IMG/VR virus record: IMGVR_UViG_3300035670_010555 | Coordinates: 105,855-169,854 of that record | Strand: one strand, 5' to 3' | Length of the DNA: 64,000 nt | DNA from: a virus | Notes under the pieces: model-generated | The model's database searches: none | What the model was told of the DNA's origin: nothing | Seen by the model: the letters and a program-made list of their open reading frames with translations, nothing else | In this document: positions 1 to 64,000 of the stretch, one piece after another | Numbering within the stretch: position 1 is the first letter of the stretch | Layout: every line of letters starts with the position of its first letter | Program-made: the position numbers and the translations under genes

Positions 1-680
1 TTATCCATTGGTTGACCATCAGGACCGATTAACTTACCTGCTCCATCAGAAGCGAAACCTGACATAACTACCAATACTTTTCTGTAGTTATCCAAAGTGT
101 AAGCTGAAGGTACCAAGTTGTCTGCTAACCATGCTACAGTTCCAACTTCAGCGGTGATTGCTGAATATTGTCCTTTAGAATAGTCGAACAATCCAGGAGG
201 ATCCAAAGCTGGTTCGTTACCTTCATAGAATCTGTCGTAAAGATCCTTAGTATTATTGTAGTCATAACCACTGTTCGGAGTTTGACCAGCCGCAGCGTTT
301 GGAGAACCATAAGGTGCGTAGTGCTCAGAAGTACCTGGTTGGTAAGACTGAATGTTAGGTACGAAGTAGAACAATTTACCGATAGGTAAGTTCATAGCTT
401 GTACTGAAACGATATCGTTTGCTAATAATTTAGAGAATACTCTTCTAACGATAGGGAAAACAACTGTTTCAAATGCACCTGTATCAGATGTAGATGATGC
501 TTCGTTAATTAAGTGAGAAGCTTGGTTTTCATAAAGTTGAGCTACGTTTTCTCTCATGTGACCCTTAAGACCCTCAAGGAATCCTAATTTGTCCCATTTG
601 TTGATTGTGTCTTCTTTGATAACTTTAAGGTGCTTAAGACCGATGTTACCTACAAGACCTGATTCTAATAATGCTCCCAT
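1..680 (-). CDS. Major capsid protein, gp23-like (partial, N-terminal 226 residues)
   Basis: The reading frame opens at an ATG at 680 and stays open to the window edge, so only the N-terminal part is visible. It has the T4 gp23 hallmark of a VRR segment followed by a run ending in QAMNLPIGKLFYF, matching the VRRAIPNL...QPMNSPTGQVFAL region of T4 gp23. The family forms the hexameric capsid shell and is cleaved by the gp21 protease. The gene order downstream on this strand (scaffold, protease, portal, terminase) fits the call. The start lies about 40 nt downstream of the scaffold stop. Confidence 0.88.
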   Translation of the reverse strand, partial: MGALLESGLVGNIGLKHLKVIKEDTINKWDKLGFLEGLKGHMRENVAQLYENQASHLINEASSTSDTGAFETVVFPIVRRVFSKLLANDIVSVQAMNLPIGKLFYFVPNIQSYQPGTSEHYAPYGSPNAAAGQTPNSGYDYNNTKDLYDRFYEGNEPALDPPGLFDYSKGQYSAITAEVGTVAWLADNLVPSAYTLDNYRKVLVVMSGFASDGAGKLIGPDGQPMD

Positions 681-720
681 TTTTAGTATTTTGTTTTGTT
701 TTGTTTATTTGTTTATTTAA

Positions 721-2424
721 TTACCCAATTTTACTCATCAAATCTTTCATTCTTAAGAACTGAGGATTCTCATAAGTTTTTGACTCAATTAGGGTAGTTG
801 ATGACCCAGTAGAAACACTCTTGTTTAATTTAGTTTCTACCGACTCATTGATTGGTGTACTTTCAGTTTTAGACAATTCATCCTTAATTGACTTATAAAG
901 GTTTTTAGATTCTTTCAAAGTATCTACATTATCGAATCTTCTAAGAATGTTAATTTTTTCTTTTTTAGTAGTCGAATGTTCAGTGAATAATCTTGTAGCA
1001 TATGCCAAGTTTGAATTGAAGATAGCAACTTCATTAAGTTTCTCTCTAAAAACATTTAACGCTTTTCTGTATTCTTCATTTTTCTCTCTCAACGTTGCAA
1101 CTTCTGATTCTGCGGATTCAACTTTTACTCCGTTATTACCATAAACATAATTTCTGTTATTAGTAATACCTTTTCTAAGTCCTCTTCCTTCTTTTGAACC
1201 CATTCCATAAGTTCTAGCAGCTTCTTTTGTTTCTCTTTTTTCGAAACCTGCGTCATCTCTACGAGCCTTAGTAGTTTTAAGATCTTTTGAAGCAATTTTA
1301 CCATGCTTCATTGCCAATCTTTCATCCTCTTTGTCCTTGTATCCTTGACCTTCTTTTGTTTCTCTTTTTTCGAAACCTGCATCATCCCTACGAGCCTTAG
1401 TAGTTTTAAGATCCTTTGAAGCGATTTTACCATGCTTCATCGCTAATCTTTCATCTTCTCTATCGTCGTATCCTTGACCTTCTTTTGTTTCTGCCTTAAC
1501 AACTTTGGATTTTTGTTCCATATTTTCACCTTTCTTGTATTCGAATTTCGGTTTACCAGTACCTACTGATTTTGGTCCTTCTTTCTTATTTTCATCGAAT
1601 CCACCTTTAGCTTTATCTTTGTAAGTGAATTTAGGTCCAGACCCAATTCCAACACCTTTAGGTTTTACTGTCGATTTTGACTCTCTAACAGCTCTTCTAT
1701 GGTTGTAAGATTCGTCCAAATCTTCTTCTTCCATCATGTCGTCATCTTCTTCTTCCATCATGTCGTCATCTTCTTCTTCCATCATGTCTTCGTCTTCTTC
1801 CATCATCTCGTCATCTCCTTCGTACATTTCTTCTTCTTCGAATTCAATTTCGTACATAACTTCTTCTTCTTGGTCCATGTCAAAATCTTCAACATCTCCG
1901 TCTTTTGAGAAAATAGCATTGATTACATCTTCTGTATCAACATCCATTTCATCGATTTCATCTACATGCATAGTTTCATCTAATTCTTCCTCTTCCTCGG
2001 ACTCACCAAGCTTAACTAAATATTCTGAGTCAGTGTCAGTATCGCTTAAGTGAATATCTTCACCGTCTTTTTTAACGATGATACCATCTTCTTCACCCAT
2101 AGCCTTGAACACCTTAAGAATTTCTTCGTCTGAAGCGTCAGTCAAATCTATTGGACTCTCTTCTGAATCCATATCCATGTCCATATCAAATTCCATGTCC
2201 ATTTCCATATCATCATCATTATCAACAGGCATATCGGTATCGATATCTGTATCTAATTCAATCTCATCTTCCATATCTTGCTCTGACAGAGATTCTTTTA
2301 CTAATTGGTTGATTTCTTCCTTCATAGTTGAAGCAAGTATTCCTTTTGCATTCTGGGCGATTGCTTCTTCAACATTTCTCATTTGAATTAACGCCTCTTG
2401 TACTAAGTTTTTATTTTCTTGCAT
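721..2424 (-). CDS. Acidic prohead scaffold-like protein (gp22 position)
   Basis: The 567-residue protein lies between the capsid and protease genes, where T4 has the core scaffold gp22. The N-terminal third is a helical start followed by very acidic Asp/Glu/Met-rich low complexity, including several MMEEEDDD-like units. The middle is basic and contains two 43-residue tandem repeats. The C-terminal third is predicted coiled coil. Charge and helical content suit an assembly scaffold that is removed by proteolysis, but I see no direct sequence match to T4 gp22. The function therefore rests on position and composition. Confidence 0.6.
   Translation of the reverse strand: MQENKNLVQEALIQMRNVEEAIAQNAKGILASTMKEEINQLVKESLSEQDMEDEIELDTDIDTDMPVDNDDDMEMDMEFDMDMDMDSEESPIDLTDASDEEILKVFKAMGEEDGIIVKKDGEDIHLSDTDTDSEYLVKLGESEEEEELDETMHVDEIDEMDVDTEDVINAIFSKDGDVEDFDMDQEEEVMYEIEFEEEEMYEGDDEMMEEDEDMMEEEDDDMMEEEDDDMMEEEDLDESYNHRRAVRESKSTVKPKGVGIGSGPKFTYKDKAKGGFDENKKEGPKSVGTGKPKFEYKKGENMEQKSKVVKAETKEGQGYDDREDERLAMKHGKIASKDLKTTKARRDDAGFEKRETKEGQGYKDKEDERLAMKHGKIASKDLKTTKARRDDAGFEKRETKEAARTYGMGSKEGRGLRKGITNNRNYVYGNNGVKVESAESEVATLREKNEEYRKALNVFREKLNEVAIFNSNLAYATRLFTEHSTTKKEKINILRRFDNVDTLKESKNLYKSIKDELSKTESTPINESVETKLNKSVSTGSSTTLIESKTYENPQFLRMKDLMSKIG
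1222..1479 (-). repeat. 129-bp tandem duplication inside the scaffold-like gene
   Basis: Two adjacent 129-bp units (1222-1350 and 1351-1479) encode almost the same 43 residues; a further partial unit starts at 1480. Differences are mostly third-base changes, so the duplication is old enough to have drifted while the protein sequence was kept. Confidence 0.9.
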
Positions 2425-2495
2425 AGAAAAAAATTGTTTAATTTAACATATAAATAGTGCCAAAACTAAAAAAATTCATTTAACGATATCTCTAA

Positions 2496-2523
2496 AATAA
2501 AAAAAGTGGTCATTTGACCACTT
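2496..2523 (-). terminator. Rho-independent terminator
   Basis: Inverted repeat AAGTGGTCA / TGACCACTT (2504-2512 and 2515-2523) followed on the minus strand by a T run. It lies 24 nt downstream of the 69-residue gene and separates it from the scaffold gene. Confidence 0.75.
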
Positions 2524-2547
2524 CATTTGTTTCAGTTTGATTATTGA

Positions 2548-2757
2548 TTACTCAATTACTTCGTCGATTTTACTTTCAGATACTGCAGTGATTCTCCAAT
2601 CATGAGTGAATCCTTCGTATTTTTTAGTCACTTTAGCTTCCACATCTGTGACAGAGTAACCTTTAACAAGTTTCTCTTCTCTAACTTTTTTAATCTTACC
2701 CGTGTTTTCATCAGGGAAATCATACTGAATTTTTGCTACAAAATATTTTTCGTCCAT
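2548..2757 (-). CDS. Small DUF4494-like protein
   Basis: A 69-residue protein with the pattern AKIQYDFP...GKIKKVREEKLVKGYSVTDVEAKV, which resembles the N-terminal half of DUF4494, a Bacteroidota family of unknown function with a YLVDA-S-TEAEA motif. It is about half the usual length of that family. It follows the protease gene by 4 nt, so it is translated from the same message, and it ends before a terminator. The family match is from memory and is moderate. Confidence 0.5.
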   Translation of the reverse strand: MDEKYFVAKIQYDFPDENTGKIKKVREEKLVKGYSVTDVEAKVTKKYEGFTHDWRITAVSESKIDEVIE

Positions 2758-2761
2758 AATT

Positions 2762-3478
2762 TTATTTTCCTAAAAAATCGTCTAATTTTCTCATTAAGTC
2801 AACTGACTTTCCAACGTAGTCGTTATTTTGTTTAGATTTTATTTCTTCCTCTAAATTTTCTTCATACTTACTTCTTTCGTCAGGGTTAGAAAATAAATAA
2901 GCTCCGGGTGTTGAAGGAGATGACACCAAATCAAAACATATTAATTCAAAATCATCTTGTACTTCATTTCTTTCCCCAACTTTTTTTAATGAACCAACTC
3001 CACGAGAAGAGATACCTAATGTTACTCCTTGTCTCATTAAGTTCGCCGCTTGGTCTCCTTTGGTTGAAACGATTCCTCTTTCGTGAAACCCTGGAGATGT
3101 CAATAATTTGAGTTTTCCCATTAGTATATTTTTATCCCACCATATGTCTGTGATGATGTGGGATACTCTATCTAAGTCTATTAACGATGACTCAGGGTGG
3201 TTTAATTCTGATGTGGATAACCCTTTAGAAATTGCTTGCTTATATCTTTCAGATTCCCTTTTCAAAATCCTTTCAGGATACGTTCTACCATTTCTATTTG
3301 GTGTGTCGTATTTTTGAAGAACCGCATAAAATTCAAATGGATTTCTATAATCTAAATTGGCGGCTTCTTTCAGAACATCAATATTATGAGTGTCTTTGGG
3401 AGAAACCCAACCTGCATCCATTTCAATCAATATACCATGACCAAGCTCGCTCGCTTCTAAAATTCTTAAATTTTTCAT
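2762..3478 (-). CDS. Prohead core protease, gp21-like
   Basis: The 238-residue protein has both hallmark blocks of the T4 gp21 / herpes-type serine protease family: ELNHPE with the catalytic His (about residue 94) and GISSRG with the nucleophilic Ser (about 157). The segment NRNGRTYPERIL near residue 62 is also typical of phage prohead proteases. The enzyme degrades the scaffold and trims the capsid protein during head maturation. A TATTTAT box lies 13 nt before the start. Confidence 0.88.
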   Translation of the reverse strand: MKNLRILEASELGHGILIEMDAGWVSPKDTHNIDVLKEAANLDYRNPFEFYAVLQKYDTPNRNGRTYPERILKRESERYKQAISKGLSTSELNHPESSLIDLDRVSHIITDIWWDKNILMGKLKLLTSPGFHERGIVSTKGDQAANLMRQGVTLGISSRGVGSLKKVGERNEVQDDFELICFDLVSSPSTPGAYLFSNPDERSKYEENLEEEIKSKQNNDYVGKSVDLMRKLDDFLGK

Positions 3479-3491
3479 CTAATCTTTTAAG

Positions 3492-3498
3492 ATAAATA
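3492..3498 (-). promoter_or_regulatory. TATTTAT box before the protease gene
   Basis: The minus strand reads TATTTAT 13 nt before the start codon. The same box recurs before many genes of the window, often structural; it is proposed as a phage late-promoter element. Confidence 0.4.
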
Positions 3499-3523
3499 TA
3501 CGGATTTGGATTGTTTGTTATTT

Positions 3524-3955
3524 TTAGTCTTTTTTAGAAATAGAAAAATCGAAGTATTTGTTTTGAATCACGTTATTTTTATAGATGGATTTTACTATAG
3601 TTTTTATGGATTCTTTGAGTTCATCACACTTGAAATCCATATCACGTTGAGTATATAGATTGATTTCTAAATTAAAAAATGACTTTTTACCTTTTGATAT
3701 CCCACTTGTTCGAAGGTCCAAATCTACAATATTTTTTTCTTGGAAAATTTTACAATCTATCGATTCATAAACGGAATTTTTTATTTCTCGTCCCAAACCT
3801 GATACAACTCGGTTCCAATTATTTAACTCTTCTTTTGGTGTAACCCATGATTGAATGTTTATGTAAACTGATTTTAAGTTTTTAGAATCTACTGTCCCAT
3901 ACTGTGATTTTATGGGATTGAACAGGTTAAGTTTAACACTTTTTCCTTTTTTCAT
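3524..3955 (-). CDS. Hypothetical protein in the head gene block
   Basis: A 143-residue protein of unknown function with an alternating hydrophobic pattern suggesting mixed alpha/beta structure. It lies upstream of the protease gene. It is divergent from the bS21 gene across a 93-bp AT-rich spacer that probably holds promoters for both directions. No motif recognised. Confidence 0.6.
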   Translation of the reverse strand: MKKGKSVKLNLFNPIKSQYGTVDSKNLKSVYINIQSWVTPKEELNNWNRVVSGLGREIKNSVYESIDCKIFQEKNIVDLDLRTSGISKGKKSFFNLEINLYTQRDMDFKCDELKESIKTIVKSIYKNNVIQNKYFDFSISKKD

Positions 3956-4024
3956 TAATAATGATATTATGTACGTTTATTAATGAAATTATATACATAA
4001 TATGTATGATTGTCAAAATTTTTT

Positions 4025-4032
4025 TATATTTG
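4025..4032 (+). promoter_or_regulatory. -7 element before the bS21 gene
   Basis: TATATTTG matches the Bacteroidota -7 consensus TAnnTTTG and lies 17 nt before the ATG. A TTG occurs upstream but only 12 nt away, so the -33 element is not clear. Confidence 0.35.
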
Positions 4033-4048
4033 TGGATATTTCTAATAT

Positions 4049-4240
4049 ATGATAATAATAAAAATAAATCAGGGTAATCCCCTTGAGAAGGCACTCAAGA
4101 CCCTAAAGTCAAAAGTAATTAAAACAAAACAAAATCAAATTTTATTTGATAGGAAACAATATACAAAAAAATCTGTACTTAGAAGAGCACAGATTTTGAA
4201 GGCAAAACATATTCAAAGTCTTAAAGACAAATCAAATTGA
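4049..4240 (+). CDS. rpsU: Ribosomal protein bS21
   Basis: The 63-residue basic protein matches Bacteroidota bS21 along its length: a short beta start (MIIIKI), the KALKTLKSKV helix, and a C-terminal helix with KSVLRRAQILKAKHIQSLK. bS21 sits on the 30S platform next to the anti-Shine-Dalgarno end of 16S rRNA. In Bacteroidota it helps hide that end, so a phage copy could change which start sites are used. It is the only rightward gene in the head block. It overlaps the stop of the leftward gene at 4232, so the two genes converge without a separate terminator. Confidence 0.85.
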   Translation: MIIIKINQGNPLEKALKTLKSKVIKTKQNQILFDRKQYTKKSVLRRAQILKAKHIQSLKDKSN

Positions 4241-4930
4241 TTCTTCCAAATTTTTTAATTTCAAAAAGTTTAATTGGTCGAATTTTTCAGATTTAATTTT
4301 GTCAATCGTTTCTGAAATTTTTGTTTTCATATCCTGTGAGTCTTCATTGTTTTGAAGATTAGTTAGTTTGGATATTGTACTTTCTCTTAATGTCTCAAAT
4401 TTTGTCTCCAAAGTTTTGGTATCTTCAGAAACTATTTGGAAAAATTCTTTTTTAGAATTTTCATCCAAACCAAGAATATAGTTATTAATGGTTTGATTTG
4501 CGACCGCAACCATAGAACTAATTGGAATATTTATATTTTCCTTGATTGATTCTTTTTTTGATGTAATAACCTTTAGAATATTTTTCTTCGCATTAACCCT
4601 TTCAAGTAAATCCACCCCTTGTGTGTAAACTAAAGTGTCAATATCGGAATAATTATTTTCAGTTTTTTCGGAAAGTGTGATTGGAAGTTTAATACTTGGT
4701 AAAACTTTGTTTAATAGACTAATCCCTTCTTCAATAAAATATTTTGCGTCCTGTTCACTTAACCCTTGTGGTGAACTCAGTTGATCATATATCGCGTATG
4801 CTTTAGACATAGCTTTATTACTCAAAACGTTGTGTTTGAATTCTCGCAAAGTCTTCTTGAATTCCATTTCATTTTTGTAGGATTCCAAGAGATTTTTTTC
4901 AATTAGGGATTTTACTGTTCCGAAGGTCAT
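4232..4930 (-). CDS. Hypothetical helical protein next to the portal gene
   Basis: A 232-residue, Lys/Glu-rich, largely alpha-helical protein directly downstream of the portal gene (21-nt gap). The position and composition suggest a head or neck assembly factor, but no family is recognised. A TATTTAT box lies 14 nt before the start, inside the gap to the portal gene. Its last codons overlap the 3' end of the bS21 gene on the opposite strand. Confidence 0.65.
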   Translation of the reverse strand: MTFGTVKSLIEKNLLESYKNEMEFKKTLREFKHNVLSNKAMSKAYAIYDQLSSPQGLSEQDAKYFIEEGISLLNKVLPSIKLPITLSEKTENNYSDIDTLVYTQGVDLLERVNAKKNILKVITSKKESIKENINIPISSMVAVANQTINNYILGLDENSKKEFFQIVSEDTKTLETKFETLRESTISKLTNLQNNEDSQDMKTKISETIDKIKSEKFDQLNFLKLKNLEESI

Positions 4931-4944
4931 TGTGTCTTTTTCAA

Positions 4945-4951
4945 ATAAATA
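4945..4951 (-). promoter_or_regulatory. TATTTAT box
   Basis: The minus strand reads TATTTAT 14 nt before the start of the gene at 4930, within the 21-nt gap after the portal stop codon. Confidence 0.35.
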
Positions 4952-6802
4952 TTATGAATTTAATAACTTATCTAAGTGTTTTGAAATTTCTCCTAAAGAA
5001 TCTTGTGCTTGTCCCAAATTTATTACCTGAGATCCTTCAATTAAATTATTTTCCACTAATATGTTAAGGTCTTTTTTCTTTGATTCTGGTGTTACTTCAG
5101 TTGGTGGGGATTCTTCTGTTCCGCCTGCCGGTGGTAATTCTGGCTCTCCTCCAGGAATTTCTCCTCCACCACCGAATGATGGTGGTGGGCCCAATTCTTC
5201 TCCACCATCCGTAGTTGTCGCGGCTCCAGCCGTCGGAGTCGATCCTGTTTGACTACCATACAATTTGTCGATATTATCGAACAAACCTGTTTTGGTTATC
5301 ACAGTTGGAGTTGCTTTAAGTTCTTCACCAACAGCTCTTTCAATTCTTTGTTGTTGTAAGTCTAAACGAACTTCGTCATCAGACCATCCAAATATGTGTT
5401 TCTTAGCCCATGTAGATGAGGTCGCCTGAATTCCATTTCCTGGATCTGAAACTAAATCTTTATACAATAATACTTTTTCTTTCCAAACGTCAATCTTTAA
5501 CAAATCTGCTTGAGTTGATGGGTTTGTTAATCCGAGTGTAAAATTGGATAATTCATCTTCAAATCCTAATAAAAATAAATGTACGATAGCAATCTTATTC
5601 AGTTCCGCCAACATACTTTTTTGAATTCTATTTATTGTACGAGCAAATCTAATATCTTGTAACGCCAAGTTTTTACCATCACCTACCACTTCTTCAAAAC
5701 CCAAGAATGCCTTTGGTACTCGTAATGCAGTTAATAACTTTTTTTGAATATATTCAATATCGGCAATTTCAGACAAGTTAGTTGCTCCAGGTAGTGTGGT
5801 AATTGGATCTGGAGCTGCGGGGTCACGAACAGGAATAAAATAATCTTGGTCAACAGCCATTTGGTTGAATCTCATATCAACATTACCTGTCTTACTATCC
5901 ACTACTTGTTCTCTTTTGAACTTGTTTGCAACTCGTTGTACATATGCTTCAACATCGTCATCATTCATGTTTCCAACAAACACTTTGAACATTCTTCTTT
6001 CGGGAGCTCTTGACGTACGGTAAATCAACATCGCATCTTCGGAAAGTAAAAGTTGTTTCCAAATACGTCTAGCTTTTTCCAACATAGATGTTCCGTATGG
6101 TAGTTTTCTGTCATCACCTAATAATCTGAAGTGAGCAATTTCCCATGACTGAAATTCCATATTTTTATTCTTCCAAGTGAAGTGTAATGCTTTTCTGTCT
6201 TTATCAACTTCATTTTTAACATCAACAGATATTTTACCACTAGCACCAACTTCATGTCGTTCAATTTCTATGGTCGGTAATTGTTGGCATCCAACAATTC
6301 CTTTCTCAGGGTCTAATTTAAGATACACAAAATTGTCACCATATTTACAGGTGTTCCGTGTCCACATTGGAAGGTTGGTATTAACATCTAAAGCATTGTT
6401 GAACAAATCCGCTAATACCCCTTTTATTCTTTTTGATTCAGAATAAATTTGTAGAATAAATCCATCTTCATTTGTTGTTGTGGATTCTTCGGCATAAATG
6501 TCTAACGCGGCTGAAATCTCAGGAGTATATTCCATCGACTCATAATCGTATTGTGCGGACAACCTTGTTGGTTCATAGTAAATTGCCTGTGAATAAAGGT
6601 TGTTTTCTACCTTTGACCATTGATTGGTAAGGTAATATGTTTGTTGTGCTTGGAGTTTTTCTTTTTCGTATTCTTCTCTACTTTTGGTTCGCAGAAGTTC
6701 CTTTTTATCAAACTTGAATGTCGGATAGTCTTGATTGAGAAGTGAATTAGGTCCAAATGTTTGTGACAATCGTTGCCAAACTGTCATATTTTGTTCTGCC
6801 AT
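4952..6802 (-). CDS. Portal vertex protein, gp20-like
   Basis: At 616 residues the protein is in the size range of T4 gp20 (524) with a longer C-terminus. The core carries features of the T4 portal family, such as the segments AEESTTTNED, IWKQLLLSEDAMLIYR-SRAPERR and an RVPKAFLG-like motif. The portal forms the dodecameric DNA channel at the head vertex. The C-terminal 110 residues contain a Gly/Pro/Thr-rich linker followed by a short helical tail, an extension not found in T4. It is flanked by the terminase and by a small helical gene. Confidence 0.85.
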   Translation of the reverse strand: MAEQNMTVWQRLSQTFGPNSLLNQDYPTFKFDKKELLRTKSREEYEKEKLQAQQTYYLTNQWSKVENNLYSQAIYYEPTRLSAQYDYESMEYTPEISAALDIYAEESTTTNEDGFILQIYSESKRIKGVLADLFNNALDVNTNLPMWTRNTCKYGDNFVYLKLDPEKGIVGCQQLPTIEIERHEVGASGKISVDVKNEVDKDRKALHFTWKNKNMEFQSWEIAHFRLLGDDRKLPYGTSMLEKARRIWKQLLLSEDAMLIYRTSRAPERRMFKVFVGNMNDDDVEAYVQRVANKFKREQVVDSKTGNVDMRFNQMAVDQDYFIPVRDPAAPDPITTLPGATNLSEIADIEYIQKKLLTALRVPKAFLGFEEVVGDGKNLALQDIRFARTINRIQKSMLAELNKIAIVHLFLLGFEDELSNFTLGLTNPSTQADLLKIDVWKEKVLLYKDLVSDPGNGIQATSSTWAKKHIFGWSDDEVRLDLQQQRIERAVGEELKATPTVITKTGLFDNIDKLYGSQTGSTPTAGAATTTDGGEELGPPPSFGGGGEIPGGEPELPPAGGTEESPPTEVTPESKKKDLNILVENNLIEGSQVINLGQAQDSLGEISKHLDKLLNS

Positions 6803-6838
6803 ACGTAATTTTACTATTTACCCTGATAATATAAATAG

Positions 6839-8599
6839 TTATTTAGCACCAAATAACCAACCATATTTTTGATAATCCGCTTTGCTGGCCCCATTATTAT
6901 TTAGGTTTGGGTCTCTGCCCATTTGAGGCACCATTGGATTAAAAAATTCTGAAGTATTTTTATTCTCATTTACAACTGATGCCCATGAATTCAACATTGC
7001 CTTAGTATGGTTAACAACTTTTGTTAATGATTGAAATGATTTTTCCGCAATATAAATTGCCATTGATAATCCCATAATACAGTCATCATGTTGGCCCTTT
7101 TGGTGGTCTGGTCTTCCATTTATGTAGACGAAAGTATTCATCTCGTTATATGTTCTATGAGAATATATTTTGAATCCATGTCTAACACCTTCTTCAAATG
7201 CCGCAATAATCTGAACTCGTTTTGTATTAAAGTTAATTCCAGGAATTTTGTCATTAATTTTCGGATCCCATTTCCACTTATTAGATGTATCAACCCCGTC
7301 AACATAAAGTCCCGCTTGGTATTGTAATTCTTGCATTTTTCTTGCAGTTGAAACTCCCATACCACCAGTGATATCAATTACACAAAATGCGTTATACATC
7401 GTTCCCCACTTGTAAGCAATTTCCGCCAACACATCGGGTGGAACCTTTCCAACATATTCTAAAACTTGTTCTCTTTCATCAAAATCTATAATTTGTATTG
7501 ATGAAAAATCTTCAGAGTCCCCACGAGAAACGTCAACACCCATTACATACTTGTGACCATTTACAGGTTCCTTGAAAATCCATAAAGCATTCCCCATAAG
7601 TTTTGCTTGTGGGTCTCTTAATTGATTTTTTGCAATATTTTGCATTAATTCAGAATCGAATACGTTATCACCCGATCCTAAGAAATTACATTCCAATTCT
7701 TGAGCAACTTTACGTCTATCGTATTTAAGTTTTTTTACCATTCCCTCAAACCATGATGAACAAGGTTTGTAACCCTTTTCAATATAATCCGTGACTATAC
7801 CGTGGTCTCTTTCGTAGGGGCTATCTGTGCTTAAATCAATAATTGTATCTATTGGATAATCTTCTCTGTTAAGTAAGTAATGAACCAAATCATTTGTTTT
7901 AACCATATACAAATCTCTTGTATATCTCGGGTCTCTATACCAAAACATTTCAGAGATTTTGAAATCATTCATCCCTCTCAATGATTGGTCATAAATTTCA
8001 TAATAGATCGGGTCATATCCATTTGGGGTTGAAACCACAATAACTTTACCTCCTGTAGAGAGGGAAGCCATACAAGCTGACCAAAAATCTCCGTCGGCCT
8101 CGATGAAGGCAGCTTCGTCAAAAATAAGAATGGTAGGGGTATATCCTCTCAAGGCATCTTTTGAGGTTGCAACAGATTTTACTTCACATCCGTTGTTGAG
8201 CTTGAAATGTCTTTGAGAATTTTTTTCAGCAGAGAATGCTATTCCGACCCAAGCGGGCCATTGTTCAATAAACCCTCTAATCTTGTTTGCCATTTCAACA
8301 GAGGTATCCAACTTGTTGGCAATGATTAGAATTTTCTCAGGTTTTTCTTTTCTCGCAAAGGCTAATTTTTTTGAAGACCAAGCGGCGGTTACGGTTGATA
8401 CACCTGCCTGTCGGTACTTAAGCGCAATATTTTCGTTGTATTTTTCGTAATCTTCAAGTAGAGAAACTTGGTCAGGAAAAAGTTCTAATGGGACATATTT
8501 TGATACCGTATTATCGTATGTCTGTAAATAAGTACGAAGTGCATAAGGGGTATTTCTCATGCACTTCGTATATTCTATTATTAATTGTTCTTTGTTCAC
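6839..8599 (-). CDS. Terminase large subunit, gp17-like
   Basis: A 586-residue packaging motor. The N-terminal ATPase has a Walker A-like KYRQAGVST (about residues 61-69) and Walker B ILIFDEA (about 157-163). The C-terminal RNase H-like nuclease starts near the KYVMGVDVSRGDS block (about 350) and has further acidic residues downstream. The length matches T4 gp17 (610). It translocates DNA into the prohead through the portal encoded next to it and cuts the concatemer. No small terminase is visible nearby. Confidence 0.92.
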   Translation of the reverse strand: MNKEQLIIEYTKCMRNTPYALRTYLQTYDNTVSKYVPLELFPDQVSLLEDYEKYNENIALKYRQAGVSTVTAAWSSKKLAFARKEKPEKILIIANKLDTSVEMANKIRGFIEQWPAWVGIAFSAEKNSQRHFKLNNGCEVKSVATSKDALRGYTPTILIFDEAAFIEADGDFWSACMASLSTGGKVIVVSTPNGYDPIYYEIYDQSLRGMNDFKISEMFWYRDPRYTRDLYMVKTNDLVHYLLNREDYPIDTIIDLSTDSPYERDHGIVTDYIEKGYKPCSSWFEGMVKKLKYDRRKVAQELECNFLGSGDNVFDSELMQNIAKNQLRDPQAKLMGNALWIFKEPVNGHKYVMGVDVSRGDSEDFSSIQIIDFDEREQVLEYVGKVPPDVLAEIAYKWGTMYNAFCVIDITGGMGVSTARKMQELQYQAGLYVDGVDTSNKWKWDPKINDKIPGINFNTKRVQIIAAFEEGVRHGFKIYSHRTYNEMNTFVYINGRPDHQKGQHDDCIMGLSMAIYIAEKSFQSLTKVVNHTKAMLNSWASVVNENKNTSEFFNPMVPQMGRDPNLNNNGASKADYQKYGWLFGAK

Positions 8600-8620
8600 A
8601 CAGTTAAATCATATTCTGAT

Positions 8621-9898
8621 TTATGGTCTTGGAATTCCCAAATCTCTATAAAGTTGGTCATAATCATCATCGTCATCACCTTCAGAACCTTCTTCTCCTT
8701 TGAAATCATCATACTCACTCTTTGACTGTTGAGCTTGTTTCATGATTTCTTTGAATTTTGCAGTTGCCTTTCTTACTTTCGATTCATCTTCCGAAATTGC
8801 ATTACCAATGATATCTAAAAATTCTTTAGCTTCTGTCTTGTAAAGAATTGAATAAAACCAAGGTACCAATCCTTTGTTTTCATCATCGAACATCTCGTCA
8901 GGTAACGCAAACCTTATTTTTTCTACAATTTCAGGCCCAATTCTAAGTTGCATCGGTTCGTTTGATAAAACGTCCGTCACACCTCTAACTTGTTGAGACA
9001 TTTCAGGGTCTTCAGGTAATCCGTGTCTTGCGATAGATTCCTCTAACCCTTTGATTATTTCGTGACACAAAATTGGGAATATTAAACCTTCCGCAACAAT
9101 TTTTGTATCAGGTTCATCTTCACCTTCTCCACCCTCTTCTTCGTCTTCATCTTTATTTTCTAACTTAACTTTTCCAGCAACACCTCTACCTGTTTGAGAC
9201 ATCATTTCAATCATTTGTTCCATAGAAAAATACATGAAATCATTGATTGACATAATTTTCAAATAAGCAGGGTATAATTGTGGGTCAATTTCATCCAACC
9301 TTTCTTTAATTTCAGGTTTTTGAAAAATATAATGTCCCTTTTTTGCCGCCCCTTGAACAAGAGCGTTAATCATGTTTCTTTTATGAATTTCCAATTCCAT
9401 TACTTCTTCATCGGTCAAATCTTCAACATCAAACGATGGGATTTCAGGGGATTCTTCATCTTCCTTTTTCTTTGGTTTAGTAGCCTGCATTCTGAAATCC
9501 GAAATATTAATAGGTGATCTATTCAATAATGCCTCAATCGTAAACCAATCAGCAGGAACTTGTGTTTCTTCTAAACATGCGTCGATTGCGAGTTGTTCTA
9601 ATTCTTCTCTATGCCGGCCTTCGATTCTTGTTATTCCTGGAACTATACTCATCATTTCTTGAAAAAGCATTCCTTGAACCTGTTGAGAACTAATATCTTG
9701 CACACCAGTCACTTGCTTCAACTTATCTGCAACTTTTCCGAATCTCGAACTTACCAATCTTTGAACATCCGCTGCCCCCTTTTTCATTGCAGGATTAGTT
9801 GCATACAAACTTTCAGGACTTCCCAATTTTCTTTCTAATCTTGGGTCCATTCTTTCGGGTCTATCCCCGTAATTTATTTGTTCTTTAATCTTCGCCAT
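8621..9898 (-). CDS. Conserved structural-block protein of unknown function
   Basis: A 425-residue acidic protein directly upstream of the terminase gene. It has a charged N-terminus, a helical middle and a very acidic, Gly/Asp-rich C-terminus ending in YRDLGIPRP. No motif assigns a role. A virion or packaging function is inferred only from its tight placement (21-nt gap) in the head operon. Confidence 0.65.
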   Translation of the reverse strand: MAKIKEQINYGDRPERMDPRLERKLGSPESLYATNPAMKKGAADVQRLVSSRFGKVADKLKQVTGVQDISSQQVQGMLFQEMMSIVPGITRIEGRHREELEQLAIDACLEETQVPADWFTIEALLNRSPINISDFRMQATKPKKKEDEESPEIPSFDVEDLTDEEVMELEIHKRNMINALVQGAAKKGHYIFQKPEIKERLDEIDPQLYPAYLKIMSINDFMYFSMEQMIEMMSQTGRGVAGKVKLENKDEDEEEGGEGEDEPDTKIVAEGLIFPILCHEIIKGLEESIARHGLPEDPEMSQQVRGVTDVLSNEPMQLRIGPEIVEKIRFALPDEMFDDENKGLVPWFYSILYKTEAKEFLDIIGNAISEDESKVRKATAKFKEIMKQAQQSKSEYDDFKGEEGSEGDDDDDYDQLYRDLGIPRP

Positions 9899-9899
9899 T

Positions 9900-10787
9900 T
9901 TATTTATTCAATAAATTTAAGATAACATCAATCACTTCTTGTTTTGCGTCTTCGGGAGAAATTCTTCCCGCTTTTGGGTCAATTTGTTCTCCCGGTCTTG
10001 GATTTTTTCCTGGATGTGCAGGTCTTGTCCGAGGTTTGGTATCAGGTTTAGTAATTGGTTTAGTCGGTGCAGTTGTTGGTTCTGCGGCTTTAGGGTCTAT
10101 TTGTTCTCCTGGTCTTGGATTTTTTCCTGGATGTGCAGGTCTTGTCCGAGGTTTGGTATCTGGTTTAGTTGTAGGTTTTACAGGCGCCGTCAGAGGCGAA
10201 TTTGCTTCTGAAAGATATTTCAATAAGTCACCTTTGGTAATTCTCGGAGGTAAGTTTCTTTCCACGATTTTTGTAATTTCTGATTCTATAAACAAAGATA
10301 CAGGATTTTTTCCTTCTTCCAACTGTTTTTTTACAGATTTTACACATCTTTCAAACTTTCTTGTTTTCTTCGGTCCAAGTTGTGCGTGGCAAATTGCCCA
10401 AGGATTTTTTTCTTGTTCCTCACTCATTCCCATCATTTTTCTATTATCGTCCGAATCATCGTCCATTCCATCAGGAGCCATATCGTTTGCGTCGTGTGGA
10501 GCGTCTTGTCCTGTCAAACTTTGTAAAGCATCAGCCCCCAAAGCGTTTTTATCATCCACGTCATCAGTCTCGGTTTCTTTCATTTCACCGTCCTTTTCAT
10601 AAACCTCAAAAGGTTTTTTCTGACTTTTTAGAGTATTGATAGTCCCCGCATCATCTTTAGACACCATTGTGACTTCATTAACAAGTTTGGAGTGTAAGAT
10701 ACTGATTTGAGATTCTGTTAGTTTACCAACAGTTTTCGCAGATAATCCTTTTTCAATTAATTCGAGGGCTTTTTTATTAATTTTCAT
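9900..10787 (-). CDS. Protein with repeated Pro/Lys-rich linker
   Basis: A 295-residue protein with a helical N-terminus (KALELIEKGLSAKTV), an acidic middle with a small CHAQLG...KTRKFERCV segment, and a C-terminal region made of two near-identical 39-residue Pro/Lys/Arg-rich units ending in GKNPRPGEQIDPKA. Such linkers usually connect domains in virion proteins. It overlaps the upstream gene by 11 nt, indicating coupling. No known domain recognised. Confidence 0.6.
   Translation of the reverse strand: MKINKKALELIEKGLSAKTVGKLTESQISILHSKLVNEVTMVSKDDAGTINTLKSQKKPFEVYEKDGEMKETETDDVDDKNALGADALQSLTGQDAPHDANDMAPDGMDDDSDDNRKMMGMSEEQEKNPWAICHAQLGPKKTRKFERCVKSVKKQLEEGKNPVSLFIESEITKIVERNLPPRITKGDLLKYLSEANSPLTAPVKPTTKPDTKPRTRPAHPGKNPRPGEQIDPKAAEPTTAPTKPITKPDTKPRTRPAHPGKNPRPGEQIDPKAGRISPEDAKQEVIDVILNLLNK
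9976..10168 (-). repeat. 117-bp spaced direct repeat encoding the Pro-rich linker
   Basis: Two copies (9976-10051 and 10093-10168) of a roughly 76-bp sequence recur with a 117-bp (39-codon) period and only about three differences. The near identity at silent sites indicates recent duplication or gene conversion. Confidence 0.8.
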
Positions 10788-11172
10788 AAACTACTTTTTT
10801 TTCGAATTCTAATATCAAATCTCTTTCGTAGAGTTTGTCTTTTATTTGTTGTTCGGTCATTCCAAATCTGAAAACCATTCTTTTATGATTTTCATGTTCT
10901 TCGATTTCCCAGGCTAATGCAACCACATCGTCGATTGCATCTTCCATACAAAAAAAATCGGAGTTCTGAATCAATTCCAATTTTACATCAGTATTTCTCA
11001 GAACTCCTACCTTTTTAATATGATGTAATTCTGGAGGCCCAGGATAACCATTAGATGGTCTACTTTCCCAAGAATCTCCCCAAACATCAAGACTATCAGA
11101 GAAAATGAATTCGTAAAGATTGTCTCCCTTATAATTGGGACCTAAACCATTTACGTATATCAAATAACTCAT
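10777..11172 (-). CDS. Conserved hypothetical phage protein
   Basis: A 131-residue protein starting MSYLIYVNGLGPNYKGDNLYEFIFSD-like. It is rich in aromatic and acidic residues and contains a WGDSWESRP motif followed by a PPELHHIKKVGVL segment. It overlaps both neighbours (4 nt with the gene at 11169, 11 nt with the gene at 10787), so the three are translationally coupled. I do not recognise a functional family. Confidence 0.65.
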   Translation of the reverse strand: MSYLIYVNGLGPNYKGDNLYEFIFSDSLDVWGDSWESRPSNGYPGPPELHHIKKVGVLRNTDVKLELIQNSDFFCMEDAIDDVVALAWEIEEHENHKRMVFRFGMTEQQIKDKLYERDLILEFEKKVVYEN

Positions 11173-12374
11173 ACTAATAATCCTTCAGGTGATATTTTTA
11201 CTTGTTTTCCTTTATTTTCAAATACTAAGTTTTTCTTATTTGTTACTCCAACAATTTTTGCTGAAGAATTTTCTTCTAAGAATTTTTTAGCAGATAATTC
11301 TTGTTCAATAGTTTCACTTAATTTTACAACTTCTTTCATTTGTTTTCTAACTTCAGAAGTTGATGTACTTTTTTCCTTACTTTCAAGAATTTCTTTTTTC
11401 GTAATTTCAAAATATTTAGAAATTACTTTTTCAATTTTGGATTCTCCAAAAATACTATCGATGATGGCACCATTTCCATATCCGCCTTCTTCCATTTCAT
11501 ATCCCTCAACAGGAACGTCCATATCAGCTTGAATGTCTTCAACTTCACTATCATCAGTCATATCTAATCCATCCATGTCATCACCACCCAAATCTTCAGA
11601 TTCTTCATCAAATTTAGACAGTATATCTTCTCTATCCTCTTCAGATAATGACTTAAGGTCTAATGAAGATAATACCATGTTAATAACATACTTTATATCC
11701 TCAGAAGTCATTGGTTCACGACTATCTAAAGTTCTAATTTTTTGAGTCAGTTTTCCAGTTAACTTTTGAATTGTTTTGAAAGATACCTGTTCTTCTTCTC
11801 CAGGAGTTTCAACATCCATAGATATGTCAGTATCGACTTCTCCTTCAGGACCCATGTCTTCCATACCCATATCGATATTCAACTCATCTTCTCCCGCTGG
11901 CATTTCATCACTTGGAGATGCTGGCAAAGATGGTGCAGGAACTGCTGGTGGTGTTGCAGGTACATCAGATGCTGGCATTGGTTCTGCTGCTGGTTTAGGA
12001 GTTTTTAACGTGAATCTTTTTTGTTCTCCGTATAAAGAAACTTCCTCTTCGTTTTCATTGATTCTGTTCAACTCTCCAGCGACTAAATTTAATCTTTTGA
12101 ATGCCTGAGAATATGAAGAATAGTATTTTCTATTTTTCATTGGCTCAATATAATCAGTCTCAGATTCTGAAATGGTTTTCTTGATGATATAACCCTGTCT
12201 TTCTTTAACTATCTCATATTGGTTACCATCCGCTAAAGAAATAGAGTATTCACTTCTCGCGGTCTCATTAATATTAGATGGAATTACTTCGTTAAAACGA
12301 GCAATTTCCATAATTCTTTTTATTTTATCTTGTCCAGTTAATTTTTCACTGCCAAGTGGTTTCAAATCTCCCAT
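11169..12374 (-). CDS. Acidic virion-associated protein with Ala/Pro linker
   Basis: A 401-residue protein. It has an N-terminal alpha/beta part (to about residue 125), an Ala/Pro/Ser-rich linker (about 130-165), a very acidic stretch, two helical segments, and a C-terminal piece of beta character (NKKNLVFENKGKQVKISPEG). The layout resembles the scaffold-like and 41-kb acidic proteins in this window, suggesting a shared virion role. This is inference from composition and operon position. Confidence 0.6.
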   Translation of the reverse strand: MGDLKPLGSEKLTGQDKIKRIMEIARFNEVIPSNINETARSEYSISLADGNQYEIVKERQGYIIKKTISESETDYIEPMKNRKYYSSYSQAFKRLNLVAGELNRINENEEEVSLYGEQKRFTLKTPKPAAEPMPASDVPATPPAVPAPSLPASPSDEMPAGEDELNIDMGMEDMGPEGEVDTDISMDVETPGEEEQVSFKTIQKLTGKLTQKIRTLDSREPMTSEDIKYVINMVLSSLDLKSLSEEDREDILSKFDEESEDLGGDDMDGLDMTDDSEVEDIQADMDVPVEGYEMEEGGYGNGAIIDSIFGESKIEKVISKYFEITKKEILESKEKSTSTSEVRKQMKEVVKLSETIEQELSAKKFLEENSSAKIVGVTNKKNLVFENKGKQVKISPEGLLV

Positions 12375-12403
12375 ATTACGATTTATTTATATTTTTTGTT
12401 TTT

Positions 12404-13651
12404 TTAATTATTTAATCCTTGAAATCCTCCTAAAGATATTGCATTTAATTGAACTATTGTTACATTCCCATTTTCATCTGTCATTTCTTGGTATGGAACA
12501 GTTGAACCAGCTGGAGCGGTTCCTCCACTAAATGACCCTAACATATCAATAGTATATTGGTATTGTTGATTAACCTCAATAGTATAATCAGGTGTCACAC
12601 TCGGAGTAGGTGTTGCGGTTGGAGTTGATGCCGGAGTCCCCGTTGGTGTCGGAGTTGACCCTGCAGTGCCTGTTGGTGATGCGGTAATACTCGGTGTTGG
12701 TGAATTAGTTGCAGTATTTGTTGGAGTTGACGTTTGAGTTGTAGTCACACTTGGTGTTGGAGTGGTGGTTGAAGTTGTTGTATTAGTAGGTGTTTGAGTT
12801 TGTGTCGCAGTATTAGTAGGTGTTTGAGTTGTGGTTGGTGTTGGTGTTACTTCCGCAGTTCCTGTTTGAGTTGGTGTCGGTGTTTGTGTAGATGTTGTAG
12901 TCGGAGTTGGAGTATTAGAGGCGGTAGGCGTTGGAGTAATGTCTCCAAGACACTCAACACAAGTATTCCATGGTCCGTTGAAAATAGTAACAGTTGCTGC
13001 TAATGGAGTTTCAATTCCGTTAACAACAGTATAACATTGATGACTACCATCCGGTAATGATAAGTCATATATTTTATCATTTATTAAACTACCTATAAAC
13101 TTGGCATAAAACGCATCTCCTCCTGAACATGGTGTTATAATATAATATGTAAACGGTAGTGGAGATTTCGTTGGTGTAACCGTATTAGTCGGTGTAACTG
13201 TAGGTGTGGATGTGTTTGTTGCCGTTACAGTCGCAGTTGGGGTATTAGTTGCGGTATTCGTCGGAGTTGCAGTATTTGTTGGTGTCACAGTTGGAGTTGC
13301 GGTATTCGTTGCGGTTTGAGTATTTGTTGGTGTATGAGTATTAGTCGGAGTCGCGGTATTTGTTGGAGTTATAGTATTTGTTGGAGTTTGTGTTGGTGTT
13401 GCGGTATTAGATGCGGTAGGAGTTGGAGTAACATCTCCAAGACACTCAATACAATTATCCCATGGCCCATTAAATATTGTTGCAGTCGCGGCTAAAGGAG
13501 TGTCAAAACCAGGTCCAATAGAATAACATCCGTTAGAACCTCCTCCGATGATAAGGTCGTAGATTTTACCTACAATGAGATTTTCTTCCGACTTTATGTA
13601 TAAAGTATTAGAAGAATTACAAGAAGACGCAATATAATAATTAAAAGCCAT
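12404..13651 (-). CDS. Virion surface or fibre-like protein with Thr/Pro repeats
   Basis: A 415-residue protein made of two copies of a small Cys-containing domain (residues about 3-75 and 167-240, each ending near FNGPW-NC-ECLGD), each followed by a long Thr/Pro/Asn/Ala repeat (TPTNTATPT type). A C-terminal beta region completes it. The repeat is mucin-like and could be glycosylated. A related Thr/Pro stretch occurs in the protein at 61386, so both may be exposed on the virion. A TATTTAT box lies 14 nt upstream. Confidence 0.65.
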   Translation of the reverse strand: MAFNYYIASSCNSSNTLYIKSEENLIVGKIYDLIIGGGSNGCYSIGPGFDTPLAATATIFNGPWDNCIECLGDVTPTPTASNTATPTQTPTNTITPTNTATPTNTHTPTNTQTATNTATPTVTPTNTATPTNTATNTPTATVTATNTSTPTVTPTNTVTPTKSPLPFTYYIITPCSGGDAFYAKFIGSLINDKIYDLSLPDGSHQCYTVVNGIETPLAATVTIFNGPWNTCVECLGDITPTPTASNTPTPTTTSTQTPTPTQTGTAEVTPTPTTTQTPTNTATQTQTPTNTTTSTTTPTPSVTTTQTSTPTNTATNSPTPSITASPTGTAGSTPTPTGTPASTPTATPTPSVTPDYTIEVNQQYQYTIDMLGSFSGGTAPAGSTVPYQEMTDENGNVTIVQLNAISLGGFQGLNN

Positions 13652-13665
13652 TTAATTTTTTCTTT

Positions 13666-13672
13666 ATAAATA
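13666..13672 (-). promoter_or_regulatory. TATTTAT box
   Basis: The minus strand reads TATTTAT 14 nt before the start of the Thr/Pro-repeat protein gene. Confidence 0.35.
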
Positions 13673-13704
13673 TATGGTTATTCACATTTATTAAGGTGTA
13701 AGTA

Positions 13705-14448
13705 TCAGTCTTCCAATTTTCTCTCAATAGAAAGTTCTTTATCGAGAGCTTTATTTGACATATCAAACAATCTTTCAATGTGACCTGATCTTCTTAAAAA
13801 CTTAAAAACCAAGTTTTCATATGAAAGTTCACCCTCTTTTTCCAACCCTGATTTTCTATAATTTTTCAATTTTTCTTTAATCGAATCTATCAACTTAATA
13901 TCATCTTCCGAACTTTCAGATTCAATTACTTTATCAATTTTTTCAGTCCAATTTTTGATTTTCTTTTCCAAAACTGATTTATCAATTTCATTTTCTAACT
14001 GTTTAGGTTTTGTTACCCACTCATCATTCATCACTGAATAAACACCTGTTGCGAAATGTGGCTCTTCATTATCTTGTGCATATAATTCAACATCATATCC
14101 AAATATTTTAATGTCGTGTTTGTCGTTGAATACTTGTTTCTTTAGATTATATAATTCTTTATACAATGTTGCTTCGTCTTCGAATTGTTGTAAATCTACT
14201 AAAATGTGCAAATCAAAATCAGAATATTCTGACCAATTAAAATTTGCCAACGAACCAGTCAAAACGATATCTTCAACAAAAACCTCTTCACCAAGATAAT
14301 CGATGAATTTTTCAGCAATCTTCAATAAAGCGTTTTTCACCTTAGGAACCATTGTTGCTTTCTGTGGGTTCTCAGGATTCTCCCAAATTTTTGGATTGAG
14401 AGTTTCTTGTACTGAAAAACTATTAAGGATTTTTTGAAAATTATTCAT
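13705..14448 (-). CDS. Nucleotidyltransferase-fold protein
   Basis: A 247-residue protein with the Pol-beta superfamily signature GS (residues 65-66) followed at the expected distance by DFD (77-79), and a further acidic strand with VELYA near 125. The family transfers nucleotides to protein, RNA or small molecules. Similar genes of unknown substrate occur in T4-like phages. The C-terminal half is helical and charged. A TATTTAT box lies only 4 nt before the ATG. The substrate cannot be told from sequence. Confidence 0.7.
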   Translation of the reverse strand: MNNFQKILNSFSVQETLNPKIWENPENPQKATMVPKVKNALLKIAEKFIDYLGEEVFVEDIVLTGSLANFNWSEYSDFDLHILVDLQQFEDEATLYKELYNLKKQVFNDKHDIKIFGYDVELYAQDNEEPHFATGVYSVMNDEWVTKPKQLENEIDKSVLEKKIKNWTEKIDKVIESESSEDDIKLIDSIKEKLKNYRKSGLEKEGELSYENLVFKFLRRSGHIERLFDMSNKALDKELSIERKLED

Positions 14449-14459
14449 CTAGATAAATA

Positions 14460-14702
14460 CTATAATTTCTTATACTTGAATGTCTTTGATATGTCCGTAG
14501 TAAAAAATTTTCCTTGCGACTCCGACATTCTGAATTTTGTATACACTTGGTGAGGGACATCATCATACTCATATTTGAACCCGTTATTAAATTCTACTAC
14601 AAGTTTTTTCGTTTCCGTGTCGTATTCTGTTTTTTTAATGTTGGAAGATTTTATTTCATTAATAATCTTCGTCCCCTGAATCTCTTCTTTCAGTATTGCC
14701 AT
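14460..14702 (-). CDS. KTSC-domain protein
   Basis: An 80-residue protein whose C-terminal half (VVEFNNGFKYEYDDVP followed by SQGKFFTTDI) matches the KTSC domain, a small beta fold named after Lys-Thr-Ser-Cys proteins and often found next to RNA-processing or lysyl-tRNA synthetase-related genes. It overlaps the upstream gene by 44 nt. The role is unknown. Confidence 0.65.
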   Translation of the reverse strand: MAILKEEIQGTKIINEIKSSNIKKTEYDTETKKLVVEFNNGFKYEYDDVPHQVYTKFRMSESQGKFFTTDISKTFKYKKL

Positions 14703-14991
14703 CTTTAAGTGGGGTTAATTCGTTTATTTTTAATAGTTGCGGCATAATAAAATCCGCGATTTCGTCTCTAGTCGCATCAAAACCATAATTCTGAATAAAT
14801 CTAACCACTTCGTTAAATTCATTATTAAACTTTTCTTGTAGACTCATCATCTTAAAAGTGTATGTTGGGGGATTGTCTAGTTCTGATTCACTAAATCCCA
14901 TCTCCTGTAAATGTTGTCTCAATCTTAAATAAATGTCCAAGAGATCTCTTAAATGAGAAGAATGAGTTAGATATTTTTCAAAAGGTTTCAT
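14659..14991 (-). CDS. Hypothetical helical protein
   Basis: The start is placed at the ATG at 14991 (MKPFEKYL) because the longer frame only adds a hydrophobic stretch translated from an AT-rich spacer. The 110 residues are helical and charged. The end overlaps the KTSC gene by 44 nt. No family recognised. Confidence 0.5.
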   Translation of the reverse strand: MKPFEKYLTHSSHLRDLLDIYLRLRQHLQEMGFSESELDNPPTYTFKMMSLQEKFNNEFNEVVRFIQNYGFDATRDEIADFIMPQLLKINELTPLKDGNTERRDSGDEDY

Positions 14992-15035
14992 AAATATAAA
15001 TATTATAAAAATTTTTTGTATATAAAGTACCGCAA

Positions 15036-15068
15036 AAATAAAAAACCCCCACATTTGTGTGAGGGTTT
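15036..15068 (-). terminator. Rho-independent terminator
   Basis: Stem AAACCC-CACA / TGTG-GGGTTT with loop TTTG, followed on the minus strand by a T-rich run. It lies 5 nt downstream of the UVR-motif gene. Confidence 0.7.
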
Positions 15069-15072
15069 ATGA

Positions 15073-15444
15073 TTACTTCAACTTCTTGAGTTGGTCTCGG
15101 ATTTCAATCGATTTTTCAAAATTTTGTTCTTCGATTGATTTTTTAAGTTCCTCTTCAAGTTTGTCGATTTCCTTTTGGTTAGATTCCAATTTCTTGATTT
15201 GGTCTCTTAGTTCAACCGCCCTTTCAAAATCTTCATTTTCGATTGCAATTTCAAGTTGTTGTTTCAAATTTTTTGAAGTTGGGTTTGTTTTAGTGTTGTC
15301 GTAGTAATACGTAGTTATTTTCATTGTCCCATCTTCTGAAACTTTAGTTTGAGTTTTCCACTCACCGTTATTTGGGGTTAATTGTGTGAACATTTCATCG
15401 AATGCTCTAAAGATGTCATTATAAGATCTTCTGTTACCAAACAT
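15073..15444 (-). CDS. UVR-motif protein, McsA-like Clp partner candidate
   Basis: The 123-residue protein has two UVR motifs in its C-terminal half: residues about 60-87 (NEDFERAVELRDQIKKLE) and 95-122 (EQNFEKSIEIRDQLKKLK). UVR motifs mediate protein contacts in UvrB/UvrC and in McsA, an activator or adaptor of ClpC. The gene is divergent from, and next to, a phage Clp ATPase whose middle domain has a similar helix. This supports a partner role, which remains inference. It lacks the Cys-rich zinc repeats of McsA. Confidence 0.6.
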   Translation of the reverse strand: MFGNRRSYNDIFRAFDEMFTQLTPNNGEWKTQTKVSEDGTMKITTYYYDNTKTNPTSKNLKQQLEIAIENEDFERAVELRDQIKKLESNQKEIDKLEEELKKSIEEQNFEKSIEIRDQLKKLK

Positions 15445-15573
15445 AATTTTAATTTTTTGTTTTAAGTTTATTTGTTATCTTTGTATTCAAGATTGGTGCC
15501 GACCATAATAATATGACAATCTGTCAGAAAAACAAAGTTTTTTTACTTTTTTTATGACAACTTGTCTTTTTAT

Positions 15574-15604
15574 TTGGAAAAGAATAAATTTTGATATTAC
15601 TTTG
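15574..15604 (+). promoter_or_regulatory. Promoter of the Clp ATPase gene
   Basis: TTG at 15574-15576, a 20-nt spacer, then TTACTTTG at 15597-15604, one base off the Bacteroidota -7 consensus TAnnTTTG. The ATG follows 17 nt later. Confidence 0.45.
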
Positions 15605-15621
15605 TAAAAACTAAAAAACGT

Positions 15622-17634
15622 ATGAACGACTTAATGGACGACGAAGACAAAATGATGAGTAAAAAACAGAAGTCAGGAGATACCTCGACACCTGTGCTAG
15701 ACAATTTCAGTAGAGACTTGAATAAACTTGCAGAGGCGGGTAAATTGGACCCTGTCATCGGAAGAGACCGAGAGATTCTACGAATCGCTCAAATTCTTTC
15801 CCGAAGAAAGAAAAATAACCCAATTATTCTTGGTGAACCTGGTTGTGGTAAGACCGCAATCGTTGAAGGTTTGGCAATGAAAATTGTTAATGGTGATTGT
15901 CCTCGTAATCTCTTGGATAAGAGATTGGTTAACCTTGACCTAACTTCAGTTGTTGCCGGTACAAAGTATCGTGGACAATTTGAAGAAAGAATGAAGGTTA
16001 TCATTGAAGAACTTCAAGCTAATCCTAACATCATCGTATTCATTGATGAGATTCATACGTTGGTTGGTTCAGGTAATTCCTCAGGTTCGATGGATGGTTC
16101 CAACATTTTCAAACCAGCATTGGCACGTGGTGAACTACAAGTAATCGGTGCAACCACTTTGGATGAATTCAGAAAGAACATCGAAAAAGATGGGGCATTG
16201 GAACGTAGATTCCAAAAAGTCATTGTTGACCCATCTACAGTGACTGAGACAATCCAAATTTTGAAAAATGTTCGGGACAAATACGAAACATATCACAAAG
16301 TGACTTATTCCGATGAAGTCATTGAAACTTGTGTTAAGTTGGCGGATAGATATATCACCGACCGTGAATTCCCTGACAAAGCATTCGACATCTTGGATGA
16401 AGTTGGAGCTAGAATGCAAACCGAACTTAAGGTTCCCGAAGCAATCGAAGAGTTGAAGCGTAAGGCTGCAGAGCTGAAACAACAGAAGTTGGATGTAGTT
16501 AAAAAACAGAATTACGAACAAGCGGCACAACTCAGAGACAAGGAAAAAAAGTTGTTGGACAAATTGGAACAAGAAAAACAAAAGTTCGAGGAACAAATGT
16601 CCAAAGACAAACAAAAGGTCGGAATGGATGATGTTTATGATGTTGTTTCAAACATGACTAAAATCCCTGTTAACAAAATGTCTACAGATGATACCAAAGC
16701 GTTGTTGAACTTAGATAAACACATTGTTGGAACTGTCATTGGTCAGGATGCTGCGGTCATCAAGGTTGCAAAATCTATCAAGAGAAACCGACTTGGTATC
16801 AAAGATCCAAATCGTCCGATTGGTTCATTCGTTTTCTTGGGTTCAACTGGTGTTGGTAAAACTCACCTTGCAAAACAACTTGCAAAAGAAATGTTTGGAA
16901 GTGAGGACGCACTAATCCGTGTGGATATGTCTGAGTACCAAGAGAAACACACCGTATCCAAATTAGTTGGAGCTCCTCCAGGCTATGTTGGATATGAAGA
17001 AGGTGGGTTGTTGACTGAGAAAGTTAAGAACAAACCTTACTCTGTTATCTTGTTCGATGAGGTTGAGAAAGCTCACAAGGACGTATTCACGGTGTTACTA
17101 CAAATCTTGGACGATGGTCACGTTACAGATAGTTTGGGTAGAAAGATTAATTTCAAAAACACTTTGATTATCTTAACATCAAATCTTGGAGTTAAAAAAC
17201 TACAGGACTTCGGGACTGGTATTGGATTCTCAAATAATACCTATAGTAACGAAGAAGCGAAGAAAGATATCTTGATGAAAGAAATGAAAAATTTCTTTTC
17301 TCCTGAGTTTATTAATCGTATCGATGACACCATCGTTTTCAATTCTCTATCTCAAGAGGATATCAAGAAAATCACTGACATCGAACTTAAGAAGTTGATG
17401 AATCGTCTTGACGAAATGAAGTATAAGATTACTTATGATGAATCACTTTTGAATTACCTATCAAAAATCGGATATGATGAGGTATACGGTGCAAGACCAC
17501 TCAAGAGAGCGATTCAGGATAAAGTTGAAGACTTATTATCTGAAGAAGTTCTGACCGACAAAATTATCGTAGGAAAAACCTACGTGATTAAAGTCGAAGA
17601 TGAAGTAGTCAAAGTAGTCAAGAAAGGTCGGTAA
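15622..17634 (+). CDS. Clp-type AAA+ ATPase (ClpA/ClpC-like, no N domain)
   Basis: A 670-residue two-ring unfoldase. D1 has Walker A GEPGCGKT (71-78) and Walker B IIVFIDE (137-143). A middle helix pair resembles a UVR motif (about 290-325). D2 has Walker A GSTGVGKT (about 409-416) and Walker B VILFDE. An IGF tripeptide near residue 534 sits where the ClpP-docking loop of ClpA/ClpC is found, so pairing with the phage ClpP at 37.7 kb is likely. The usual 150-residue Clp N domain is missing and replaced by about 25 charged residues. Substrate choice may thus depend on other adaptors such as the UVR protein next door. Confidence 0.9.
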
Positions 17635-17637
17635 ATT

Positions 17638-17664
17638 AAAAAGGGGAGAAATCCCCTTTTTTTT
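17638..17664 (+). terminator. Rho-independent terminator after the Clp ATPase
   Basis: Stem AAAGGGGA / TCCCCTTT followed by eight T, directly after the stop codon. Confidence 0.85.
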
Positions 17665-17665
17665 A

Positions 17666-17672
17666 TATTTAT
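17666..17672 (+). promoter_or_regulatory. TATTTAT box
   Basis: TATTTAT lies between the terminator and the ATG at 17677, only 4 nt before the start codon. Transcription from it would give a very short leader. Confidence 0.4.
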
Positions 17673-17676
17673 AATC

Positions 17677-18285
17677 ATGAGTAATTTCTCCCGACTGTTA
17701 GACAAATTCAAAAATTCATTTCCAGAAGATTTACAATCAAAAGTTGATGTAATTGAAAATTACGTGGCAAACTACATCCAAGAAAATAACATCAATGTAA
17801 AATTTTTGAATTCTTGTAATGCGGGATTCAAAGGAGTTAGAACAAGAGACCAAATTATTATTTGTTCTCCTTTTGGTATGGAAACCATAGGGGATTTTTT
17901 ATATACCATATTTCACGAAATTAGGCATGAACAGCAGATTAGAGATTTGAAAATGTTAAATCCTTTAACGGATTTTGATTTAGAGGATTTCGAGGCTCTT
18001 TACGAACAATACTGGAATATGGAGTTGGATGCCGACAAATTCGCAAAAGAAATGGTGGCAAAACTGGTAATCAAATTGGGGATTCCAATCGACATTGCGA
18101 AAAAATTATTTTCGTTATCACTATACGTTCAGCAATATCCAACCATGTCAAACATGGTTCGTGGAGGGATTCAACAAATTATTAACGACATTAAGAGAAT
18201 AAAAAAATCGGGTGGAGAATATACTGACATTCAAGACCACCCGGTAGTACAAAGACACATAGATAAGTTAGAAGATTTTATTTAA
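17677..18285 (+). CDS. HExxH zinc metalloprotease-like protein
   Basis: A 202-residue protein with HEIRH at residues 80-84 and a downstream NMELDADKFA (114-123) that offers the third zinc ligand, as in ImmA/M48-like gluzincins. No signal peptide or membrane segment, so it would act in the cytosol. It sits between the Clp ATPase and an M20 peptidase, so it may be part of a proteolysis block. It converges on the M20 gene with no gap. Confidence 0.7.
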   Translation: MSNFSRLLDKFKNSFPEDLQSKVDVIENYVANYIQENNINVKFLNSCNAGFKGVRTRDQIIICSPFGMETIGDFLYTIFHEIRHEQQIRDLKMLNPLTDFDLEDFEALYEQYWNMELDADKFAKEMVAKLVIKLGIPIDIAKKLFSLSLYVQQYPTMSNMVRGGIQQIINDIKRIKKSGGEYTDIQDHPVVQRHIDKLEDFI

Positions 18286-19119
18286 TCAAAACGGATGAAA
18301 CTGTCCTCTTGGTACTGACTTTTTGAAATGTAATTTATAACCCAACTCTTCAATCATTTTTCTTCCCATTTCTATACCGTTGAATACGTCCTCGATGATT
18401 ACATATTCTTCAGGACTATGATAATCATAATAACCAATAGAAAAATTAATACAAGAAAAATCGAATTTACTTCTCAAAGCATAAACGTCAGTATATGGGT
18501 GAACCATATATCGCATTTGTTCGGTAATCATTCCTTCAGTCAAAACTTTATCAATTTTTTCGAAGAACTCGGTACCTCTGTCGAATAACACTTGCCCAAA
18601 ACATGTCTCAGTAATCATCCAATTTTCCGGAGCATCGAACTGAATACCATATCCAACATTTTCAAAAAATTTGGAATCGGCCGCTTTTGAACCATGGCAT
18701 CCAGTTTCTTCTGAAACAAAGAATGCTGCTTTAAGGTATGGTAATTCTTTTAGTAAAGTTAAACAAGCAAACACTCCACACTTATCGTCTCCTCCAATAC
18801 CTGTCGGCATCTCGTTATCATTGAATGCCTTTAACGCTGGTTTCAATTCCCCTTGAGCGTTTTTTAACATCATTTCTTTAACGTTGATTGTATCAATATG
18901 GTGAACTGTATCGGTATGCGATATTACACAAGGAAAATAAAAATCTTCGGGAAGTTCAGTTGTTTCTTTTTTGGTTGCGTAGATATTCATTTTGTCATCA
19001 ACATAATGTTCTATATTGTTTTCGGTTAACCAATTAACCAAAAATTCAACCATACGATGTTCTTGGTAAGTTTTTGTGGGTACGCTCAAAACTTCTTTGA
19101 GTAACGTTATATCTTTCAT
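18286..19119 (-). CDS. M20-family metallopeptidase-like protein
   Basis: A 277-residue protein with metal-site motifs of the M20/M42 aminopeptidase and tripeptidase families: SHTD (67-70), GIGGDDKCG (107-115), and EET (137-139) followed by a Cys/His segment. It is shorter than PepT (about 400), lacking most of the lid domain. It would cleave short peptides, for example products of ClpP, in the cytosol. The minus strand has TATCTTTG 5 nt before the start, fitting the host -7 element. Confidence 0.75.
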   Translation of the reverse strand: MKDITLLKEVLSVPTKTYQEHRMVEFLVNWLTENNIEHYVDDKMNIYATKKETTELPEDFYFPCVISHTDTVHHIDTINVKEMMLKNAQGELKPALKAFNDNEMPTGIGGDDKCGVFACLTLLKELPYLKAAFFVSEETGCHGSKAADSKFFENVGYGIQFDAPENWMITETCFGQVLFDRGTEFFEKIDKVLTEGMITEQMRYMVHPYTDVYALRSKFDFSCINFSIGYYDYHSPEEYVIIEDVFNGIEMGRKMIEELGYKLHFKKSVPRGQFHPF

Positions 19120-19123
19120 TTTA

Positions 19124-19137
19124 CAAAGATATAAATA
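19124..19137 (-). promoter_or_regulatory. Combined TATTTAT / TATCTTTG promoter elements
   Basis: The minus strand reads TATTTAT at 19131-19137 running into TATCTTTG at 19124-19131, 4-12 nt before the ATG of the M20-like gene. Confidence 0.35.
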
Positions 19138-19139
19138 AA

Positions 19140-20183
19140 TTAGATTTCATCCAAACTAAATAATGAAGGTTGGTATAATAAATTGTAAAAATTTTGTTCA
19201 CTCATTAATATACTTTTTTGCTTCAATCCCTTTGATAATGTTACCACCACTTTCATCTCAGGAAACTTAAATCCTTCAATTTTGAACCTTGTTTCTTTTT
19301 TGGGGTCTTTTGGTAAAAAGTAGTATTCTTCTTGTCTGAATTTTTTCAAAATTCTAGAAGTCATGTCAGTGAAATCTTTGAAGCTAACTCCTTCCTCTTC
19401 TCCATCTTCCTGAATCGTATCCAAAATTTCAGTAAAAATTGTGTTTGCGGTTCTATTGAAACTTGCAGAATCAAAATCATCAGGGTCTTGGTATGCATAA
19501 TAATCTTCTTGCCAACCACCTGGTGCTTGCTTTCTACCAAAAATTCTTTCTAATAATTCTTTCGAAGAAATGTGAAGGTCACCCTCGTTAATATATAATG
19601 CTATCAAGTCCGCCACCGTAATTCTAAATCCATCTGTATAAGCGTCGATACCCAACTCATCGAAATACTCATCCATCTCTTTATTCATCGCGGTCGAAAG
19701 AGATCTTTGGAACGCGTGATTTTTTTCGTAGACATAATCTTCGATGACATACTTTATTTTTTTTCCAAAATTATCCATCAATACTCGGGATAACTCTTTT
19801 CTGTATTCGTCATCTGAAAAGTCGACTTTCATGGGAAGTATTGCTCTAGAAATTTCAGATAATATTTGTTTATTTTCGTCATCTAAAGTATAGTAAAAAC
19901 TATACCCTTCCATAAAATCTTCTGTGGAGGAATAATGGTCTATAAATTCATAATCGTTATACGGGGAATTAATCACTTGATAAAACCAAACATCATCTTC
20001 CGATAATCCCAACGCCTCTAAAAATTCTTGTTGATTTTTGAACTCAACACTTATAACACTTTGACCTGGCGTATTTCGGTCCTCTCTCATGTACGAGAAT
20101 AAATCATCCGAAGATAATAATTCATCTTTAGTTATTTTTCTTTTAGCATAATTCCTTAATGATCTGAAAGTTTCGTAATTCAT
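19140..20183 (-). CDS. Hypothetical protein of 347 residues
   Basis: The start is placed at the ATG at 20183 (MNYETF); the longer frame adds six residues from the spacer. The protein is acidic and rich in Tyr, Phe and Asp, with no signal peptide. No family recognised. A TATTTAT box lies 7 nt before the start. It is divergent from the tmRNA. Confidence 0.55.
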   Translation of the reverse strand: MNYETFRSLRNYAKRKITKDELLSSDDLFSYMREDRNTPGQSVISVEFKNQQEFLEALGLSEDDVWFYQVINSPYNDYEFIDHYSSTEDFMEGYSFYYTLDDENKQILSEISRAILPMKVDFSDDEYRKELSRVLMDNFGKKIKYVIEDYVYEKNHAFQRSLSTAMNKEMDEYFDELGIDAYTDGFRITVADLIALYINEGDLHISSKELLERIFGRKQAPGGWQEDYYAYQDPDDFDSASFNRTANTIFTEILDTIQEDGEEEGVSFKDFTDMTSRILKKFRQEEYYFLPKDPKKETRFKIEGFKFPEMKVVVTLSKGLKQKSILMSEQNFYNLLYQPSLFSLDEI

Positions 20184-20206
20184 ACTACAAATAAATATCA
20201 ATTCTG

Positions 20207-20237
20207 TTGGATTTGGAAATATTTATACATACATTTG
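20207..20237 (+). promoter_or_regulatory. Promoter of the tmRNA
   Basis: TTG at 20207-20209, a 20-nt spacer, and TACATTTG at 20230-20237, an exact match to TAnnTTTG. The mature tmRNA 5' end lies 9 nt downstream, so transcription may begin almost at it. Confidence 0.6.
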
Positions 20238-20246
20238 TAAAACAAT

Positions 20247-20658
20247 GGGGTAGACAGGTATCGATTGGCATTGTTGGGGATAAGTGGCACGTAGTCAGAA
20301 TTCATCTATGACTTAAATCTATGGTGAAGAAAGTAAACGGCAATACTCTTGCTAAGATGTCTGCTCTAGGTTTAACTAGAGAAGCGTCTGTTGTAACTGC
20401 TTAATTAGTTGATACAACGTCAGGTCGAATGGGCATATAACCTAGGAACAGAAGCCCTCTAAGGTGTGATACCACCCGAAGCGTATCGAAGGTCACGTTC
20501 AGAGGACTACCTTAGTATAAGTGAACTCGACACAGTTGTTGGTAACGATGTCAAAATAGGAACCAAATATTTCGGAAGGTATAACAAACCTTGACCTAAA
20601 CGTGTAGTCATTTATTGTCAAGGTGAGCAAGACCGGAGTTCGACTCTCCGCTACTCCA
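20247..20658 (+). ncRNA. ssrA: tmRNA (transfer-messenger RNA)
   Basis: The ends form a tRNA-like domain: GGGGTAG at 20247 pairs with CTACTCC before A73 at 20658, and the T arm CGGAG-TTCGACT-CTCCG precedes it. A hairpin (GTTGTAACT paired with AGTT-TACAAC) presents a TAA stop in its loop, as in the P5 helix of tmRNAs. The frame ending there gives a tag with C-terminus TREASVVTA, much longer than the usual Bacteroidota tag of about 9 residues. A resume codon one base upstream (GGT GAA) would give a short tag GEESKRQYSC, but its stop is not in P5. The length (about 412 nt) fits bacterial tmRNA. No smpB gene is present in the window. Confidence 0.88.
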
Positions 20659-20666
20659 CCTTCAAC

Positions 20667-20698
20667 AAAAAAGGGAGTCAATAACTCCCTTTTTTATT
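20667..20698 (+). terminator. Rho-independent terminator of the tmRNA
   Basis: Perfect stem AAAAAGGGAGT / ACTCCCTTTTT with a short loop and a T-rich tail, 9 nt after the tmRNA 3' end. Confidence 0.85.
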
Positions 20699-20774
20699 TT
20701 CGAACTTGACAATTAACATAAACTTAATATTTTTAATTAAAATTTTTAATACTTATCAGTAACTTCATAATATT

Positions 20775-20828
20775 ATGAAAAAAAATTATTATAACCTTAC
20801 CACAAATAATTTTCCACAAGAAAAATAA
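20775..20828 (+). CDS. Possible 17-residue leader peptide before the TonB receptor gene
   Basis: An ATG at 20775 opens 17 codons rich in Asn, Tyr and Thr, and the TAA at 20828 is 2 nt before a strong terminator hairpin. The arrangement of promoter-like TTG (about 20706), mini-ORF, terminator and large gene resembles an attenuator. Coding is unproven. Confidence 0.25.
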   Translation: MKKNYYNLTTNNFPQEK

Positions 20829-20830
20829 GT

Positions 20831-20863
20831 TCCCGCGTATTGATTTACTCGGGATTTTTTTTT
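20831..20863 (+). terminator. Terminator or attenuator before the TonB receptor gene
   Basis: Stem TCCCG-GTA / TAC-CGGGA with one mismatch and nine T, 40 nt upstream of the receptor ATG. It would stop transcription from upstream unless read through, so it may regulate the receptor gene. Confidence 0.65.
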
Positions 20864-20903
20864 ATAAATAAACAATCAAATAAATAACAAAAAAACAAAA
20901 ACA

Positions 20904-23900
20904 ATGAAAAAAAATCTATTACAAGGGGTTTTATCATTCTTGGTTTTACTGATGTCGTTTGGACTGACGTATTCTCAAGGGGTAACAACATCAAACATTT
21001 CAGGTAAAGTTGCAACCGATACGGGTGAGACATTACCAGGGGCGTTAGTACTAGCTACTCACACTCCATCGGGAACAAAATATTCTACAGTCACTAATAA
21101 TGAAGGAAGATATTTAATTCCAAACACAAGGATTGGTGGTCCTTACACAATCACTGTATCATTCATAGGATATAGTACATCATCTACTGATGGAGTATTT
21201 TTATCTTTGGGTGTTACTTCAAATATCAATATCCAACTTAAGTCAGAAGATATTGGTATTGCGGAAGTACTTGTAATGGGAGATAAAAATCCAGTATTTA
21301 GCTCCGATAGAACTGGTGCGTCTTCTGCAATTACAAATCAAAACTTAACTAGATTACCAACCATTTCAAGAAGTATCAATGATTTTACAAGGTTATCACC
21401 ACAAGCATCAGGTAACTCTTTTGCAGGACAGGATGGTAGATTGAATAATATTACTGTTGATGGTTCTTATTTTAACAACTCATTCGGTTTGGGTTCAGGT
21501 TCTAATCCAGGTGGTAGAACAGGTGTATCTCCAATCTCTTTGGATGCTATTGACCAAATCTCAATTAACGTAGCACCTTATGATGTAAGACAAGGTAACT
21601 TCGTTGGTGCTGGTGTAAACACAGTAACTCGTTCGGGTACTAACGAACTATCTGGTTCGGTTTATGGGTTTAGTAGAAACAACAATTTAGTTGGAACTGA
21701 AGCAGGTGAAAAGAAATTTAATCCTGGGCAATTTGATTACAAACAATTCGGTTTCCGTTTAGGTGGACCAATCATTAAGGATAAATTATTCTTCTTTGGT
21801 TCATTTGAAGATGAAAAAACTACTCAACCAGGAACTACTTTTAGAGCAAACAAAGGTGGAGAACCTGCGTCTGGTAATGTTACAAGAGTATTGGCTTCTG
21901 ATTTAGACCAATTGAGTTCATTCTTAAAAACCAAATATGGATATGAGACAGGACCTTATCAGGGATACGATAACACTACCGCAGCTACCAAGTTTTTGGG
22001 TAAGATTGACTGGAACATTAGTGATAAAAACAAATTTAGTTTAAGATATACACATTTGGACTCTAATACCGATGTTCTTGCATCTGGTTCATCTTCATTA
22101 GGTTTTGGTGGAAGAAACTTTAACCTTAACGCACTTAACTTCCAAAATTCAAATTACATTATCAACGAAAACATCCGTTCAATTGTAGGTGAATTGAATA
22201 GTAGATTATCCGATAAAGTTACAAACAACTTTATTATTGGATACACTTATCAGGATGAGTCACGAGGTTCGAGAGGTGATTTCTTTCCGTTGGTGGATAT
22301 TCTTAAAGATGGAGCAACTTACACCACTTTTGGTTTTGAGGCTTTCACTCCAAGCAACGAATTGAGATACAAGACGTTCCAAATCCAAAACAACTTACAA
22401 ATCTTTAGAGATAGAAGTACTTGGACATTTGGTGGTAGTTATGAAAAATATCAATCTGAAAACGTGTTCTTTCCAGGTTCCCAATCCGCTTATGTATTTA
22501 ACTCTTTAGAAGATTTTTACGCATCTGCAGGTGGAAATGAGGATATCACACTCCGAAGATTTCAGGTTAGATACAACAACATTCCTGGTCAAGAAAAACC
22601 AGTACAACCACTTTCAGTTGATTACTTTGGTTTGTATGGACAGAATGAATTGAGAGTTAGTGATAACTTTACAACTACACTTGGATTGAGAGTTGATGTA
22701 CCCATCTTTGGTGAGACTGGATTTAGAAATACCGAAGTTGAAGGTATGAACTTTGTTGACGCAGATGGTAATACTACAAAGTATAGAACTGATAAACTAC
22801 CTGATGCAAATCTATTGTGGTCTCCACGAGTTGGTTTTAACTATGATGTAAAAGGTGATAAGACCCTTCAATTAAGAGGTGGTACCGGTATCTTTACTGG
22901 TAGACCTGCGTATGTATGGGTATCCAATCAAATCGGTAACAACGGTATCCTAACTGGATTTGAGAGATTGGATAATACTAAATCAAGACCTTTTTCACCT
23001 GATCCAGAAACTTATAAACCACAAGATGTGACAGGTGCTCCGGCTAAAAACTATGAATTGGCGCTAAGTGATACAGATTTTAAGTTTCCACAAGTATGGA
23101 GAACGAACATCGCGGTTGATAAGAAACTACCTGGCGGAATTATCGGTACAGCTGAATTCATTTACTCAAAAGATGTAAATGGAGTATCTTACCACAACGC
23201 AAACCTTGCTCCATCTAACGGAGTATTTGCAGGACCAGACCAGAGAGTAAGATGGGTTGGTGGAAACACAGCAACAAGAATTAATGGTAAGATTGATAAT
23301 GCTGTAACTTTGGGTAACCAAGCAATCGGTTCATCTTATGTAGCATCCGTTTCTTTGGAAAAACCATTTACTAATGGATTGTACGCAAAAGCAGCATACT
23401 CTTATGGTATTACCGAAAACACAGTTGATGCAGGTTCAATCGCATTCGGTTCTTGGAATAACAGACCTCATAGTGGAAACCCGAATAATAATGAATTAGG
23501 ATTATCCTCAAACTCAATGGGACATAGAGTATTTACTGCATTGAGTTACTCTAAAGATTTCTTCTCATTCGGTAATACATCCGTTGGTTTGTTTTGGGAA
23601 GGTAGAACTATCGGTAACTACTCTTATGTATATGGCGGTGACTTGAATGGAGATGGTGGATTTTCTAATGATTTGATTTACATTCACAAAGATAAGAGTG
23701 AAATGAGATTTGTACCATTCACATCTTCAGGAAAATCATTCACTGCGGAAGAACAAGCATCCGCATGGGAAGCGTTTATCCTACAAGATAAATACCTAAG
23801 TGCAAATAGAGGTTCAGTAGCGGAAAGAGGAGCGGCATTCTTACCTATGGTATTCCGTGCTGATTTCAACTTTACCCAACAACTATTCACCAACATCGGT

Positions 23901-24152
23901 GGTAAGAGAAATACCTTAGAGTTTAGAGCAGATGTTCTAAATGTTGGTAACCTATTGAATAGTGCATGGGGTGTTGGACAATTTGTAACATCTACTTCAC
24001 CATTAGTTCCAGCAGGAACAACTTCAAGTGGTGAACCACAATTCAGATTAAGAAATCTTGGTAATCAATTGATTACACAAACATTTCAACCAACCGTTGG
24101 TGTAGGAGATGTTTGGAGAGCTCAATTTGGATTGAGATATAGTTTTAATTAA
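20904..24152 (+). CDS. TonB-dependent outer-membrane receptor, Oar-like
   Basis: A 1082-residue protein with a signal peptide (to about residue 25, ending SQG). A carboxypeptidase-regulatory-like beta sandwich (about 31-112, GKVATDTGETLPGALV) is followed by a plug domain (about 125-260) with NNITVDGSYFNNSFG, and then a 22-strand-type barrel ending in the aromatic C-terminus RYSFN. This is the Oar/OmpA-like TonB-dependent receptor architecture common in Bacteroidota. The reading frame is intact. Its base composition and codon use look like those of neighbouring genes, suggesting it is not a very recent gain. A full-length receptor is unusual for a phage. Confidence 0.9.
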   Translation: MKKNLLQGVLSFLVLLMSFGLTYSQGVTTSNISGKVATDTGETLPGALVLATHTPSGTKYSTVTNNEGRYLIPNTRIGGPYTITVSFIGYSTSSTDGVFLSLGVTSNINIQLKSEDIGIAEVLVMGDKNPVFSSDRTGASSAITNQNLTRLPTISRSINDFTRLSPQASGNSFAGQDGRLNNITVDGSYFNNSFGLGSGSNPGGRTGVSPISLDAIDQISINVAPYDVRQGNFVGAGVNTVTRSGTNELSGSVYGFSRNNNLVGTEAGEKKFNPGQFDYKQFGFRLGGPIIKDKLFFFGSFEDEKTTQPGTTFRANKGGEPASGNVTRVLASDLDQLSSFLKTKYGYETGPYQGYDNTTAATKFLGKIDWNISDKNKFSLRYTHLDSNTDVLASGSSSLGFGGRNFNLNALNFQNSNYIINENIRSIVGELNSRLSDKVTNNFIIGYTYQDESRGSRGDFFPLVDILKDGATYTTFGFEAFTPSNELRYKTFQIQNNLQIFRDRSTWTFGGSYEKYQSENVFFPGSQSAYVFNSLEDFYASAGGNEDITLRRFQVRYNNIPGQEKPVQPLSVDYFGLYGQNELRVSDNFTTTLGLRVDVPIFGETGFRNTEVEGMNFVDADGNTTKYRTDKLPDANLLWSPRVGFNYDVKGDKTLQLRGGTGIFTGRPAYVWVSNQIGNNGILTGFERLDNTKSRPFSPDPETYKPQDVTGAPAKNYELALSDTDFKFPQVWRTNIAVDKKLPGGIIGTAEFIYSKDVNGVSYHNANLAPSNGVFAGPDQRVRWVGGNTATRINGKIDNAVTLGNQAIGSSYVASVSLEKPFTNGLYAKAAYSYGITENTVDAGSIAFGSWNNRPHSGNPNNNELGLSSNSMGHRVFTALSYSKDFFSFGNTSVGLFWEGRTIGNYSYVYGGDLNGDGGFSNDLIYIHKDKSEMRFVPFTSSGKSFTAEEQASAWEAFILQDKYLSANRGSVAERGAAFLPMVFRADFNFTQQLFTNIGGKRNTLEFRADVLNVGNLLNSAWGVGQFVTSTSPLVPAGTTSSGEPQFRLRNLGNQLITQTFQPTVGVGDVWRAQFGLRYSFN

Positions 24153-24158
24153 AAATTA

Positions 24159-24191
24159 AAAATCCCTCGAATATTCGGGGGATTTTTTTTA
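24159..24191 (+). terminator. Rho-independent terminator after the TonB receptor
   Basis: Stem AATCCC-CGA / TCG-GGGATT followed by eight T. Confidence 0.8.
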
Positions 24192-24201
24192 TATTTACAA
24201 A

Positions 24202-24549
24202 ATGGATATAACCAAAATACTACTAGCCACCCTCTTTATGATTTTAGGACAAATTGGGTCTTTTATGCAATTACAAGGGTCAATTAAATATGGTTGGTCG
24301 GAAAAATACCTTTGGTTACTTCTACTGTCAGGAATTCCAATCAGTTATTTATATATAAAGTCTGTAAATCTTTACGTACAAGGTTTTGGTGGCCAGATCT
24401 GGCCAAGCAGATTGGTTGGGTTTGCATTAGGTGTTGTAATATTTACAATATTGTCTTCAGTTCTTTTTCAAGAACACCTGAACCTCAAAACGGTCATAAG
24501 TTTAGTTCTTGCATTCACTATTGTTGGAATACAAATATTTTGGAAATGA
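24202..24549 (+). CDS. Small four-helix membrane protein, SMR/DMT-like
   Basis: The 115 residues contain four hydrophobic segments (about 5-25, 35-53, 67-87, 94-114). The C-terminal EHLNLKTVISLVLAFTIVG resembles the end of small multidrug-resistance and DMT-type transporters. The key Glu of EmrE-type pumps is not evident in helix 1, so transport activity is uncertain. Its stop overlaps the next ATG (ATGA). Confidence 0.6.
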   Translation: MDITKILLATLFMILGQIGSFMQLQGSIKYGWSEKYLWLLLLSGIPISYLYIKSVNLYVQGFGGQIWPSRLVGFALGVVIFTILSSVLFQEHLNLKTVISLVLAFTIVGIQIFWK

Positions 24550-25151
24550 AAGTAATATTCTTAGATAACGATGGAGTTATCTGTTTAAGTAGTAATTGGG
24601 GTTCCCGTCACAAAAAACAAAAAAAGTGGGGTGGAAGGAAACTATCCATGTCTATATCATCTATTCCTGTAGAATATCGTTTCGATAATTTTGACAAAAA
24701 GGCGGTAAAAGTTCTAAATCAAATATTAGAAACCACAGGTGCTGAAATCGTGGTTAGTTCTGATTGGAGATTACATGCCACTTTGGAAGAATTGGGAGAA
24801 TACTATACATCTCAAGGTGTCATCAAAAAACCAATCGGATTTACCGAAATATTTCACTACAAAAATTGGTTGGAAGAAGGTAGAATTCCTTCCGATTTTG
24901 ATTGGAACAGAACTGACGGTCGAGAACAAGAAAGACACTTTGAGATTAAAGATTGGTTGAAATCACATCCCGAAGTTACACATTGGGTAGCCGTTGATGA
25001 CCTTCATATGGGCATTCATGTTACAAACAGCTCTTATGGTCCATTTGACAGAGATTGGGGGTTAGAACACTTCGTATGGACACCTAGAATGTGGGAGGGT
25101 ATTAAACAAAGTGGAATTAAACAAAAAATAATAAAACATTTATTATGCTAG
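24546..25151 (+). CDS. HAD-like phosphatase-fold protein
   Basis: The start is placed at 24546, where ATGA overlaps the preceding stop; the frame open further upstream is antiphase to a membrane protein gene. The 201-residue protein begins MKVIFLDNDGVI, a HAD motif I (D..D). It continues with VVSSDWR (motif II Ser) and AVDDLHM (motif IV acidic pair). The pattern resembles the HAD_18 and RNA-repair-associated HAD group. Substrate unknown. Confidence 0.65.
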   Translation: MKVIFLDNDGVICLSSNWGSRHKKQKKWGGRKLSMSISSIPVEYRFDNFDKKAVKVLNQILETTGAEIVVSSDWRLHATLEELGEYYTSQGVIKKPIGFTEIFHYKNWLEEGRIPSDFDWNRTDGREQERHFEIKDWLKSHPEVTHWVAVDDLHMGIHVTNSSYGPFDRDWGLEHFVWTPRMWEGIKQSGIKQKIIKHLLC

Positions 25152-25339
25152 TTAACATTAAAAAAGTATTGGAAGAAAGAGGAGAAGTTGGAAAATTTGA
25201 CGGAGTTGCTCCCGAAGGGTTTGTTTTAGTTCACGAGAAAGCATTAGAACAACTTAAAGATTTTGACACATGGAAAATGTGGAAACATAATCAAATCACC
25301 ATAAAAAAATTGAATAAAACTAACTTTAATAATAGTTAA
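25145..25339 (+). CDS. Small hypothetical protein
   Basis: A 64-residue soluble protein that overlaps the HAD gene by 7 nt. It contains a GFVLVHEKALEQL segment. No family recognised. Confidence 0.5.
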   Translation: MLVNIKKVLEERGEVGKFDGVAPEGFVLVHEKALEQLKDFDTWKMWKHNQITIKKLNKTNFNNS

Positions 25340-25345
25340 TAATAT

Positions 25346-25678
25346 ATGATAGATTTTATTAAAATTTCACCCAAAAGAGATATCTTAAAAACAATAAGTT
25401 ATAGAATTGCAAGTAGTGTTATTGGTTTTTTTGTACTGTGGATCTTCTTCGGAATAATGGTGGGAGTCTCATTCAGTTTATTTGAGTTATTTTGTAAACC
25501 ATTACTATACTATATTCACGAAAGAATGTGGTATAGATATATAAAGTTCGGTGTTACAAAAGTTGAAGATCCTATTAAACCTGATTTCCGTATTATGGAT
25601 TCAATATCTACTGAGGTTGCGGAAAATGTAACAACTACAGGGCCAAAAAGATTAGTTTATACAAAGAAGACCGAATAG
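25346..25678 (+). CDS. DUF2061 membrane protein
   Basis: The 110 residues carry the DUF2061 signature: KRDILKTISYRIASS, a membrane segment, a second membrane segment ending in E-FCKPLLYYIHERMWYR. The family consists of small integral membrane proteins of unknown function, often found with sulfate-assimilation genes. Two helices are predicted, with a cytosolic tail. Confidence 0.75.
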   Translation: MIDFIKISPKRDILKTISYRIASSVIGFFVLWIFFGIMVGVSFSLFELFCKPLLYYIHERMWYRYIKFGVTKVEDPIKPDFRIMDSISTEVAENVTTTGPKRLVYTKKTE

Positions 25679-25694
25679 CTCGGTCTTTTTTTTT
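25667..25694 (+). terminator. Rho-independent terminator
   Basis: Stem AAGACCGA / TCGGTCTT with a T9 tail; the stem starts inside the last codons of the DUF2061 gene. Confidence 0.8.
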
Positions 25695-25701
25695 GTCTTG
25701 A

Positions 25702-25708
25702 TATTTAT
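25702..25708 (+). promoter_or_regulatory. TATTTAT box
   Basis: TATTTAT lies 5 nt before the ATG at 25714, right after a terminator, so this short spacer must hold any promoter for the M23 gene. Confidence 0.45.
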
Positions 25709-25713
25709 TAAGT

Positions 25714-26421
25714 ATGAGTATCGAAAAAAATATTTTTAGAATTTTAGAAGAGATTAAGAAATCGGAAGAACTTATATCAGAAGCCATCATTTTGAGTGAA
25801 TCGAGCACCTTTTCACCACCCCTTAATAAACTTAAAGTGACCTCTGGTTTCGGCCCAAGATGGGGAAAACATCATGATGGAGTTGATTTAGCGGCAGTGG
25901 ACGAACCAGTCAAATCTCTCGCAGATGGAGTTGTAGTTACAACTCATCCCGATAAATATCCTTGTGGAGGAACCATTGTCATTCAACACTCAAATGGATA
26001 TACCACAGGTTTTTGTCATATGCAAAAAATAAACGTACAAGTTGGACAAAATGTAAAAAAGGGAGATATAATCGGAATCACTGGAGGTGGCAAAAATGAT
26101 CCAGGTAAAGGTAGAAGTGATGGGAAACACTTACATTTGACTATAAGAAAAGACGGAAAACCTTTAGACCCTATGAAATTCATAGATAAAGAAGGTGTAT
26201 TAGTTGGTACAGTACCTATATCACCAATATCTGGTACTGACGTATCAACTGATTCAACATCAAGTTCGGACAGTAAAGGTACCGCACCGGAATTTGGAAT
26301 TGCTGACTTTGATTTCTTAACGGGAAATATTAAAGGGAATATTGCCGATTTTGATTTTATTAAAGGAATTAAAGAACGAAAAATTTCGGAAAATATAGAA
26401 AGAATAAAAAAAATGTTATAA
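25714..26421 (+). CDS. M23-family peptidoglycan endopeptidase
   Basis: A 235-residue protein with a LytM domain (about 38-160). Zinc ligands are visible in HHDGVD (His54 and Asp58) and HLH (139-141), with the typical SGFGPR entry. A helical N-terminus and a C-terminal repeat of IADFDF flank the domain. There is no signal peptide, so it is likely virion-borne (tail or baseplate lysin) rather than exported. It sits alone between two terminators with a TATTTAT box 5 nt before the start. Confidence 0.85.
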   Translation: MSIEKNIFRILEEIKKSEELISEAIILSESSTFSPPLNKLKVTSGFGPRWGKHHDGVDLAAVDEPVKSLADGVVVTTHPDKYPCGGTIVIQHSNGYTTGFCHMQKINVQVGQNVKKGDIIGITGGGKNDPGKGRSDGKHLHLTIRKDGKPLDPMKFIDKEGVLVGTVPISPISGTDVSTDSTSSSDSKGTAPEFGIADFDFLTGNIKGNIADFDFIKGIKERKISENIERIKKML

Positions 26422-26453
26422 AAAAACCCACCTTATGGTGGGTTATTTTTTTT
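26421..26453 (+). terminator. Bidirectional terminator
   Basis: Stem AACCCACC / GGTGGGTT with A run before and T run after it, so it can serve both the M23 gene and the converging lipoprotein gene. Confidence 0.8.
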
Positions 26454-26466
26454 GGTTAAGTTGAGA

Positions 26467-26673
26467 TTACTTTACTGCCTCACCTTGAGCGGCTTCAACT
26501 TCCACGCCTTCAGCTCCACCACCAACTTCAACTGCTACTGTGTCAGCAACAACTGCAGTTGAATCTACAACTACCTCTGTGGAATCAGCTGCAACAGTTT
26601 CAACTGCTTTACCTCCACAAGATGCAAGAATCATGGTAGAAAGGATTGCGAATACTACTAAATTTTTTTTCAT
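26467..26673 (-). CDS. Small lipoprotein
   Basis: The 68 residues comprise a signal sequence with lipobox LASC (Cys19) followed by a low-complexity Val/Ala/Asp/Glu/Thr tail. Such short lipoproteins are common in flavobacteria; the tail has no recognised fold. In a phage it could mark or shield the cell surface, but this is speculation. Confidence 0.65.
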   Translation of the reverse strand: MKKNLVVFAILSTMILASCGGKAVETVAADSTEVVVDSTAVVADTVAVEVGGGAEGVEVEAAQGEAVK

Positions 26674-26713
26674 TTTTTTGTGTTTTTTTGTTTTTTATTT
26701 AATTTACGAACTA

Positions 26714-26744
26714 TAAATATACGAAAGTTTATTGAGTTGGTCAA
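26714..26744 (-). promoter_or_regulatory. Promoter of the lipoprotein gene
   Basis: The minus strand reads TTG (26742-26744), a 20-nt spacer and TATATTTA (26714-26721), one base from TAnnTTTG. Confidence 0.45.
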
Positions 26745-26772
26745 ATTTTTTGTATTTTTCACAAAACTTTTT

Positions 26773-27111
26773 TTAAGATAAAATCTGTATAAAGTAATAT
26801 GATAGCTTATATCCTGTGAAAGCCCCTAATGTAGATGGAATTGGAAATACTATTAACTTACCCAAATCTGTAACATATTTAGGTCTGTTAACAATTTTAC
26901 CCATAAAGAAATAATAAGTTAGATAACCTATTAAAACCGCCAAATCAGTTTTAGTTGCAATAAACACAATTAAAGTTGCAGCAATGAATCCAAAGATAAA
27001 ATTATCTCGGACTCCTTCCCAAATCTCATAAGGGCTCGCGTCTTTATATTCTTTTATAATCTTGTTGAATTTGGTTTTGTTACCAACCTTCCTTTTTATT
27101 TCAATTTCCAT
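26773..27111 (-). CDS. Small membrane protein downstream of the tRNA array
   Basis: A 112-residue protein with a charged N-terminal helix and three hydrophobic segments (about 38-53, 57-70, 88-110). The ATG lies 1 nt after the 3' end of tRNA-Ile, so it is probably made from the same primary transcript as the tRNAs. No family recognised. Confidence 0.55.
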   Translation of the reverse strand: MEIEIKRKVGNKTKFNKIIKEYKDASPYEIWEGVRDNFIFGFIAATLIVFIATKTDLAVLIGYLTYYFFMGKIVNRPKYVTDLGKLIVFPIPSTLGAFTGYKLSYYFIQILS

Positions 27112-27112
27112 G

Positions 27113-27186
27113 TTGGGATAGGTGGACTCGAACCACCAACCTTTCGCGTATCAGACGAATGCTCTAACCAATTGAGCTATATCCCA
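27113..27186 (-). tRNA. tRNA-Ile (GAT)
   Basis: Perfect acceptor TGGGATA / TATCCCA, D arm GCTC/GAGC, loop CTGATAC with anticodon GAT, T loop TTCGAGT. CCA is not encoded. Confidence 0.88.
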
Positions 27187-27202
27187 TTATTGTAAGTAAA
27201 AG

Positions 27203-27276
27203 AGCGGGTAGTGAGATTCGAACTCACAACTTCCGACTTGGAAGGACGGCACTCTAGCCAATTGAGCTATACCCGC
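27203..27276 (-). tRNA. tRNA-Gly (TCC), copy 1
   Basis: Acceptor GCGGGTA / TACCCGC, T73, anticodon loop CTTCCAA, T loop TTCGAAT. One T-T mismatch in the anticodon stem. CCA not encoded. A second Gly(TCC) gene lies at 32863. Confidence 0.88.
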
Positions 27277-27285
27277 TTTTTTGTG

Positions 27286-27436
27286 CTGTAAGAGGTGGAT
27301 TCGAACCACCACGAGGAGATTCAACAAATAACATATCGCCGGCCGGCTGGTGGTCTACCCCCTCATATTATTTGTCTATTTCTTAATCCCCACCCCCGAG
27401 ACAGGAGGGCTTGTCTGCCAATTTCAACACCTTACA
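27286..27436 (-). tRNA. Class II tRNA-like RNA with giant variable arm (position 34-36 reads GTC)
   Basis: Acceptor TGTAAGG / TCTTACA and a Leu-type D arm (TGTTGAAATTGGCAGACA) are followed by a possible anticodon arm CCCTC-CTGTCTC-GGGGG whose central bases are GTC, an Asp anticodon on a Leu-like body. The variable arm is about 85 nt. It is a nested hairpin of GGGGATT / AATCTCC and ACAAATAATAT / ATGTTATTTGT around a GC-rich tip. The T loop is TTCGAAT. It may be a tRNA-like RNA rather than a decoding tRNA. Confidence 0.6.
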
Positions 27437-27441
27437 AAATG

Positions 27442-27526
27442 CAGAGAGTATTGGATTCGAACCAATGCATCCCTTTCGAGATGACAGATTAGCAATCTGC
27501 TCCTTTAACCACTCAGGCAACTCTCT
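27442..27526 (-). tRNA. tRNA-Ser (GCT)
   Basis: Class II tRNA of 85 nt: acceptor AGAGAGT / ACTCTCT, G73, anticodon GCT in CAGATTGCTAATCTG, long variable arm, T loop TTCGAAT. Confidence 0.9.
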
Positions 27527-27579
27527 ATTAATGTTCCAAAACTCACTTTTTTTTAATGTTTTGGACCCTGAATAACTTG

Positions 27580-27650
27580 ATGTCTCATCAGGATTCGAAC
27601 CTGAAATAACTGAACCAAAATCAGTTGTGTTACCGTTACACCATGAGACA
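27580..27650 (-). tRNA. tRNA-Gln (TTG)
   Basis: Acceptor TGTCTCA / TGAGACA, D arm GTGT/ACAC, anticodon loop TTTTGGT (TTG) in an ACTGA/TCAGT stem, T loop TTCGAAT. Confidence 0.88.
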
Positions 27651-27654
27651 GTTT

Positions 27655-27729
27655 AGACAGACCTTAGGAGACGTATTATTCTCTTCATTATCCTTGTACT
27701 TTAACACCGTGGGAAGCGTGTGTCTGTCT
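27655..27729 (-). ncRNA. Structured spacer RNA closed by an 8-bp terminal stem
   Basis: The spacer between tRNA-Gln and tRNA-Tyr is closed by AGACAGAC / GTCTGTCT (27655-27662 and 27722-27729), 75 nt in all. No coding potential. Strand taken from the flanking tRNAs. Confidence 0.45.
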
Positions 27730-27731
27730 TG

Positions 27732-27813
27732 TGGGAACGATAGGACTCGAACCTATGAACTCCGAAGAGAGGGGTTTTACAGACCCCGGCAATTGCCGCT
27801 ATGCGACGTTCCC
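27732..27813 (-). tRNA. tRNA-Tyr (GTA)
   Basis: Class II, 82 nt: acceptor GGGAACG / CGTTCCC, A73, anticodon loop CTGTAAA (GTA), variable arm, T loop TTCGAGT. Confidence 0.9.
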
Positions 27814-27858
27814 AAAATAAGGAAAGGAGAAGATGGTTCCGTGGACATCTCCTTTTAC

Positions 27859-27937
27859 GATTGGCATTACTACGATGATTCCAAACTCCAAATGTACCAC
27901 CTCCATCATCAGGTTAACATACATTCCTTCCCCAATC
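27859..27937 (-). ncRNA. Structured spacer RNA closed by nested stems
   Basis: GATTGG / CCAATC (27859-27864, 27932-27937) encloses a second stem GATGAT / ATCATC. A separate hairpin with GGAGA / TCTCC lies just before it (about 27823-27856). No ORF of note. Confidence 0.35.
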
Positions 27938-27952
27938 AACCTTTATAACTAG

Positions 27953-28023
27953 CACACCCACCAAGACTCGAACTTGGAACAACGGTTTTGGAGACCGGTA
28001 TGATGCCATTTCACCATAGATGC
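27953..28023 (-). tRNA. tRNA-Trp (CCA)
   Basis: Anticodon loop CTCCAAA (CCA), T arm CCAAG-TTCGAGT-CTTGG, G73. The acceptor stem GCATCTA / TGGGTGT relies on four wobble pairs. Its 5' end abuts the stop codon of the cytidylyltransferase-like gene. Confidence 0.82.
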
Positions 28024-28440
28024 TTACTTGTTCAACAACCAAGATGACGATTGAATTTTATCTCCTAGTCCATCAATTAATTTAACCCCTAACCAATCAC
28101 AAATCGGTGTCTCAGGGATGCTATTATTGTTTTGGTCTCCACCATTAGCGAATAGGAATTCGTCGTCCCTATCCCCCAAAGAATGAATCAATTCGATTGT
28201 CTTACACACAGTTCGATCTGTGTCAACTGAAAGAAATACTCTGTCAACCATTTTCAGATTTTGGATGATTAACATTCTCTCATTCTCATCTTGGAATTCT
28301 TTACTACCCTTCAACTCCCTCTGTTTGTCATTGTTGACAATGACATAGAGTTTGTCACCATGTTCTTTGGACTTATTGAAATATTCAATATGTCCCTTAT
28401 GAACAGGATTAAAATATCCGCTTACAATTACAATTTTCAT
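28024..28440 (-). CDS. Cytidylyltransferase-like nucleotidyltransferase
   Basis: A 138-residue protein with the nucleotidylyl transferase signature SGYFNPVHKGH (HxGH at 14-17), as in glycerol-3-phosphate cytidylyltransferase, RfaE-C and NMN adenylyltransferases. A conserved NGGDQNN block near 100 and an SSS-W end complete the fold. The substrate is unclear; CDP-sugar, CDP-glycerol and NAD roles are all possible. The stop codon touches the 5' end of tRNA-Trp, so it is embedded in the tRNA transcript. Confidence 0.75.
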   Translation of the reverse strand: MKIVIVSGYFNPVHKGHIEYFNKSKEHGDKLYVIVNNDKQRELKGSKEFQDENERMLIIQNLKMVDRVFLSVDTDRTVCKTIELIHSLGDRDDEFLFANGGDQNNNSIPETPICDWLGVKLIDGLGDKIQSSSWLLNK

Positions 28441-28625
28441 TTCGTTTCGTAGGTTAAAGTTTCTAATTCCAATTCACTTTCATAGAAATATGGACAAGCC
28501 CACCTAGGTTTATCACATTTAAGTTTTACCATCGATCCTCTGTAAAATCCAACCGCTACGACTGTCGCCCATCCTGAACATCTTGTTTTAACTCTATCTC
28601 CAACTTTTAATTCACTAAATGTCAT
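28437..28625 (-). CDS. Small SH3/KOW-like protein
   Basis: A 62-residue beta-rich protein (LKVGDRVKTRCSGWATVVAVGF) of the small barrel type often seen as phage or ribosome-associated modules. It overlaps both neighbouring genes (4 and 11 nt). Function unknown. Confidence 0.5.
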   Translation of the reverse strand: MTFSELKVGDRVKTRCSGWATVVAVGFYRGSMVKLKCDKPRWACPYFYESELELETLTYETK

Positions 28626-28923
28626 CTTCTACGGTGTTTAATTCAAAGTTACTAAATTTTAGTCCCCACATCAAAGAAATCATAGACATTTCTCTTTCAG
28701 CCATTTTAGCATACAAACGAAGTTCTTTCATAAGGTATTTTTTACCCCACTTTTTCCATTCTTCGTTTTGTTCCATAGTCATAGTCCAATCAGTATACCA
28801 ACTATCCTTACGGTCCTTGATATCGTCATAGGTCACAGGATGACCTGCAATTTCGAACATCTTGTTTATCATATCGATAACCATTTTTTGTTTTTTCTGT
28901 TCTTTAGATAATCTTGGTTTCAT
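28615..28923 (-). CDS. Hypothetical helical protein
   Basis: A 102-residue, Lys/Met/Trp-rich helical protein at the head of a three-gene coupled set inside the tRNA array. No family recognised. Confidence 0.5.
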   Translation of the reverse strand: MKPRLSKEQKKQKMVIDMINKMFEIAGHPVTYDDIKDRKDSWYTDWTMTMEQNEEWKKWGKKYLMKELRLYAKMAEREMSMISLMWGLKFSNFELNTVEDDI

Positions 28924-28948
28924 AATTTTCTTTGTTTATTGGTTGATG

Positions 28949-29022
28949 AGGTCAGAATCGGATTCGAACCGATGGATACTTGTTTTGCAGACAAGCCCCT
29001 TAAGCCACTTGGGTATCTGACC
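28949..29022 (-). tRNA. tRNA-Cys (GCA)
   Basis: Acceptor GGTCAGA / TCTGACC, T73, anticodon loop CTGCAAA (GCA) in CTTGT/ACAAG, T loop TTCGAAT. Confidence 0.88.
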
Positions 29023-29031
29023 ATTTATAAT

Positions 29032-29099
29032 GTGTCAGGACGGGTTTCTAACCCGCTCCTCAGTTAACTACTGTGTGCTGCCATTTACACCACCTGACT
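29032..29099 (-). tRNA. Divergent tRNA-like gene (possible Asn GTT with A33)
   Basis: It has the GTCAGG / CCTGAC acceptor shared with the long tRNA-like RNAs, a Gln-type D arm (GTGT/GCAC), and a normal overall length. The anticodon region CAG-TAGTTAA-CTG has A where U33 is invariant, only three pairs, and a T loop TTAGAAA. It may be a decayed tRNA or a short member of the tRNA-like family. Confidence 0.45.
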
Positions 29100-29103
29100 A
29101 TTG

Positions 29104-29175
29104 TGTGACCGAAGAGAATCGAACTCTTACCTGAAGTGCCACAAACTTCCGCCCTCCCACTAGGCTACGGCCACC
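29104..29175 (-). tRNA. tRNA-His (GTG)
   Basis: Acceptor GTGGCCG / CGGTCAC with a G at -1 as expected for His, anticodon loop TTGTGGC (GTG) in GAAGT/ACTTC, T loop TTCGATT. Position 73 is A rather than C. Confidence 0.85.
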
Positions 29176-29246
29176 ATATAATAATTTAGATTTCTAAAAC
29201 TCATCCTCGAAAGGGTAAAGAAACTCCATCTTATTTGTTTTTTGCG

Positions 29247-29393
29247 TAGTCAGGACAGGATTCGAACCTGTATTTGTGGAGCACCATCTCCAACGTCTGA
29301 ATCGAACAGAACCAATCAATCCTCTACGGGTGGTACATCTGCAGCTGTACCACTTATTCAAGAACAGCGTCTAACCAATTCCGCCACCTGACT
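29247..29393 (-). ncRNA. tRNA-like RNA without anticodon arm (147 nt)
   Basis: Perfect acceptor AGTCAGG / CCTGACT, Leu-type D arm GCG-GAATTGGTTAGA-CGC, and T arm ACAGG-TTCGAAT-CCTGT frame an insert of about 100 nt. No 5-bp/7-nt anticodon arm can be drawn. The insert folds into GTGGTACA / TGTACCAC with the palindromic loop GCTGCAGA, TCTG-TTCGATT-CAGA (itself T-arm-like), and TGGAG / CTCCA just before the T arm. Confidence 0.6.
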
Positions 29394-29400
29394 ATCCTAA

Positions 29401-29607
29401 TTATTTACCTCCTCCGTCACCATCAAGATATATCAATCTTACTGTTTCACCACTACCTATATTATGAATAGTAAAGGTAGGATATGAACCGTCTTCATTT
29501 CTTTTGTTAATAGTGTCAGTTGGCCAAATTTCAAAACCATGTTCCCAACACAGATGGTCTAATTTATCAATAAACTCATCAGTTTCTTTACTTATTTCTT
29601 TTTCCAT
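29401..29607 (-). CDS. Small hypothetical protein
   Basis: A 68-residue acidic protein with a Gly-rich end (DGDGGGK). Its start is preceded by AATTAAAAGTT, a sequence found before several small genes here. No family recognised. Confidence 0.45.
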   Translation of the reverse strand: MEKEISKETDEFIDKLDHLCWEHGFEIWPTDTINKRNEDGSYPTFTIHNIGSGETVRLIYLDGDGGGK

Positions 29608-29616
29608 AACTTTTAA

Positions 29617-29718
29617 TTACAAAAGTCTATACCAAATCTTAATTGTCATATCTCTTTGAGGGGATGGTTTTAGTTTTGACCATCTGTCAATCCATTCTTT
29701 AATTTCTTCTTTACTCAT
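29617..29718 (-). CDS. Very small hypothetical protein (33 residues)
   Basis: An ATG at 29718, preceded by the same AATTAAAAGTT leader as its neighbours, opens 33 codons (MSKEEIKEWIDRWSKL...). The protein is amphipathic. The shared leader and tidy spacing support translation. Confidence 0.4.
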   Translation of the reverse strand: MSKEEIKEWIDRWSKLKPSPQRDMTIKIWYRLL

Positions 29719-29740
29719 AACTTTTAATTTTTTCACCTGA

Positions 29741-29878
29741 CTATCCTAATTTCCACCACCTACCACATTTTTGACATTCTTGTGGTCCATATGCTTTATG
29801 CATTTTATGTTTATCTAAAACAAAATCATGTACAAATAAACACCATACGTTTCCAAATTGTCTAATAATCCATTTCAT
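29741..29878 (-). CDS. Very small protein with CxxC (45 residues)
   Basis: The frame from ATG 29878 encodes 45 residues with a CQKCG knuckle near the end. Its stop codon lies within an 18-nt segment (29734-29751) identical to the 5' flank of the tRNA-like RNA at 29393, so the gene end has been joined to a tRNA-like remnant. Confidence 0.4.
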   Translation of the reverse strand: MKWIIRQFGNVWCLFVHDFVLDKHKMHKAYGPQECQKCGRWWKLG

Positions 29879-29889
29879 ATATTTTTTAA

Positions 29890-30054
29890 TTAAAATATAA
29901 TACTTAATAAATGACCTATAAAAATACCTGTTGCTAAGGCTGATAACGATAGACTTACAAGTGTTTTTTTAGATAAATCTTTAATAAATGATGGTAGTAT
30001 CCAGCTTGATATTAATACTAACCATCCCACAATTACAGCAATTTCTATTTCCAT
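29890..30054 (-). CDS. Small two-helix membrane protein (54 residues)
   Basis: The frame from ATG 30054 encodes 54 residues with two hydrophobic helices (about 5-22 and 34-53) around a KDLSKKT turn. Holin-like size, but no other evidence for that role. Confidence 0.45.
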   Translation of the reverse strand: MEIEIAVIVGWLVLISSWILPSFIKDLSKKTLVSLSLSALATGIFIGHLLSIIF

Positions 30055-30072
30055 AACTTTTATTTTTAGTTG

Positions 30073-30150
30073 TAGTCAGGACAGGATTCGAACCTGTGAT
30101 AGACGCTCCTTAGAGTCCGCTATCATGGCAACCAATTCCGCCACCTGACT
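30073..30150 (-). ncRNA. tRNA-like RNA without anticodon arm (78 nt)
   Basis: The shared acceptor, D-arm start (TGGCGGAATTGG) and T arm are present. At the anticodon-stem position TGATAG / CTATCA encloses 17 nt that form CTC-TAAG-GAG instead of a 7-nt loop, with no variable loop before the T stem. It is the shortest of the family. Confidence 0.6.
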
Positions 30151-30173
30151 ATGTTGAGAATGAGAAGTCCTCT

Positions 30174-30254
30174 GTGTTGTAGTGCACGATTATGTTTTCC
30201 ATAATTCAAGTAATGTCACTCATCTTTATGTCTCCTTTCTCAAGGGTACAACAC
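30174..30254 (-). ncRNA. Structured spacer RNA, family A copy 1
   Basis: Closed by GTGTTGTA / TACAACAC (8 bp). It shares its closing stem, the inner CCTTGAGAAAG segment and its 3' flank with the copy at 30403, while the middle differs. Confidence 0.5.
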
Positions 30255-30259
30255 ATTTG

Positions 30260-30379
30260 TAGTCAGGACAGGATTCGAACCTGTACGAAGAGTATGTGTG
30301 TCTCTTCTCCTATGGGTTTACCTCAAGGGTTTCCACCTGCCATCGCACGTTGTAGCGTCTACCATTCCGCCACCTGACT
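30260..30379 (-). ncRNA. tRNA-like RNA without anticodon arm (120 nt)
   Basis: Acceptor AGTCAGG / CCTGACT, D arm GCG-GAATGGTAGA-CGC and T arm ACAGG-TTCGAAT-CCTGT flank about 70 nt. The insert contains GAAGAG-ACACACATA-CTCTTC just before the T arm and a smaller ACC / GGT hairpin. No anticodon arm. Confidence 0.6.
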
Positions 30380-30402
30380 ATGTTGAGGATGAGAAGTCCT
30401 CT

Positions 30403-30462
30403 GTGTTGTAGAGTTTGTTTACTCTCTTATATGATAGCATTTCTTTCTCAAGGAAACAACAC
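30403..30462 (-). ncRNA. Structured spacer RNA, family A copy 2
   Basis: Closed by GTGTTGT / ACAACAC. The ends and the AGAGGACTTCTCAT flank match the copy at 30174 but the interior is shorter and unrelated. Confidence 0.5.
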
Positions 30463-30495
30463 GTTGTAATGGAGTGGGTCTATTCCCCACAGTCA

Positions 30496-30589
30496 ACAGA
30501 ACTTAAAACTTACCTACGAGAGAGAGGTATTCTGTATGATCGTTCCCATTGCCTAAACAGTGTCTAGTATGCCTTCGGTTGTCTCTCGT
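30496..30589 (-). ncRNA. Structured spacer RNA with H-type pseudoknot
   Basis: ACAGAA / TTCTGT and TACCT / AGGTA stack into one hairpin whose loop ACGAGAGA (30516-30523) is complementary to TCTCTCGT (30582-30589). A T-arm-like hairpin GTGGG-7 nt-CCCAC (30474-30490) lies just outside. Confidence 0.45.
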
Positions 30590-30594
30590 GTCAG

Positions 30595-30733
30595 TAGTCA
30601 GGACAGGATTCGAACCTGTATGCACTATTAAGGTAATGCTTTTGTATGTTTTTCAGTGTCCACTACAAGTTTCCTTAATTTTGTAGTAACTACTTTCATC
30701 CTCACATAACGTCTACCATTCCGCCACCTGACT
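30595..30733 (-). ncRNA. tRNA-like RNA with kissing-loop insert (139 nt)
   Basis: The shared acceptor, D arm (GCG/CGT) and T arm frame about 90 nt. Two hairpins, ACTACAA / TTGTAGT and GCATTA / TAGTGC, have exactly complementary loops TTAAGG and CCTTAA (30673-30678 with 30628-30633), so a kissing interaction is likely. No anticodon arm. Confidence 0.62.
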
Positions 30734-30765
30734 AAATTACTTGTTTTCGATTATCAAGTTGATAG

Positions 30766-31089
30766 TTACAATTCGTAACGAGCCAATGCTGCGTCTGTGA
30801 TTTCCTTTGCTTTTTTACAAATCAACACATCTTCTGAATAAATATGATAAATTGAATCAGCTCCCAATTCGCTGAGTAATTGTGTTAACGCAACTGCGTA
30901 TAATTCAATATCGTCAGCCGTGTGAGACGAAGCAACTTCGCTTCTTGACATATTTCCGAAAACTTTAGAATGAGATCGTAAGTAATCGTGATGATATGTA
31001 TATGGAACTCGGCTTTTGCTATGTGGCAATTTATCAATTACTTCTAGAAACCGTTGAGGCAATGTACTATCTTCTTCTTTTCTGAACAT
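30766..31089 (-). CDS. Hypothetical protein
   Basis: A 107-residue protein with a basic N-terminal half (SRVPYTYHHDYLRSH) and a helical C-terminal half. It ends 32 nt downstream of a tRNA-like RNA. No family recognised. Confidence 0.5.
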   Translation of the reverse strand: MFRKEEDSTLPQRFLEVIDKLPHSKSRVPYTYHHDYLRSHSKVFGNMSRSEVASSHTADDIELYAVALTQLLSELGADSIYHIYSEDVLICKKAKEITDAALARYEL

Positions 31090-31119
31090 ATTTTCCCCTA
31101 TTTAGATATTACTATTTCA

Positions 31120-31130
31120 CCACCTGACTA
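31120..31130 (-). other. Remnant of a tRNA-like RNA 5' end
   Basis: The + strand reads CCACCTGACTA, identical to the 5' ends of the tRNA-like RNAs, but no D or T arm follows. A similar remnant lies at 29734-29749. Confidence 0.4.
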
Positions 31131-31133
31131 TTT

Positions 31134-31343
31134 TTATTTTTCCAAAACGTACTTCATCATCTCTTGCATCTTGATAATCAAAAGTTCCATTTCATCCTTA
31201 TTAAGATACAACCTACCGTTTAATGTTTTATCATCCAACTCTTTGACTTCAACGATGATACCACCGAAACACTCAGTTGGATAAATTTCAACATTCTGTT
31301 CTTCGGTCGCAATAACTGTTTTGTTCCAAACTTTGTTTTTCAT
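31134..31343 (-). CDS. Small hypothetical protein
   Basis: A 69-residue protein with a beta-rich N-terminal half and a helical Met-rich C-terminus. It is 3 nt downstream of the next gene. No family recognised. Confidence 0.45.
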   Translation of the reverse strand: MKNKVWNKTVIATEEQNVEIYPTECFGGIIVEVKELDDKTLNGRLYLNKDEMELLIIKMQEMMKYVLEK

Positions 31344-31346
31344 AAC

Positions 31347-31616
31347 TTATTTATTTTTGAATTGTTCAAACCATTGTTCTAATGTTATCTTCTTTCCTGC
31401 TAACAAATCTTCTGTATGCTTATAAAGTATATTTAATACTTCTTCCTCGCTATACATTTTTTCTTGTTGTAATCTAGCAATGTGAATAAACATTGATTTT
31501 ATCCAAGTTTTTTCGTGAGGCTGTATTGTTTTTGCTTCTAATAACTCTAAGCTATAATTTTCAGCTGCTTCCTCAAGCTTGAATGCTTGTTCGTAAGGAA
31601 TAAATTCGGTTTTCAT
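31347..31616 (-). CDS. Hypothetical helical protein
   Basis: An 89-residue, Glu/Leu-rich helical protein beginning MKTEFIPYEQAFKLEE. It has been seen as a common type of small flavobacterial phage protein; function unknown. Confidence 0.5.
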   Translation of the reverse strand: MKTEFIPYEQAFKLEEAAENYSLELLEAKTIQPHEKTWIKSMFIHIARLQQEKMYSEEEVLNILYKHTEDLLAGKKITLEQWFEQFKNK

Positions 31617-31720
31617 TTCTCTTTACAGTTTAAGTTTCTCTCTTATTACTCCACTAATGTCCGAAAAAGATTTTACATCCACAAGGGATTTGTAAAATAT
31701 TTTATTTTTTTTTTTGGTAG

Positions 31721-31794
31721 TGACCCCGCCGAGATTCGAACTCGGGACTCCTTCATTAAAAGTGAAGTGCTCTAGCCAACTGAGCTACGAAGTC
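31721..31794 (-). tRNA. tRNA-Lys (TTT)
   Basis: Acceptor GACTTCG / CGGGGTC with wobble pairs, anticodon loop CTTTTAA (TTT) in CTTCA/TGAAG, T loop TTCGAAT, A73. Confidence 0.88.
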
Positions 31795-31799
31795 ATTTG

Positions 31800-31947
31800 T
31801 AGTCAGGACAGGATTCGAACCTGTATGTAGATTTTGTATGTACTTTTGGCTTTGAAATCATCTACTAATTTCTGTACCCTAGAATACATCGGCTGCACAG
31901 CACCATATACATACTCTCACAGCGTCTACCAATTTCGCCACCTGACT
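31800..31947 (-). ncRNA. tRNA-like RNA without anticodon arm (148 nt)
   Basis: Acceptor AGTCAGG / CCTGACT, D arm GCG-AAATTGGTAGA-CGC, T arm as in the family. The insert of about 100 nt has GTATGTA pairing with TACATAC and GTAGAT pairing with ATCTAC in crossing order, a pseudoknot, plus a GGTGC-rich hairpin. Confidence 0.6.
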
Positions 31948-32063
31948 ATTTTTGAAAAGATATGTGGTGTCGCTCCACTGCCTCTACAACCTAAGAATTT
32001 CGCTCAGAATAATTCCGTACTAATTCAAATTGCTAACAACACTTTTTTGAGTGTATATCCTTG

Positions 32064-32169
32064 TAGTCAGGACAGGATTCGAACCTGTATTGATTTACTT
32101 ATTGATTGGGTGTCAACTTAATGTCTTCCAATCAATCATCAATCTACCATTAGCTTTCGCCACCTGACT
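32064..32169 (-). ncRNA. tRNA-like RNA without anticodon arm (106 nt)
   Basis: The shared acceptor and T arm are intact. The insert is one long hairpin: GATTGAT / ATCAAT next to the T stem and ATTGATTGG / CCAATCAAT inside it, with a 16-nt AT-rich loop. The D arm is altered (GCGAAAGCTAATGG). Confidence 0.6.
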
Positions 32170-32177
32170 ATATTAGG

Positions 32178-32251
32178 TTAGAGGCTGTTAACCATAAGGT
32201 CGTACGAAACATCACTTGTACTTCGTGTCAGGGAATCTCCCATACCTCTAA
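32178..32251 (-). ncRNA. Structured spacer RNA closed by a 7-bp stem
   Basis: TTAGAGG / CCTCTAA encloses 74 nt including ACGAA / TTCGT and GGGA-ATC-TCCC hairpins, between two tRNA-like RNAs. Confidence 0.45.
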
Positions 32252-32253
32252 AG

Positions 32254-32368
32254 TAGTCAGGACAGGATTCGAACCTGTAATATGAAGTTATTCCCGATTA
32301 CCCTCGTTATTACCTTCATCCCTATTGAGTGGAGGGATTATATTTGACACCAATTTCGCCAACTGACT
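32254..32368 (-). ncRNA. tRNA-like RNA without anticodon arm (115 nt)
   Basis: Acceptor AGTCAGT / CCTGACT (one G-U), T arm ACAGG-TTCGAAT-CCTGT. The insert has AATAT / ATATT at the anticodon-stem position, ATCCCT / AGGGAT, and GAAG / CTTC. A GAGGG in the latter could pair with CCCTC. Confidence 0.58.
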
Positions 32369-32487
32369 AATGTTTTTAGTTACTTTATCAACACTTCTCC
32401 AAGAACCACCTCGGCCAGTTTATATCAATTTCACTTAGGTTACGTCATGATTCTGCTGGTTAAGCGTCCTCAATCTAAACCTGTTTG

Positions 32488-32593
32488 TAGCCAGGACAGG
32501 TACTGCCCCTGTTGCTTGGTCTTTTGTTCACAGAGTGTCACTTATGATACTCTGTCAAACGTCACCCACGAGTTACTTTTACTCTACCTGACT
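32488..32593 (-). ncRNA. tRNA-like RNA with altered T loop (106 nt)
   Basis: Acceptor AGTCAGG / CCTGGCT and T stem ACAGG / CCTGT are kept, but the T loop is GGCAGTA and lacks TTC. D-like hairpin GAGT / ACTC; central hairpin ACAGAGT / ACTCTGT with a 12-nt loop. It is the most degenerate family member. Confidence 0.5.
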
Positions 32594-32595
32594 AT

Positions 32596-32681
32596 ACTGT
32601 AATACCGTTTCTCTGGTTTTTACTTATGGTTTGTTCCCCATAACCTGTTGACGTGCACATCAGAGCAAGGACCTGTACAGT
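32596..32681 (-). ncRNA. Structured spacer RNA closed by a 6-bp stem
   Basis: ACTGTA / TACAGT encloses 86 nt with an internal TATGG / CCATA hairpin. Confidence 0.35.
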
Positions 32682-32683
32682 GT

Positions 32684-32740
32684 CTATCGAGCCGTTCCTC
32701 ACCTTCCAATTATGGTTGCGACCCATTCGGAAGTCGATAG
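32684..32740 (-). ncRNA. Structured spacer RNA closed by a 7-bp stem
   Basis: CTATCGA / TCGATAG encloses 57 nt, directly after the preceding element. Confidence 0.4.
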
Positions 32741-32780
32741 TCCTTTCAGTGAAGCATTATCACCTTCTGTAGATATTACA

Positions 32781-32857
32781 TGGTACTCCGTACGGGGCTC
32801 GAACCCGTAAGCTCTCCCGTGAAAGGGGAGTGTCCTAACCAATTAGACGAACGGAGC
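32781..32857 (-). tRNA. tRNA-Glu (TTC)
   Basis: Acceptor GCTCCGT / ACGGAGT, anticodon loop CTTTCAC (TTC) in CTCCC/GGGAG, T loop TTCGAGC. CCA is encoded, unlike most tRNAs of the array. Confidence 0.9.
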
Positions 32858-32862
32858 ATGTG

Positions 32863-32934
32863 AGCAGGTATCCGGATTCGAACCGAAATCTCCGGTTTGG
32901 AAGACCAGATCACTAACCGTTGTGCTATACCTGC
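32863..32934 (-). tRNA. tRNA-Gly (TCC), copy 2
   Basis: Acceptor GCAGGTA / TACCTGC, T73, anticodon loop CTTCCAA in CTGGT/ACCGG, T loop TTCGAAT. It differs from copy 1 at 27203 in the stems. Confidence 0.88.
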
Positions 32935-32953
32935 GGTTTAATCAACTATTTGG

Positions 32954-33025
32954 AGGGGAGGGAGAATTACGATATCTCGACCTATTCATTAACAGTGAAT
33001 TGCTCTACCTCTGAGCTACCTCCCC
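32954..33025 (-). tRNA. tRNA-Asn (GTT) with altered T loop
   Basis: Acceptor GGGGAGG / CCTCCCC, anticodon loop CTGTTAA (GTT) in ATTCA/TGAAT. The T arm reads GAGA...TCTC around ATCGTAA-like bases instead of the usual TTCGAAT. Confidence 0.8.
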
Positions 33026-33075
33026 TTCTGTCTTACAAAGATACTACAATATTTCAAAGAACAAAAACATGTCAT

Positions 33076-33110
33076 AAAAAAACCCCAAACTTTTTTTAAG
33101 AGTTCGGGGT
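33076..33110 (-). terminator. Rho-independent terminator
   Basis: Stem ACCCC-AAC / GTT-GGGGT on the minus strand followed by T6. It would end transcripts from the right before tRNA-Asn. Confidence 0.65.
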
Positions 33111-33159
33111 CTAAAAATTTAATTTAACTTAAATTAAAAAATTACTTTCTATGACATCC

Positions 33160-33234
33160 GAACTACAGGGCAAATACCTTCATACCAACATTTCTCTTGT
33201 TGACTATTACTGTTAATATGTTGACCTGTAGTTC
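33160..33234 (-). ncRNA. Structured RNA closed by a 10-bp stem
   Basis: GAACTACAGG / CCTGTAGTTC encloses CAACA-7 nt-TGTTG and TATTA-CTGT-TAATA hairpins, a three-way shape of tRNA size (75 nt). It lies between tRNA-Asn and tRNA-Arg. Confidence 0.5.
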
Positions 33235-33296
33235 TCATTGTATTAATAATTACTTCTAATGTATGAAATATTTTTATTTTGTCAAATGTTTTTTTG

Positions 33297-33370
33297 TATC
33301 CCCGACACGATTCGAACGTGTGACCCCAAACTTAGAAGGTTTGCGCTCTATCCAGCTGAGCTACGGAGAC
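33297..33370 (-). tRNA. tRNA-Arg (TCT)
   Basis: Anticodon loop CTTCTAA (TCT) in CAAAC/GTTTG, T arm ACACG-TTCGAAT-CGTGT, acceptor GTCTCCG / CGGGGAT. Confidence 0.88.
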
Positions 33371-33378
33371 AAATTAAA

Positions 33379-33543
33379 TTACTTCAATAAATCAATCTTT
33401 TTAGCAACTTCTTCGGCTTCTGCCATAATCCTGTCTGCATCTGTTCTGCTGAAATGAGAAACTTTATATGCGTTCTCCATCAACGTCTTATAAGTTTCCT
33501 GTAGTTTTTCTTTTTCTGTTTTCTTCTTAAATAATCCGAACAT
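33379..33543 (-). CDS. Lacal_2735-family small protein
   Basis: The frame from ATG 33543 encodes 54 residues starting MFGLFKKKTEKEKLQ with YKTLMENAYKVS and a C-terminal EEVAKKID helix, matching the Lacal_2735 family, a short flavobacterial protein of unknown function. It points to a flavobacterial gene pool. It ends 9 nt before the tRNA-Arg 5' end. Confidence 0.7.
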   Translation of the reverse strand: MFGLFKKKTEKEKLQETYKTLMENAYKVSHFSRTDADRIMAEAEEVAKKIDLLK

Positions 33544-33581
33544 AATATGTGAATAACACTATCGTCTTTGAAAGTTTTTAT

Positions 33582-33833
33582 TTAATCTTTATGCCTTGCG
33601 GCGTTCAATCTACTTTCAAGTTTATCAAGTCGTGAATCAATTGTTCGATAAACATCATCAACAATTCTATCACGATCTCTCATTTGATTTTCAATTTCTC
33701 TTGCGAGAAACTGTTCTATTTGTTTAATTTCTTCCTTCTGTTTATTCACTCTAACAAAAGCAATAACCGCAACCACTGCCACAGCAATGACCACAACTAT
33801 AGACATTCCTAAAATAAATGATACTAAATCCAT
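33582..33833 (-). CDS. Membrane-anchored coiled-coil protein
   Basis: An 83-residue protein with one N-terminal membrane helix (about 5-27, Val/Ala-rich) and a charged coiled coil to the end. The architecture is spanin-like in outline but has no lysis context. Function unknown. Confidence 0.55.
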   Translation of the reverse strand: MDLVSFILGMSIVVVIAVAVVAVIAFVRVNKQKEEIKQIEQFLAREIENQMRDRDRIVDDVYRTIDSRLDKLESRLNAARHKD

Positions 33834-33871
33834 ATAATCCTCTCCTTTATTTCAAAGAACGATAGTGTTTG

Positions 33872-33953
33872 TATCAGGAGAGGGAATCGAACCCTCACGG
33901 CCTAAGCCACAAGATTTTAAGTCTTGCGTGTCTACCTGTTTCACCACCCCGAC
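33872..33953 (-). tRNA. tRNA-Leu (TAA)
   Basis: Class II, 82 nt: anticodon loop CTTAAAA (TAA) in CAAGA/TCTTG, variable arm TGGCTTAGGCCG, T loop TTCGATT. It is a normal Leu tRNA and offers a reference for the Leu-type D arm of the tRNA-like RNAs. Confidence 0.9.
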
Positions 33954-33979
33954 ATTGTTTAACAAATATAATAAAAGTT

Positions 33980-34630
33980 TTAGATAATTTGTACTCGATG
34001 ATTCATTATTTCACAATATTTTTCATCGATTTCATAACTAATAGAATTGAATCCCAACTCTTGAGCAACCTTACTTGTTGTTCCACTTCCACCGAACACA
34101 TCAATAATTGTTTGATTTGGTTGTGCGGTTGTTAAAATAATTCTTCGAATTACTTCCTCAGGAATTTGACAAGGGTGTTCGGTTTTTTCCTTGCTAACAT
34201 TTTTGACTTGGTTGATTTCCCACCAATCATAAAGTTTGGCGCCAGTCTTTCCTTCGGCAATTCTTTTTTGAATACGTTTGTCTTTGAGATTTTTATATTC
34301 CTGTCTGACTTTCCTGAAGTCAGGCTTACAACCCCACCATGATATCAATCGACTTTGTTTTCCTGTGTTGGAGTTATACACCCAACAAACAACCTGTTCA
34401 CATTTGGCGTTGATTGCCTTTGGTAACAAGTTGATTGTTTCTTCGGGGTAATGAATAATGACACAAGGTGTTGGGATTTTGGATAATAATTCGATATAAT
34501 CCTGTTCGCTTAGTTTGTCTTTATATTCGTTGTAAGAATATTCTTGATTATAGGGTGGGTCGGTTATTGTTAATCCTGTTGGTATGTCGCAGTTTCTAAA
34601 ATCTTCGTTGATAATTGTTGTTTCCACCAT
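33980..34630 (-). CDS. DNA adenine or cytosine-N4 methyltransferase
   Basis: A 216-residue protein with DPPY at 24-27 preceding DVFGGSGTT at 177-185, the motif order of beta-class amino-methyltransferases. It methylates an exocyclic amino group of DNA using S-adenosylmethionine and may protect phage DNA from restriction. The target-recognition part (about 85-150) is short and basic. No paired restriction gene is nearby, so it is probably an orphan. Confidence 0.85.
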   Translation of the reverse strand: MVETTIINEDFRNCDIPTGLTITDPPYNQEYSYNEYKDKLSEQDYIELLSKIPTPCVIIHYPEETINLLPKAINAKCEQVVCWVYNSNTGKQSRLISWWGCKPDFRKVRQEYKNLKDKRIQKRIAEGKTGAKLYDWWEINQVKNVSKEKTEHPCQIPEEVIRRIILTTAQPNQTIIDVFGGSGTTSKVAQELGFNSISYEIDEKYCEIMNHRVQII

Positions 34631-34647
34631 AAATTTAATAAATCATT

Positions 34648-35346
34648 CTAAAATTCTTCTTCCCACAGTGTGTTGGATCTAGACTCTTCAATGTTGTATG
34701 CGTGTGATAATATAACATATTTTTTGTCAAAGTAAAATTGGAATTCTCCTTGAGATCCTTCATTTATTTCCCAACCTCCGAAGTTTTCTTCCAATTGTTG
34801 ATAACACCATTCTTCTATTTCGGATGGTACAGGTTGACCACTCTCAAAATTCGATTCGATGTATCCACTATCTCCCCCTCCATTATACTTCAAGACCAAA
34901 TAATCGTCTTCAGGAATTTCGGTCTCATCGAAAACTCCTTTTTCTTCCCACTCTTCAATCATATCATCGTATTCAACACCTTGTGAACCTCCCTCAGTTT
35001 GATAACTATACGTGTGAGTTAAAGAGATTTCTTTTTTAACACTATCAATCGTTATTTCGAATCCTTGATAATCGATGTAACCATCATTAGGTAACTCGCT
35101 ATATAATTCATCATCATCAACATAACTGATAATTTTTTTCAATATTGGTACAAGGCCGTCTGGAATTTCTGCGGTATAATTATTCTCAAAATGAGTTGGA
35201 AAATAATTTTCCCTGTATGAAATTTCTTCGTCGTCCGGTTCCATTTCAAATTGAATGTCTCCGTATGTCATTCCCAATGAAGCAAGATATCTCGAAACTT
35301 TACCTAAATATTTTTTTTCTTCTGGTGTTAATATATTTTGTGCCAT
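34648..35346 (-). CDS. Acidic hypothetical protein
   Basis: A 232-residue protein, strongly acidic, rich in Tyr and Gly, with a GGGDSGYIES segment near residue 153. There is no signal peptide. It follows the DUF6915 gene by 11 nt that contain a TATTTAT box. No family recognised. Confidence 0.6.
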   Translation of the reverse strand: MAQNILTPEEKKYLGKVSRYLASLGMTYGDIQFEMEPDDEEISYRENYFPTHFENNYTAEIPDGLVPILKKIISYVDDDELYSELPNDGYIDYQGFEITIDSVKKEISLTHTYSYQTEGGSQGVEYDDMIEEWEEKGVFDETEIPEDDYLVLKYNGGGDSGYIESNFESGQPVPSEIEEWCYQQLEENFGGWEINEGSQGEFQFYFDKKYVILSHAYNIEESRSNTLWEEEF

Positions 35347-35350
35347 ACAA

Positions 35351-35357
35351 ATAAATA
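35351..35357 (-). promoter_or_regulatory. TATTTAT box in an 11-nt intergenic gap
   Basis: The minus strand reads TATTTAT 4 nt before the ATG at 35346 and directly after the upstream stop codon. Confidence 0.4.
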
Positions 35358-35711
35358 TCAGTCTTCGAATTCTAATTTAATGGTCTTCAACATCCACTGA
35401 GGTCTTTGACTAGACGCAACATTATTAACCCATTCTTTAGCTGATGGAATGTAGTTATTACAATCTTCCTTGACATGTTGTTCACCGACATAACGGGTAT
35501 AAACTGTTTTCCCATCTGAGTTTTTGAATTCGGTACCAAATCTTTTTTCCATTTCAAATATTCCCTCACTATGGTGTCTAAACATTCTATGTAAGGAATC
35601 ACCAAACCATGACTTGGTTTCGTCTAACCATTCATGTAAATGAATGTAGTCCTCAGGTTTTCCACCAAACTTTTTGGCGGATGATTTTGCATGTAAGTTC
35701 GGATGTGCCAT
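35358..35711 (-). CDS. DUF6915 family protein
   Basis: A 117-residue protein starting MAHPNLHAKSSAKKFGG, with HRMFRHHSEGI and RYVGEQHV blocks, matching DUF6915 along its length. The His-rich pattern suggests metal binding. The role is unknown. Its 5' leader is occupied by a 112-nt RNA with an 11-bp closing stem. Confidence 0.7.
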   Translation of the reverse strand: MAHPNLHAKSSAKKFGGKPEDYIHLHEWLDETKSWFGDSLHRMFRHHSEGIFEMEKRFGTEFKNSDGKTVYTRYVGEQHVKEDCNNYIPSAKEWVNNVASSQRPQWMLKTIKLEFED

Positions 35712-35732
35712 TATGATTTAATTTGTGAAAAA

Positions 35733-35844
35733 AGATTGTAACGTCTGTACGGTTTGTTTCCCATCTACTCCTTTATACGAGTTTCAAAGGTTACCATTTC
35801 ATTCTTAGCGTCCGTTCCGTCATTCTTTCGAATCGTTACAATCT
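35733..35844 (-). ncRNA. Structured RNA closed by an 11-bp stem
   Basis: AGATTGTAACG (35733-35743) pairs perfectly with CGTTACAATCT (35834-35844). It lies 22 nt upstream of the DUF6915 start, so it may also be a leader element. Confidence 0.5.
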
Positions 35845-35854
35845 GTTTGTAAAA

Positions 35855-35921
35855 AAACACCCTATGTGTATAGTACCCTCACTTCCGGTTCCCAATCGAG
35901 TCCCTTCGTCATAGGGTGTTT
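35855..35921 (-). ncRNA. Structured RNA closed by a 12-bp stem
   Basis: AAACACCCTATG (35855-35866) pairs perfectly with CATAGGGTGTTT (35910-35921). It ends 1 nt before the 3' end of tRNA-Ser. Confidence 0.5.
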
Positions 35922-35922
35922 G

Positions 35923-36007
35923 CAGAGGAGGAGGGATTCGAACCCCCGTTACCTTTCAGTAAAACGCTTTTCAAGAGCGCCGCGTTCAACCACTCTGCCA
36001 CTCCTCT
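35923..36007 (-). tRNA. tRNA-Ser (TGA)
   Basis: Class II, 85 nt: acceptor AGAGGAG / CTCCTCT, anticodon loop CTTGAAA (TGA), long variable arm, T loop TTCGAAT, G73. Confidence 0.9.
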
Positions 36008-36042
36008 AATTAAACCTAACATAATCAAATCGTCATTTGAAT

Positions 36043-36178
36043 AGAGGTTAGGGGTGTGATTTTAGCTTATGCCTTGGGCTATTCACTTATCACGATACGA
36101 CCTCTGTGTTGTTCTTATGGTTAACATCGAGGTACAGACTTACCCTGGTACGCTGTTCTTATGGGTAGCGTGATAAGT
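36043..36178 (-). ncRNA. Structured RNA with long pseudoknot
   Basis: AGAGGT / ACCTCT (36043-36048, 36100-36105) and ACTTATCACG / CGTGATAAGT (36085-36094, 36169-36178) pair in crossing order, giving an H-type pseudoknot with a 10-bp second stem. A GTTCTTATGG motif occurs twice in its loop. Confidence 0.5.
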
Positions 36179-36183
36179 ACTGT

Positions 36184-36258
36184 TGGAGCTCCTATTCGGA
36201 ATCGAACCAAATTATCATGATTACAAGTCATGCGCATCGCCAGCAATGCTTTAGGAGC
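36184..36258 (-). tRNA. tRNA-Thr (TGT)
   Basis: Acceptor GCTCCTA / TAGGAGC, anticodon loop CTTGTAA (TGT) in CATGA/TCATG, T loop TTCGATT, CCA encoded. Position 8 is A instead of T. Confidence 0.85.
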
Positions 36259-36275
36259 TTATTATTAAATATCTG

Positions 36276-36349
36276 TGGGCCTGGTAGGAATCGAACCTAC
36301 TACCTTCACATTATGAGTGTGCCGCTCTAACCGAGTGAGCTACAGGCCC
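36276..36349 (-). tRNA. tRNA-Met (CAT), elongator type
   Basis: Acceptor GGGCCTG / CAGGCCC with a G1-C72 pair as in elongator Met, anticodon loop CTCATAA (CAT), T loop TTCGATT. It is the most upstream RNA of the array. A tRNA-Ile2 with lysidine-modified CAT cannot be excluded. Confidence 0.85.
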
Positions 36350-36473
36350 GAAGTATCGTAAATATTAACTATGTTTTTCTTCAAATCAACATGACAAAGG
36401 TAATAAAATTTTTCATTCACAACAACTTTCGTTTCTAAAAAAAATAAATTACTTTTGTTGAAATATTTGATAA

Positions 36474-36959
36474 ATGAGTACGGTATTAGTTTTGAATTCT
36501 GATTACACTCCTCTGAACGTAACAAGTGTTCAGAGAGGATTTGTATTGGTTACTAAAGGAAAGGCGGAAGTGTTAAGGTCGGATGAAAATCCGATTGTGA
36601 CAGGTTACAAGACGTTTATACGACCCGTTATCATACGACTATTAAAATATATTAGGCATAGAACAAGATTGAACAAACCCAACCGTAGTCGCATTTATAA
36701 AAGGGACGGATATGAGTGTGTTTATTGTGGGTCGAAAAAGAATCTAACCTTAGACCACGTTATACCCAAATCAAGAGGAGGTTCGAATGAATGGACAAAC
36801 TTGGTTACTTGTTGTTCAAAGTGTAATCGAGATAAGGACAACAAAACTCCTGATGAAGCAAAGATGCCAATGAAGAAGCCGGCATACGAACCACCAATAA
36901 TGTATGATGATGTGGCGTTATTAAATGTTTGGACAGATTTCCAAAAATATTTTGTATAA
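36474..36959 (+). CDS. HNH endonuclease
   Basis: A 161-residue protein with a zinc-bound HNH module: CVYC (82-85), DH (94-95), Asn109, CSKC (114-117). The N-terminal 60 residues, which may position the protein on DNA, resemble a type common in Bacteroidota chromosomes. It could be a homing-type or housekeeping phage nuclease. A -7-like TACTTTTG lies 16 nt before the ATG and it is divergent from the tRNA array. Confidence 0.85.
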   Translation: MSTVLVLNSDYTPLNVTSVQRGFVLVTKGKAEVLRSDENPIVTGYKTFIRPVIIRLLKYIRHRTRLNKPNRSRIYKRDGYECVYCGSKKNLTLDHVIPKSRGGSNEWTNLVTCCSKCNRDKDNKTPDEAKMPMKKPAYEPPIMYDDVALLNVWTDFQKYFV

Positions 36960-36988
36960 AAAATGAAACTGATAGCCTTATTTTTCTT

Positions 36989-37603
36989 CTAAATTAAGTT
37001 TTTTCGTTCATTTGGAGTTGGTTCACATCCTATACTGTTGCCATTATCATCTTTAAGGTGTCTTTCATAAATTGGAAATTCGAAACTATCATCCAAATTA
37101 AAAATTTCTTTTATTTTGGAAACTCCATTTTGGTGATAAAGTTTTTCATAAGATATTGAAGGTAAGTTCATACGTTTTATGAAATCTTGAAAATGTTTTT
37201 TTTTCGATTTGTACCCTCTATGGTAATTTTTATAAATTTCTTCATCGCTTATTGTATTATCTACATCCGTCTTCTTGTATTCCCATTGCCACTCGTTGAA
37301 TAATCGATGATATAGAATCGATTTTATTTGAGCATACCAATTGTCTCTGTATATACATAAAACCTTGTCACTTCTATTAATTAAAGGTAAAAAATCGCTG
37401 TCAGGATTATAAATTTCCTTTATAATAATATTTTCATGATTATTAATCCAATCAATACAAGTGACGTCTGTACTGTCAGTAAAATTATTAGGTGCGAGAT
37501 TCCATGGTTCTGCCGCTAATTCGAAATAGGGTAGTTTTTTATTTAATGCCTCAACTAAATGTGACCCTCCTGTTCTAGCTTCCGCAATTATTGTATATAC
37601 CAT
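36989..37603 (-). CDS. Sulfotransferase-like protein
   Basis: A 204-residue protein with an N-terminal ARTGGSHLVEAL loop that fits the 5'-phosphosulfate-binding motif of Stf0/PAPS sulfotransferases, followed by IYRDNWYAQIKS, which fits the 3'-phosphate-binding region. It may sulfate a glycolipid, sugar or protein. Phage copies are often found near glycan-related genes, but none is adjacent here. No membrane segment. Confidence 0.6.
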   Translation of the reverse strand: MVYTIIAEARTGGSHLVEALNKKLPYFELAAEPWNLAPNNFTDSTDVTCIDWINNHENIIIKEIYNPDSDFLPLINRSDKVLCIYRDNWYAQIKSILYHRLFNEWQWEYKKTDVDNTISDEEIYKNYHRGYKSKKKHFQDFIKRMNLPSISYEKLYHQNGVSKIKEIFNLDDSFEFPIYERHLKDDNGNSIGCEPTPNERKNLI

Positions 37604-37664
37604 ATTTTATAATATATTAATTTTTTCAAAAAATAAAATTTTTTAGCGAAATTTCGGAAAACTT

Positions 37665-37694
37665 TTGGATGAACTGAAAAATATATTAACTTTG
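37665..37694 (+). promoter_or_regulatory. Promoter of clpP
   Basis: TTG (37665-37667), a 19-nt spacer and TAACTTTG (37687-37694), an exact match to the Bacteroidota consensus in both elements and spacing. The ATG follows 17 nt later. Confidence 0.65.
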
Positions 37695-37711
37695 TAAAAA
37701 ATTAAACATAT

Positions 37712-38392
37712 ATGAACATCGGACAAGAATTTCAAAACTATTACGTAAATCACTTGGGAAAGGGATCGTTGGATCTTCACAACTTCTCGAATCAAATTCA
37801 ATCATCTATGACTCCATATATTTTAGAGGAAAGAGAAATGAGAGCAACTCAGATTGATATTTTTTCGAGATTAATGAGAGACAGAATTATTTGGGTCGCA
37901 GGACCTGTAGATGATAGAATGTCAACTATCGTACAGGCACAATTAATGTTTATGGATAATGTTGATAAAACTGACATCACAATGCATATTGACAGTCCAG
38001 GTGGAAGTGTAAAATCAGGACTTTCTATGGTTGATGTAATGAACTACATTGCTTGTGATATTAGAACTGTGAACACAGGTATGGCAGCTTCTATGGGTTC
38101 TGTGTTGTTGGGAGCTGGAACTAAAGGGAAAAGAAGTTCTTTGAGATTTTCGAGAACAATGTTACACCAATCTTCTGGTGGAGCTGTGGGTAACATTCAA
38201 GATGCGGAAATCACAATGAGAGAATGGGCAAAATTGAATGATATTCTATTTGGTCTTCTTGGTGAGTTCTGTAGTAAAGACCCTGAACAAGTTAAGTTGG
38301 ATGCTAGTAGAGATTTGTGGTTGGATAGTGAACAAGCTCTTGAATATGGTATTATTGACGAGATTGTTAAAACGAAAAAGAGGGGTAAATAA
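37712..38392 (+). CDS. clpP: ClpP-type serine protease
   Basis: A 226-residue protein with the ClpP core: DSPGGSV (94-100), the nucleophile Ser127 in MAASMGS, His152 in MLHQSSGG, and Asp201 in SRDLWL. The N-terminal 45 residues are an extension relative to E. coli ClpP. ClpP forms a 14-mer that degrades proteins fed by a Clp ATPase; the phage carries a candidate partner at 15.6 kb with an IGF docking loop. A host-type promoter precedes it, suggesting early expression. Confidence 0.92.
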   Translation: MNIGQEFQNYYVNHLGKGSLDLHNFSNQIQSSMTPYILEEREMRATQIDIFSRLMRDRIIWVAGPVDDRMSTIVQAQLMFMDNVDKTDITMHIDSPGGSVKSGLSMVDVMNYIACDIRTVNTGMAASMGSVLLGAGTKGKRSSLRFSRTMLHQSSGGAVGNIQDAEITMREWAKLNDILFGLLGEFCSKDPEQVKLDASRDLWLDSEQALEYGIIDEIVKTKKRGK

Positions 38393-38405
38393 CCCCTCTT
38401 TTTTT
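38378..38405 (+). terminator. Rho-independent terminator of clpP
   Basis: Stem AAGAGGGG / CCCCTCTT followed by T run; it overlaps the clpP stop codon. Confidence 0.85.
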
Positions 38406-38471
38406 AGACTTAGAACACCCCCTTTACTTTTTGCTCGTCAGTTTATCACAAAATAATTTTACTTATTTTGG

Positions 38472-39140
38472 CTATTGTGTGAATAATCCTCCATCCACAT
38501 CAGGTTTCAATTTGTCATAAACTTTCGAAGCCTTTTCACTCATTGTATTAAATAAATCACATACTACATCTCTAATCTTTCTTTGTACATTTTCAGAGAA
38601 ACTTTGGTCTTGTACTGCATCCGCTAAAGCACTATTCAAGAATTTGGATTCTATAGCTGCGGTACCACTTTGTTGAATAATTCTTTTGTGTATCACATCT
38701 GATAGGGCATCCGCAATCAACTTTGATAACTCATCACAACTTCTTAATGATTGTGCGAGTTTTGTTGGGTCCGCAGATAAAATAGATTTTAATGAGTCCC
38801 TAAAATAATCTGTAAGTTGTAATGATTTCATTAGAGAATTAACTATTGGGTCAATGATTGTTTGGAAAATACTTGTAAATCCATCTCCAAAAATTTTACC
38901 CAAAAAATCTTTTAATTGTTCATTCAATAAATTTGTTTCTTGTAAATAATTTATTTCAGATACAAGTTTCAATGCGATTTTCTCTTGTTTCAATTTTGAC
39001 AATGAACCAAAATTTTTAATATTTTCCTCAGATTCAAAAATCATAAGAATTCTATTTTTGACTATGGTTTGCTCAATCAAAAGTTTTTCTTTTCTTTCTT
39101 TTGTTTCTAAAATCGCTTTTTTTACTTTAATTTCTAACAT
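38472..39140 (-). CDS. Hypothetical helical, virion-type protein
   Basis: A 222-residue, mostly helical protein with a charged N-terminal coiled coil and a hydrophobic middle (about 85-115). It forms a leftward set with two following genes at 39149 and 40046, separated by small gaps. No family recognised. Confidence 0.6.
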   Translation of the reverse strand: MLEIKVKKAILETKERKEKLLIEQTIVKNRILMIFESEENIKNFGSLSKLKQEKIALKLVSEINYLQETNLLNEQLKDFLGKIFGDGFTSIFQTIIDPIVNSLMKSLQLTDYFRDSLKSILSADPTKLAQSLRSCDELSKLIADALSDVIHKRIIQQSGTAAIESKFLNSALADAVQDQSFSENVQRKIRDVVCDLFNTMSEKASKVYDKLKPDVDGGLFTQ

Positions 39141-39148
39141 AAGTGTGA

Positions 39149-40012
39149 TTACTTAATTCTCCAAATTGAATCAGATCCTTGTGTTAATGGCCCACCCTCT
39201 TTACGGCCTGATAGAATATCTAACATATTATCAATTTTTTCGCCTCCCTTACCTAACACACCGAATTTTCCATAGTGTTGGTCTCTACAAGCCTGAACAA
39301 TTCTCCTTGCTTTAGCAATTGTTGCAGGGTCAACAACGATACTATTTTTTTGCTTAAAAGATGTGTAAAAATCTTTAATGTTTTTTCTACAAACTGATTT
39401 ATTAACCGACTGATTATCTAAAATGTCACTTAAAATACTATCTTGTCTTTTAAGTGTTGATTGTTGATTAGCGTCCGTATACCCTGCTGCAGGTCCTGTT
39501 TGAGTTGGTTGAGCGACGGGTTGAGTTTGAGTTGGTTGGGCAACCGGCTGAGCTTGTGTTGGTTGAGTACCAGATTGAATTTGTTTGAAGAATTCTTCTG
39601 CGTTTTTACTGTCAAAATTCAACTTACCTGAATTACTTTTCATAGTAAAGTTTGAATCACCGTTACAACTCCATGAACCTTCATCAGTTAAAGTTCCTTC
39701 CGAAAACTGTTTCCAAGTTCTGTTTTTTCCATTATTCGCGCTAAAAAATTTCCAAATTAGTTTCGAAGTTAATGTTACTTCCATCTCACTAATTCCTGTC
39801 ACTGAATTTCTATTGAACTTGGCACCCTTGAAATAAAAATAAGTTTTTGTTTGAAAATAATTTTTAATACATGAAAGTGGGTCGGGTGAGCTAGATTGTG
39901 CTTGTTCCGATACAACCTTTTTATTTTCAACAGAAGTTTTTGACAAATCATACTTCATCATCAACTTTACTCTCTCTAACGCTTCTTCGGGGCTATATTT
40001 TGGTTGAACCAT
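39149..40012 (-). CDS. Virion-associated protein with Gln/Pro/Thr linker
   Basis: A 287-residue protein. The N-terminal helix KYSPEEALERVKLMMKYD resembles an N-terminal motif repeated in virion proteins of this phage type. A beta domain (about 45-140) follows, then a linker of AQPTQTQPV units, then a C-terminal domain rich in basic helices with GPLTQGSDSIWRIK. The role is inferred as structural. Confidence 0.6.
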   Translation of the reverse strand: MVQPKYSPEEALERVKLMMKYDLSKTSVENKKVVSEQAQSSSPDPLSCIKNYFQTKTYFYFKGAKFNRNSVTGISEMEVTLTSKLIWKFFSANNGKNRTWKQFSEGTLTDEGSWSCNGDSNFTMKSNSGKLNFDSKNAEEFFKQIQSGTQPTQAQPVAQPTQTQPVAQPTQTGPAAGYTDANQQSTLKRQDSILSDILDNQSVNKSVCRKNIKDFYTSFKQKNSIVVDPATIAKARRIVQACRDQHYGKFGVLGKGGEKIDNMLDILSGRKEGGPLTQGSDSIWRIK

Positions 40013-40045
40013 AATTGACTAATTTATATTATAAATACACGTAAT

Positions 40046-40285
40046 TTACCAAATTTGATTGGCGGCTCCTCTCGTAAGACCTGTACTGTGTTTTTCACCT
40101 GCAAGACCTAACATATTTGCCTTACCTCTTGTAATTGTATATGTGTCAGACCATTTTGGAACTTTCCCTCCACCTCCTGATGCCGGAGCTGATCCAGCAT
40201 CATCTTGTTCACCCATTTCATCTTTAGTTTCAATTTGAGAATACTTTGAAAAAAAATCTATAAGGAAGTCAACGTCTAATATCAT
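40046..40285 (-). CDS. Small virion-type protein
   Basis: A 79-residue protein with a hydrophobic helix start, a Gly/Ala linker and a TYTITRGKANMLGLAGEKH segment. The start is preceded by a TATTTAT box at a distance of 4 nt. No family recognised. Confidence 0.5.
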   Translation of the reverse strand: MILDVDFLIDFFSKYSQIETKDEMGEQDDAGSAPASGGGGKVPKWSDTYTITRGKANMLGLAGEKHSTGLTRGAANQIW

Positions 40286-40289
40286 ACTA

Positions 40290-40296
40290 ATAAATA
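40290..40296 (-). promoter_or_regulatory. TATTTAT box
   Basis: The minus strand reads TATTTAT followed by AGT and the ATG at 40285. Confidence 0.4.
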
Positions 40297-40333
40297 TTTG
40301 TTTAATTAGAAAATTTTTTCTTATCTTTAGAAG

Positions 40334-40861
40334 ATGAAAAAGATTATACTGATAATTCTTTTATTTCTAACCTCTTGTCAATTCTACGTCACCGAAATTA
40401 AGGATGTCACGTTGAGTGGTAAGTACGTTGTTTCCAAATTGGAGATTACTAGTGTTGACCAAAGCAACCCGAGAATTGAAAAATTCTTTATTAACCAAAC
40501 ATATGTTAATAATGCATTAGGTCACCCGTTTAACAAAATTCAAATAAATAATTTTTATATTCATTTCGACTATTCTACAATAAGAATGGGGGAAATTCAA
40601 GTTGAAGATGGTCGAGATATTTGGGAATATGGGATGTCACCAAAAGAAATTTTCTACAGAGTATTTGGTACAACACCTTTTCATTCAGGTTATCTTGAAT
40701 TTGATTACTTATCAAAAGATGGTTCCCGTAGGTCAATGAAATTTATTATCGAAGATGATGGATTGGAAACTCTCCAATTGAGGTCGACAGGAATTTGGCC
40801 AAACAATCAATTTGGAGAAAAACAAACAATGACTTTATTTTTGACCCGAGTTGGTCCTTAA
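40334..40861 (+). CDS. Lipoprotein of unknown function
   Basis: A 175-residue protein with a signal sequence and lipobox LTSC (Cys15). The mature part is beta-rich with FDYLSKDGSRRSMKFIIEDDG. Likely anchored in the outer or inner membrane of the host. It lies divergent from the small virion gene and converges with the acidic gene at 40858. Confidence 0.6.
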   Translation: MKKIILIILLFLTSCQFYVTEIKDVTLSGKYVVSKLEITSVDQSNPRIEKFFINQTYVNNALGHPFNKIQINNFYIHFDYSTIRMGEIQVEDGRDIWEYGMSPKEIFYRVFGTTPFHSGYLEFDYLSKDGSRRSMKFIIEDDGLETLQLRSTGIWPNNQFGEKQTMTLFLTRVGP

Positions 40862-41181
40862 TAAAATTCAGGTTGTGGGATTGAATCCGAATTGACAATA
40901 TAATATTCATTCAAAAAAGACATCAACTCGTCTTCATCCAATTCAACTTTTTCTTCGTCGTCATAAAAATCTTCCTCAAGGTCATCATCAAAAAAATCGA
41001 AAGATTCTGTTATCAAATCGAACCCATAACTTTCAACTACATCATAATTGATAGTGTCGATTCTTACAACATCTTCTTCGTCCTCAATAGTTCTGAACGA
41101 AACTTCCAATAGGTTTTTCTCACTATTGAAATAGTAAGATACAATTTCCTTTATTTCCATATGGCAACAATTTAATAACAA
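40858..41181 (-). CDS. Acidic hypothetical protein
   Basis: A 107-residue, very acidic protein (long DDDLEEDFYDDEE stretch) with alternating beta strands in the first half. It overlaps the lipoprotein stop by 4 nt on the other strand. No family recognised; a DNA-mimic role is possible but untested. Confidence 0.5.
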   Translation of the reverse strand: MLLNCCHMEIKEIVSYYFNSEKNLLEVSFRTIEDEEDVVRIDTINYDVVESYGFDLITESFDFFDDDLEEDFYDDEEKVELDEDELMSFLNEYYIVNSDSIPQPEFY

Positions 41182-41225
41182 ATATTAGAAAATATATGAA
41201 AAGTTATATTTTTGTCGGAATTAAA

Positions 41226-41253
41226 TAAAAAAACCCCATATTACTATGGGGTT
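41226..41253 (-). terminator. Rho-independent terminator
   Basis: Stem AACCCCATA / TATGGGGTT on the minus strand followed by a T run, about 50 nt after the 492-residue gene. Confidence 0.75.
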
Positions 41254-41301
41254 GAAACTCGTTTGAGTCGGTCCTACGATTCTATCCTTAGGAGGGGTAA
41301 T

Positions 41302-42780
41302 TTATTTAATAATCTTCATTCTACTCATCATTTCATTAATTTTGGTTTTCTGATTGTGGAAAGATTCTTGTAAATCTTCATCTATGTCAAATTCTTCCTC
41401 ATCTTCAACTTCCATCTCATCGATTTCTTCTTCGTAATAACTCGATCTTTGATATGGTCCTGCCTTACCTGGCCCTTCAGAGTCAAAATCATATGGGGGG
41501 TCCATTTCACCATAAATTCCTTGGGAGCCTGATACATCGACTTCGTCTATTTCATCCGCAAATGCCGACTCCATGAACATAAAGTCCTCTTCTTCTTCCT
41601 CTTCTTGTCCTCCACATTCTTCCATATACTCTATGATTAAATCTTCACCGAACCAATCCTTACACAAATCATGAACTTCATAGTAGAAATCAGAATGTAA
41701 TTCTTGTTCAGTTTCAACAAAAAAAGTATCTAATGCATTAGAAATAACATTATCTGCATATTCAAATTCATCACCGAAGTCTTTGCAAGCATCGAATTGG
41801 TCTTTTTCATATTCAATAAAAGTTAACAAATTCGGATAAGTAATTCCTCTTCTTTTATATCTCATCATATCATCAGGAGACATTTCTTGTTCTTCCATTT
41901 CTCCTTCAGTTGGATAAACATCTCCACCAGCCATTGGTCCATCAGAAACAAAATCGTAAGCAGGTTTAATATTACTTAAGTCCATATCAGGAGCATTTCC
42001 ACCTCCTGTATAACCTTGTTCGTCGATAGTTTCTTTACCTTGTAATAAGTCTTTATCGATAAGACCTACTCTAATTAAACGATTCAATAATGTTTTTCTT
42101 GGTAATTTTCTTAAGTATCTGATTACAATTGGAGGAATATCGTCACCATATTGTCCAAACAAGTTATTTAGAATCTCATTTTCTTGAGGAGTTGGGATAA
42201 ATGAAGCTCTTGCTCGGGACGCTTTCATACCTCTTTTTCCCATCTCATAAGGTTTTCCGTCTGTAATATCTTCATCCATTTCTTCACCTGCTTGAATATC
42301 TTCAAACCCGTCGTCTTCATTGTCAGGGTCTTCGTATTCACCTTCCGATTTTATTTTTTTCATGTGATGCATTTTTTCAAATGTGCCATAATCATTACCA
42401 CCACCTTCAACATAGTCAAAGTCATTATCTCCTAAATCCTTAACGTTATAGATGTCGTCTAATTTACCAACACCTTCTTCCATTTCTCCTCCACCACATT
42501 GCTCACAAATACCTTCGGTCATTCGACCTCCACATTGCTCACACATTTCTTTGGATTCAACTTGTTCGTTAATTCCCATATTTGTATATTTCTTAACTTC
42601 ACCTTTGTTGTTTACAACCATTCCGTCTTTATCACCAGCAAAATCGTAAGTGTATAAAGGTTGGGTGTTAGACACCTGTGGTTGCATGGTTTGGTATCCA
42701 TTGTACAAACTTTTGTGTTGGTCCAAAATATTTTGTTTTTCAGTTGCGGACAATTGCCCTAATCCAAAGTATCCTCTCAT
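41302..42780 (-). CDS. Acidic virion-associated protein with Cys motifs
   Basis: A 492-residue protein starting RGYFGLGQLSATEKQNILDQH, an N-terminal motif resembling those of other proteins in this window. Two CxxC knuckles (CEQCGGRM and CEQCGGG, near 79 and 91) may bind zinc. The middle contains a helical domain (about 195-250) and the rest is Glu/Asp-rich and similar in style to the scaffold-like protein. It is likely a virion or head-assembly component; no specific match. Confidence 0.6.
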   Translation of the reverse strand: MRGYFGLGQLSATEKQNILDQHKSLYNGYQTMQPQVSNTQPLYTYDFAGDKDGMVVNNKGEVKKYTNMGINEQVESKEMCEQCGGRMTEGICEQCGGGEMEEGVGKLDDIYNVKDLGDNDFDYVEGGGNDYGTFEKMHHMKKIKSEGEYEDPDNEDDGFEDIQAGEEMDEDITDGKPYEMGKRGMKASRARASFIPTPQENEILNNLFGQYGDDIPPIVIRYLRKLPRKTLLNRLIRVGLIDKDLLQGKETIDEQGYTGGGNAPDMDLSNIKPAYDFVSDGPMAGGDVYPTEGEMEEQEMSPDDMMRYKRRGITYPNLLTFIEYEKDQFDACKDFGDEFEYADNVISNALDTFFVETEQELHSDFYYEVHDLCKDWFGEDLIIEYMEECGGQEEEEEEDFMFMESAFADEIDEVDVSGSQGIYGEMDPPYDFDSEGPGKAGPYQRSSYYEEEIDEMEVEDEEEFDIDEDLQESFHNQKTKINEMMSRMKIIK

Positions 42781-42865
42781 AAGAATCTATTTTTAATATA
42801 AATACTTTTAATTTTTTATTTTTTCCATTTGACATTCTGAAACTTAAAATCTATTATTTTATTAC

Positions 42866-42940
42866 ACAAGTGAGACCTGTATTTTCATCCGATAGTATCT
42901 TGGTAATTTATTTATCGCCTCAATTTACGGGCTCACTTGT
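42866..42940 (+). promoter_or_regulatory. Structured leader with 9-bp closing stem
   Basis: ACAAGTGAG / CTCACTTGT encloses 75 nt just upstream of the ORF at 42953. It includes a 27-nt segment (42879-42905) repeated at 57538-57564 with one mismatch. It may be a cis-regulatory leader or another structured RNA. Confidence 0.4.
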
Positions 42941-42952
42941 TACTTAACTACT

Positions 42953-43207
42953 ATGACAATCAACGACTACGACATCCACGAATACGCTGAAGGTGCCATC
43001 ATTCTCGATGGACTTGATGAAGCAATTATCGGAATCGTTGAGGAGTTCGGCAACGGTCCTCGAATCCTTTATTCAAAAAACAAAATCCTTAACATTTTAT
43101 GTGAAAGAGATTTAATGACACATTCTGAGGCAGAAGAATTTTACGATTACAATATCATCGGTCTTTACGCTGGAGAACAAAATCCAGTATTCTTGGTCTC
43201 CGAGTAA
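42953..43207 (+). CDS. Small conserved phage protein
   Basis: An 84-residue acidic protein (MTINDYDIHEYAEGAIILDGLDEAIIG...). It resembles small proteins found in several unrelated phages, usually without known function. It follows the stem-closed leader by 12 nt. Confidence 0.55.
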   Translation: MTINDYDIHEYAEGAIILDGLDEAIIGIVEEFGNGPRILYSKNKILNILCERDLMTHSEAEEFYDYNIIGLYAGEQNPVFLVSE

Positions 43208-43237
43208 TTTTTTCTTATTATTGTAAAAAACAAAAAA

Positions 43238-43420
43238 ATGGATTGGAAAGTAAATTACAGTAACCTTAGAAAGGTCCCAGGAAAATATTGGATAATTCCA
43301 TGTATATCTATTTGGTATGATCAATATTACTTCTTGGAATTAGGAGTAAACACTCCAGCCTTTGGTCTTAATGTTTCTTTTTTTAATTTTGCTTACGGAA
43401 TAGTCATACAAAAACAATAA
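43238..43420 (+). CDS. Small hypothetical protein
   Basis: A 60-residue aromatic-rich protein with an A-rich start region. A TATTATTG similar to the -7 element lies upstream. No family recognised. Confidence 0.4.
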   Translation: MDWKVNYSNLRKVPGKYWIIPCISIWYDQYYFLELGVNTPAFGLNVSFFNFAYGIVIQKQ

Positions 43421-43428
43421 AATAATAT

Positions 43429-43749
43429 ATGAAAATTTTTTGTAAATTAGGATTTCATCGATGGAAAACCACAAAGGAAAAACACTCTGTCATCAACCAT
43501 CCACACAATCGAGAATTTATTCGAATTATTGTTAGAGAATGTCAATTTTGTGGAGAAAGACAACGTTGGATTGTGTCGACTGATTCACATACAAAAGGTC
43601 GTTGGGAATCTTTCCCATTTCAAATTGGAGATTTAATAAACTATGAAAATATAATTACAGATGCAAACACTACTATTCAACACAAAAACAAAACACGTGA
43701 CCTTATACGAAGAAACACCGGGGTCAAAAATACTATATACGTTTCGTGA
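43429..43749 (+). CDS. Small Cys/His protein
   Basis: A 106-residue protein with CKLGFHRW near the start and CQFCG near residue 38, a pattern of four possible zinc ligands seen in small phage proteins such as DUF1660 members. The last 30 codons overlap the next gene in another frame. Confidence 0.5.
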   Translation: MKIFCKLGFHRWKTTKEKHSVINHPHNREFIRIIVRECQFCGERQRWIVSTDSHTKGRWESFPFQIGDLINYENIITDANTTIQHKNKTRDLIRRNTGVKNTIYVS

Positions 43750-43879
43750 TGTACCGACAGTAAAAGTTATGGAAACTTACTACGAAGTGATAAGTAAGCA
43801 AACAATTGATGGTTCAGAAACTCGAGTACCTGTCGCCAGATTTCCAATCTCAAGTACTAACATGATAATTGATAATTAA
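43661..43879 (+). CDS. Small hypothetical protein overlapping its neighbour
   Basis: A 72-residue protein with a beta-rich sequence (VTLYEETPGSKILYTFRDVP) ending SSTNMIIDN. It overlaps the preceding gene by 89 nt in a different frame. Both frames look protein-like, so the overlap may be genuine, or the real start is later. Confidence 0.5.
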   Translation: MQTLLFNTKTKHVTLYEETPGSKILYTFRDVPTVKVMETYYEVISKQTIDGSETRVPVARFPISSTNMIIDN

Positions 43880-43882
43880 ATT

Positions 43883-44086
43883 ATGACGAAAAAAATTGTA
43901 AGTTTAATCAAAAGATTTTTACCACCCATTTTGTTGGGGATTTTCTTGGTTTTTTCTATCATACCATTGACAGAATCTACAAATTTTTTTATTTCAACAA
44001 TCTCAACAATTTTGGGAGGAATTTTAATTTCACTTGTGGTTTATCTTCTTTTTTTTCGTATCTTTAGGGGTACTGAAAAAAAATGA
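43883..44086 (+). CDS. Small two-helix membrane protein
   Basis: A 67-residue protein with two membrane helices (about 15-31 and 35-57) and positive ends. It overlaps the RNA ligase start by 4 nt (ATGA), so the two are coupled. Function unknown. Confidence 0.55.
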   Translation: MTKKIVSLIKRFLPPILLGIFLVFSIIPLTESTNFFISTISTILGGILISLVVYLLFFRIFRGTEKK

Positions 44087-45138
44087 ACTTCGACTTAAAC
44101 ATATTGAACGATTACATAGAAAAGGGTTTGGTGGTCAAAAATGACCATCCAACCCTTTCTTTGTCTATTTACAACTACACCAGAAAAACCCAATACGAAA
44201 AATTGTGGGATAATATCACCAAAAGTTGTAGGGGATTGATTTTAGATAATCAAGGGAATGTAATCGCTAAGTCATTCGACAAATTTTTCAATTTAGAGGA
44301 GCATACCCCTACCGAAATACCTAACGAAGATTTTGAAGTTTATGAAAAACTTGATGGGTCTTTGGGGATTTTGTTTTGGTATCAAGGGAAATGGATTATT
44401 GCAAGTAAGGGGTCATTTACTTCAGACCAATCAATTAAAGCAAAACAAATATTGGATTCGAAGTATAATGTGGAACCTATCCCAAAAGGGTATACTACTT
44501 TAGTCGAAATAATTTACCCTCATAATAGAATCGTATGTGATTACGGTGATGATGAATCTTTGGTTGTTTTGGCAATGATAAGTAATGCCAACGGTAAAGA
44601 ACTTGAACATGATTCGTTATTGTTGATAAACAAAGAAACAGGATTACCTGTAGTCAAAAAATACGATGGGATTCAAGATTACAAGAGTCTTAAATCCACT
44701 ATCTCCAAAGAAAGGGAGGGTTATGTTATCAAATTCAGAAGTGGTCTTAGAATGAAGATAAAGGGTGAAGATTACGTTTGTCTTCACAGAATATTAACCA
44801 ATTTTTCAAATGTAGACATTTGGGAATATTTGAAAGATAATAAAGACTTGAATGTATTATTGGATAGAGTCCCTGATGAATTTGATTCTTGGGTTAAATC
44901 CACCGTTAGAGATTTAGTTTTCAAATATGAAAATATTCTCAAAGAATATACTGAGATATTCAATGAACTGAAATTAAAAAATTTGGGACAAAAAGATTTT
45001 GCTGAGAATGCGAAAGGATATGACCATCCATCAATATTATTCAGTATGTTGAATGGAAAAGATGTGTCTCCATTTATTTGGAAATTAATTAGACCTGAGT
45101 ATAGTAAACCATTTTGGCAAAAAGAAATAGAATCATGA
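44083..45138 (+). CDS. RNA ligase, T4 Rnl1-like
   Basis: A 351-residue protein with nucleotidyltransferase motifs of RNA ligases: motif I EKLDGS with the adenylated Lys89, SCRGLIL before it (about 48-54), motif III-like TTLVEII, motif IV EGYVIKF and motif V MKIKG. The C-terminal helical domain (about 250-345) resembles the Rnl1 domain that recognises tRNA. T4 Rnl1 repairs tRNA cut by anticodon nucleases, and a matching role fits the large tRNA array here. No end-healing kinase-phosphatase (Pnkp) is in the window. Confidence 0.88.
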   Translation: MNFDLNILNDYIEKGLVVKNDHPTLSLSIYNYTRKTQYEKLWDNITKSCRGLILDNQGNVIAKSFDKFFNLEEHTPTEIPNEDFEVYEKLDGSLGILFWYQGKWIIASKGSFTSDQSIKAKQILDSKYNVEPIPKGYTTLVEIIYPHNRIVCDYGDDESLVVLAMISNANGKELEHDSLLLINKETGLPVVKKYDGIQDYKSLKSTISKEREGYVIKFRSGLRMKIKGEDYVCLHRILTNFSNVDIWEYLKDNKDLNVLLDRVPDEFDSWVKSTVRDLVFKYENILKEYTEIFNELKLKNLGQKDFAENAKGYDHPSILFSMLNGKDVSPFIWKLIRPEYSKPFWQKEIES

Positions 45139-45335
45139 AACCGAGTTTAGAAAAAATATTGGATAATCACATTGTACACACTGGATTTTTTGATAGAAAT
45201 TCGGTTGAAAAATGTATGGAACAATCTTATGATTTGGGTACTAAAGAATTCATTGAATGGTTATCAAAACAAGACTATCTTTCCGACAACATAAACTACA
45301 TCATCGAAGAATGGGAGAACCAAAATAAATTATGA
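45135..45335 (+). CDS. Small hypothetical protein
   Basis: The start is placed at 45135 because ATGA overlaps the ligase stop; the longer frame would run 24 nt into the ligase gene. The 66 residues are helical and acidic. No family recognised. Confidence 0.5.
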   Translation: MKPSLEKILDNHIVHTGFFDRNSVEKCMEQSYDLGTKEFIEWLSKQDYLSDNINYIIEEWENQNKL

Positions 45336-45664
45336 AATATTATCTTTTGGTTTTGGCGTTTCAAATTATGTTCAATATCTTTAAGGTGTTGGAGATAAAA
45401 TACACGTACGAGAACAAGTTGAGTTTATTGTTGTACAATTCTATTTACATTAACTTAGTCTCCTTAGCATCAGTGTATTGGTCATTGGATCTTTTGTTCG
45501 AAGGTGATTGGTGGGTAATTCCATTTTATGTTGGTGGAAGTGTTGTCGGAAAGTGGATTGCGATGAGACATGTCGAAAACATTAGATATAAAATATTCAA
45601 ACTCTTTGGAAAAAAAATAAGTAAATTACAAAATAAACTACCTATCCAAAATGAAGACAACTAG
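45332..45664 (+). CDS. Small membrane protein
   Basis: A 110-residue protein with three hydrophobic segments (about 2-18, 32-52, 61-76) and a charged tail. The ATGA overlap ties it to the preceding gene. A DUF with the same pattern is possible but not identified. Confidence 0.5.
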   Translation: MKYYLLVLAFQIMFNIFKVLEIKYTYENKLSLLLYNSIYINLVSLASVYWSLDLLFEGDWWVIPFYVGGSVVGKWIAMRHVENIRYKIFKLFGKKISKLQNKLPIQNEDN

Positions 45665-46274
45665 TAAATTCGGTCCATTTAAGGACAACAGACCTTTTGA
45701 TGAGAAAGCTTTGGATTTTATACAAAGTCTTCTATTTTGGAGAGGTAGGAAGAAAGGAGTGATTTTTACTCGAAATATTTCTTTGGACGAAATCCGAGCA
45801 GTTTTTTTTCCAAAAAATTTTTACGAAAAATATCATTATTTAGGACAAGTTCCTTACCGACAAGATGGAAAATTGTTCAAAGCATTGTACCCTTTAGTAC
45901 TTGCTATGGATTATGAAGCAAAACCAAAATGGTGCCCAAGATGGGTTCTTCGTTTCCTACACTTGTTCGGTTCTGATAACTCCATTGTAAGAGTTCGTAA
46001 TTTCACTTTACATAACTGGGAGAAAAAACTCACAAAAGGAATAATGATGTGGGATTACAAAACCAAGTGGACTGAGTATGATTTGAGGATTTCAATTAAT
46101 GCTCCAAAACATCTTCAGGATTTAGCGGATTACATCGAAACGGGATATTATTCAAAAGGGAGACAAGAAGAATTAGTGGGGCAAATAAAGGCTATCGATC
46201 CAAATGCAAAAATAGTTTGGGGTAGTGTAGATAGATTAGTTGACCAATTAAATAGATTAAGAGATAGTAAATAA
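45651..46274 (+). CDS. Conserved hypothetical protein
   Basis: A 207-residue protein starting MKTTSKFGPF, rich in Trp, Arg and Lys (KWCPRWVLRFLHLFG) with a C-terminal helical domain. It overlaps the preceding gene by 14 nt. No family recognised. Confidence 0.55.
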   Translation: MKTTSKFGPFKDNRPFDEKALDFIQSLLFWRGRKKGVIFTRNISLDEIRAVFFPKNFYEKYHYLGQVPYRQDGKLFKALYPLVLAMDYEAKPKWCPRWVLRFLHLFGSDNSIVRVRNFTLHNWEKKLTKGIMMWDYKTKWTEYDLRISINAPKHLQDLADYIETGYYSKGRQEELVGQIKAIDPNAKIVWGSVDRLVDQLNRLRDSK

Positions 46275-46282
46275 TTACTAAC

Positions 46283-46438
46283 ATGATAGGAACAATAATA
46301 TTTGCAATTATTTGTATAGTTTTATTACCTGTGGCGTGGCTATGGGTTACAAGAATTGATTACATGCATAAAAATCATCCTGACTATAAAGGGGAAGATT
46401 TATTTGATGAAGATGAAAAAGATGATATCAAAAATTAA
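46283..46438 (+). CDS. Small single-helix membrane protein (51 residues)
   Basis: The frame from ATG 46283 encodes a hydrophobic N-terminal helix (2-23) and an acidic tail ending DEDEKDDIKN. It follows the previous gene by 8 nt in the same direction. Confidence 0.45.
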   Translation: MIGTIIFAIICIVLLPVAWLWVTRIDYMHKNHPDYKGEDLFDEDEKDDIKN

Positions 46439-46522
46439 GTTAATTCTGAAAGATATTTGGTTGGGGTTCTCCCTTTCCAATGAGTTCAGAAACAACCACC
46501 AACAATGGCCTAAAATATAGTT

Positions 46523-46897
46523 ATGATTTACAGAACAAGAAAAATTGTAAAGTACGAAGATTTGAACCCAAGAGGAACACTCTTTGGAGGGCAATTGTTG
46601 AAGTGGATTGATGAAGAAGCGTCTGTTTACGCCATTTGTCAAATTGGTGATCGAATGGTTGTCACCAAAGCCATGTCCAAAATCGATTTCAGGACATCTC
46701 CGAAATTAGGTGATATTGTCGAGATCGGTATGGATTTAGTAAGATTAGGTAATACCTCAATCACCTTCAAATGTAATGTAAGAAACAAATACACAAAAGA
46801 GGATGTAATCACTATTGATGAAATTGTATTCGTTAGAGTAGATGAAACCGGAAAACCAACCTCCATCGATAAAGAAAAAATACATCAAAATGAATAA
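46523..46897 (+). CDS. Acyl-CoA thioesterase, hotdog fold (YciA-like)
   Basis: A 124-residue protein with the hotdog active-site segment NPRGTLFGGQLLKWIDEEASVYA (residues about 15-37) and the MVVTKAMSKIDFRTSP strand typical of YciA/acyl-CoA hydrolases. It cleaves acyl-CoA and could shift lipid or coenzyme A pools during infection. Thioesterases of this type are rare in phages. It overlaps the thymidylate synthase start by 8 nt. Confidence 0.8.
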   Translation: MIYRTRKIVKYEDLNPRGTLFGGQLLKWIDEEASVYAICQIGDRMVVTKAMSKIDFRTSPKLGDIVEIGMDLVRLGNTSITFKCNVRNKYTKEDVITIDEIVFVRVDETGKPTSIDKEKIHQNE

Positions 46898-48002
46898 TAT
46901 AGACAAATCATACCAACAACTTTTACAAGATATCCTTGATAATGGTATTCAAAAAAAGGATAGAACTGGAACTGGAACCATTTCTGTATTCGGAAGACAA
47001 ATTCGTCATAAAATGTCAGAGGGGTTTCCTCTTCTTACGACTAAGAAGATGGCGTGGAAAACTATGGTGACAGAACTTCTATGGTTTTTGAGAGGGGATA
47101 CCAACATCAAATTCTTATTGGATTATAATTGTCACATTTGGGATGGAGATGCCTTCAAAAACTTTATGAATAATATCGAAGGCAATCCAGATTTAATTTG
47201 GAATCAAGAACAATTCATTAAGAAAATAAAAACCGACGAAGAGTTTGCACATAAGTGGGGTGATTTAGGCCCTATCTATGGGGCTCAATGGAGAAGTTGG
47301 GAAACAAGAAAAGTGGTTAATGATTCCAAATTATTACCTGAATATTTTGACGATACTGAACTAATAGACCAAATCAAAAACCTAGTCAATGAACTTAAGT
47401 CAAATCCTGATAGTAGAAGATTGATGGTATCTGCTTGGAATGTGGGTGAATTAGACCAAATGGTTTTACCACCTTGTCATTATGGATTTCAAGTTTATAC
47501 AAGAGAGTTAAGTATTGGAGAAAGATTGGATTTGGCATCCAAAATATATTATGTTGGTTTTGAACCATCTGACTTTGTTAAGGTTACACATCAAGAAATT
47601 GATAAGTTATATCCCGTTCCTAAACGAGCAATCTCTCTAATGTGGAATCAAAGAAGTGTAGATACATTTTTAGGATTGCCATTCAACATTGCTTCTTATG
47701 GTTTGTTATTGGAGATTATTGCAAAGGAAGTTAATATGATACCTGATGAATTGATTGGTAACTTGGGTGATGTGCATTTATACTCAAACCACATTGAACA
47801 GGCAAAAGAACAAATCCGTAGAGATCCATTTGAATTACCATCAGTAACGATAACTGAAAGAGAATGGTATCTACATGAATTGGTTAAATCAAAATCGGAA
47901 GAAAGAAATTTTGAACGAAAAATTAGGAGTTACAGACCTGATTGTTTTGAATTGGTGGGTTATCAGTCACATGATAAAATTAAAGCTCCTTTGTCGAATT
48001 GA
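46890..48002 (+). CDS. thyA: Thymidylate synthase with internal insertions
   Basis: The start is placed at 46890 (MNNIDKSYQQ) because the upstream frame lies inside the thioesterase gene. The 370-residue protein has ThyA hallmarks: RTGTGT near the start, GPIYGAQWRSW, catalytic Cys in LPPCHYGFQVY (about 196), RS-D-FLGLPFNI-SY and GDVHLYSNH. It converts dUMP to dTMP with methylene-tetrahydrofolate. It is about 100 residues longer than E. coli ThyA, with insertions after the DGDAF region and, about 45 residues, between QVY and RSVDTF. Confidence 0.92.
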   Translation: MNNIDKSYQQLLQDILDNGIQKKDRTGTGTISVFGRQIRHKMSEGFPLLTTKKMAWKTMVTELLWFLRGDTNIKFLLDYNCHIWDGDAFKNFMNNIEGNPDLIWNQEQFIKKIKTDEEFAHKWGDLGPIYGAQWRSWETRKVVNDSKLLPEYFDDTELIDQIKNLVNELKSNPDSRRLMVSAWNVGELDQMVLPPCHYGFQVYTRELSIGERLDLASKIYYVGFEPSDFVKVTHQEIDKLYPVPKRAISLMWNQRSVDTFLGLPFNIASYGLLLEIIAKEVNMIPDELIGNLGDVHLYSNHIEQAKEQIRRDPFELPSVTITEREWYLHELVKSKSEERNFERKIRSYRPDCFELVGYQSHDKIKAPLSN

Positions 48003-48005
48003 GTC

Positions 48006-48242
48006 ATGCAAATTGTTATTCTACTCAGTAAAGATGTTCCTCGAGAAATTGCAGAGTTAATCTTGGGACACAAGTTGGAGGGTGGCTACTCGATAGATTA
48101 TGCATTAAATTCTTTGGTTTCCTATTATAATGGTAAAGAAATTATTATATTTGATTTTACGAAATATCTAAGATTGGACAACCGATTTAGTGGATATGAA
48201 ATAGACGATTACGGAACAAAAATAGTTATAAATTTCAAATAA
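48006..48242 (+). CDS. Small hypothetical protein
   Basis: A 78-residue protein, beta-rich at both ends (IVILLSKD, TKIVINFK), 3 nt after thyA. It resembles a peptidyl-tRNA hydrolase 2 start only superficially. No family recognised. Confidence 0.5.
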   Translation: MQIVILLSKDVPREIAELILGHKLEGGYSIDYALNSLVSYYNGKEIIIFDFTKYLRLDNRFSGYEIDDYGTKIVINFK

Positions 48243-48479
48243 ATGTTAAAGTTAACGGAAACACAAAAAAAACAAACTTATGAAATAAGTTTGGAGTCGA
48301 ATGGTATTGTTGTCGGGTCATTTGTAAAAATTGATGGGTTCTTCTATTATTACCCACCAAAAGATAGATTTTGGGGGTGTTACTCAGAAGAATTTCTTAA
48401 GAGTTTATCGAATGAGATAGAAAAATTAAATTATCCAATTAATAAGAATATTGACGAATACTTCGAATTACAAACGTAG
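48243..48479 (+). CDS. Small hypothetical protein
   Basis: A 78-residue protein starting directly after the previous stop. It contains IDGFFYYYPPKDRFWGCYSEEFL and a helical end. No family recognised. Confidence 0.5.
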   Translation: MLKLTETQKKQTYEISLESNGIVVGSFVKIDGFFYYYPPKDRFWGCYSEEFLKSLSNEIEKLNYPINKNIDEYFELQT

Positions 48480-48488
48480 AATTATATT

Positions 48489-48647
48489 ATGGAAGATTCG
48501 AAAGCTCGTTGTAAATGTGGTTGGCCGTGGATATTCCACTATAATTCAAAAGGAAAAATGAATGCAATATTCAAAGCCAAACTCCCACAAAAAACTATTG
48601 AAGATTATATTAAAGGAGATTATTGGTTAAAAAATGAAAAAAGTTGA
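48489..48647 (+). CDS. Small Cys/Trp protein (52 residues)
   Basis: The frame from ATG 48489 encodes 52 residues with CKCGWPWIF near the start. It is 9 nt after the previous gene and in the same direction. The start region is A/T-rich, as for the neighbouring genes. Confidence 0.45.
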   Translation: MEDSKARCKCGWPWIFHYNSKGKMNAIFKAKLPQKTIEDYIKGDYWLKNEKS

Positions 48648-48751
48648 AGAAGTATTTGTAATTTCCAATCCTTATAAGGATTGAATCATTTAACACTTTT
48701 TCGTTAAATCGAGGATAATTACGGGAGAGATAATTAATCTCTCTCACATTA

Positions 48752-48982
48752 TTATTCAGACATAAGTTTTTTCCACGAATCAGTAGAACTAATTAGAGCT
48801 AGATTAACCCCATTTTCCCATTTAACACTAATTATCTTTTCCTCTCCACCAGGTTCAAAGGGGTCAGTGGTTACGTCGGTAACTTTACCAATCGTTCCAG
48901 GAGGCACACCAATTTCTCCATCCATGTGATAACACATGACTTTATCTCCAACTTTTAATTCCGCATTTAATGATCCTTTCAT
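48752..48982 (-). CDS. Small KOW/SH3-like protein
   Basis: The start is placed at 48982 (MKGSLNAELKVGDKV) since the 11 residues of the longer frame come from an AT-rich spacer. The 76 residues form a small barrel-type sequence (VGDKVMCYHM, GTIGKVTDV, SVKWENGV). It is divergent from the gene at 49016. Function unknown. Confidence 0.55.
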   Translation of the reverse strand: MKGSLNAELKVGDKVMCYHMDGEIGVPPGTIGKVTDVTTDPFEPGGEEKIISVKWENGVNLALISSTDSWKKLMSE

Positions 48983-49002
48983 AACAATAAATATATACAA
49001 TA

Positions 49003-49009
49003 TATTTAT
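49003..49009 (+). promoter_or_regulatory. TATTTAT box
   Basis: TATTTAT lies 6 nt before the ATG at 49016, in the divergent spacer. Confidence 0.4.
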
Positions 49010-49015
49010 ATTCAT

Positions 49016-49636
49016 ATGGAATTTTTAATTACAGAATCTCAACTAAGAGTTCTTCTTCAAGAAGAAGAAAAATCCCAACTTGGTTTATACGTGAAAAACA
49101 TGTATGCCTTTACAAAACAAATGTTAAATAAAGTTTTCAAATCTTATGGTATAAATCTAAGAATGTTGTTGACTTGGGGTACATCAGTTGGAGGTTTGGT
49201 TCTTCCTCTTGACCAATATTTGAGAACTCAGCATTTAGGTTTGGATGAAGACCAAAGAATGTTGGTATTAGTGGGAATTATTTTTGCGTTATTTTTCGAG
49301 ACCAAAAGACCATTCATGAAAATTATGTCCTTGATTAAGGAAAATGGTTTGGAAAATATTTTTCAAGATGGACTTCGAAAAGGAACACAATTAAGAGATG
49401 CGTTTACAAACTTTTTATCGTCGACAAACACAGGAGTTGGGACATTTTTGGAGGCTATCGCCTACAGTTTCCTAATTCCTATTATTACAGATTTTCAATC
49501 CGTATTAGGCCAAACGGAAGACATTGAAACCGCAGCAATATTAATTGCTGAAAGATTGTTGGCCGCAGGAGTTATCTTAGTCGGAAGGCAAGCCTTAATT
49601 GATGTAGTAAAAAATATTTTGAAAAGATTAGGATAA
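49016..49636 (+). CDS. Membrane protein with phage N-terminal motif
   Basis: A 206-residue protein that starts LITESQLRVLLQEE, a motif typical of proteins from this phage type. It has hydrophobic helices near residues 48-65, 80-93, 140-160 and 170-190. Likely membrane-inserted or a virion injection protein. No family recognised. Confidence 0.55.
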   Translation: MEFLITESQLRVLLQEEEKSQLGLYVKNMYAFTKQMLNKVFKSYGINLRMLLTWGTSVGGLVLPLDQYLRTQHLGLDEDQRMLVLVGIIFALFFETKRPFMKIMSLIKENGLENIFQDGLRKGTQLRDAFTNFLSSTNTGVGTFLEAIAYSFLIPIITDFQSVLGQTEDIETAAILIAERLLAAGVILVGRQALIDVVKNILKRLG

Positions 49637-49643
49637 CAATAAT

Positions 49644-50036
49644 TTAGTCTACAAGATTAACAACTTCGGTACAAACTAATGGATTTTCTATTCCGAAGTA
49701 AATTAAAACATCCGATAATAAATCATTGGTTTTACGAACTACCATATAATAAGACCCACTTTCGGCGGTTAAAGTTCTCTGTCCCGCTAAATCTTTAATT
49801 GCTGAAAAATATATATCTGACCCACCTCCTGATGGTAGAATATAAAGCGTGTATTCAATATATTCTTTGTCAATGACTTGTCTATAAATTTTTGTCCCTG
49901 ATAATTCCATCTTGAATTTTGTCTGAAATTTGAAAATGGGAGATTCATCGGCACCAGGAGGAGCCCATTCCAAATCGAATGTATGTGTTTCTAAAAATCT
50001 ATTGATTTTGTTCCATAACGGACTTGATGGTTCCAT
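49644..50036 (-). CDS. Hypothetical protein
   Basis: A 130-residue beta-rich protein (TFDLEWAPPGADESPIFKFQTKFKMEL). It is 3 nt downstream of the cupin-like gene. No family recognised. Confidence 0.5.
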   Translation of the reverse strand: MEPSSPLWNKINRFLETHTFDLEWAPPGADESPIFKFQTKFKMELSGTKIYRQVIDKEYIEYTLYILPSGGGSDIYFSAIKDLAGQRTLTAESGSYYMVVRKTNDLLSDVLIYFGIENPLVCTEVVNLVD

Positions 50037-50039
50037 ATC

Positions 50040-50306
50040 CTATAATTCTTCTATTTCGACAACCAATTGGTCCGGTCCTTTTATGACTCTGTGCCAAACA
50101 AATTTGGGAATGTGAATATGACTGGCCCGAGACAATTTGACTGGCAATTCATTTTCCATTTGAAATGACCATCCACCATCTTCGATAATGGTTACATTTC
50201 GGTCATTAAAGTCTTGGTGCCACTTTAATTCTTCTTCCTCCACATCAGGACTAAACGTCCTGATTTTTTTATTATCAACTTCTATTTGTTCAAAAGGAAA
50301 ATCCAT
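50040..50306 (-). CDS. Small cupin-like protein
   Basis: The start at 50306 forms a TAATG overlap with the upstream stop. The 88 residues include GGWSFQMENELP, SRASHIHIPKFVWHRVIKG and an acidic end, a pattern of a single cupin barrel with His ligands. The assignment is tentative. Confidence 0.45.
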   Translation of the reverse strand: MDFPFEQIEVDNKKIRTFSPDVEEEELKWHQDFNDRNVTIIEDGGWSFQMENELPVKLSRASHIHIPKFVWHRVIKGPDQLVVEIEEL

Positions 50307-50929
50307 TACCAAGAATTTGAAGATGATAATCCGAGTTGTTTTGCGTAACGACCTACATTACAGCTCCAGTATCCTGCAGTGGTTCTGTCTTTCTTTTGGT
50401 CACATTTATGTCGTGCTCTAAATGATTTCGCAGCTCCCTTATTTTTATTTCTAACTCTTAAGTTAGGGTCGCCAAAAGAAACTTTTTTAATACCACCACT
50501 TTTAGATTTCACATAAACCGCAAATTTCTTTGGCCCTCCGGAAGTTCTAAATGGTTTATTCAACTTAACATTTTTACCTCTATGTTTCGCTTCTTCCAAA
50601 ACGTCTTCCTCATCTTCATCTTCATTCACAAATGGGGCATCAAGATAAATTAATTGACCTTTAATCATTACTTTTTTACCTAAGTCTGATTCAACCATCA
50701 AAGTATCCTCTTCATTCAGTTCGATTTTACCTGCTTCCCACAATCTTCTTACTTCATTTACCAAATCGAAATAACTTTCAGAATAAGCTCTGAAAATGTT
50801 ATTTGTCAAAGTTAATTCATTATCAACATGGTATTTTAATGCCTCAGAAAGTTCAACAGATTCTTTAATAATTAAAGATTTGTTCAAATGGTCTTCTAAT
50901 GTTTCTTTGATAAGTTCCCTTAAATCCAT
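50306..50929 (-). CDS. Conserved phage protein with basic Cys-containing end
   Basis: A 207-residue protein. The N-terminal half is helical and acidic; the C-terminal half (KFAVYVKSKSGGIKKVSFGDPN, RARHKCDQKKDRTTAGYWSC) matches a segment common to several T4-like and cyanophage proteins of unknown function. Coupled by TAATG to the cupin-like gene. Confidence 0.6.
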   Translation of the reverse strand: MDLRELIKETLEDHLNKSLIIKESVELSEALKYHVDNELTLTNNIFRAYSESYFDLVNEVRRLWEAGKIELNEEDTLMVESDLGKKVMIKGQLIYLDAPFVNEDEDEEDVLEEAKHRGKNVKLNKPFRTSGGPKKFAVYVKSKSGGIKKVSFGDPNLRVRNKNKGAAKSFRARHKCDQKKDRTTAGYWSCNVGRYAKQLGLSSSNSW

Positions 50930-50945
50930 TGGTATGCTATTTCTT

Positions 50946-50952
50946 ATAAATA
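50946..50952 (-). promoter_or_regulatory. TATTTAT box
   Basis: The minus strand reads TATTTAT 16 nt before the start at 50929. Confidence 0.35.
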
Positions 50953-50955
50953 CTC

Positions 50956-51573
50956 TTATTCCTTATTAAATTTAATCTTCCAATATACCCCTCCCATTAT
51001 GTATGGAGTGAAACTACCTGTTACCCCATCAAAAGTTCTATTTGCAACACCTCCACCAATTTGAAATATTTTATCGTCTTTGGTTTTCAATAATACACTT
51101 GTACCTAGTGAATTAACCCAATCTTGGTGACTTAAAGCCCCATTCAATCCAATATAAACTTGGTTCCTAACTTTCGGTGGTTCAGGTACAGGTTCCCTAA
51201 CTATCTTGGGTTTGACATTTGCGGTAAACTTTCTTGAAACAACATTATTTTGTGAAATGGTGTCAAATAAATATATAAACCCCTGATTATTATTCAACGT
51301 TATTGTATCCTGTACGAAATTTTTCAAGTAAAAATTTTTGAGAATGAATGCGGTGTCAACTATTGGAGTCGGTGCGGGTACTTCAACAATTTTCTCCACT
51401 TCAACCTCGTATGGTACTTCGACCTCCACTTCATAAATAACTTCTTGAGGTATTGTATCATAAATTAATTTTTCTTCTATTTCAATTTGTGGAGGGACGA
51501 AAAATTGTAAGAATATTATTATGCCCACCATTATGAGTATTATTATGTGTCTAATATCAAATATCTTTTTCAT
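50956..51573 (-). CDS. Membrane-anchored protein of the exported-protein cluster
   Basis: A 205-residue protein with an N-terminal membrane helix (10-27), a Val/Glu-rich stalk of VEVEVPYEVEVEKIVEVP repeats, a Pro-rich segment and a C-terminal beta-hairpin region (GLNGAL..., YIMGGVYWKIKF) like a short outer-membrane strand set. It follows the beta-barrel gene by 4 nt and probably spans the periplasm. Function unknown. Confidence 0.55.
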   Translation of the reverse strand: MKKIFDIRHIIILIMVGIIIFLQFFVPPQIEIEEKLIYDTIPQEVIYEVEVEVPYEVEVEKIVEVPAPTPIVDTAFILKNFYLKNFVQDTITLNNNQGFIYLFDTISQNNVVSRKFTANVKPKIVREPVPEPPKVRNQVYIGLNGALSHQDWVNSLGTSVLLKTKDDKIFQIGGGVANRTFDGVTGSFTPYIMGGVYWKIKFNKE

Positions 51574-51577
51574 ATCG

Positions 51578-52897
51578 TTATAGGATTAATCTTGATCCAA
51601 TCAAGAAGTTACTTAAGATTGGGGAACCTGATGCTCCCAATGCTCTGTAGTTTAGGCTCAGACCGAATCTTTTACTAATTCGGTAATCAAATGAGGAACC
51701 AACCAAAAATGAAAATTGTCTATTAACCGTCGTTTCTCTTATTTTGGGGTTATATGATATTGGTGAATTCATAAGAAAAACCTGTGGTGACAATGTAATT
51801 TTTGAATTTACGGTATATGGTTTTGTCCAAAACACAACTGCGGAAGTTGAGAGAGATAAGTTAAATACCGATTTCTTTTCAGAATCTTTTAACAATAAAG
51901 TAATTACACCAACGTTATATCCATAGGTACCGTATTTTTCACTTGGTTTAATATTCGTATATCCAACTAACCCCATATAATTTCCTTCCAAGTAGGCGCC
52001 TGTAACTGAATACGAATGAATCCGATTCAACTTACCATCTTGAAAGTCCATCTTGGTATATCCTCCACCTACTGCAAATTGATTTAATGTACTCCAAATC
52101 ATTGCATTTGCACTCCAAGATTCGTTTCCTGCCAACGATGATTGGCTCACTCCGAATGATGCGATTACACTATATTTCAAATCAGGTCCTTGTGCGGTTG
52201 TCAAATCAGACGCAACCAACATTGGATTTACGGGGGCTGCTTTCTTTTTTTCACCTTTACCTTTTTCATCTGAACTTTCATCCCCACTTTCACTTGAATC
52301 TCCTCCTTCGGATCCACCTTCTTCTGAACTACCTTCACTGGAATTCGATTCACTTGAACTTGATTCACTTGAACTTGATTCTCCCGTACTATTTCCCGAA
52401 CTTGTTTCACTCGATGAGGACTGTGATGATGAACTCGAACTTGTTGAGGAAGAAGAGGATGATGTTGTGGAAGAAGCTGCAGAGGACGCAGAAGAAGAAG
52501 CCGCTGATGATGCTGAAGATGATGCCGCTGAGGAAGCTGCTGATGACGCAGCGGAGGATGCTGCTGAAGAGGCGGCGGCTGATGCGGCATTTGCTGCGGC
52601 TTGTGATACTGCTTGTGTGACAGTTTGGGTTACTACCTCATTTGCCGGACATGGAGTGGAAAAAATTCCATTAACCCACATTGTGACTTCTCCTGAAATA
52701 AATTGTTGGTATGTAAATGTTTTGGATTTGTTTCTGACGATGACTAATATACCACTGTTTGATTGTATCGGTATAGAAACAACATATGTTTTTGAATCAC
52801 AGGGGTCAATGTAAGTTTGAGTTACTACTTGCCCCTGTGATTCGTGGTAAAATAATACCACAAAAAATAACATTAAAAATATTTTTAGACTTTTCAA
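51578..52897 (-). CDS. Outer-membrane beta-barrel protein with Ser/Ala-rich linker
   Basis: A 439-residue protein: signal peptide (to about 22), a small domain with two Cys (to about 85), an Ala/Ser repeat region (about 95-165), an acidic Ser/Glu/Gly stretch (about 165-215) and a C-terminal beta-barrel (about 230-439) ending in an alternating hydrophobic strand, SRLIL. The low-complexity part uses a varied codon mix, so it is kept for its protein sequence. Likely a surface protein on the infected cell; a virion role is less likely because of the signal peptide. Confidence 0.65.
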   Translation of the reverse strand: MKSLKIFLMLFFVVLFYHESQGQVVTQTYIDPCDSKTYVVSIPIQSNSGILVIVRNKSKTFTYQQFISGEVTMWVNGIFSTPCPANEVVTQTVTQAVSQAAANAASAAASSAASSAASSAASSAASSSASSAASSSASSAASSTTSSSSSSTSSSSSSQSSSSETSSGNSTGESSSSESSSSESNSSEGSSEEGGSEGGDSSESGDESSDEKGKGEKKKAAPVNPMLVASDLTTAQGPDLKYSVIASFGVSQSSLAGNESWSANAMIWSTLNQFAVGGGYTKMDFQDGKLNRIHSYSVTGAYLEGNYMGLVGYTNIKPSEKYGTYGYNVGVITLLLKDSEKKSVFNLSLSTSAVVFWTKPYTVNSKITLSPQVFLMNSPISYNPKIRETTVNRQFSFLVGSSFDYRISKRFGLSLNYRALGASGSPILSNFLIGSRLIL

Positions 52898-52919
52898 TTA
52901 TCATCGGTTTCAAAATATT

Positions 52920-53639
52920 TTATTCTGTGAATATTCCTTTTTTAATCATTCTATCCAAAATTCTGGCACAAGCAATGTCGAGCGCTTTTTTGGTCGCAAT
53001 AGATATTGTAGATTGATTGAATTTGACTGGGTCAACTGTAGCATCTGATAAAAGTGTTAGTTCTCTTGTCGTTACTGCTTCACCCAAACCTGATGCTCCA
53101 AAAACAACACCTGTTTCCGCATTTGTGAATCTAACTTGAAGGCCAATACGTGTCACCATCATATTTTTAACTCCGTCTTTTAGATTCACAGTTTCGTCCT
53201 CAGATACAGAATAATCATAACATTCTATTGTTACAAAATATTCCGCCAAGTTAATTTTACCAAAGCCATCTAATTGATTTTCAGAAATACCCGCTTGTGA
53301 TGCTTGGAATTGTTTGACCATTCGGTTTTTGATTTCTGTCTTGTCTTCAGTGAATTTGAATCTGTTAAGATTCTCAAGATATTCCATCGAGATGTTTGCA
53401 ACCCCCAAACCAACTCTTTTTTCTTTTAACTCAGGATACATCTCATACATTTCATCAGATATACCAGCCTTTAATATTTGAATTGGTATTTGTTTTCCTT
53501 CATAATCCATAAATTGACTAATATCAATTGCAGTTTCGAATGATGCCTTGTATTGTTCTGTTTTTGTGGAACCAACTGTTTGAGCAAACAAACCGTTACT
53601 CATAATCAATGCCGATGATAATATCAATAAATTTTTCAT
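52920..53639 (-). CDS. CsgG-like exported protein
   Basis: The start is placed at 53639 (MKNLLIL). The 239 residues begin with a signal peptide ending FAQ. The mature part resembles the CsgG/LptE-like periplasmic fold: GVANISMEYL, EYFVTIECYDYSV, MVTRIGLQVRFTNAETGVVFGAS, and a C-terminal helix IATKKALDIACARILDRM. CsgG forms the curli secretion pore. The lipobox Cys of E. coli CsgG is absent, so pore formation is doubtful. It belongs with the exported proteins around it. Confidence 0.5.
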   Translation of the reverse strand: MKNLLILSSALIMSNGLFAQTVGSTKTEQYKASFETAIDISQFMDYEGKQIPIQILKAGISDEMYEMYPELKEKRVGLGVANISMEYLENLNRFKFTEDKTEIKNRMVKQFQASQAGISENQLDGFGKINLAEYFVTIECYDYSVSEDETVNLKDGVKNMMVTRIGLQVRFTNAETGVVFGASGLGEAVTTRELTLLSDATVDPVKFNQSTISIATKKALDIACARILDRMIKKGIFTE

Positions 53640-53706
53640 ATTTACCATTGTTTTATTGTTTCAAAAAACGTACTCATTATTTTGTTCCAAATCTTTTTCC
53701 ACTTCA

Positions 53707-54045
53707 TTATTCTTCTATTGATTCACTGTTAGACCCCAAAGTGTTGCTCAAAGATACACCATCCTCTTCATCCATTTTTTGAACCAACATTTTATCTTTA
53801 TCAGTATCAGAGAACCAATAATCAATAATTTTACCATAAGAACCAATAAAGGCTCCCAACATAAGAAGTAGTAATTCTTTCCATTCTTGTCCTACCGTAG
53901 TATTCATATGTATCGATATTACAATACCCACCGTAAGTAATAAGAATGTTAATAACACAATTGCAGTTATTAACCATCTTCGTTTCATCATAGAATTCAG
54001 TAGTTCCCTGAATCCCGTGTTCATTGATTGATTAATTTGTGACAT
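53707..54045 (-). CDS. Small membrane protein
   Basis: A 112-residue protein with two adjacent membrane helices (about 24-46 and 55-68) and an acidic, Ser-rich tail. The layout suits a holin-like or accessory membrane protein. No family recognised. Confidence 0.5.
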   Translation of the reverse strand: MSQINQSMNTGFRELLNSMMKRRWLITAIVLLTFLLLTVGIVISIHMNTTVGQEWKELLLLMLGAFIGSYGKIIDYWFSDTDKDKMLVQKMDEEDGVSLSNTLGSNSESIEE

Positions 54046-54069
54046 ACTTTTTATTTTAATACGTGTCTT

Positions 54070-54231
54070 TTATGGTCTATGTGGCCAAGCCCATCCTTTA
54101 TTCTTACCTCTTAAAAGTAGATAAGTCGCTCCTCCGAAGAATATTGTTAAAAACAAAATTGGAGATTTAATTACAAATAAAGTTACCATCAACAACGTGA
54201 TGAGAACTAAAAAACTTAAAAATTGTTCCAT
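54070..54231 (-). CDS. Small two-helix membrane protein (53 residues)
   Basis: The frame from ATG 54231 encodes 53 residues: two hydrophobic helices (3-20 and 23-40) and a basic tail RGKNKGWAWPHRP. It lies between two similar small membrane genes in the same direction. Confidence 0.45.
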   Translation of the reverse strand: MEQFLSFLVLITLLMVTLFVIKSPILFLTIFFGGATYLLLRGKNKGWAWPHRP

Positions 54232-54236
54232 AATTT

Positions 54237-54557
54237 TTACCATTTTGGAGCGGTTTCTTTGAACTCATCTCCTTCTTTTTTCTTAGGTTTATCTGTCGCC
54301 GCAGGTTTTGCTGATTCACTTGATTTTTCTCTAATAATTACAGTCTCTTTACCACCAGACTGTTGTTGATTGTTATTATTGATAATAATCGGAGTTTGTT
54401 GTTGTACAGGTGCGGCAACTTCTTCGTCTCCGCCATTTATTAATTTATTTGTAACAACTCCGCCAGCTCCCAACACAGCAGTAGTTAACAATCCGATGAT
54501 TGTTTTCTTTAATCCTGACCAAGTTCCGTCATTATGGTCTTCTGTTTCTTCACTCAT
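54237..54557 (-). CDS. Membrane-anchored Gln/Asn-rich protein
   Basis: A 106-residue protein with an acidic start, one membrane helix (about 18-38) and a hydrophilic tail with an Asn/Gln-rich patch and a Lys-rich end. No family recognised. Confidence 0.5.
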   Translation of the reverse strand: MSEETEDHNDGTWSGLKKTIIGLLTTAVLGAGGVVTNKLINGGDEEVAAPVQQQTPIIINNNNQQQSGGKETVIIREKSSESAKPAATDKPKKKEGDEFKETAPKW

Positions 54558-54572
54558 ATTATTTTAATTTAT

Positions 54573-54935
54573 TTAGTTTATTATTATTGGGTATTTAACT
54601 TCTTTGCCCGAGATATCTATGAAAACCATATCATAATATCCTTGTTGTATCTTATTCAAATCATACACCTTATGTGTAATTGTTTCTGTTGCAGTAAATC
54701 CTTCTTTTGTTATTGGAGTCATCGATCCGAATGGAATAAATTGAATCGAATATTTTGCACCGATTGTTGTATTGAATTCTACAATAACTACATTTTCGCT
54801 TTGGAAAACTGATTTAATAGACGTGGATGATGATTCTTTACCCAATTCGATAATTGGCATCTCATCATAATATGGGTTATTACACCCTTGTAATAAAACT
54901 CCTATAACTCCTAATACAATTATTATTTTTTTCAT
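54573..54935 (-). CDS. Lipoprotein of the exported-protein cluster
   Basis: A 120-residue protein with a lipobox LLQGC (Cys18) and a beta-sandwich-like mature part (VVIVEFNTTIGAKYSIQFIPFG, Fn3-like). It is 1 nt downstream of the cohesin-like gene, so the two are likely co-produced. Confidence 0.6.
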   Translation of the reverse strand: MKKIIIVLGVIGVLLQGCNNPYYDEMPIIELGKESSSTSIKSVFQSENVVIVEFNTTIGAKYSIQFIPFGSMTPITKEGFTATETITHKVYDLNKIQQGYYDMVFIDISGKEVKYPIIIN

Positions 54936-54936
54936 T

Positions 54937-57051
54937 TTAGAAATTGTTATATCCTGTTAATTTTATTTGATTAGTATTCAAATTAATACCTAATTGATTT
55001 CCCTTCACCGCACTTGCGTCCATAGTTGAAGAAACTTTAATTGAGGTCAAGATGTCAACACCATTACCAATGGTTGAGAACTTTAATTTGAAAGGAGTTA
55101 AGTTTCCATTCAGAGGAGTTTTTTCACCTTGGTCTATGGCACCAAATTTAATTTTACCATTAACGGGATTTACAAATAAGTACCATGTATTTGGTAAATT
55201 TGGAGACAACTCTTCGAATTTTATCTTTGTTGGGTCATATTCAAACTCAAATTGTAGTCCTGTGACCAAATTTCCTTTTGTATTTATGTTAACGGGAATT
55301 TCGATACTATTTGAGGTTACAGTAACATTTGATAGATTAACATCTATGGATGGTACTGTATTAGGAGTGTTTATAAATGACTCCGTAGACATATATCTAA
55401 ATGCCGTGTTTGTTTTCAAACTATTTGATGCTCTACTCACTACGGATGCAACCCCATTGTTACTTACAACCACCTGAGATGAATGAGATCTATTGACGTC
55501 TCCCCACAAAAGATATTTCAAGTCCAATGTTGTGTTTGTTCCAATAGTCCCTGTTTTAATATAAGTTTTAGGGTAATCAAAAGAATTCCAATTGGAAGTT
55601 GTAATTGCTCCCCACGAATGAGATGGTGAGTTATTGAATATAAATTCTGATCTTATGCCGAAGTCAGGACCTCCATTAATATTTCTTATATATGGAGTAT
55701 AAGTTGATGTACCTATCGAAGGTATGCTAGATGGTATTCTAAAAGTTGCCCAAGTTGCATCTTTAGAAACAAATTCTACAGGTCCGACATACAAATCAAA
55801 TAACTGAAGGGACTTTATATTATCAGGTAAAATGTTTGTATTATCGAATTCTCTCAAGTCTATTAATATTCTTGACACATTTTGAGAATAATGGTTTGGT
55901 GTTAATACCGCCCATTCAACTTGTCCCGCGATAGTAGTTGCGTCAGTTGACATCCAAGTAGGGACACTGATATATCCACCACTACCTTGTGTATATCCAT
56001 CTGGAACTGTAACTAAAGCATCAATTCCGACAACTTGTGCTAATAATTTTGGTAAATCACCAGCATCGATTGTTTTATTTCTATTGATGTCTACGGCATA
56101 TAATGATTGTCCTGAATTTATTGTTTGTCCTTTACTACCATCCAATCCCATAGTTAAAAATTCACCCTGTGCTGAAGTGAAGTCGGAGATTGTAATGGAA
56201 CCATTATAAATCGTATTTAATTTATCTAATTCGTGCATTACCGAAACTTCATAAACTTTATTTTCTAATAATGATGCTTGGTTAATGTCAACGTTTCCGT
56301 TTGACAACACATTAAATTGTTGACCCACGTTTGTTAATGTATCTCTAAAAGATACTCTTAGGTTTGTTAAATTTAGTAAATTAGAATTTACATCAACTTT
56401 TGCAGTAACTAATTTTCCCGTATTTTGATTTAGTATTACATCGGTTGAAAGGGGTGAATCCATAATTGTTGGGATTATTGACCCTGAGCCATTCCAAGCC
56501 GCAACAAAATTCAATTTGACTGGATTAAATGAATTCGAGGTTGATGATTGTTTGACCCTAAATCTCATAATCAAAAATTGCGATGGAGATGTACCGTTTA
56601 CTCCGGTCGAGCTGGCCCATGTTAATATAATTCTCAAAATAGAATTTCCTCCATTTGGATTGAAGGAATAATTCAGTCCACTGGTAAATCTTGTACTACC
56701 ATTTGTGTTTGTTGTATTTCCAGCATAGGTATATCCGGGATAATTTTGCCAAGATAATTGCGGGTTAGAATTTTGTGGGAGAATACCTCCACTATCAACG
56801 GTTCCAGTATGATTTATGGAAACTAAGTCAAAATTGGCAATATCAAACTGTACATCAAATAATAATTGTCTTGTTTGTGTATCATTATTACCGTTTGCCA
56901 ATACAATAACATCAAACTCGTCGCCTCTATCAATTACTTCACCATTCAAATCTGTGATTGTCCTTTCATCGGATAGATTAAATCTCATATTCGATTGTCC
57001 AAAAGAAGCGAATGACATTAATAAAAGTGATACTAATAATATTTTTTTCAT
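54937..57051 (-). CDS. Secreted cohesin/dockerin-like protein
   Basis: The start at 57051 follows the upstream stop by 1 nt. The 704-residue protein has a signal peptide (to about 19, SFGQ), an N-terminal cohesin-like beta sandwich, a dockerin-like calcium motif VDINRNKTIDAGDLPKLL (about 325-342), a middle beta domain, and a C-terminal cohesin-like domain (about 575-690: LQFEFEYDPTKIKFEEL, IKFGAIDQG, LTPFKLKF). Cohesin and dockerin pairs assemble extracellular complexes. Both kinds in one polypeptide could self-assemble. Such a protein is unexpected in a phage. Confidence 0.65.
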   Translation of the reverse strand: MKKILLVSLLLMSFASFGQSNMRFNLSDERTITDLNGEVIDRGDEFDVIVLANGNNDTQTRQLLFDVQFDIANFDLVSINHTGTVDSGGILPQNSNPQLSWQNYPGYTYAGNTTNTNGSTRFTSGLNYSFNPNGGNSILRIILTWASSTGVNGTSPSQFLIMRFRVKQSSTSNSFNPVKLNFVAAWNGSGSIIPTIMDSPLSTDVILNQNTGKLVTAKVDVNSNLLNLTNLRVSFRDTLTNVGQQFNVLSNGNVDINQASLLENKVYEVSVMHELDKLNTIYNGSITISDFTSAQGEFLTMGLDGSKGQTINSGQSLYAVDINRNKTIDAGDLPKLLAQVVGIDALVTVPDGYTQGSGGYISVPTWMSTDATTIAGQVEWAVLTPNHYSQNVSRILIDLREFDNTNILPDNIKSLQLFDLYVGPVEFVSKDATWATFRIPSSIPSIGTSTYTPYIRNINGGPDFGIRSEFIFNNSPSHSWGAITTSNWNSFDYPKTYIKTGTIGTNTTLDLKYLLWGDVNRSHSSQVVVSNNGVASVVSRASNSLKTNTAFRYMSTESFINTPNTVPSIDVNLSNVTVTSNSIEIPVNINTKGNLVTGLQFEFEYDPTKIKFEELSPNLPNTWYLFVNPVNGKIKFGAIDQGEKTPLNGNLTPFKLKFSTIGNGVDILTSIKVSSTMDASAVKGNQLGINLNTNQIKLTGYNNF

Positions 57052-57052
57052 T

Positions 57053-57547
57053 TTAGTTTGTTTCAAATAATTTAGTTACCAAGTTATCGCTCGCTTTCTT
57101 TAGAGCGTTACTTAATGATTGTTGATTGAAGTTTCCTCCACCGTCGACAATAAGAGTTGACATGGATATTTCGGAAGATTCTTCCTCCGCAATAACTTCC
57201 TTGACTTTTTTTCCATCGATTTTTAGAACTCCTTTCAATCTGATTACAACAGATTCTTTGTCTTTGTGAAATACAGAGACATTCGACTTGGTTTTTAATA
57301 CATCCAAGTAGATAATTTCAATAGATAATTTTTGATTGGAGTCGGGGTTTAGGTCGAAATTTTTTTCTTGTAAAAATTCCTCTGTGATGTTTCTCACACC
57401 GAATTCTAAATTTCGGTTTCCTGCGAGATTTCCTATTTGAATCTTGTTTACAACAGATTCAACCCATATTTCATTGGTAGTTTTTGTATTGTCGTGAGGC
57501 ATTATGGATAACATAATACTAGCCACGTATAGTAACAGTATTTTCAT
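57053..57547 (-). CDS. Exported protein, possible CsgG-cluster partner
   Basis: A 164-residue protein with an N-terminal signal-like hydrophobic segment (to about 17). The mature part alternates strands and helices (KLSIEIIYLDVLKTKSNVSVFH, ALKKASDNLVTKLFE) in the style of periplasmic proteins that work with CsgG-like exporters. It starts the exported-protein operon. Its start region is duplicated near 42.9 kb. Confidence 0.5.
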   Translation of the reverse strand: MKILLLYVASIMLSIMPHDNTKTTNEIWVESVVNKIQIGNLAGNRNLEFGVRNITEEFLQEKNFDLNPDSNQKLSIEIIYLDVLKTKSNVSVFHKDKESVVIRLKGVLKIDGKKVKEVIAEEESSEISMSTLIVDGGGNFNQQSLSNALKKASDNLVTKLFETN

Positions 57548-57670
57548 TCGATAGTATCTTGGTACTCATAAATATCACAAAATTTAATTTTGTCCTAAAT
57601 TTTTAGTTTGTGTCAAAGTGAATATCTTACTGTACTAAGACAATATTTATCAATATAAAAATAAATTACT

Positions 57671-58498
57671 ATGATACTAAAGAATGGGTCTAAAGGAGAA
57701 GACGTTAAAAAACTCCAAGTAAAATTAGGTTTGGGAACCGATGGCATATTCGGTTCTGGTACAGAAGCTGCGGTTAAAAAATGGCAAGCGGCTAATGGAT
57801 TAACTGCTGACGGTATTGTTGGTGAAGGTACTTGGACAAAGATGTTCGGAGAGAAGCAACTAATCACAGAGCCATCGACTCCAATCGTTAATGCAGGTCC
57901 TTTGAAGTTGGAAAATTTGAAGGGTCACATTCCTGATGTGGTACTTGCTCAGATTCCTGATTCTGCAAAGAAATTCAACATTTCAAATCCACTAAGATTG
58001 GCTCACTTTTTAGCTCAGTGTGGGCACGAATCTGCGGGATTCAAAGCAGTTCAAGAAAATCTTAACTATTCTGCTGATGGTTTGAAAAAAATATTTCCAA
58101 AATATTTTCCAGGAAATCTAGCAGAAGGTTACGCAAGAAACCCTGAAAAAATCGCTTCAAAAGTTTATGGAAGTAGAATGGGTAATGGAGATGAAACAAC
58201 AAAAGAAGGTTTCAAGTTTAGAGGTCGTGGATATATCCAATTGACAGGAAAGGATAACTATACCAGATTTGCCCAATTCATCGGTGAAGATACTGTATCT
58301 AATCCTGATTTAGTTGCAACAAAATACCCTTTGGCTTCAGCAGCATTTTTCTTTGACTCAAATAAATTGTGGGCAATTTGTGATAGGGGATCTGATGATG
58401 CAACAGTAACCGCAGTAACTAAAAGAGTTAATGGTGGTACAATCGGATTGGCCGATAGAATCAAACACTTCAAAGAGTATTTCGCACTTTTGAAATAA
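57671..58498 (+). CDS. Endolysin: peptidoglycan-binding domain plus GH19
   Basis: A 275-residue protein with an N-terminal PG_binding_1 repeat (about 5-58: GSKGEDVKKLQ, GTDGIFGSGTEAAVKKWQ) and a C-terminal GH19 chitinase/lysozyme-like domain (about 80-275). The catalytic Glu120 lies in CGHESAGF and the substrate motif is FRGRGYIQLTG. It has no signal peptide, so access to the wall needs a holin; a candidate lies at 61.1 kb. A TATTTAT box lies 20 nt upstream. Confidence 0.9.
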   Translation: MILKNGSKGEDVKKLQVKLGLGTDGIFGSGTEAAVKKWQAANGLTADGIVGEGTWTKMFGEKQLITEPSTPIVNAGPLKLENLKGHIPDVVLAQIPDSAKKFNISNPLRLAHFLAQCGHESAGFKAVQENLNYSADGLKKIFPKYFPGNLAEGYARNPEKIASKVYGSRMGNGDETTKEGFKFRGRGYIQLTGKDNYTRFAQFIGEDTVSNPDLVATKYPLASAAFFFDSNKLWAICDRGSDDATVTAVTKRVNGGTIGLADRIKHFKEYFALLK

Positions 58499-58532
58499 GT
58501 CGTTTTACGATAAACTGAAATAAAAATAATTA

Positions 58533-58566
58533 TTTACTCCGATAATTTTGTCGGAGTAAATTTTTA
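58533..58566 (+). terminator. Rho-independent terminator of the endolysin gene
   Basis: Perfect stem TTTACTCCGA / TCGGAGTAAA followed by a T-rich run. Confidence 0.85.
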
Positions 58567-58593
58567 TTGTATTTTCGTTAAACAAAACTAAAC

Positions 58594-58848
58594 ATGACGA
58601 CAATGAACATTTCCTCCGCAATCTCAGATTTCAAGTGGGTAATTAAAGTACTCAAATCTGCCGAAAACAAAGAACAACTGAACACAACAATGAAATGTTT
58701 TAACCTTTGGGAAACTAAGCACGTCAATGATAAACTCAGTGAATCGGATAAAGAAGTCATCAAATATTTGAGATACCAATTTTGGAGTTTTTTCAGAAAT
58801 AAAAATTCGAGATATGATTCTCAAAATGTAAAAAATTTGTTCTGTTGA
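58594..58848 (+). CDS. Small conserved hypothetical protein
   Basis: An 84-residue helical protein (AISDFKWVIKVLKSAENKEQ, KEVIKYLRYQFWSFF). It lies between two terminators. No function assigned. Confidence 0.55.
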   Translation: MTTMNISSAISDFKWVIKVLKSAENKEQLNTTMKCFNLWETKHVNDKLSESDKEVIKYLRYQFWSFFRNKNSRYDSQNVKNLFC

Positions 58849-58933
58849 TATTACTGTACGGACTTTTTTACAAATCATCATATTTATTTATACAATCGCT
58901 CACAAAGTGAGTGTTCTCATATATCCCTTTTAC

Positions 58934-58970
58934 AAGACCCACAAATTTATTTGGTGGGTCTTACTTTTTT
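58934..58970 (+). terminator. Rho-independent terminator
   Basis: Stem AAGACCCAC / GTGGGTCTT with a T-rich tail. The next promoter's -33 TTG lies inside the 3' arm region. Confidence 0.8.
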
Positions 58971-58981
58971 TCGTATATTTG
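58951..58981 (+). promoter_or_regulatory. Promoter overlapping the terminator
   Basis: TTG (58951-58953), a 20-nt spacer and TATATTTG (58974-58981), matching TAnnTTTG. The ATG at 59001 follows. Confidence 0.5.
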
Positions 58982-59000
58982 TCTAAACCTAAAAATTATT

Positions 59001-59501
59001 ATGAACTGGCAATCTTTCACCTACCGTATCCGAAGAAAATATCAACAAATCAAACGAGTAATCGACTTCTTTCCGATTATTTGGAATGGATTTGATTTTG
59101 ATTATATGTATTCTATTGAACTTTTCAAAAAACAGTTGGAAAGACAAGCAGAATTATTTGAATCAGATAAACTTAACTCCGACAGATCGAAACAAAACGC
59201 TTCACGAATCCGAACTGCAATTAATTTGATGGATAAAGTTTATAATGGAGATTATGAGCTTGAATGGATGGATACCATTAGAGAAAAATATGGTAATGAT
59301 GTATTTAATTGGGAGTTTGAGGATACTGGTAGGGGTGATGGGACATCTTTTATAAAATCCAAATATGAATATTGGGATAATGTTGATGAGATTAATTTGT
59401 TAAAACGTGAACTTATGCTTAAGTCAAAACAAAAACAAAGGAAATCCGAACAATTAGTATGGAAATTTATAGGGCACAACATTCGTTATTGGTGGGATTG
59501 A
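59001..59501 (+). CDS. Hypothetical protein
   Basis: The start is placed at 59001 (MNWQSFTYRIRRKYQQI), after the terminator and promoter; the longer frame would begin within the terminator. The 166 residues are helical, with Trp/Tyr-rich acidic middle. It resembles small conserved phage proteins with no known role. Confidence 0.55.
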   Translation: MNWQSFTYRIRRKYQQIKRVIDFFPIIWNGFDFDYMYSIELFKKQLERQAELFESDKLNSDRSKQNASRIRTAINLMDKVYNGDYELEWMDTIREKYGNDVFNWEFEDTGRGDGTSFIKSKYEYWDNVDEINLLKRELMLKSKQKQRKSEQLVWKFIGHNIRYWWD

Positions 59502-59502
59502 T

Positions 59503-59634
59503 ATGAAAATATTTGAAGTATACGGACAAATCTATATTTTTCCTTTTGTAAAAATAACTCATACAAGAAAACTTAACGGTGATTTGGAACTAATCATTGG
59601 TTGGTTAAAATGGGAATTGGTAATATCATTATGA
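59503..59634 (+). CDS. Very small hypothetical protein (43 residues)
   Basis: ATG at 59503 is 1 nt after the previous stop, and the frame ends in an ATGA overlap with the phosphoesterase gene. This coupling on both sides supports a real gene. Beta-rich; no family. Confidence 0.4.
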   Translation: MKIFEVYGQIYIFPFVKITHTRKLNGDLELIIGWLKWELVISL

Positions 59635-60311
59635 AAAAGAAAATAACATTCATCTCTGACACTCACAACAAACACAAACACCTGACCAGCAATGTTTACG
59701 GAAACATTCTCGGAAGTGGTGATATACTTGTACATTGTGGAGACTCCACAAGTATGGGGCAAAAACACGAAATCTATCAGTTTTTGAAATGGTTTTCAAA
59801 CACCGATTTTGAACATAAAATTTTTATTGCGGGAAATCACGACTTTGGATTTGAAAAAGAAACTGATATCGACCAACAATTCAAAGATTTGGGAGTGACC
59901 TATCTATTTGATAATGATATTACCATCGATGGTATTAAATTTTATGGTAGCCCTTGGCAGCCCGAATTTTATAATTGGGCATTTAATCTTCCAAGAGGAG
60001 AAGAGTTGGCGTCAAAATGGGAAAAAATACCTGATGATGTAGATATCCTTATTACTCATGGTCCGGCATACGGTATTTTGGACTATGCTCCAATCGGTGG
60101 TCATGTGGGTTGTGACGAACTATATCGCAAAATCGTGGAGGTTAAACCAAAAATTCACGTATGTGGTCACATTCACGATAGTTACGGTCAAAAGTCAATG
60201 GGAGGAATTGAATTCCTGAATGCATCAACCCTTAATGACAGATACGAATACGCCCACAAACCTATTGTTGTGGAGTATGATACAGAAACAAAAGAAATTA
60301 CTTATATTTGA
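59631..60311 (+). CDS. Metallophosphoesterase
   Basis: The start at 59631 (MKKKITFISDTHN) is chosen because ATGA overlaps the preceding stop. The 226-residue protein has all calcineurin-like motifs: DTH (10-12), GD near 36-40, GNHDF, HGPA, and GHIH. It resembles the MPPED2-type cyclic-nucleotide phosphodiesterases. It might degrade cyclic nucleotide signals of host defence or process 2',3'-cyclic ends, but the substrate is unknown. The cREC gene follows in the same direction. Confidence 0.85.
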   Translation: MKKKITFISDTHNKHKHLTSNVYGNILGSGDILVHCGDSTSMGQKHEIYQFLKWFSNTDFEHKIFIAGNHDFGFEKETDIDQQFKDLGVTYLFDNDITIDGIKFYGSPWQPEFYNWAFNLPRGEELASKWEKIPDDVDILITHGPAYGILDYAPIGGHVGCDELYRKIVEVKPKIHVCGHIHDSYGQKSMGGIEFLNASTLNDRYEYAHKPIVVEYDTETKEITYI

Positions 60312-60314
60312 ACT

Positions 60315-60731
60315 ATGGAAAAAAAATATAAAGTTTATTTGGATGACGTTAGGACTCCAATAGATAATGAATGGGTTGTTGCAAGAAATCATGATGAGTT
60401 TGTTGAGGTCATCCAAAAATTAGGATTAGGAAATATTGAAGAAATTTCATTAGACCACGATTTAGGGGAAAGCGCAATTGCAGAATATTATGCAAACGCA
60501 AAACCTAATAATACTCTTAACTATGACAATATTTTAGAAAAAACAGGAATGGATTCTTGTAAGTTTTTGGTAAATGAAAGTGTTGAAACCAATACTCCCT
60601 TACCTCAAATTTATGTCCATTCCTCCAATCCTGTTGGTCGAGTGAATATGATGAGTTTAATCAACAACTACCTAAAAAGTTGTGAATTACCCGAAACCTG
60701 TGAAAGAAGAATTACAAAATTCACAGCATAA
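60315..60731 (+). CDS. cREC (cyclic-phosphate processing receiver) domain protein
   Basis: A 138-residue protein with the cREC signature: YLDDVRTP (8-15), ISLDHDLG (44-51), VHSSNPVGRVNM (near 101). cREC domains are a receiver-fold family associated with 2',3'-cyclic phosphate and RNA-repair systems. It sits 3 nt after the metallophosphoesterase gene, suggesting a joint role in RNA-end processing, which fits the RNA ligase in the window. Confidence 0.8.
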   Translation: MEKKYKVYLDDVRTPIDNEWVVARNHDEFVEVIQKLGLGNIEEISLDHDLGESAIAEYYANAKPNNTLNYDNILEKTGMDSCKFLVNESVETNTPLPQIYVHSSNPVGRVNMMSLINNYLKSCELPETCERRITKFTA

Positions 60732-60760
60732 AAAAAGATGGAGAAATCCATCTTTTTATT
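60731..60760 (+). terminator. Bidirectional terminator
   Basis: Stem AAAAAGATGGA / TCCATCTTTTT with A/T tracts on both sides, between converging genes. Confidence 0.8.
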
Positions 60761-60989
60761 TTTTAACCCTACTTTGTTTTCTTGCTTCCTTTGCCAATTC
60801 CCCTATGGTTTTCTTTTTTTGCTCTGTTGGGTGTTTATATCCTGTTTTGTATCTAAATTCAACCGATACTGGTCCATTCTTTGACACGTCAGTATTGTAT
60901 TTGAATACTGATACACTTTCTTCGTCTTCGAAAGTTACTTCCCATTTTTTTGATACGGATTCTGATTTGGTATTTCCTGTCATTTTCAT
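60756..60989 (-). CDS. Small hypothetical protein
   Basis: A 77-residue protein with two beta-rich segments (WEVTFEDEESVSVFKYN, GPVSVEFRYKTGYK) and a basic tail. No family recognised. Confidence 0.5.
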   Translation of the reverse strand: MKMTGNTKSESVSKKWEVTFEDEESVSVFKYNTDVSKNGPVSVEFRYKTGYKHPTEQKKKTIGELAKEARKQSRVKK

Positions 60990-61020
60990 TTGACAAATAT
61001 ACGAAAATAACTTATCACAA

Positions 61021-61051
61021 CAAAAAAATCCCCACCTTTTGAGTGGGGATT
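61021..61051 (-). terminator. Rho-independent terminator
   Basis: Stem AATCCCCAC / GTGGGGATT on the minus strand, followed by T7. Confidence 0.75.
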
Positions 61052-61057
61052 AGTTAG

Positions 61058-61309
61058 TTACTCTTCCACTTCTTCTTTTTTAGATTTATTAAGGAATTTA
61101 TCAACTGATCCAATTCCGAATGAACCTAAAACTAACCATAAGAAAGAATTAAAGATAAATTCATTTATCACTAAATCTTGTCCGAGGTAACCTGTTACAA
61201 TATCTGCAACTGCAAATATTATCATCATGATGAATGCCATGAATCCAACCACACTTTTTTCATTGATGGTGTTGCTGTCATTAAACAGCTGAGATAAGAA
61301 TTTTTTCAT
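61058..61309 (-). CDS. Holin-like two-helix membrane protein
   Basis: The start is placed at 61309 (MKKFLSQLF). The 83 residues have an N-terminal amphipathic part, two membrane helices (about 21-40 and 52-70) and a Lys/Glu-rich C-terminal tail, a class II holin layout. A holin would release the endolysin encoded at 57.7 kb. The assignment rests on topology and context only. Confidence 0.5.
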   Translation of the reverse strand: MKKFLSQLFNDSNTINEKSVVGFMAFIMMIIFAVADIVTGYLGQDLVINEFIFNSFLWLVLGSFGIGSVDKFLNKSKKEEVEE

Positions 61310-61385
61310 AGTATTTGGTAATTTACTTACCAATAAATATTATAAAAAATCGGGTATTGTAGTTGTCTTCGAAAAAAAATAGTTC

Positions 61386-62465
61386 TTAGTTGAAAGTAAC
61401 GCTGTGAACATGTGAATGGGAACCATAAAAAGTGTATCCAGCGGTTGCTCCACCAAATTGTATTGGTATTCCTGTTGTACCACCACTTGGCCAATTACCC
61501 AAACAAACTTTATTGACTGCGGTAACAAAAGGTAATCCACCGACAGTCGCGGTTCTATTATCCGCAAGTGATTTCACTGTTCTATAGAATGGGCCACTTG
61601 AATTTCCAATTAAGAAATAAGTATTTGCAGGAATCGTGACATTAGTATTTATGTTTGATGTTGTAAATACTCCGCCAGTATATGAACCACTTCTTACTGC
61701 ACTTAGTGTCAAAACACTACCCCAGTTACCTATCGTATTTATACTATTGGATATTGCGTAATACCATGTCCAACTATTAGTCCCTGAAGTATGAGGATTT
61801 AGTCCTATATTACCGGTTCCTGAGTTCATATCAATTTCTTGGTGAGCGTAATATAACTGCCAACAACCATTATTTGTATTAAATGCATCCGTCGTTGTAA
61901 TTCCATCTCTTGACGAATATGCGTCAAACAGAGTTCCTGTAGCATAAGCCACTTCAGTCCCTGTACCTCCCGTAACTGAACCTGAAGGTGTTGAAGGAGT
62001 CGGTGTTGGAGTTGTTGTCGATGTTGAAGTATTGGTTGGAGTTACTGTAACAGTAGGAGTATTTGTTGGGGTTGGAGTATTCGTATTGGTTGGTGTTGGT
62101 GAAGGCGTTATTGAAGGTACAAAAGATGTCCAATATCCATTTGCATTTAGCCAAATTACCGCCGATGACCCGTCGGAAAAACTTTGCCCAAAAATACTAT
62201 TAGTGTATTCAACAAATGATTGCTCCGTTAACAAAGGACTTCTGAAAAAACCTACTGAGGCGGTAACTCCTGATAATGGAGAAGGTTGTGTGTTACCCGA
62301 AACCGATTGAGCAATTACATATCCCAACTCTTCATCAGGCCCATTCCAATATTGAGGAGTACTTGTAAATCCTGAAGTTGGGGTACCAATGGATAAGTCA
62401 CCAATTTGTTCCGTTCCTGATATTTGTGGTCCAGGGTTATATGCGAATGGTCTTGCGGTTGCCAT
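61386..62465 (-). CDS. Fibre or decoration protein with Thr/Pro linker
   Basis: A 359-residue protein with an N-terminal beta domain (about 1-115), a Thr/Pro/Asn linker (about 118-165, TPTNTPTVTVTPTNT type) and a C-terminal beta domain ending GSHSHVHSVTFN, whose His repeats are typical of phage fibre tips. The linker resembles that of the protein at 12404. A TATTTAT box lies 11 nt before the start. Confidence 0.65.
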   Translation of the reverse strand: MATARPFAYNPGPQISGTEQIGDLSIGTPTSGFTSTPQYWNGPDEELGYVIAQSVSGNTQPSPLSGVTASVGFFRSPLLTEQSFVEYTNSIFGQSFSDGSSAVIWLNANGYWTSFVPSITPSPTPTNTNTPTPTNTPTVTVTPTNTSTSTTTPTPTPSTPSGSVTGGTGTEVAYATGTLFDAYSSRDGITTTDAFNTNNGCWQLYYAHQEIDMNSGTGNIGLNPHTSGTNSWTWYYAISNSINTIGNWGSVLTLSAVRSGSYTGGVFTTSNINTNVTIPANTYFLIGNSSGPFYRTVKSLADNRTATVGGLPFVTAVNKVCLGNWPSGGTTGIPIQFGGATAGYTFYGSHSHVHSVTFN

Positions 62466-62476
62466 GTTTTTTTACT

Positions 62477-62483
62477 ATAAATA
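62477..62483 (-). promoter_or_regulatory. TATTTAT box
   Basis: The minus strand reads TATTTAT 11 nt before the start at 62465. Confidence 0.35.
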
Positions 62484-62490
62484 TATTGGC

Positions 62491-62521
62491 ACAAAAAAAG
62501 GGAGATACCGTCGTACCTCCC
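62491..62521 (-). terminator. Rho-independent terminator
   Basis: Stem GGGAG-TAC / GTA-CTCCC type with one mismatch on the minus strand, followed by T7; it would end the tRNA-Phe transcript. Between here and the tRNA (62522-62788) I see only hairpins such as TTTTCTC / GAGAAAA and AATCTT / AAGATT, and no gene. Confidence 0.55.
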
Positions 62522-62788
62522 GATTTTCTCCGTCGAGAAAATAAAGTGTGTCTTTTCGGATTGGGCTGATCACTTAACCCCAAGGATGGATGGTCCTTTG
62601 TTTTATTTATCGTCTCAAAACATCCAATAGTGACGTGTTTAATTCAATCTTTTTCAAGGTCAAGATTCAGGAAACAACGACTAAAACCTCCCATACCTGA
62701 TTCTACGTTTTTCTAATTTATAAAGCGGAGAAGAAATTGTTAAGGTGAGTAAGGAAAAACACCATTATAAAATATTCCGCTATCCATT

Positions 62789-62881
62789 TGGTGGTTGGGA
62801 GTGGGATCGAACCACTGGCTCATCGGGGTTCAACCGACTGCTCTACCATGAACTCCGAGGAGTTCCTGAGCTACCACAACC
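62789..62881 (-). tRNA. tRNA-Phe (GAA) with a hairpin in the D loop
   Basis: Acceptor GGTTGTG / CCCAACC (one mismatch), anticodon loop TTGAACC (GAA), T arm AGTGG-TTCGATC-CCACT, CCA encoded. The D loop carries an extra 16 nt (62850-62865) forming GAACTCC / GGAGTTC. There is also one extra base between acceptor and D stem. The loop base 37 is C, which is unusual. Confidence 0.65.
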
Positions 62882-62894
62882 ATATTGTTTCTCT

Positions 62895-62939
62895 GGGTTT
62901 GAGACCGAGTATCTTTCATTACCTATAAGTCCCAAACCC
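62895..62939 (-). ncRNA. Stem-closed element upstream of tRNA-Phe
   Basis: GGGTTTG / CAAACCC closes 45 nt, 13 nt from the tRNA 5' end. Strand by analogy with the tRNA. Confidence 0.3.
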
Positions 62940-63042
62940 TTTACAAATATAGAAAATTGTTTTCGGACTGTCAAACTATTTATGAAAAAAAAGCCTCCCC
63001 TTTTTTGGGGCGTTTAGGACCGTTCCAGTTATGGAACAAGTT

Positions 63043-63076
63043 AAGAGAACGATTCGCTACCGTTCTCTTTTTTTAT
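63043..63076 (+). terminator. Rho-independent terminator
   Basis: Perfect stem AAGAGAACG / CGTTCTCTT with T8. No gene precedes it closely on this strand, so an unseen small RNA (perhaps including the GTTCC / GGAAC hairpin at about 63022-63037) may end here. Confidence 0.65.
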
Positions 63077-63091
63077 TATTTCACCATAAGA

Positions 63092-63098
63092 TATTTAT
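63092..63098 (+). promoter_or_regulatory. TATTTAT box
   Basis: TATTTAT lies 13 nt before the ATG at 63112, after a terminator. Confidence 0.4.
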
Positions 63099-63111
63099 AA
63101 TAAAAAAAAGT

Positions 63112-63246
63112 ATGGCAAAAGCAAAAGGGGGTTCTACATCCCAATCTCGTAAAATTTCTTTTGGTAAAAAAAGAACAGGTGTATCAAAAAAATCTTATTC
63201 CAAATACGAGCAAAAACCTAAAAAATACCAAGGTCAGGGAAGATAA
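63112..63246 (+). CDS. Small basic protein (44 residues)
   Basis: The start is placed at 63112 (MAKAKGGSTSQSR), downstream of the terminator and TATTTAT box. The 44 residues are Lys/Ser/Gly-rich without hydrophobic core, probably disordered and nucleic-acid-binding. Confidence 0.5.
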   Translation: MAKAKGGSTSQSRKISFGKKRTGVSKKSYSKYEQKPKKYQGQGR

Positions 63247-63283
63247 ACTGAGATTTTTTCTTTTTTTTTAATATATTTTTATC

Positions 63284-63574
63284 ATGTCAGATAAAAAACG
63301 AAGATTCTATCGCCTTTTGGAAACTTATATGAATGAGTCTCGGAAAGAAGAGGTGGAACTTATGTATGGGAAGGGGTCTAAAATCAAAGTTCACAATTGG
63401 ACACATAATGTTAAAGGAGACCAATTTATATTTGAATTAATTATTGTGTTGGGTAACACCATCAGCGAATCTGTTATGGACTCAAGCCTTGCTGAAGTAC
63501 TTTTGGAGGATGCTCTACAATATTTTTATCCCGAAGTAACAAAAATATGTTATATGGTAAGATTTGATGTTTAA
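63284..63574 (+). CDS. Conserved hypothetical protein
   Basis: A 96-residue protein starting MSDKKRRFYRLLETYMNESRKEEVELMYGKG. Mixed alpha/beta pattern with an acidic helix SSLAEVLLEDALQYF. A typical phage small protein, without known function. Confidence 0.55.
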   Translation: MSDKKRRFYRLLETYMNESRKEEVELMYGKGSKIKVHNWTHNVKGDQFIFELIIVLGNTISESVMDSSLAEVLLEDALQYFYPEVTKICYMVRFDV

Positions 63575-63627
63575 TTTTTTGTGGAATCAAATTATTTCAC
63601 TATTTTTGTATAAACAATCAAATTATC

Positions 63628-64000
63628 ATGAAAAAGGTACTATTAATCTTTGTGTCATTCTTTTTTTTATCCACAACATTACCAACTGAGTCAATTGACT
63701 ACAAAGTAATCAGAGTGATACTTTCTGAAACTGTAACGGGAGGTAAAAACGGAGATATTGAAAAAATAATACTAACTACACTGAACAAGACAAAGAATGA
63801 CTTGTCTTTTAATCTTTATAGCGATAGTAACAAAGTTGAAATAACTAAGACTGCAAACTGTGTCGGTTATACAAAGTACTTCAACAAGTATTTGATTTCA
63901 AAATTGAAAGAATCTGGACGTGGATACGTTACTGTATCTCACGTTAGGGCGAAGGTTTTGATTTTTGGAAATGACGTACATTTTATTAAATCAAGGTCTC
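63628..64000 (+). CDS. Exported hypothetical protein (partial)
   Basis: The frame opens at ATG 63628 and runs to the window end. The N-terminus is a signal peptide (KKVLLIFVSFFFLSTTLP). The visible mature part is Lys/Asn/Ser-rich with mixed strands. Function unknown. Confidence 0.55.
   Translation, partial: MKKVLLIFVSFFFLSTTLPTESIDYKVIRVILSETVTGGKNGDIEKIILTTLNKTKNDLSFNLYSDSNKVEITKTANCVGYTKYFNKYLISKLKESGRGYVTVSHVRAKVLIFGNDVHFIKSRS

Follow-up and report, generated by a model that had tools for sequence, protein, structure and literature searches.

Why do phages carry genes that resemble outer-membrane exporters? How phages remodel the outer surface of their hosts is poorly understood, and the phage curli clusters published so far have no tested function. 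A locus that raises this question lies in the final 64 kb (64,000 nucleotides, hereafter the window) of a 169,854-base viral record, IMGVR_UViG_3300035670_010555. The start of the record carries T4-like capsid, portal, protease and terminase genes and the phage encodes 17 tRNAs; the source is a T4-like, Bacteroidota-infecting phage. As a preliminary description of the window had reported, a tightly spaced leftward cluster of genes for secreted proteins is present, consisting of nine open reading frames (ORFs), all on the minus strand, from 57547 to 50956 with intergenic gaps of -7 to 58 nt. Nearly all nine products are exported or membrane proteins with signal peptides or anchors, and the lipoprotein and anchors named in that description were also recovered; lipobox, signal-peptide and transmembrane (TM) calls throughout are a reading of the sequence combined with simple hydropathy. 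The cohesin domain was the only part of the cluster recognised by Pfam sequence profiles, and NCBIfam and most PHROG searches of the cluster proteins returned nothing useful. The features are listed in leftward order.

57671..58498, plus strand: endolysin (PG_binding_1 and GH19), divergent neighbour with its own TATTTAT motif
57569..57575 (to a base or two), minus strand: TATTTAT motif, candidate late promoter, about 27 nt 5′ of the first start codon
57053..57547, minus strand: 164-aa exported protein, ORF without a family match
54937..57066, minus strand: 709-aa secreted cohesin protein (Pfam Cohesin, E 4.3e-6)
54573..54935, minus strand: 120-aa lipoprotein with an LLQGC lipobox by sequence reading, no family match
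54237..54557, minus strand: 106-aa protein with one TM segment and a Gln/Asn-rich stretch (hydropathy, conservation)
54070..54243, minus strand: 57-aa hydrophobic membrane protein (hydropathy)
53707..54045, minus strand: 112-aa two-TM protein (hydropathy), holin-like in topology only
52920..53648, minus strand: 242-aa exported protein with a predicted CsgG fold (AlphaFold2 and Foldseek)
51578..52897, minus strand: 439-aa exported protein with FapF-like architecture (predicted structure)
50956..51573, minus strand: 205-aa anchored protein (hydropathy), no database match

We favor the interpretation that the cluster is a phage-encoded module for outer-membrane export and surface display, probably used late in infection, and we put the probability of this reading at about 0.5. 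The infected cell would then probably acquire a phage-made surface coat or pore.

The 242-aa protein was modeled with AlphaFold2 together with 28 relatives (pLDDT 73, pTM 0.69). When the model was compared to the PDB with Foldseek, the top 19 matches were all CsgG, with E-values from 1.7e-6 to 7e-5 and TM-scores of 0.34-0.51, followed by HpaA-like, GNA1162, FlgT, LptE and PelC structures, which have a similar fold. The top viral structural match was an annotated phage CsgG. The model therefore supports a CsgG fold, the outcome of the AlphaFold check that had been proposed for this protein. Sequence comparison gave a different answer, with no CsgG match in Pfam, among PDB sequences or in hhalign profile-profile comparison, and the signal peptide is ordinary, ending in ...LFAQ without a lipobox cysteine. 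On these grounds we rejected the idea that the protein is a true CsgG by sequence, and the earlier label "CsgG-like" is supported for the fold and not for membership of the sequence family. The model has a single long hairpin at residues 137-176 with conserved acidic residues, and its second region is short and of low confidence; the membrane hairpins are doubtful, seemingly more acidic than a CsgG-type barrel would allow. Pfam searches also found zero matches to CsgE, CsgF or curlin among the cluster proteins. The preliminary description had suggested that the infected cell gains a new surface layer or export pore. The surface or export part of that suggestion is the best-supported inference, given the folds, the cohesin domain and the sister-phage tags described below, while a working CsgG-type pore is hypothetical, given the lack of a lipid anchor, the doubtful hairpins and the missing CsgE, CsgF and curlin matches.

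The adjacent 439-aa protein is predicted to consist of a signal peptide, a small N-terminal domain with two invariant cysteines, a helix at residues 86-128, a disordered Ser/Ala linker and a 12-stranded barrel. The outer-membrane barrel with a long Ser/Ala linker described previously was thus borne out, as 12 long predicted strands follow a 112-residue low-confidence stretch (108-219) and outer-membrane barrels make up the PDB matches. The best of these include chains of FapF, alongside NanC, KdgM and others. The predicted structure resembles other 12-stranded barrels as closely as it does FapF. Among relatives the linker spans 90-303 residues and is either Ser-Ala-Lys-Glu or Ser-Gly-Thr-Asn in composition, differing by clade. 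The barrel protein gave no match in cultured phages when used as the query. Several relatives of the locus hold extra barrel-like genes.

The 709-aa protein (704 aa when started at the ATG at 57051) has a C-terminal Cohesin domain (PF00963; E 4.3e-6; 27.4 bits, where the cut-off is 24.1). It had been described as a cohesin/dockerin protein; the cohesin half is sound, and the dockerin half is weak, consisting of a single F-hand-like motif at residue 326 with no Pfam match to Dockerin (PF00404), for which relatives score E 0.0044-0.0068, below the cut-off. Some relatives bear a C-type lectin domain or a type IX secretion system (T9SS) sorting domain, a tag that moves Bacteroidota proteins to the cell surface. 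The sorting domain (PF18962) is absent from the window's protein. In the sister clade, which includes the cultured Flavobacterium phage Immutovirus, it forms the C-terminus of the cohesin protein (E 2.4e-8 for Immutovirus gp015; 1.9e-11, 5.6e-11, 2.1e-9 and 2.1e-7 for others), and whole-record searches of four large phages found one clear T9SS tag in each, that of the cohesin protein. In the window's clade the cohesin protein is untagged and is followed by one or two lipoprotein genes, such that the 120-aa lipoprotein occupies the place in the gene order held by the tag in the sister clade. Among loci that cover the interval from the cohesin gene through the 106-aa gene, which are not independent of one another, 79 have only the tag, 64 only the lipoprotein, none both and one neither; in that last locus (L100) the cohesin region is split over two reading frames. 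Two loci, L061 and L067, are tagged and lack the lipoprotein although the CsgG-like tree nests them inside the window's clade, which means that at least two tag/lipoprotein changes are needed.

Could the lipoprotein be a split-off sorting tag? Some relatives' lipoproteins weakly resemble the tag domain, with single-pass HMM E-values of 2e-4 to 0.04 (reversed sequences gave no match) and E 0.012-0.019 against the Pfam T9SS domain, or 0.002 in a whole-record search. Iterated HMM searches brought tag-like lipoproteins down to E 8e-12, but iteration can drift. The window's own 120-aa lipoprotein shows no resemblance to the tag domain. Because the single-pass and Pfam scores are weak and the window's lipoprotein has no match, we keep this idea only as a lead about the group, not as a result for the window. 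In Bacteroidota, a lipoprotein export signal (LES), C-x-K-(D/E)2-x, follows the lipid cysteine (PMC5080379). Of 29 distinct tag-like lipoproteins of relatives, 19 have two acidic residues between positions +3 and +6, reminiscent of the LES, and the window's lipoprotein, which reads CNNPYYDEM, does not have the LES motif.

The remaining proteins of the cluster are small. Many relatives of the 164-aa protein are about 217 aa long with an N-terminal TM anchor, and a short stretch of the protein is weakly similar to the 242-aa protein. The 106-aa TM gene is a core gene, present in 152/164 loci. The 205-aa protein combines an N-terminal membrane anchor, a Val/Glu/Pro spacer and a beta-rich C-terminal part and possibly bridges both membranes; its gene is confined to the window's subclade (39 loci) and its product matched nothing in the databases, cultured phages included. 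Many relatives of the 112-aa protein (L038:2847-3548, L058:7040-7633 and others) have a C-terminal extension of DxDGDG calcium-binding-like repeats and a CxH...CxxC tail. A relative of the 112-aa protein used as a query had no match in cultured phages.

A search for the cluster in other phages, which had also been proposed, was productive. Relatives of the 242-aa protein are encoded on 478 IMG/VR contigs and those of the 164-aa protein on 476, a search from Immutovirus returned 113 contigs that may overlap with the 478, and Immutovirus itself carries a relative of the CsgG-like gene as gp017 and the barrel gene as gp018. Across 164 loci, many of them near-copies and many cut by contig ends, 163 contain the N-terminal domain of the barrel protein, which in 157 lies no more than 1.5 kb from the CsgG-like gene, and 140 contain the cohesin gene. 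Since the gene set recurs in a conserved arrangement across these loci, the cluster is not a chance grouping. A scan of 84,980 prokaryote species genomes produced only two matching contigs, both inside metagenome-assembled genomes and both phage-like in gene content. On this evidence the family belongs to phages, and we rejected recent capture from bacteria. Additional genes accompany some loci. In L025, a 201,940-base phage contig, a TonB-dependent receptor (Plug, OMP_b-brl_3, CarbopepD_reg_2; 9019-11493) and a 398-aa lipoprotein (11493-12686) lie between the CsgG-like and barrel genes. A gene for a DNA/RNA non-specific endonuclease, possibly a periplasmic enzyme, is nearby in L058:11770-12369 (Pfam Endonuclease_NS with a signal peptide) and L082:6205-6783, and its Immutovirus counterpart is annotated NUC1.

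Timing is suggested by a short motif. TATTTAT occurs in 25/70 upstream regions of the genome where 4.1 would be expected, and 48/104 sites in the record are no more than 60 nt from where an ORF of at least 60 codons begins, against 25/104 for the reverse complement. The motif precedes the portal, prohead protease, tail sheath, tail tube, head-completion, endolysin and 82-aa holin-like genes as well as the first cluster gene; it is absent 5′ of nrdA, nrdB, dnaB and phoH, and also of the capsid gene and one baseplate gene. The simplest reading of this association with gene class is that TATTTAT is likely a late-promoter element. Its sharing by structural genes, endolysin and cluster suggests that the cluster is expressed late.

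How does the module relate to known systems? The preliminary description took such assemblies to be known from bacteria and not from phages, a statement that does not survive the literature: CsgG/CsgF clusters have been published in pelagiphages and an OM43 phage, reportedly with the full set including curlin repeats (PMC7029224, PMC9004378, PMC9599517), and phage proteins with a T9SS sorting domain have been published as well (PMC7468147, PMC6949934). The type VIII (curli) clusters of HTVC008M, Melnitz and HTVC023P-type phages resemble the module in having a CsgG-fold protein within a multigene envelope cluster that is apparently kept as a unit in lytic marine phages, with a putative function. 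In those phages, however, CsgG is recognizable by sequence and accompanied by CsgF (plus the reported curlin repeats, FecR and a cyclase), and the cluster originates from Alphaproteobacteria (PMC9599517). The module here is found in Bacteroidota phages and has no CsgG sequence match and no CsgF or curlin match, with a cohesin protein, a lipoprotein and a FapF-like barrel instead. Likewise, the 242-aa protein shares its predicted fold with the CsgG curli channel (4uv2, 4uv3, 6l7a), but differs in lacking the lipobox, the sequence match and the CsgE/F/A partners, and in its doubtful membrane hairpins. FapF, the exporter of Pseudomonas functional amyloid (5o65), has a periplasmic trimeric coiled coil, a disordered linker and a 12-stranded barrel (PMC5557850). 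The 439-aa protein is predicted to have the order coiled coil, disordered linker and barrel, but its family adds the Cys-bearing N-terminal domain, and the linker of 90-303 residues compares with 42 in FapF; Pfam and NCBIfam found neither a FapF sequence match nor the Fap partners (FapA-E, C39 protease) in the cluster. We do not class the module as a member of CsgG or of FapF. T9SS-tagged proteins of Cryophage and crAss-BACON lineages are similar in that a phage protein bears a host sorting domain (PMC7468147, PMC6949934), yet those tags are reported on variable or structural-region genes, whereas here the tag is on a conserved core gene of an envelope module or is absent, with a lipoprotein gene instead. 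Both CsgG/CsgF clusters and T9SS cargo thus have precedents in phages, and what may be new is this combination, a variant of phage-encoded outer-membrane exporter clusters; our literature search, with most subscription papers and preprints outside its coverage, found no prior description. The module joins two amyloid-exporter architectures and host type IX secretion in one conserved unit on hundreds of viral contigs.

PelC of Pel polysaccharide export offers a weaker structural match to the 242-aa protein, with a CsgG-like fold. In that system a soluble PelC ring works underneath a barrel supplied by another protein, PelB, and the 242-aa/439-aa pair might work by analogy, although no sequence relation is seen and the cargo here would be protein. 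We hypothesize that the 242-aa protein, exported by Sec, forms a CsgG/PelC-type ring where the outer membrane faces the periplasm. The 439-aa protein would place its 12-stranded barrel in the outer membrane, with the coiled coil reaching into the periplasm on its disordered tether, as in FapF, and ring and barrel, encoded by adjacent genes, may act jointly as a polypeptide exit. The main product would be the cohesin-bearing protein, ending on the cell surface. In the sister phages it would arrive there through its own tag for the host T9SS, and in the window's clade it might leave via the ring/barrel exit or the adjacent lipoprotein. We speculate that the resulting coat makes infected cells or debris adhesive or masked. 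Candidate benefits are clumping of neighbors, exclusion of competitors or fewer progeny lost to debris; clumping of neighbors, or 'sibling capture', has been proposed for pelagiphages (PMC7029224).

Export and display is supported by the CsgG fold, the FapF-like 12-stranded barrel and the cohesin domain, by the near-universal barrel gene close to the CsgG-like gene, and by the sister-clade tag on the cohesin protein, the sole one in four genomes. Further support comes from 143 loci in which tag and lipoprotein exclude each other, L061/L067 marking a second switch, from the export-signal-like N-termini of many relatives' lipoproteins and from the signal peptides and anchors on nearly all cluster proteins. 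Against it are the acidic hairpins, the lack of any evident amyloid cargo in unfolded form (curlin, CsgE and CsgF all unmatched), the untagged cohesin protein of the window, the endolysin and holin-like genes nearby and a barrel match unspecific to FapF. A more elaborate version, which we regard as rather improbable, is a hybrid secretion system specific to phages and distinct from types I-IX. In it, a FapF-like tethered barrel and a ring of CsgG fold would together place a cohesin adhesin on the surface of the infected cell, and the cargo could switch routes, relying either on the host's type IX tag or on a dedicated lipoprotein to which the tag's function has passed.

The main rival is a lysis module, in which holin-like two-TM proteins, the GH19 endolysin, the 205-aa protein as a spanin-like bridge and an outer-membrane pore break the envelope. 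The endolysin gene and the cluster diverge from one intergenic region and have TATTTAT in common, the endolysin gene lies inside the cluster in L063, L065 and L163, two-TM genes sit within the cluster, and the CsgGF of the OM43 phage Melnitz has been proposed to time lysis (PMC9004378). In Immutovirus, however, an endolysin and a Pfam-recognized holin are about 28 kb from the cluster (another endolysin-annotated gene is about 8 kb away), which weakens lysis as a universal role. Further, none of the cluster's TM proteins, including the 112-aa protein, matches a holin family, no role in lysis is known for proteins with cohesin, lectin or T9SS sorting domains, and the 205-aa protein is restricted to one subclade. 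We consider this explanation rather unlikely.

Two other roles are less likely still. Tail or baseplate adhesins could account for the cohesin and lectin domains, which adhesive virion proteins can also hold, and for the putative late motif common to the cluster and the structural genes. Sec signal peptides, a lipobox and an outer-membrane barrel count against this, though, and in Immutovirus the structural genes occupy 78-160 kb, away from the cluster; from the signal peptides and gene position we rejected a virion role as very unlikely. Phage-added outer-membrane channels and binding proteins might alternatively feed the infected cell, as proposed for pelagiphage CsgG (PMC7029224), and the TonB-dependent receptor and lipoprotein between the CsgG-like and barrel genes of L025 and L024, along with the extra barrel-like genes, point in this direction. 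The receptor is nonetheless seen only in the L025/L024 lineage, and uptake is a poor fit with the cohesin domain, the T9SS tag and the apparent late timing, making it very unlikely as the general function. Cultured Immutovirus carries the module, with most of its genes annotated hypothetical, so the question of why phages carry outer-membrane exporters can be put to direct test in this lytic phage and its laboratory host, Flavobacterium sp. LMO8.

Three further frames deserve mention. The product encoded at 61386-62465 (minus strand) of the window is 359 aa long and contains an extended run of Thr/Pro repeats, and its gene has TATTTAT upstream. The 82-aa holin-like membrane protein at 61058-61333 (minus strand) is 44% identical to Immutovirus gp192, which is endolysin-adjacent there. 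Finally, a 21-codon frame at 53643-53707 (minus strand), in the gap 5′ of the CsgG-like gene, encodes MKWKKIWNKIMSTFFETIKQW, and the equivalent position of another locus (L018:6412-6475) encodes the similar peptide MNWKKIWFEIKVALFETIQLW; the peptide is basic and amphipathic and is known in these two loci only.
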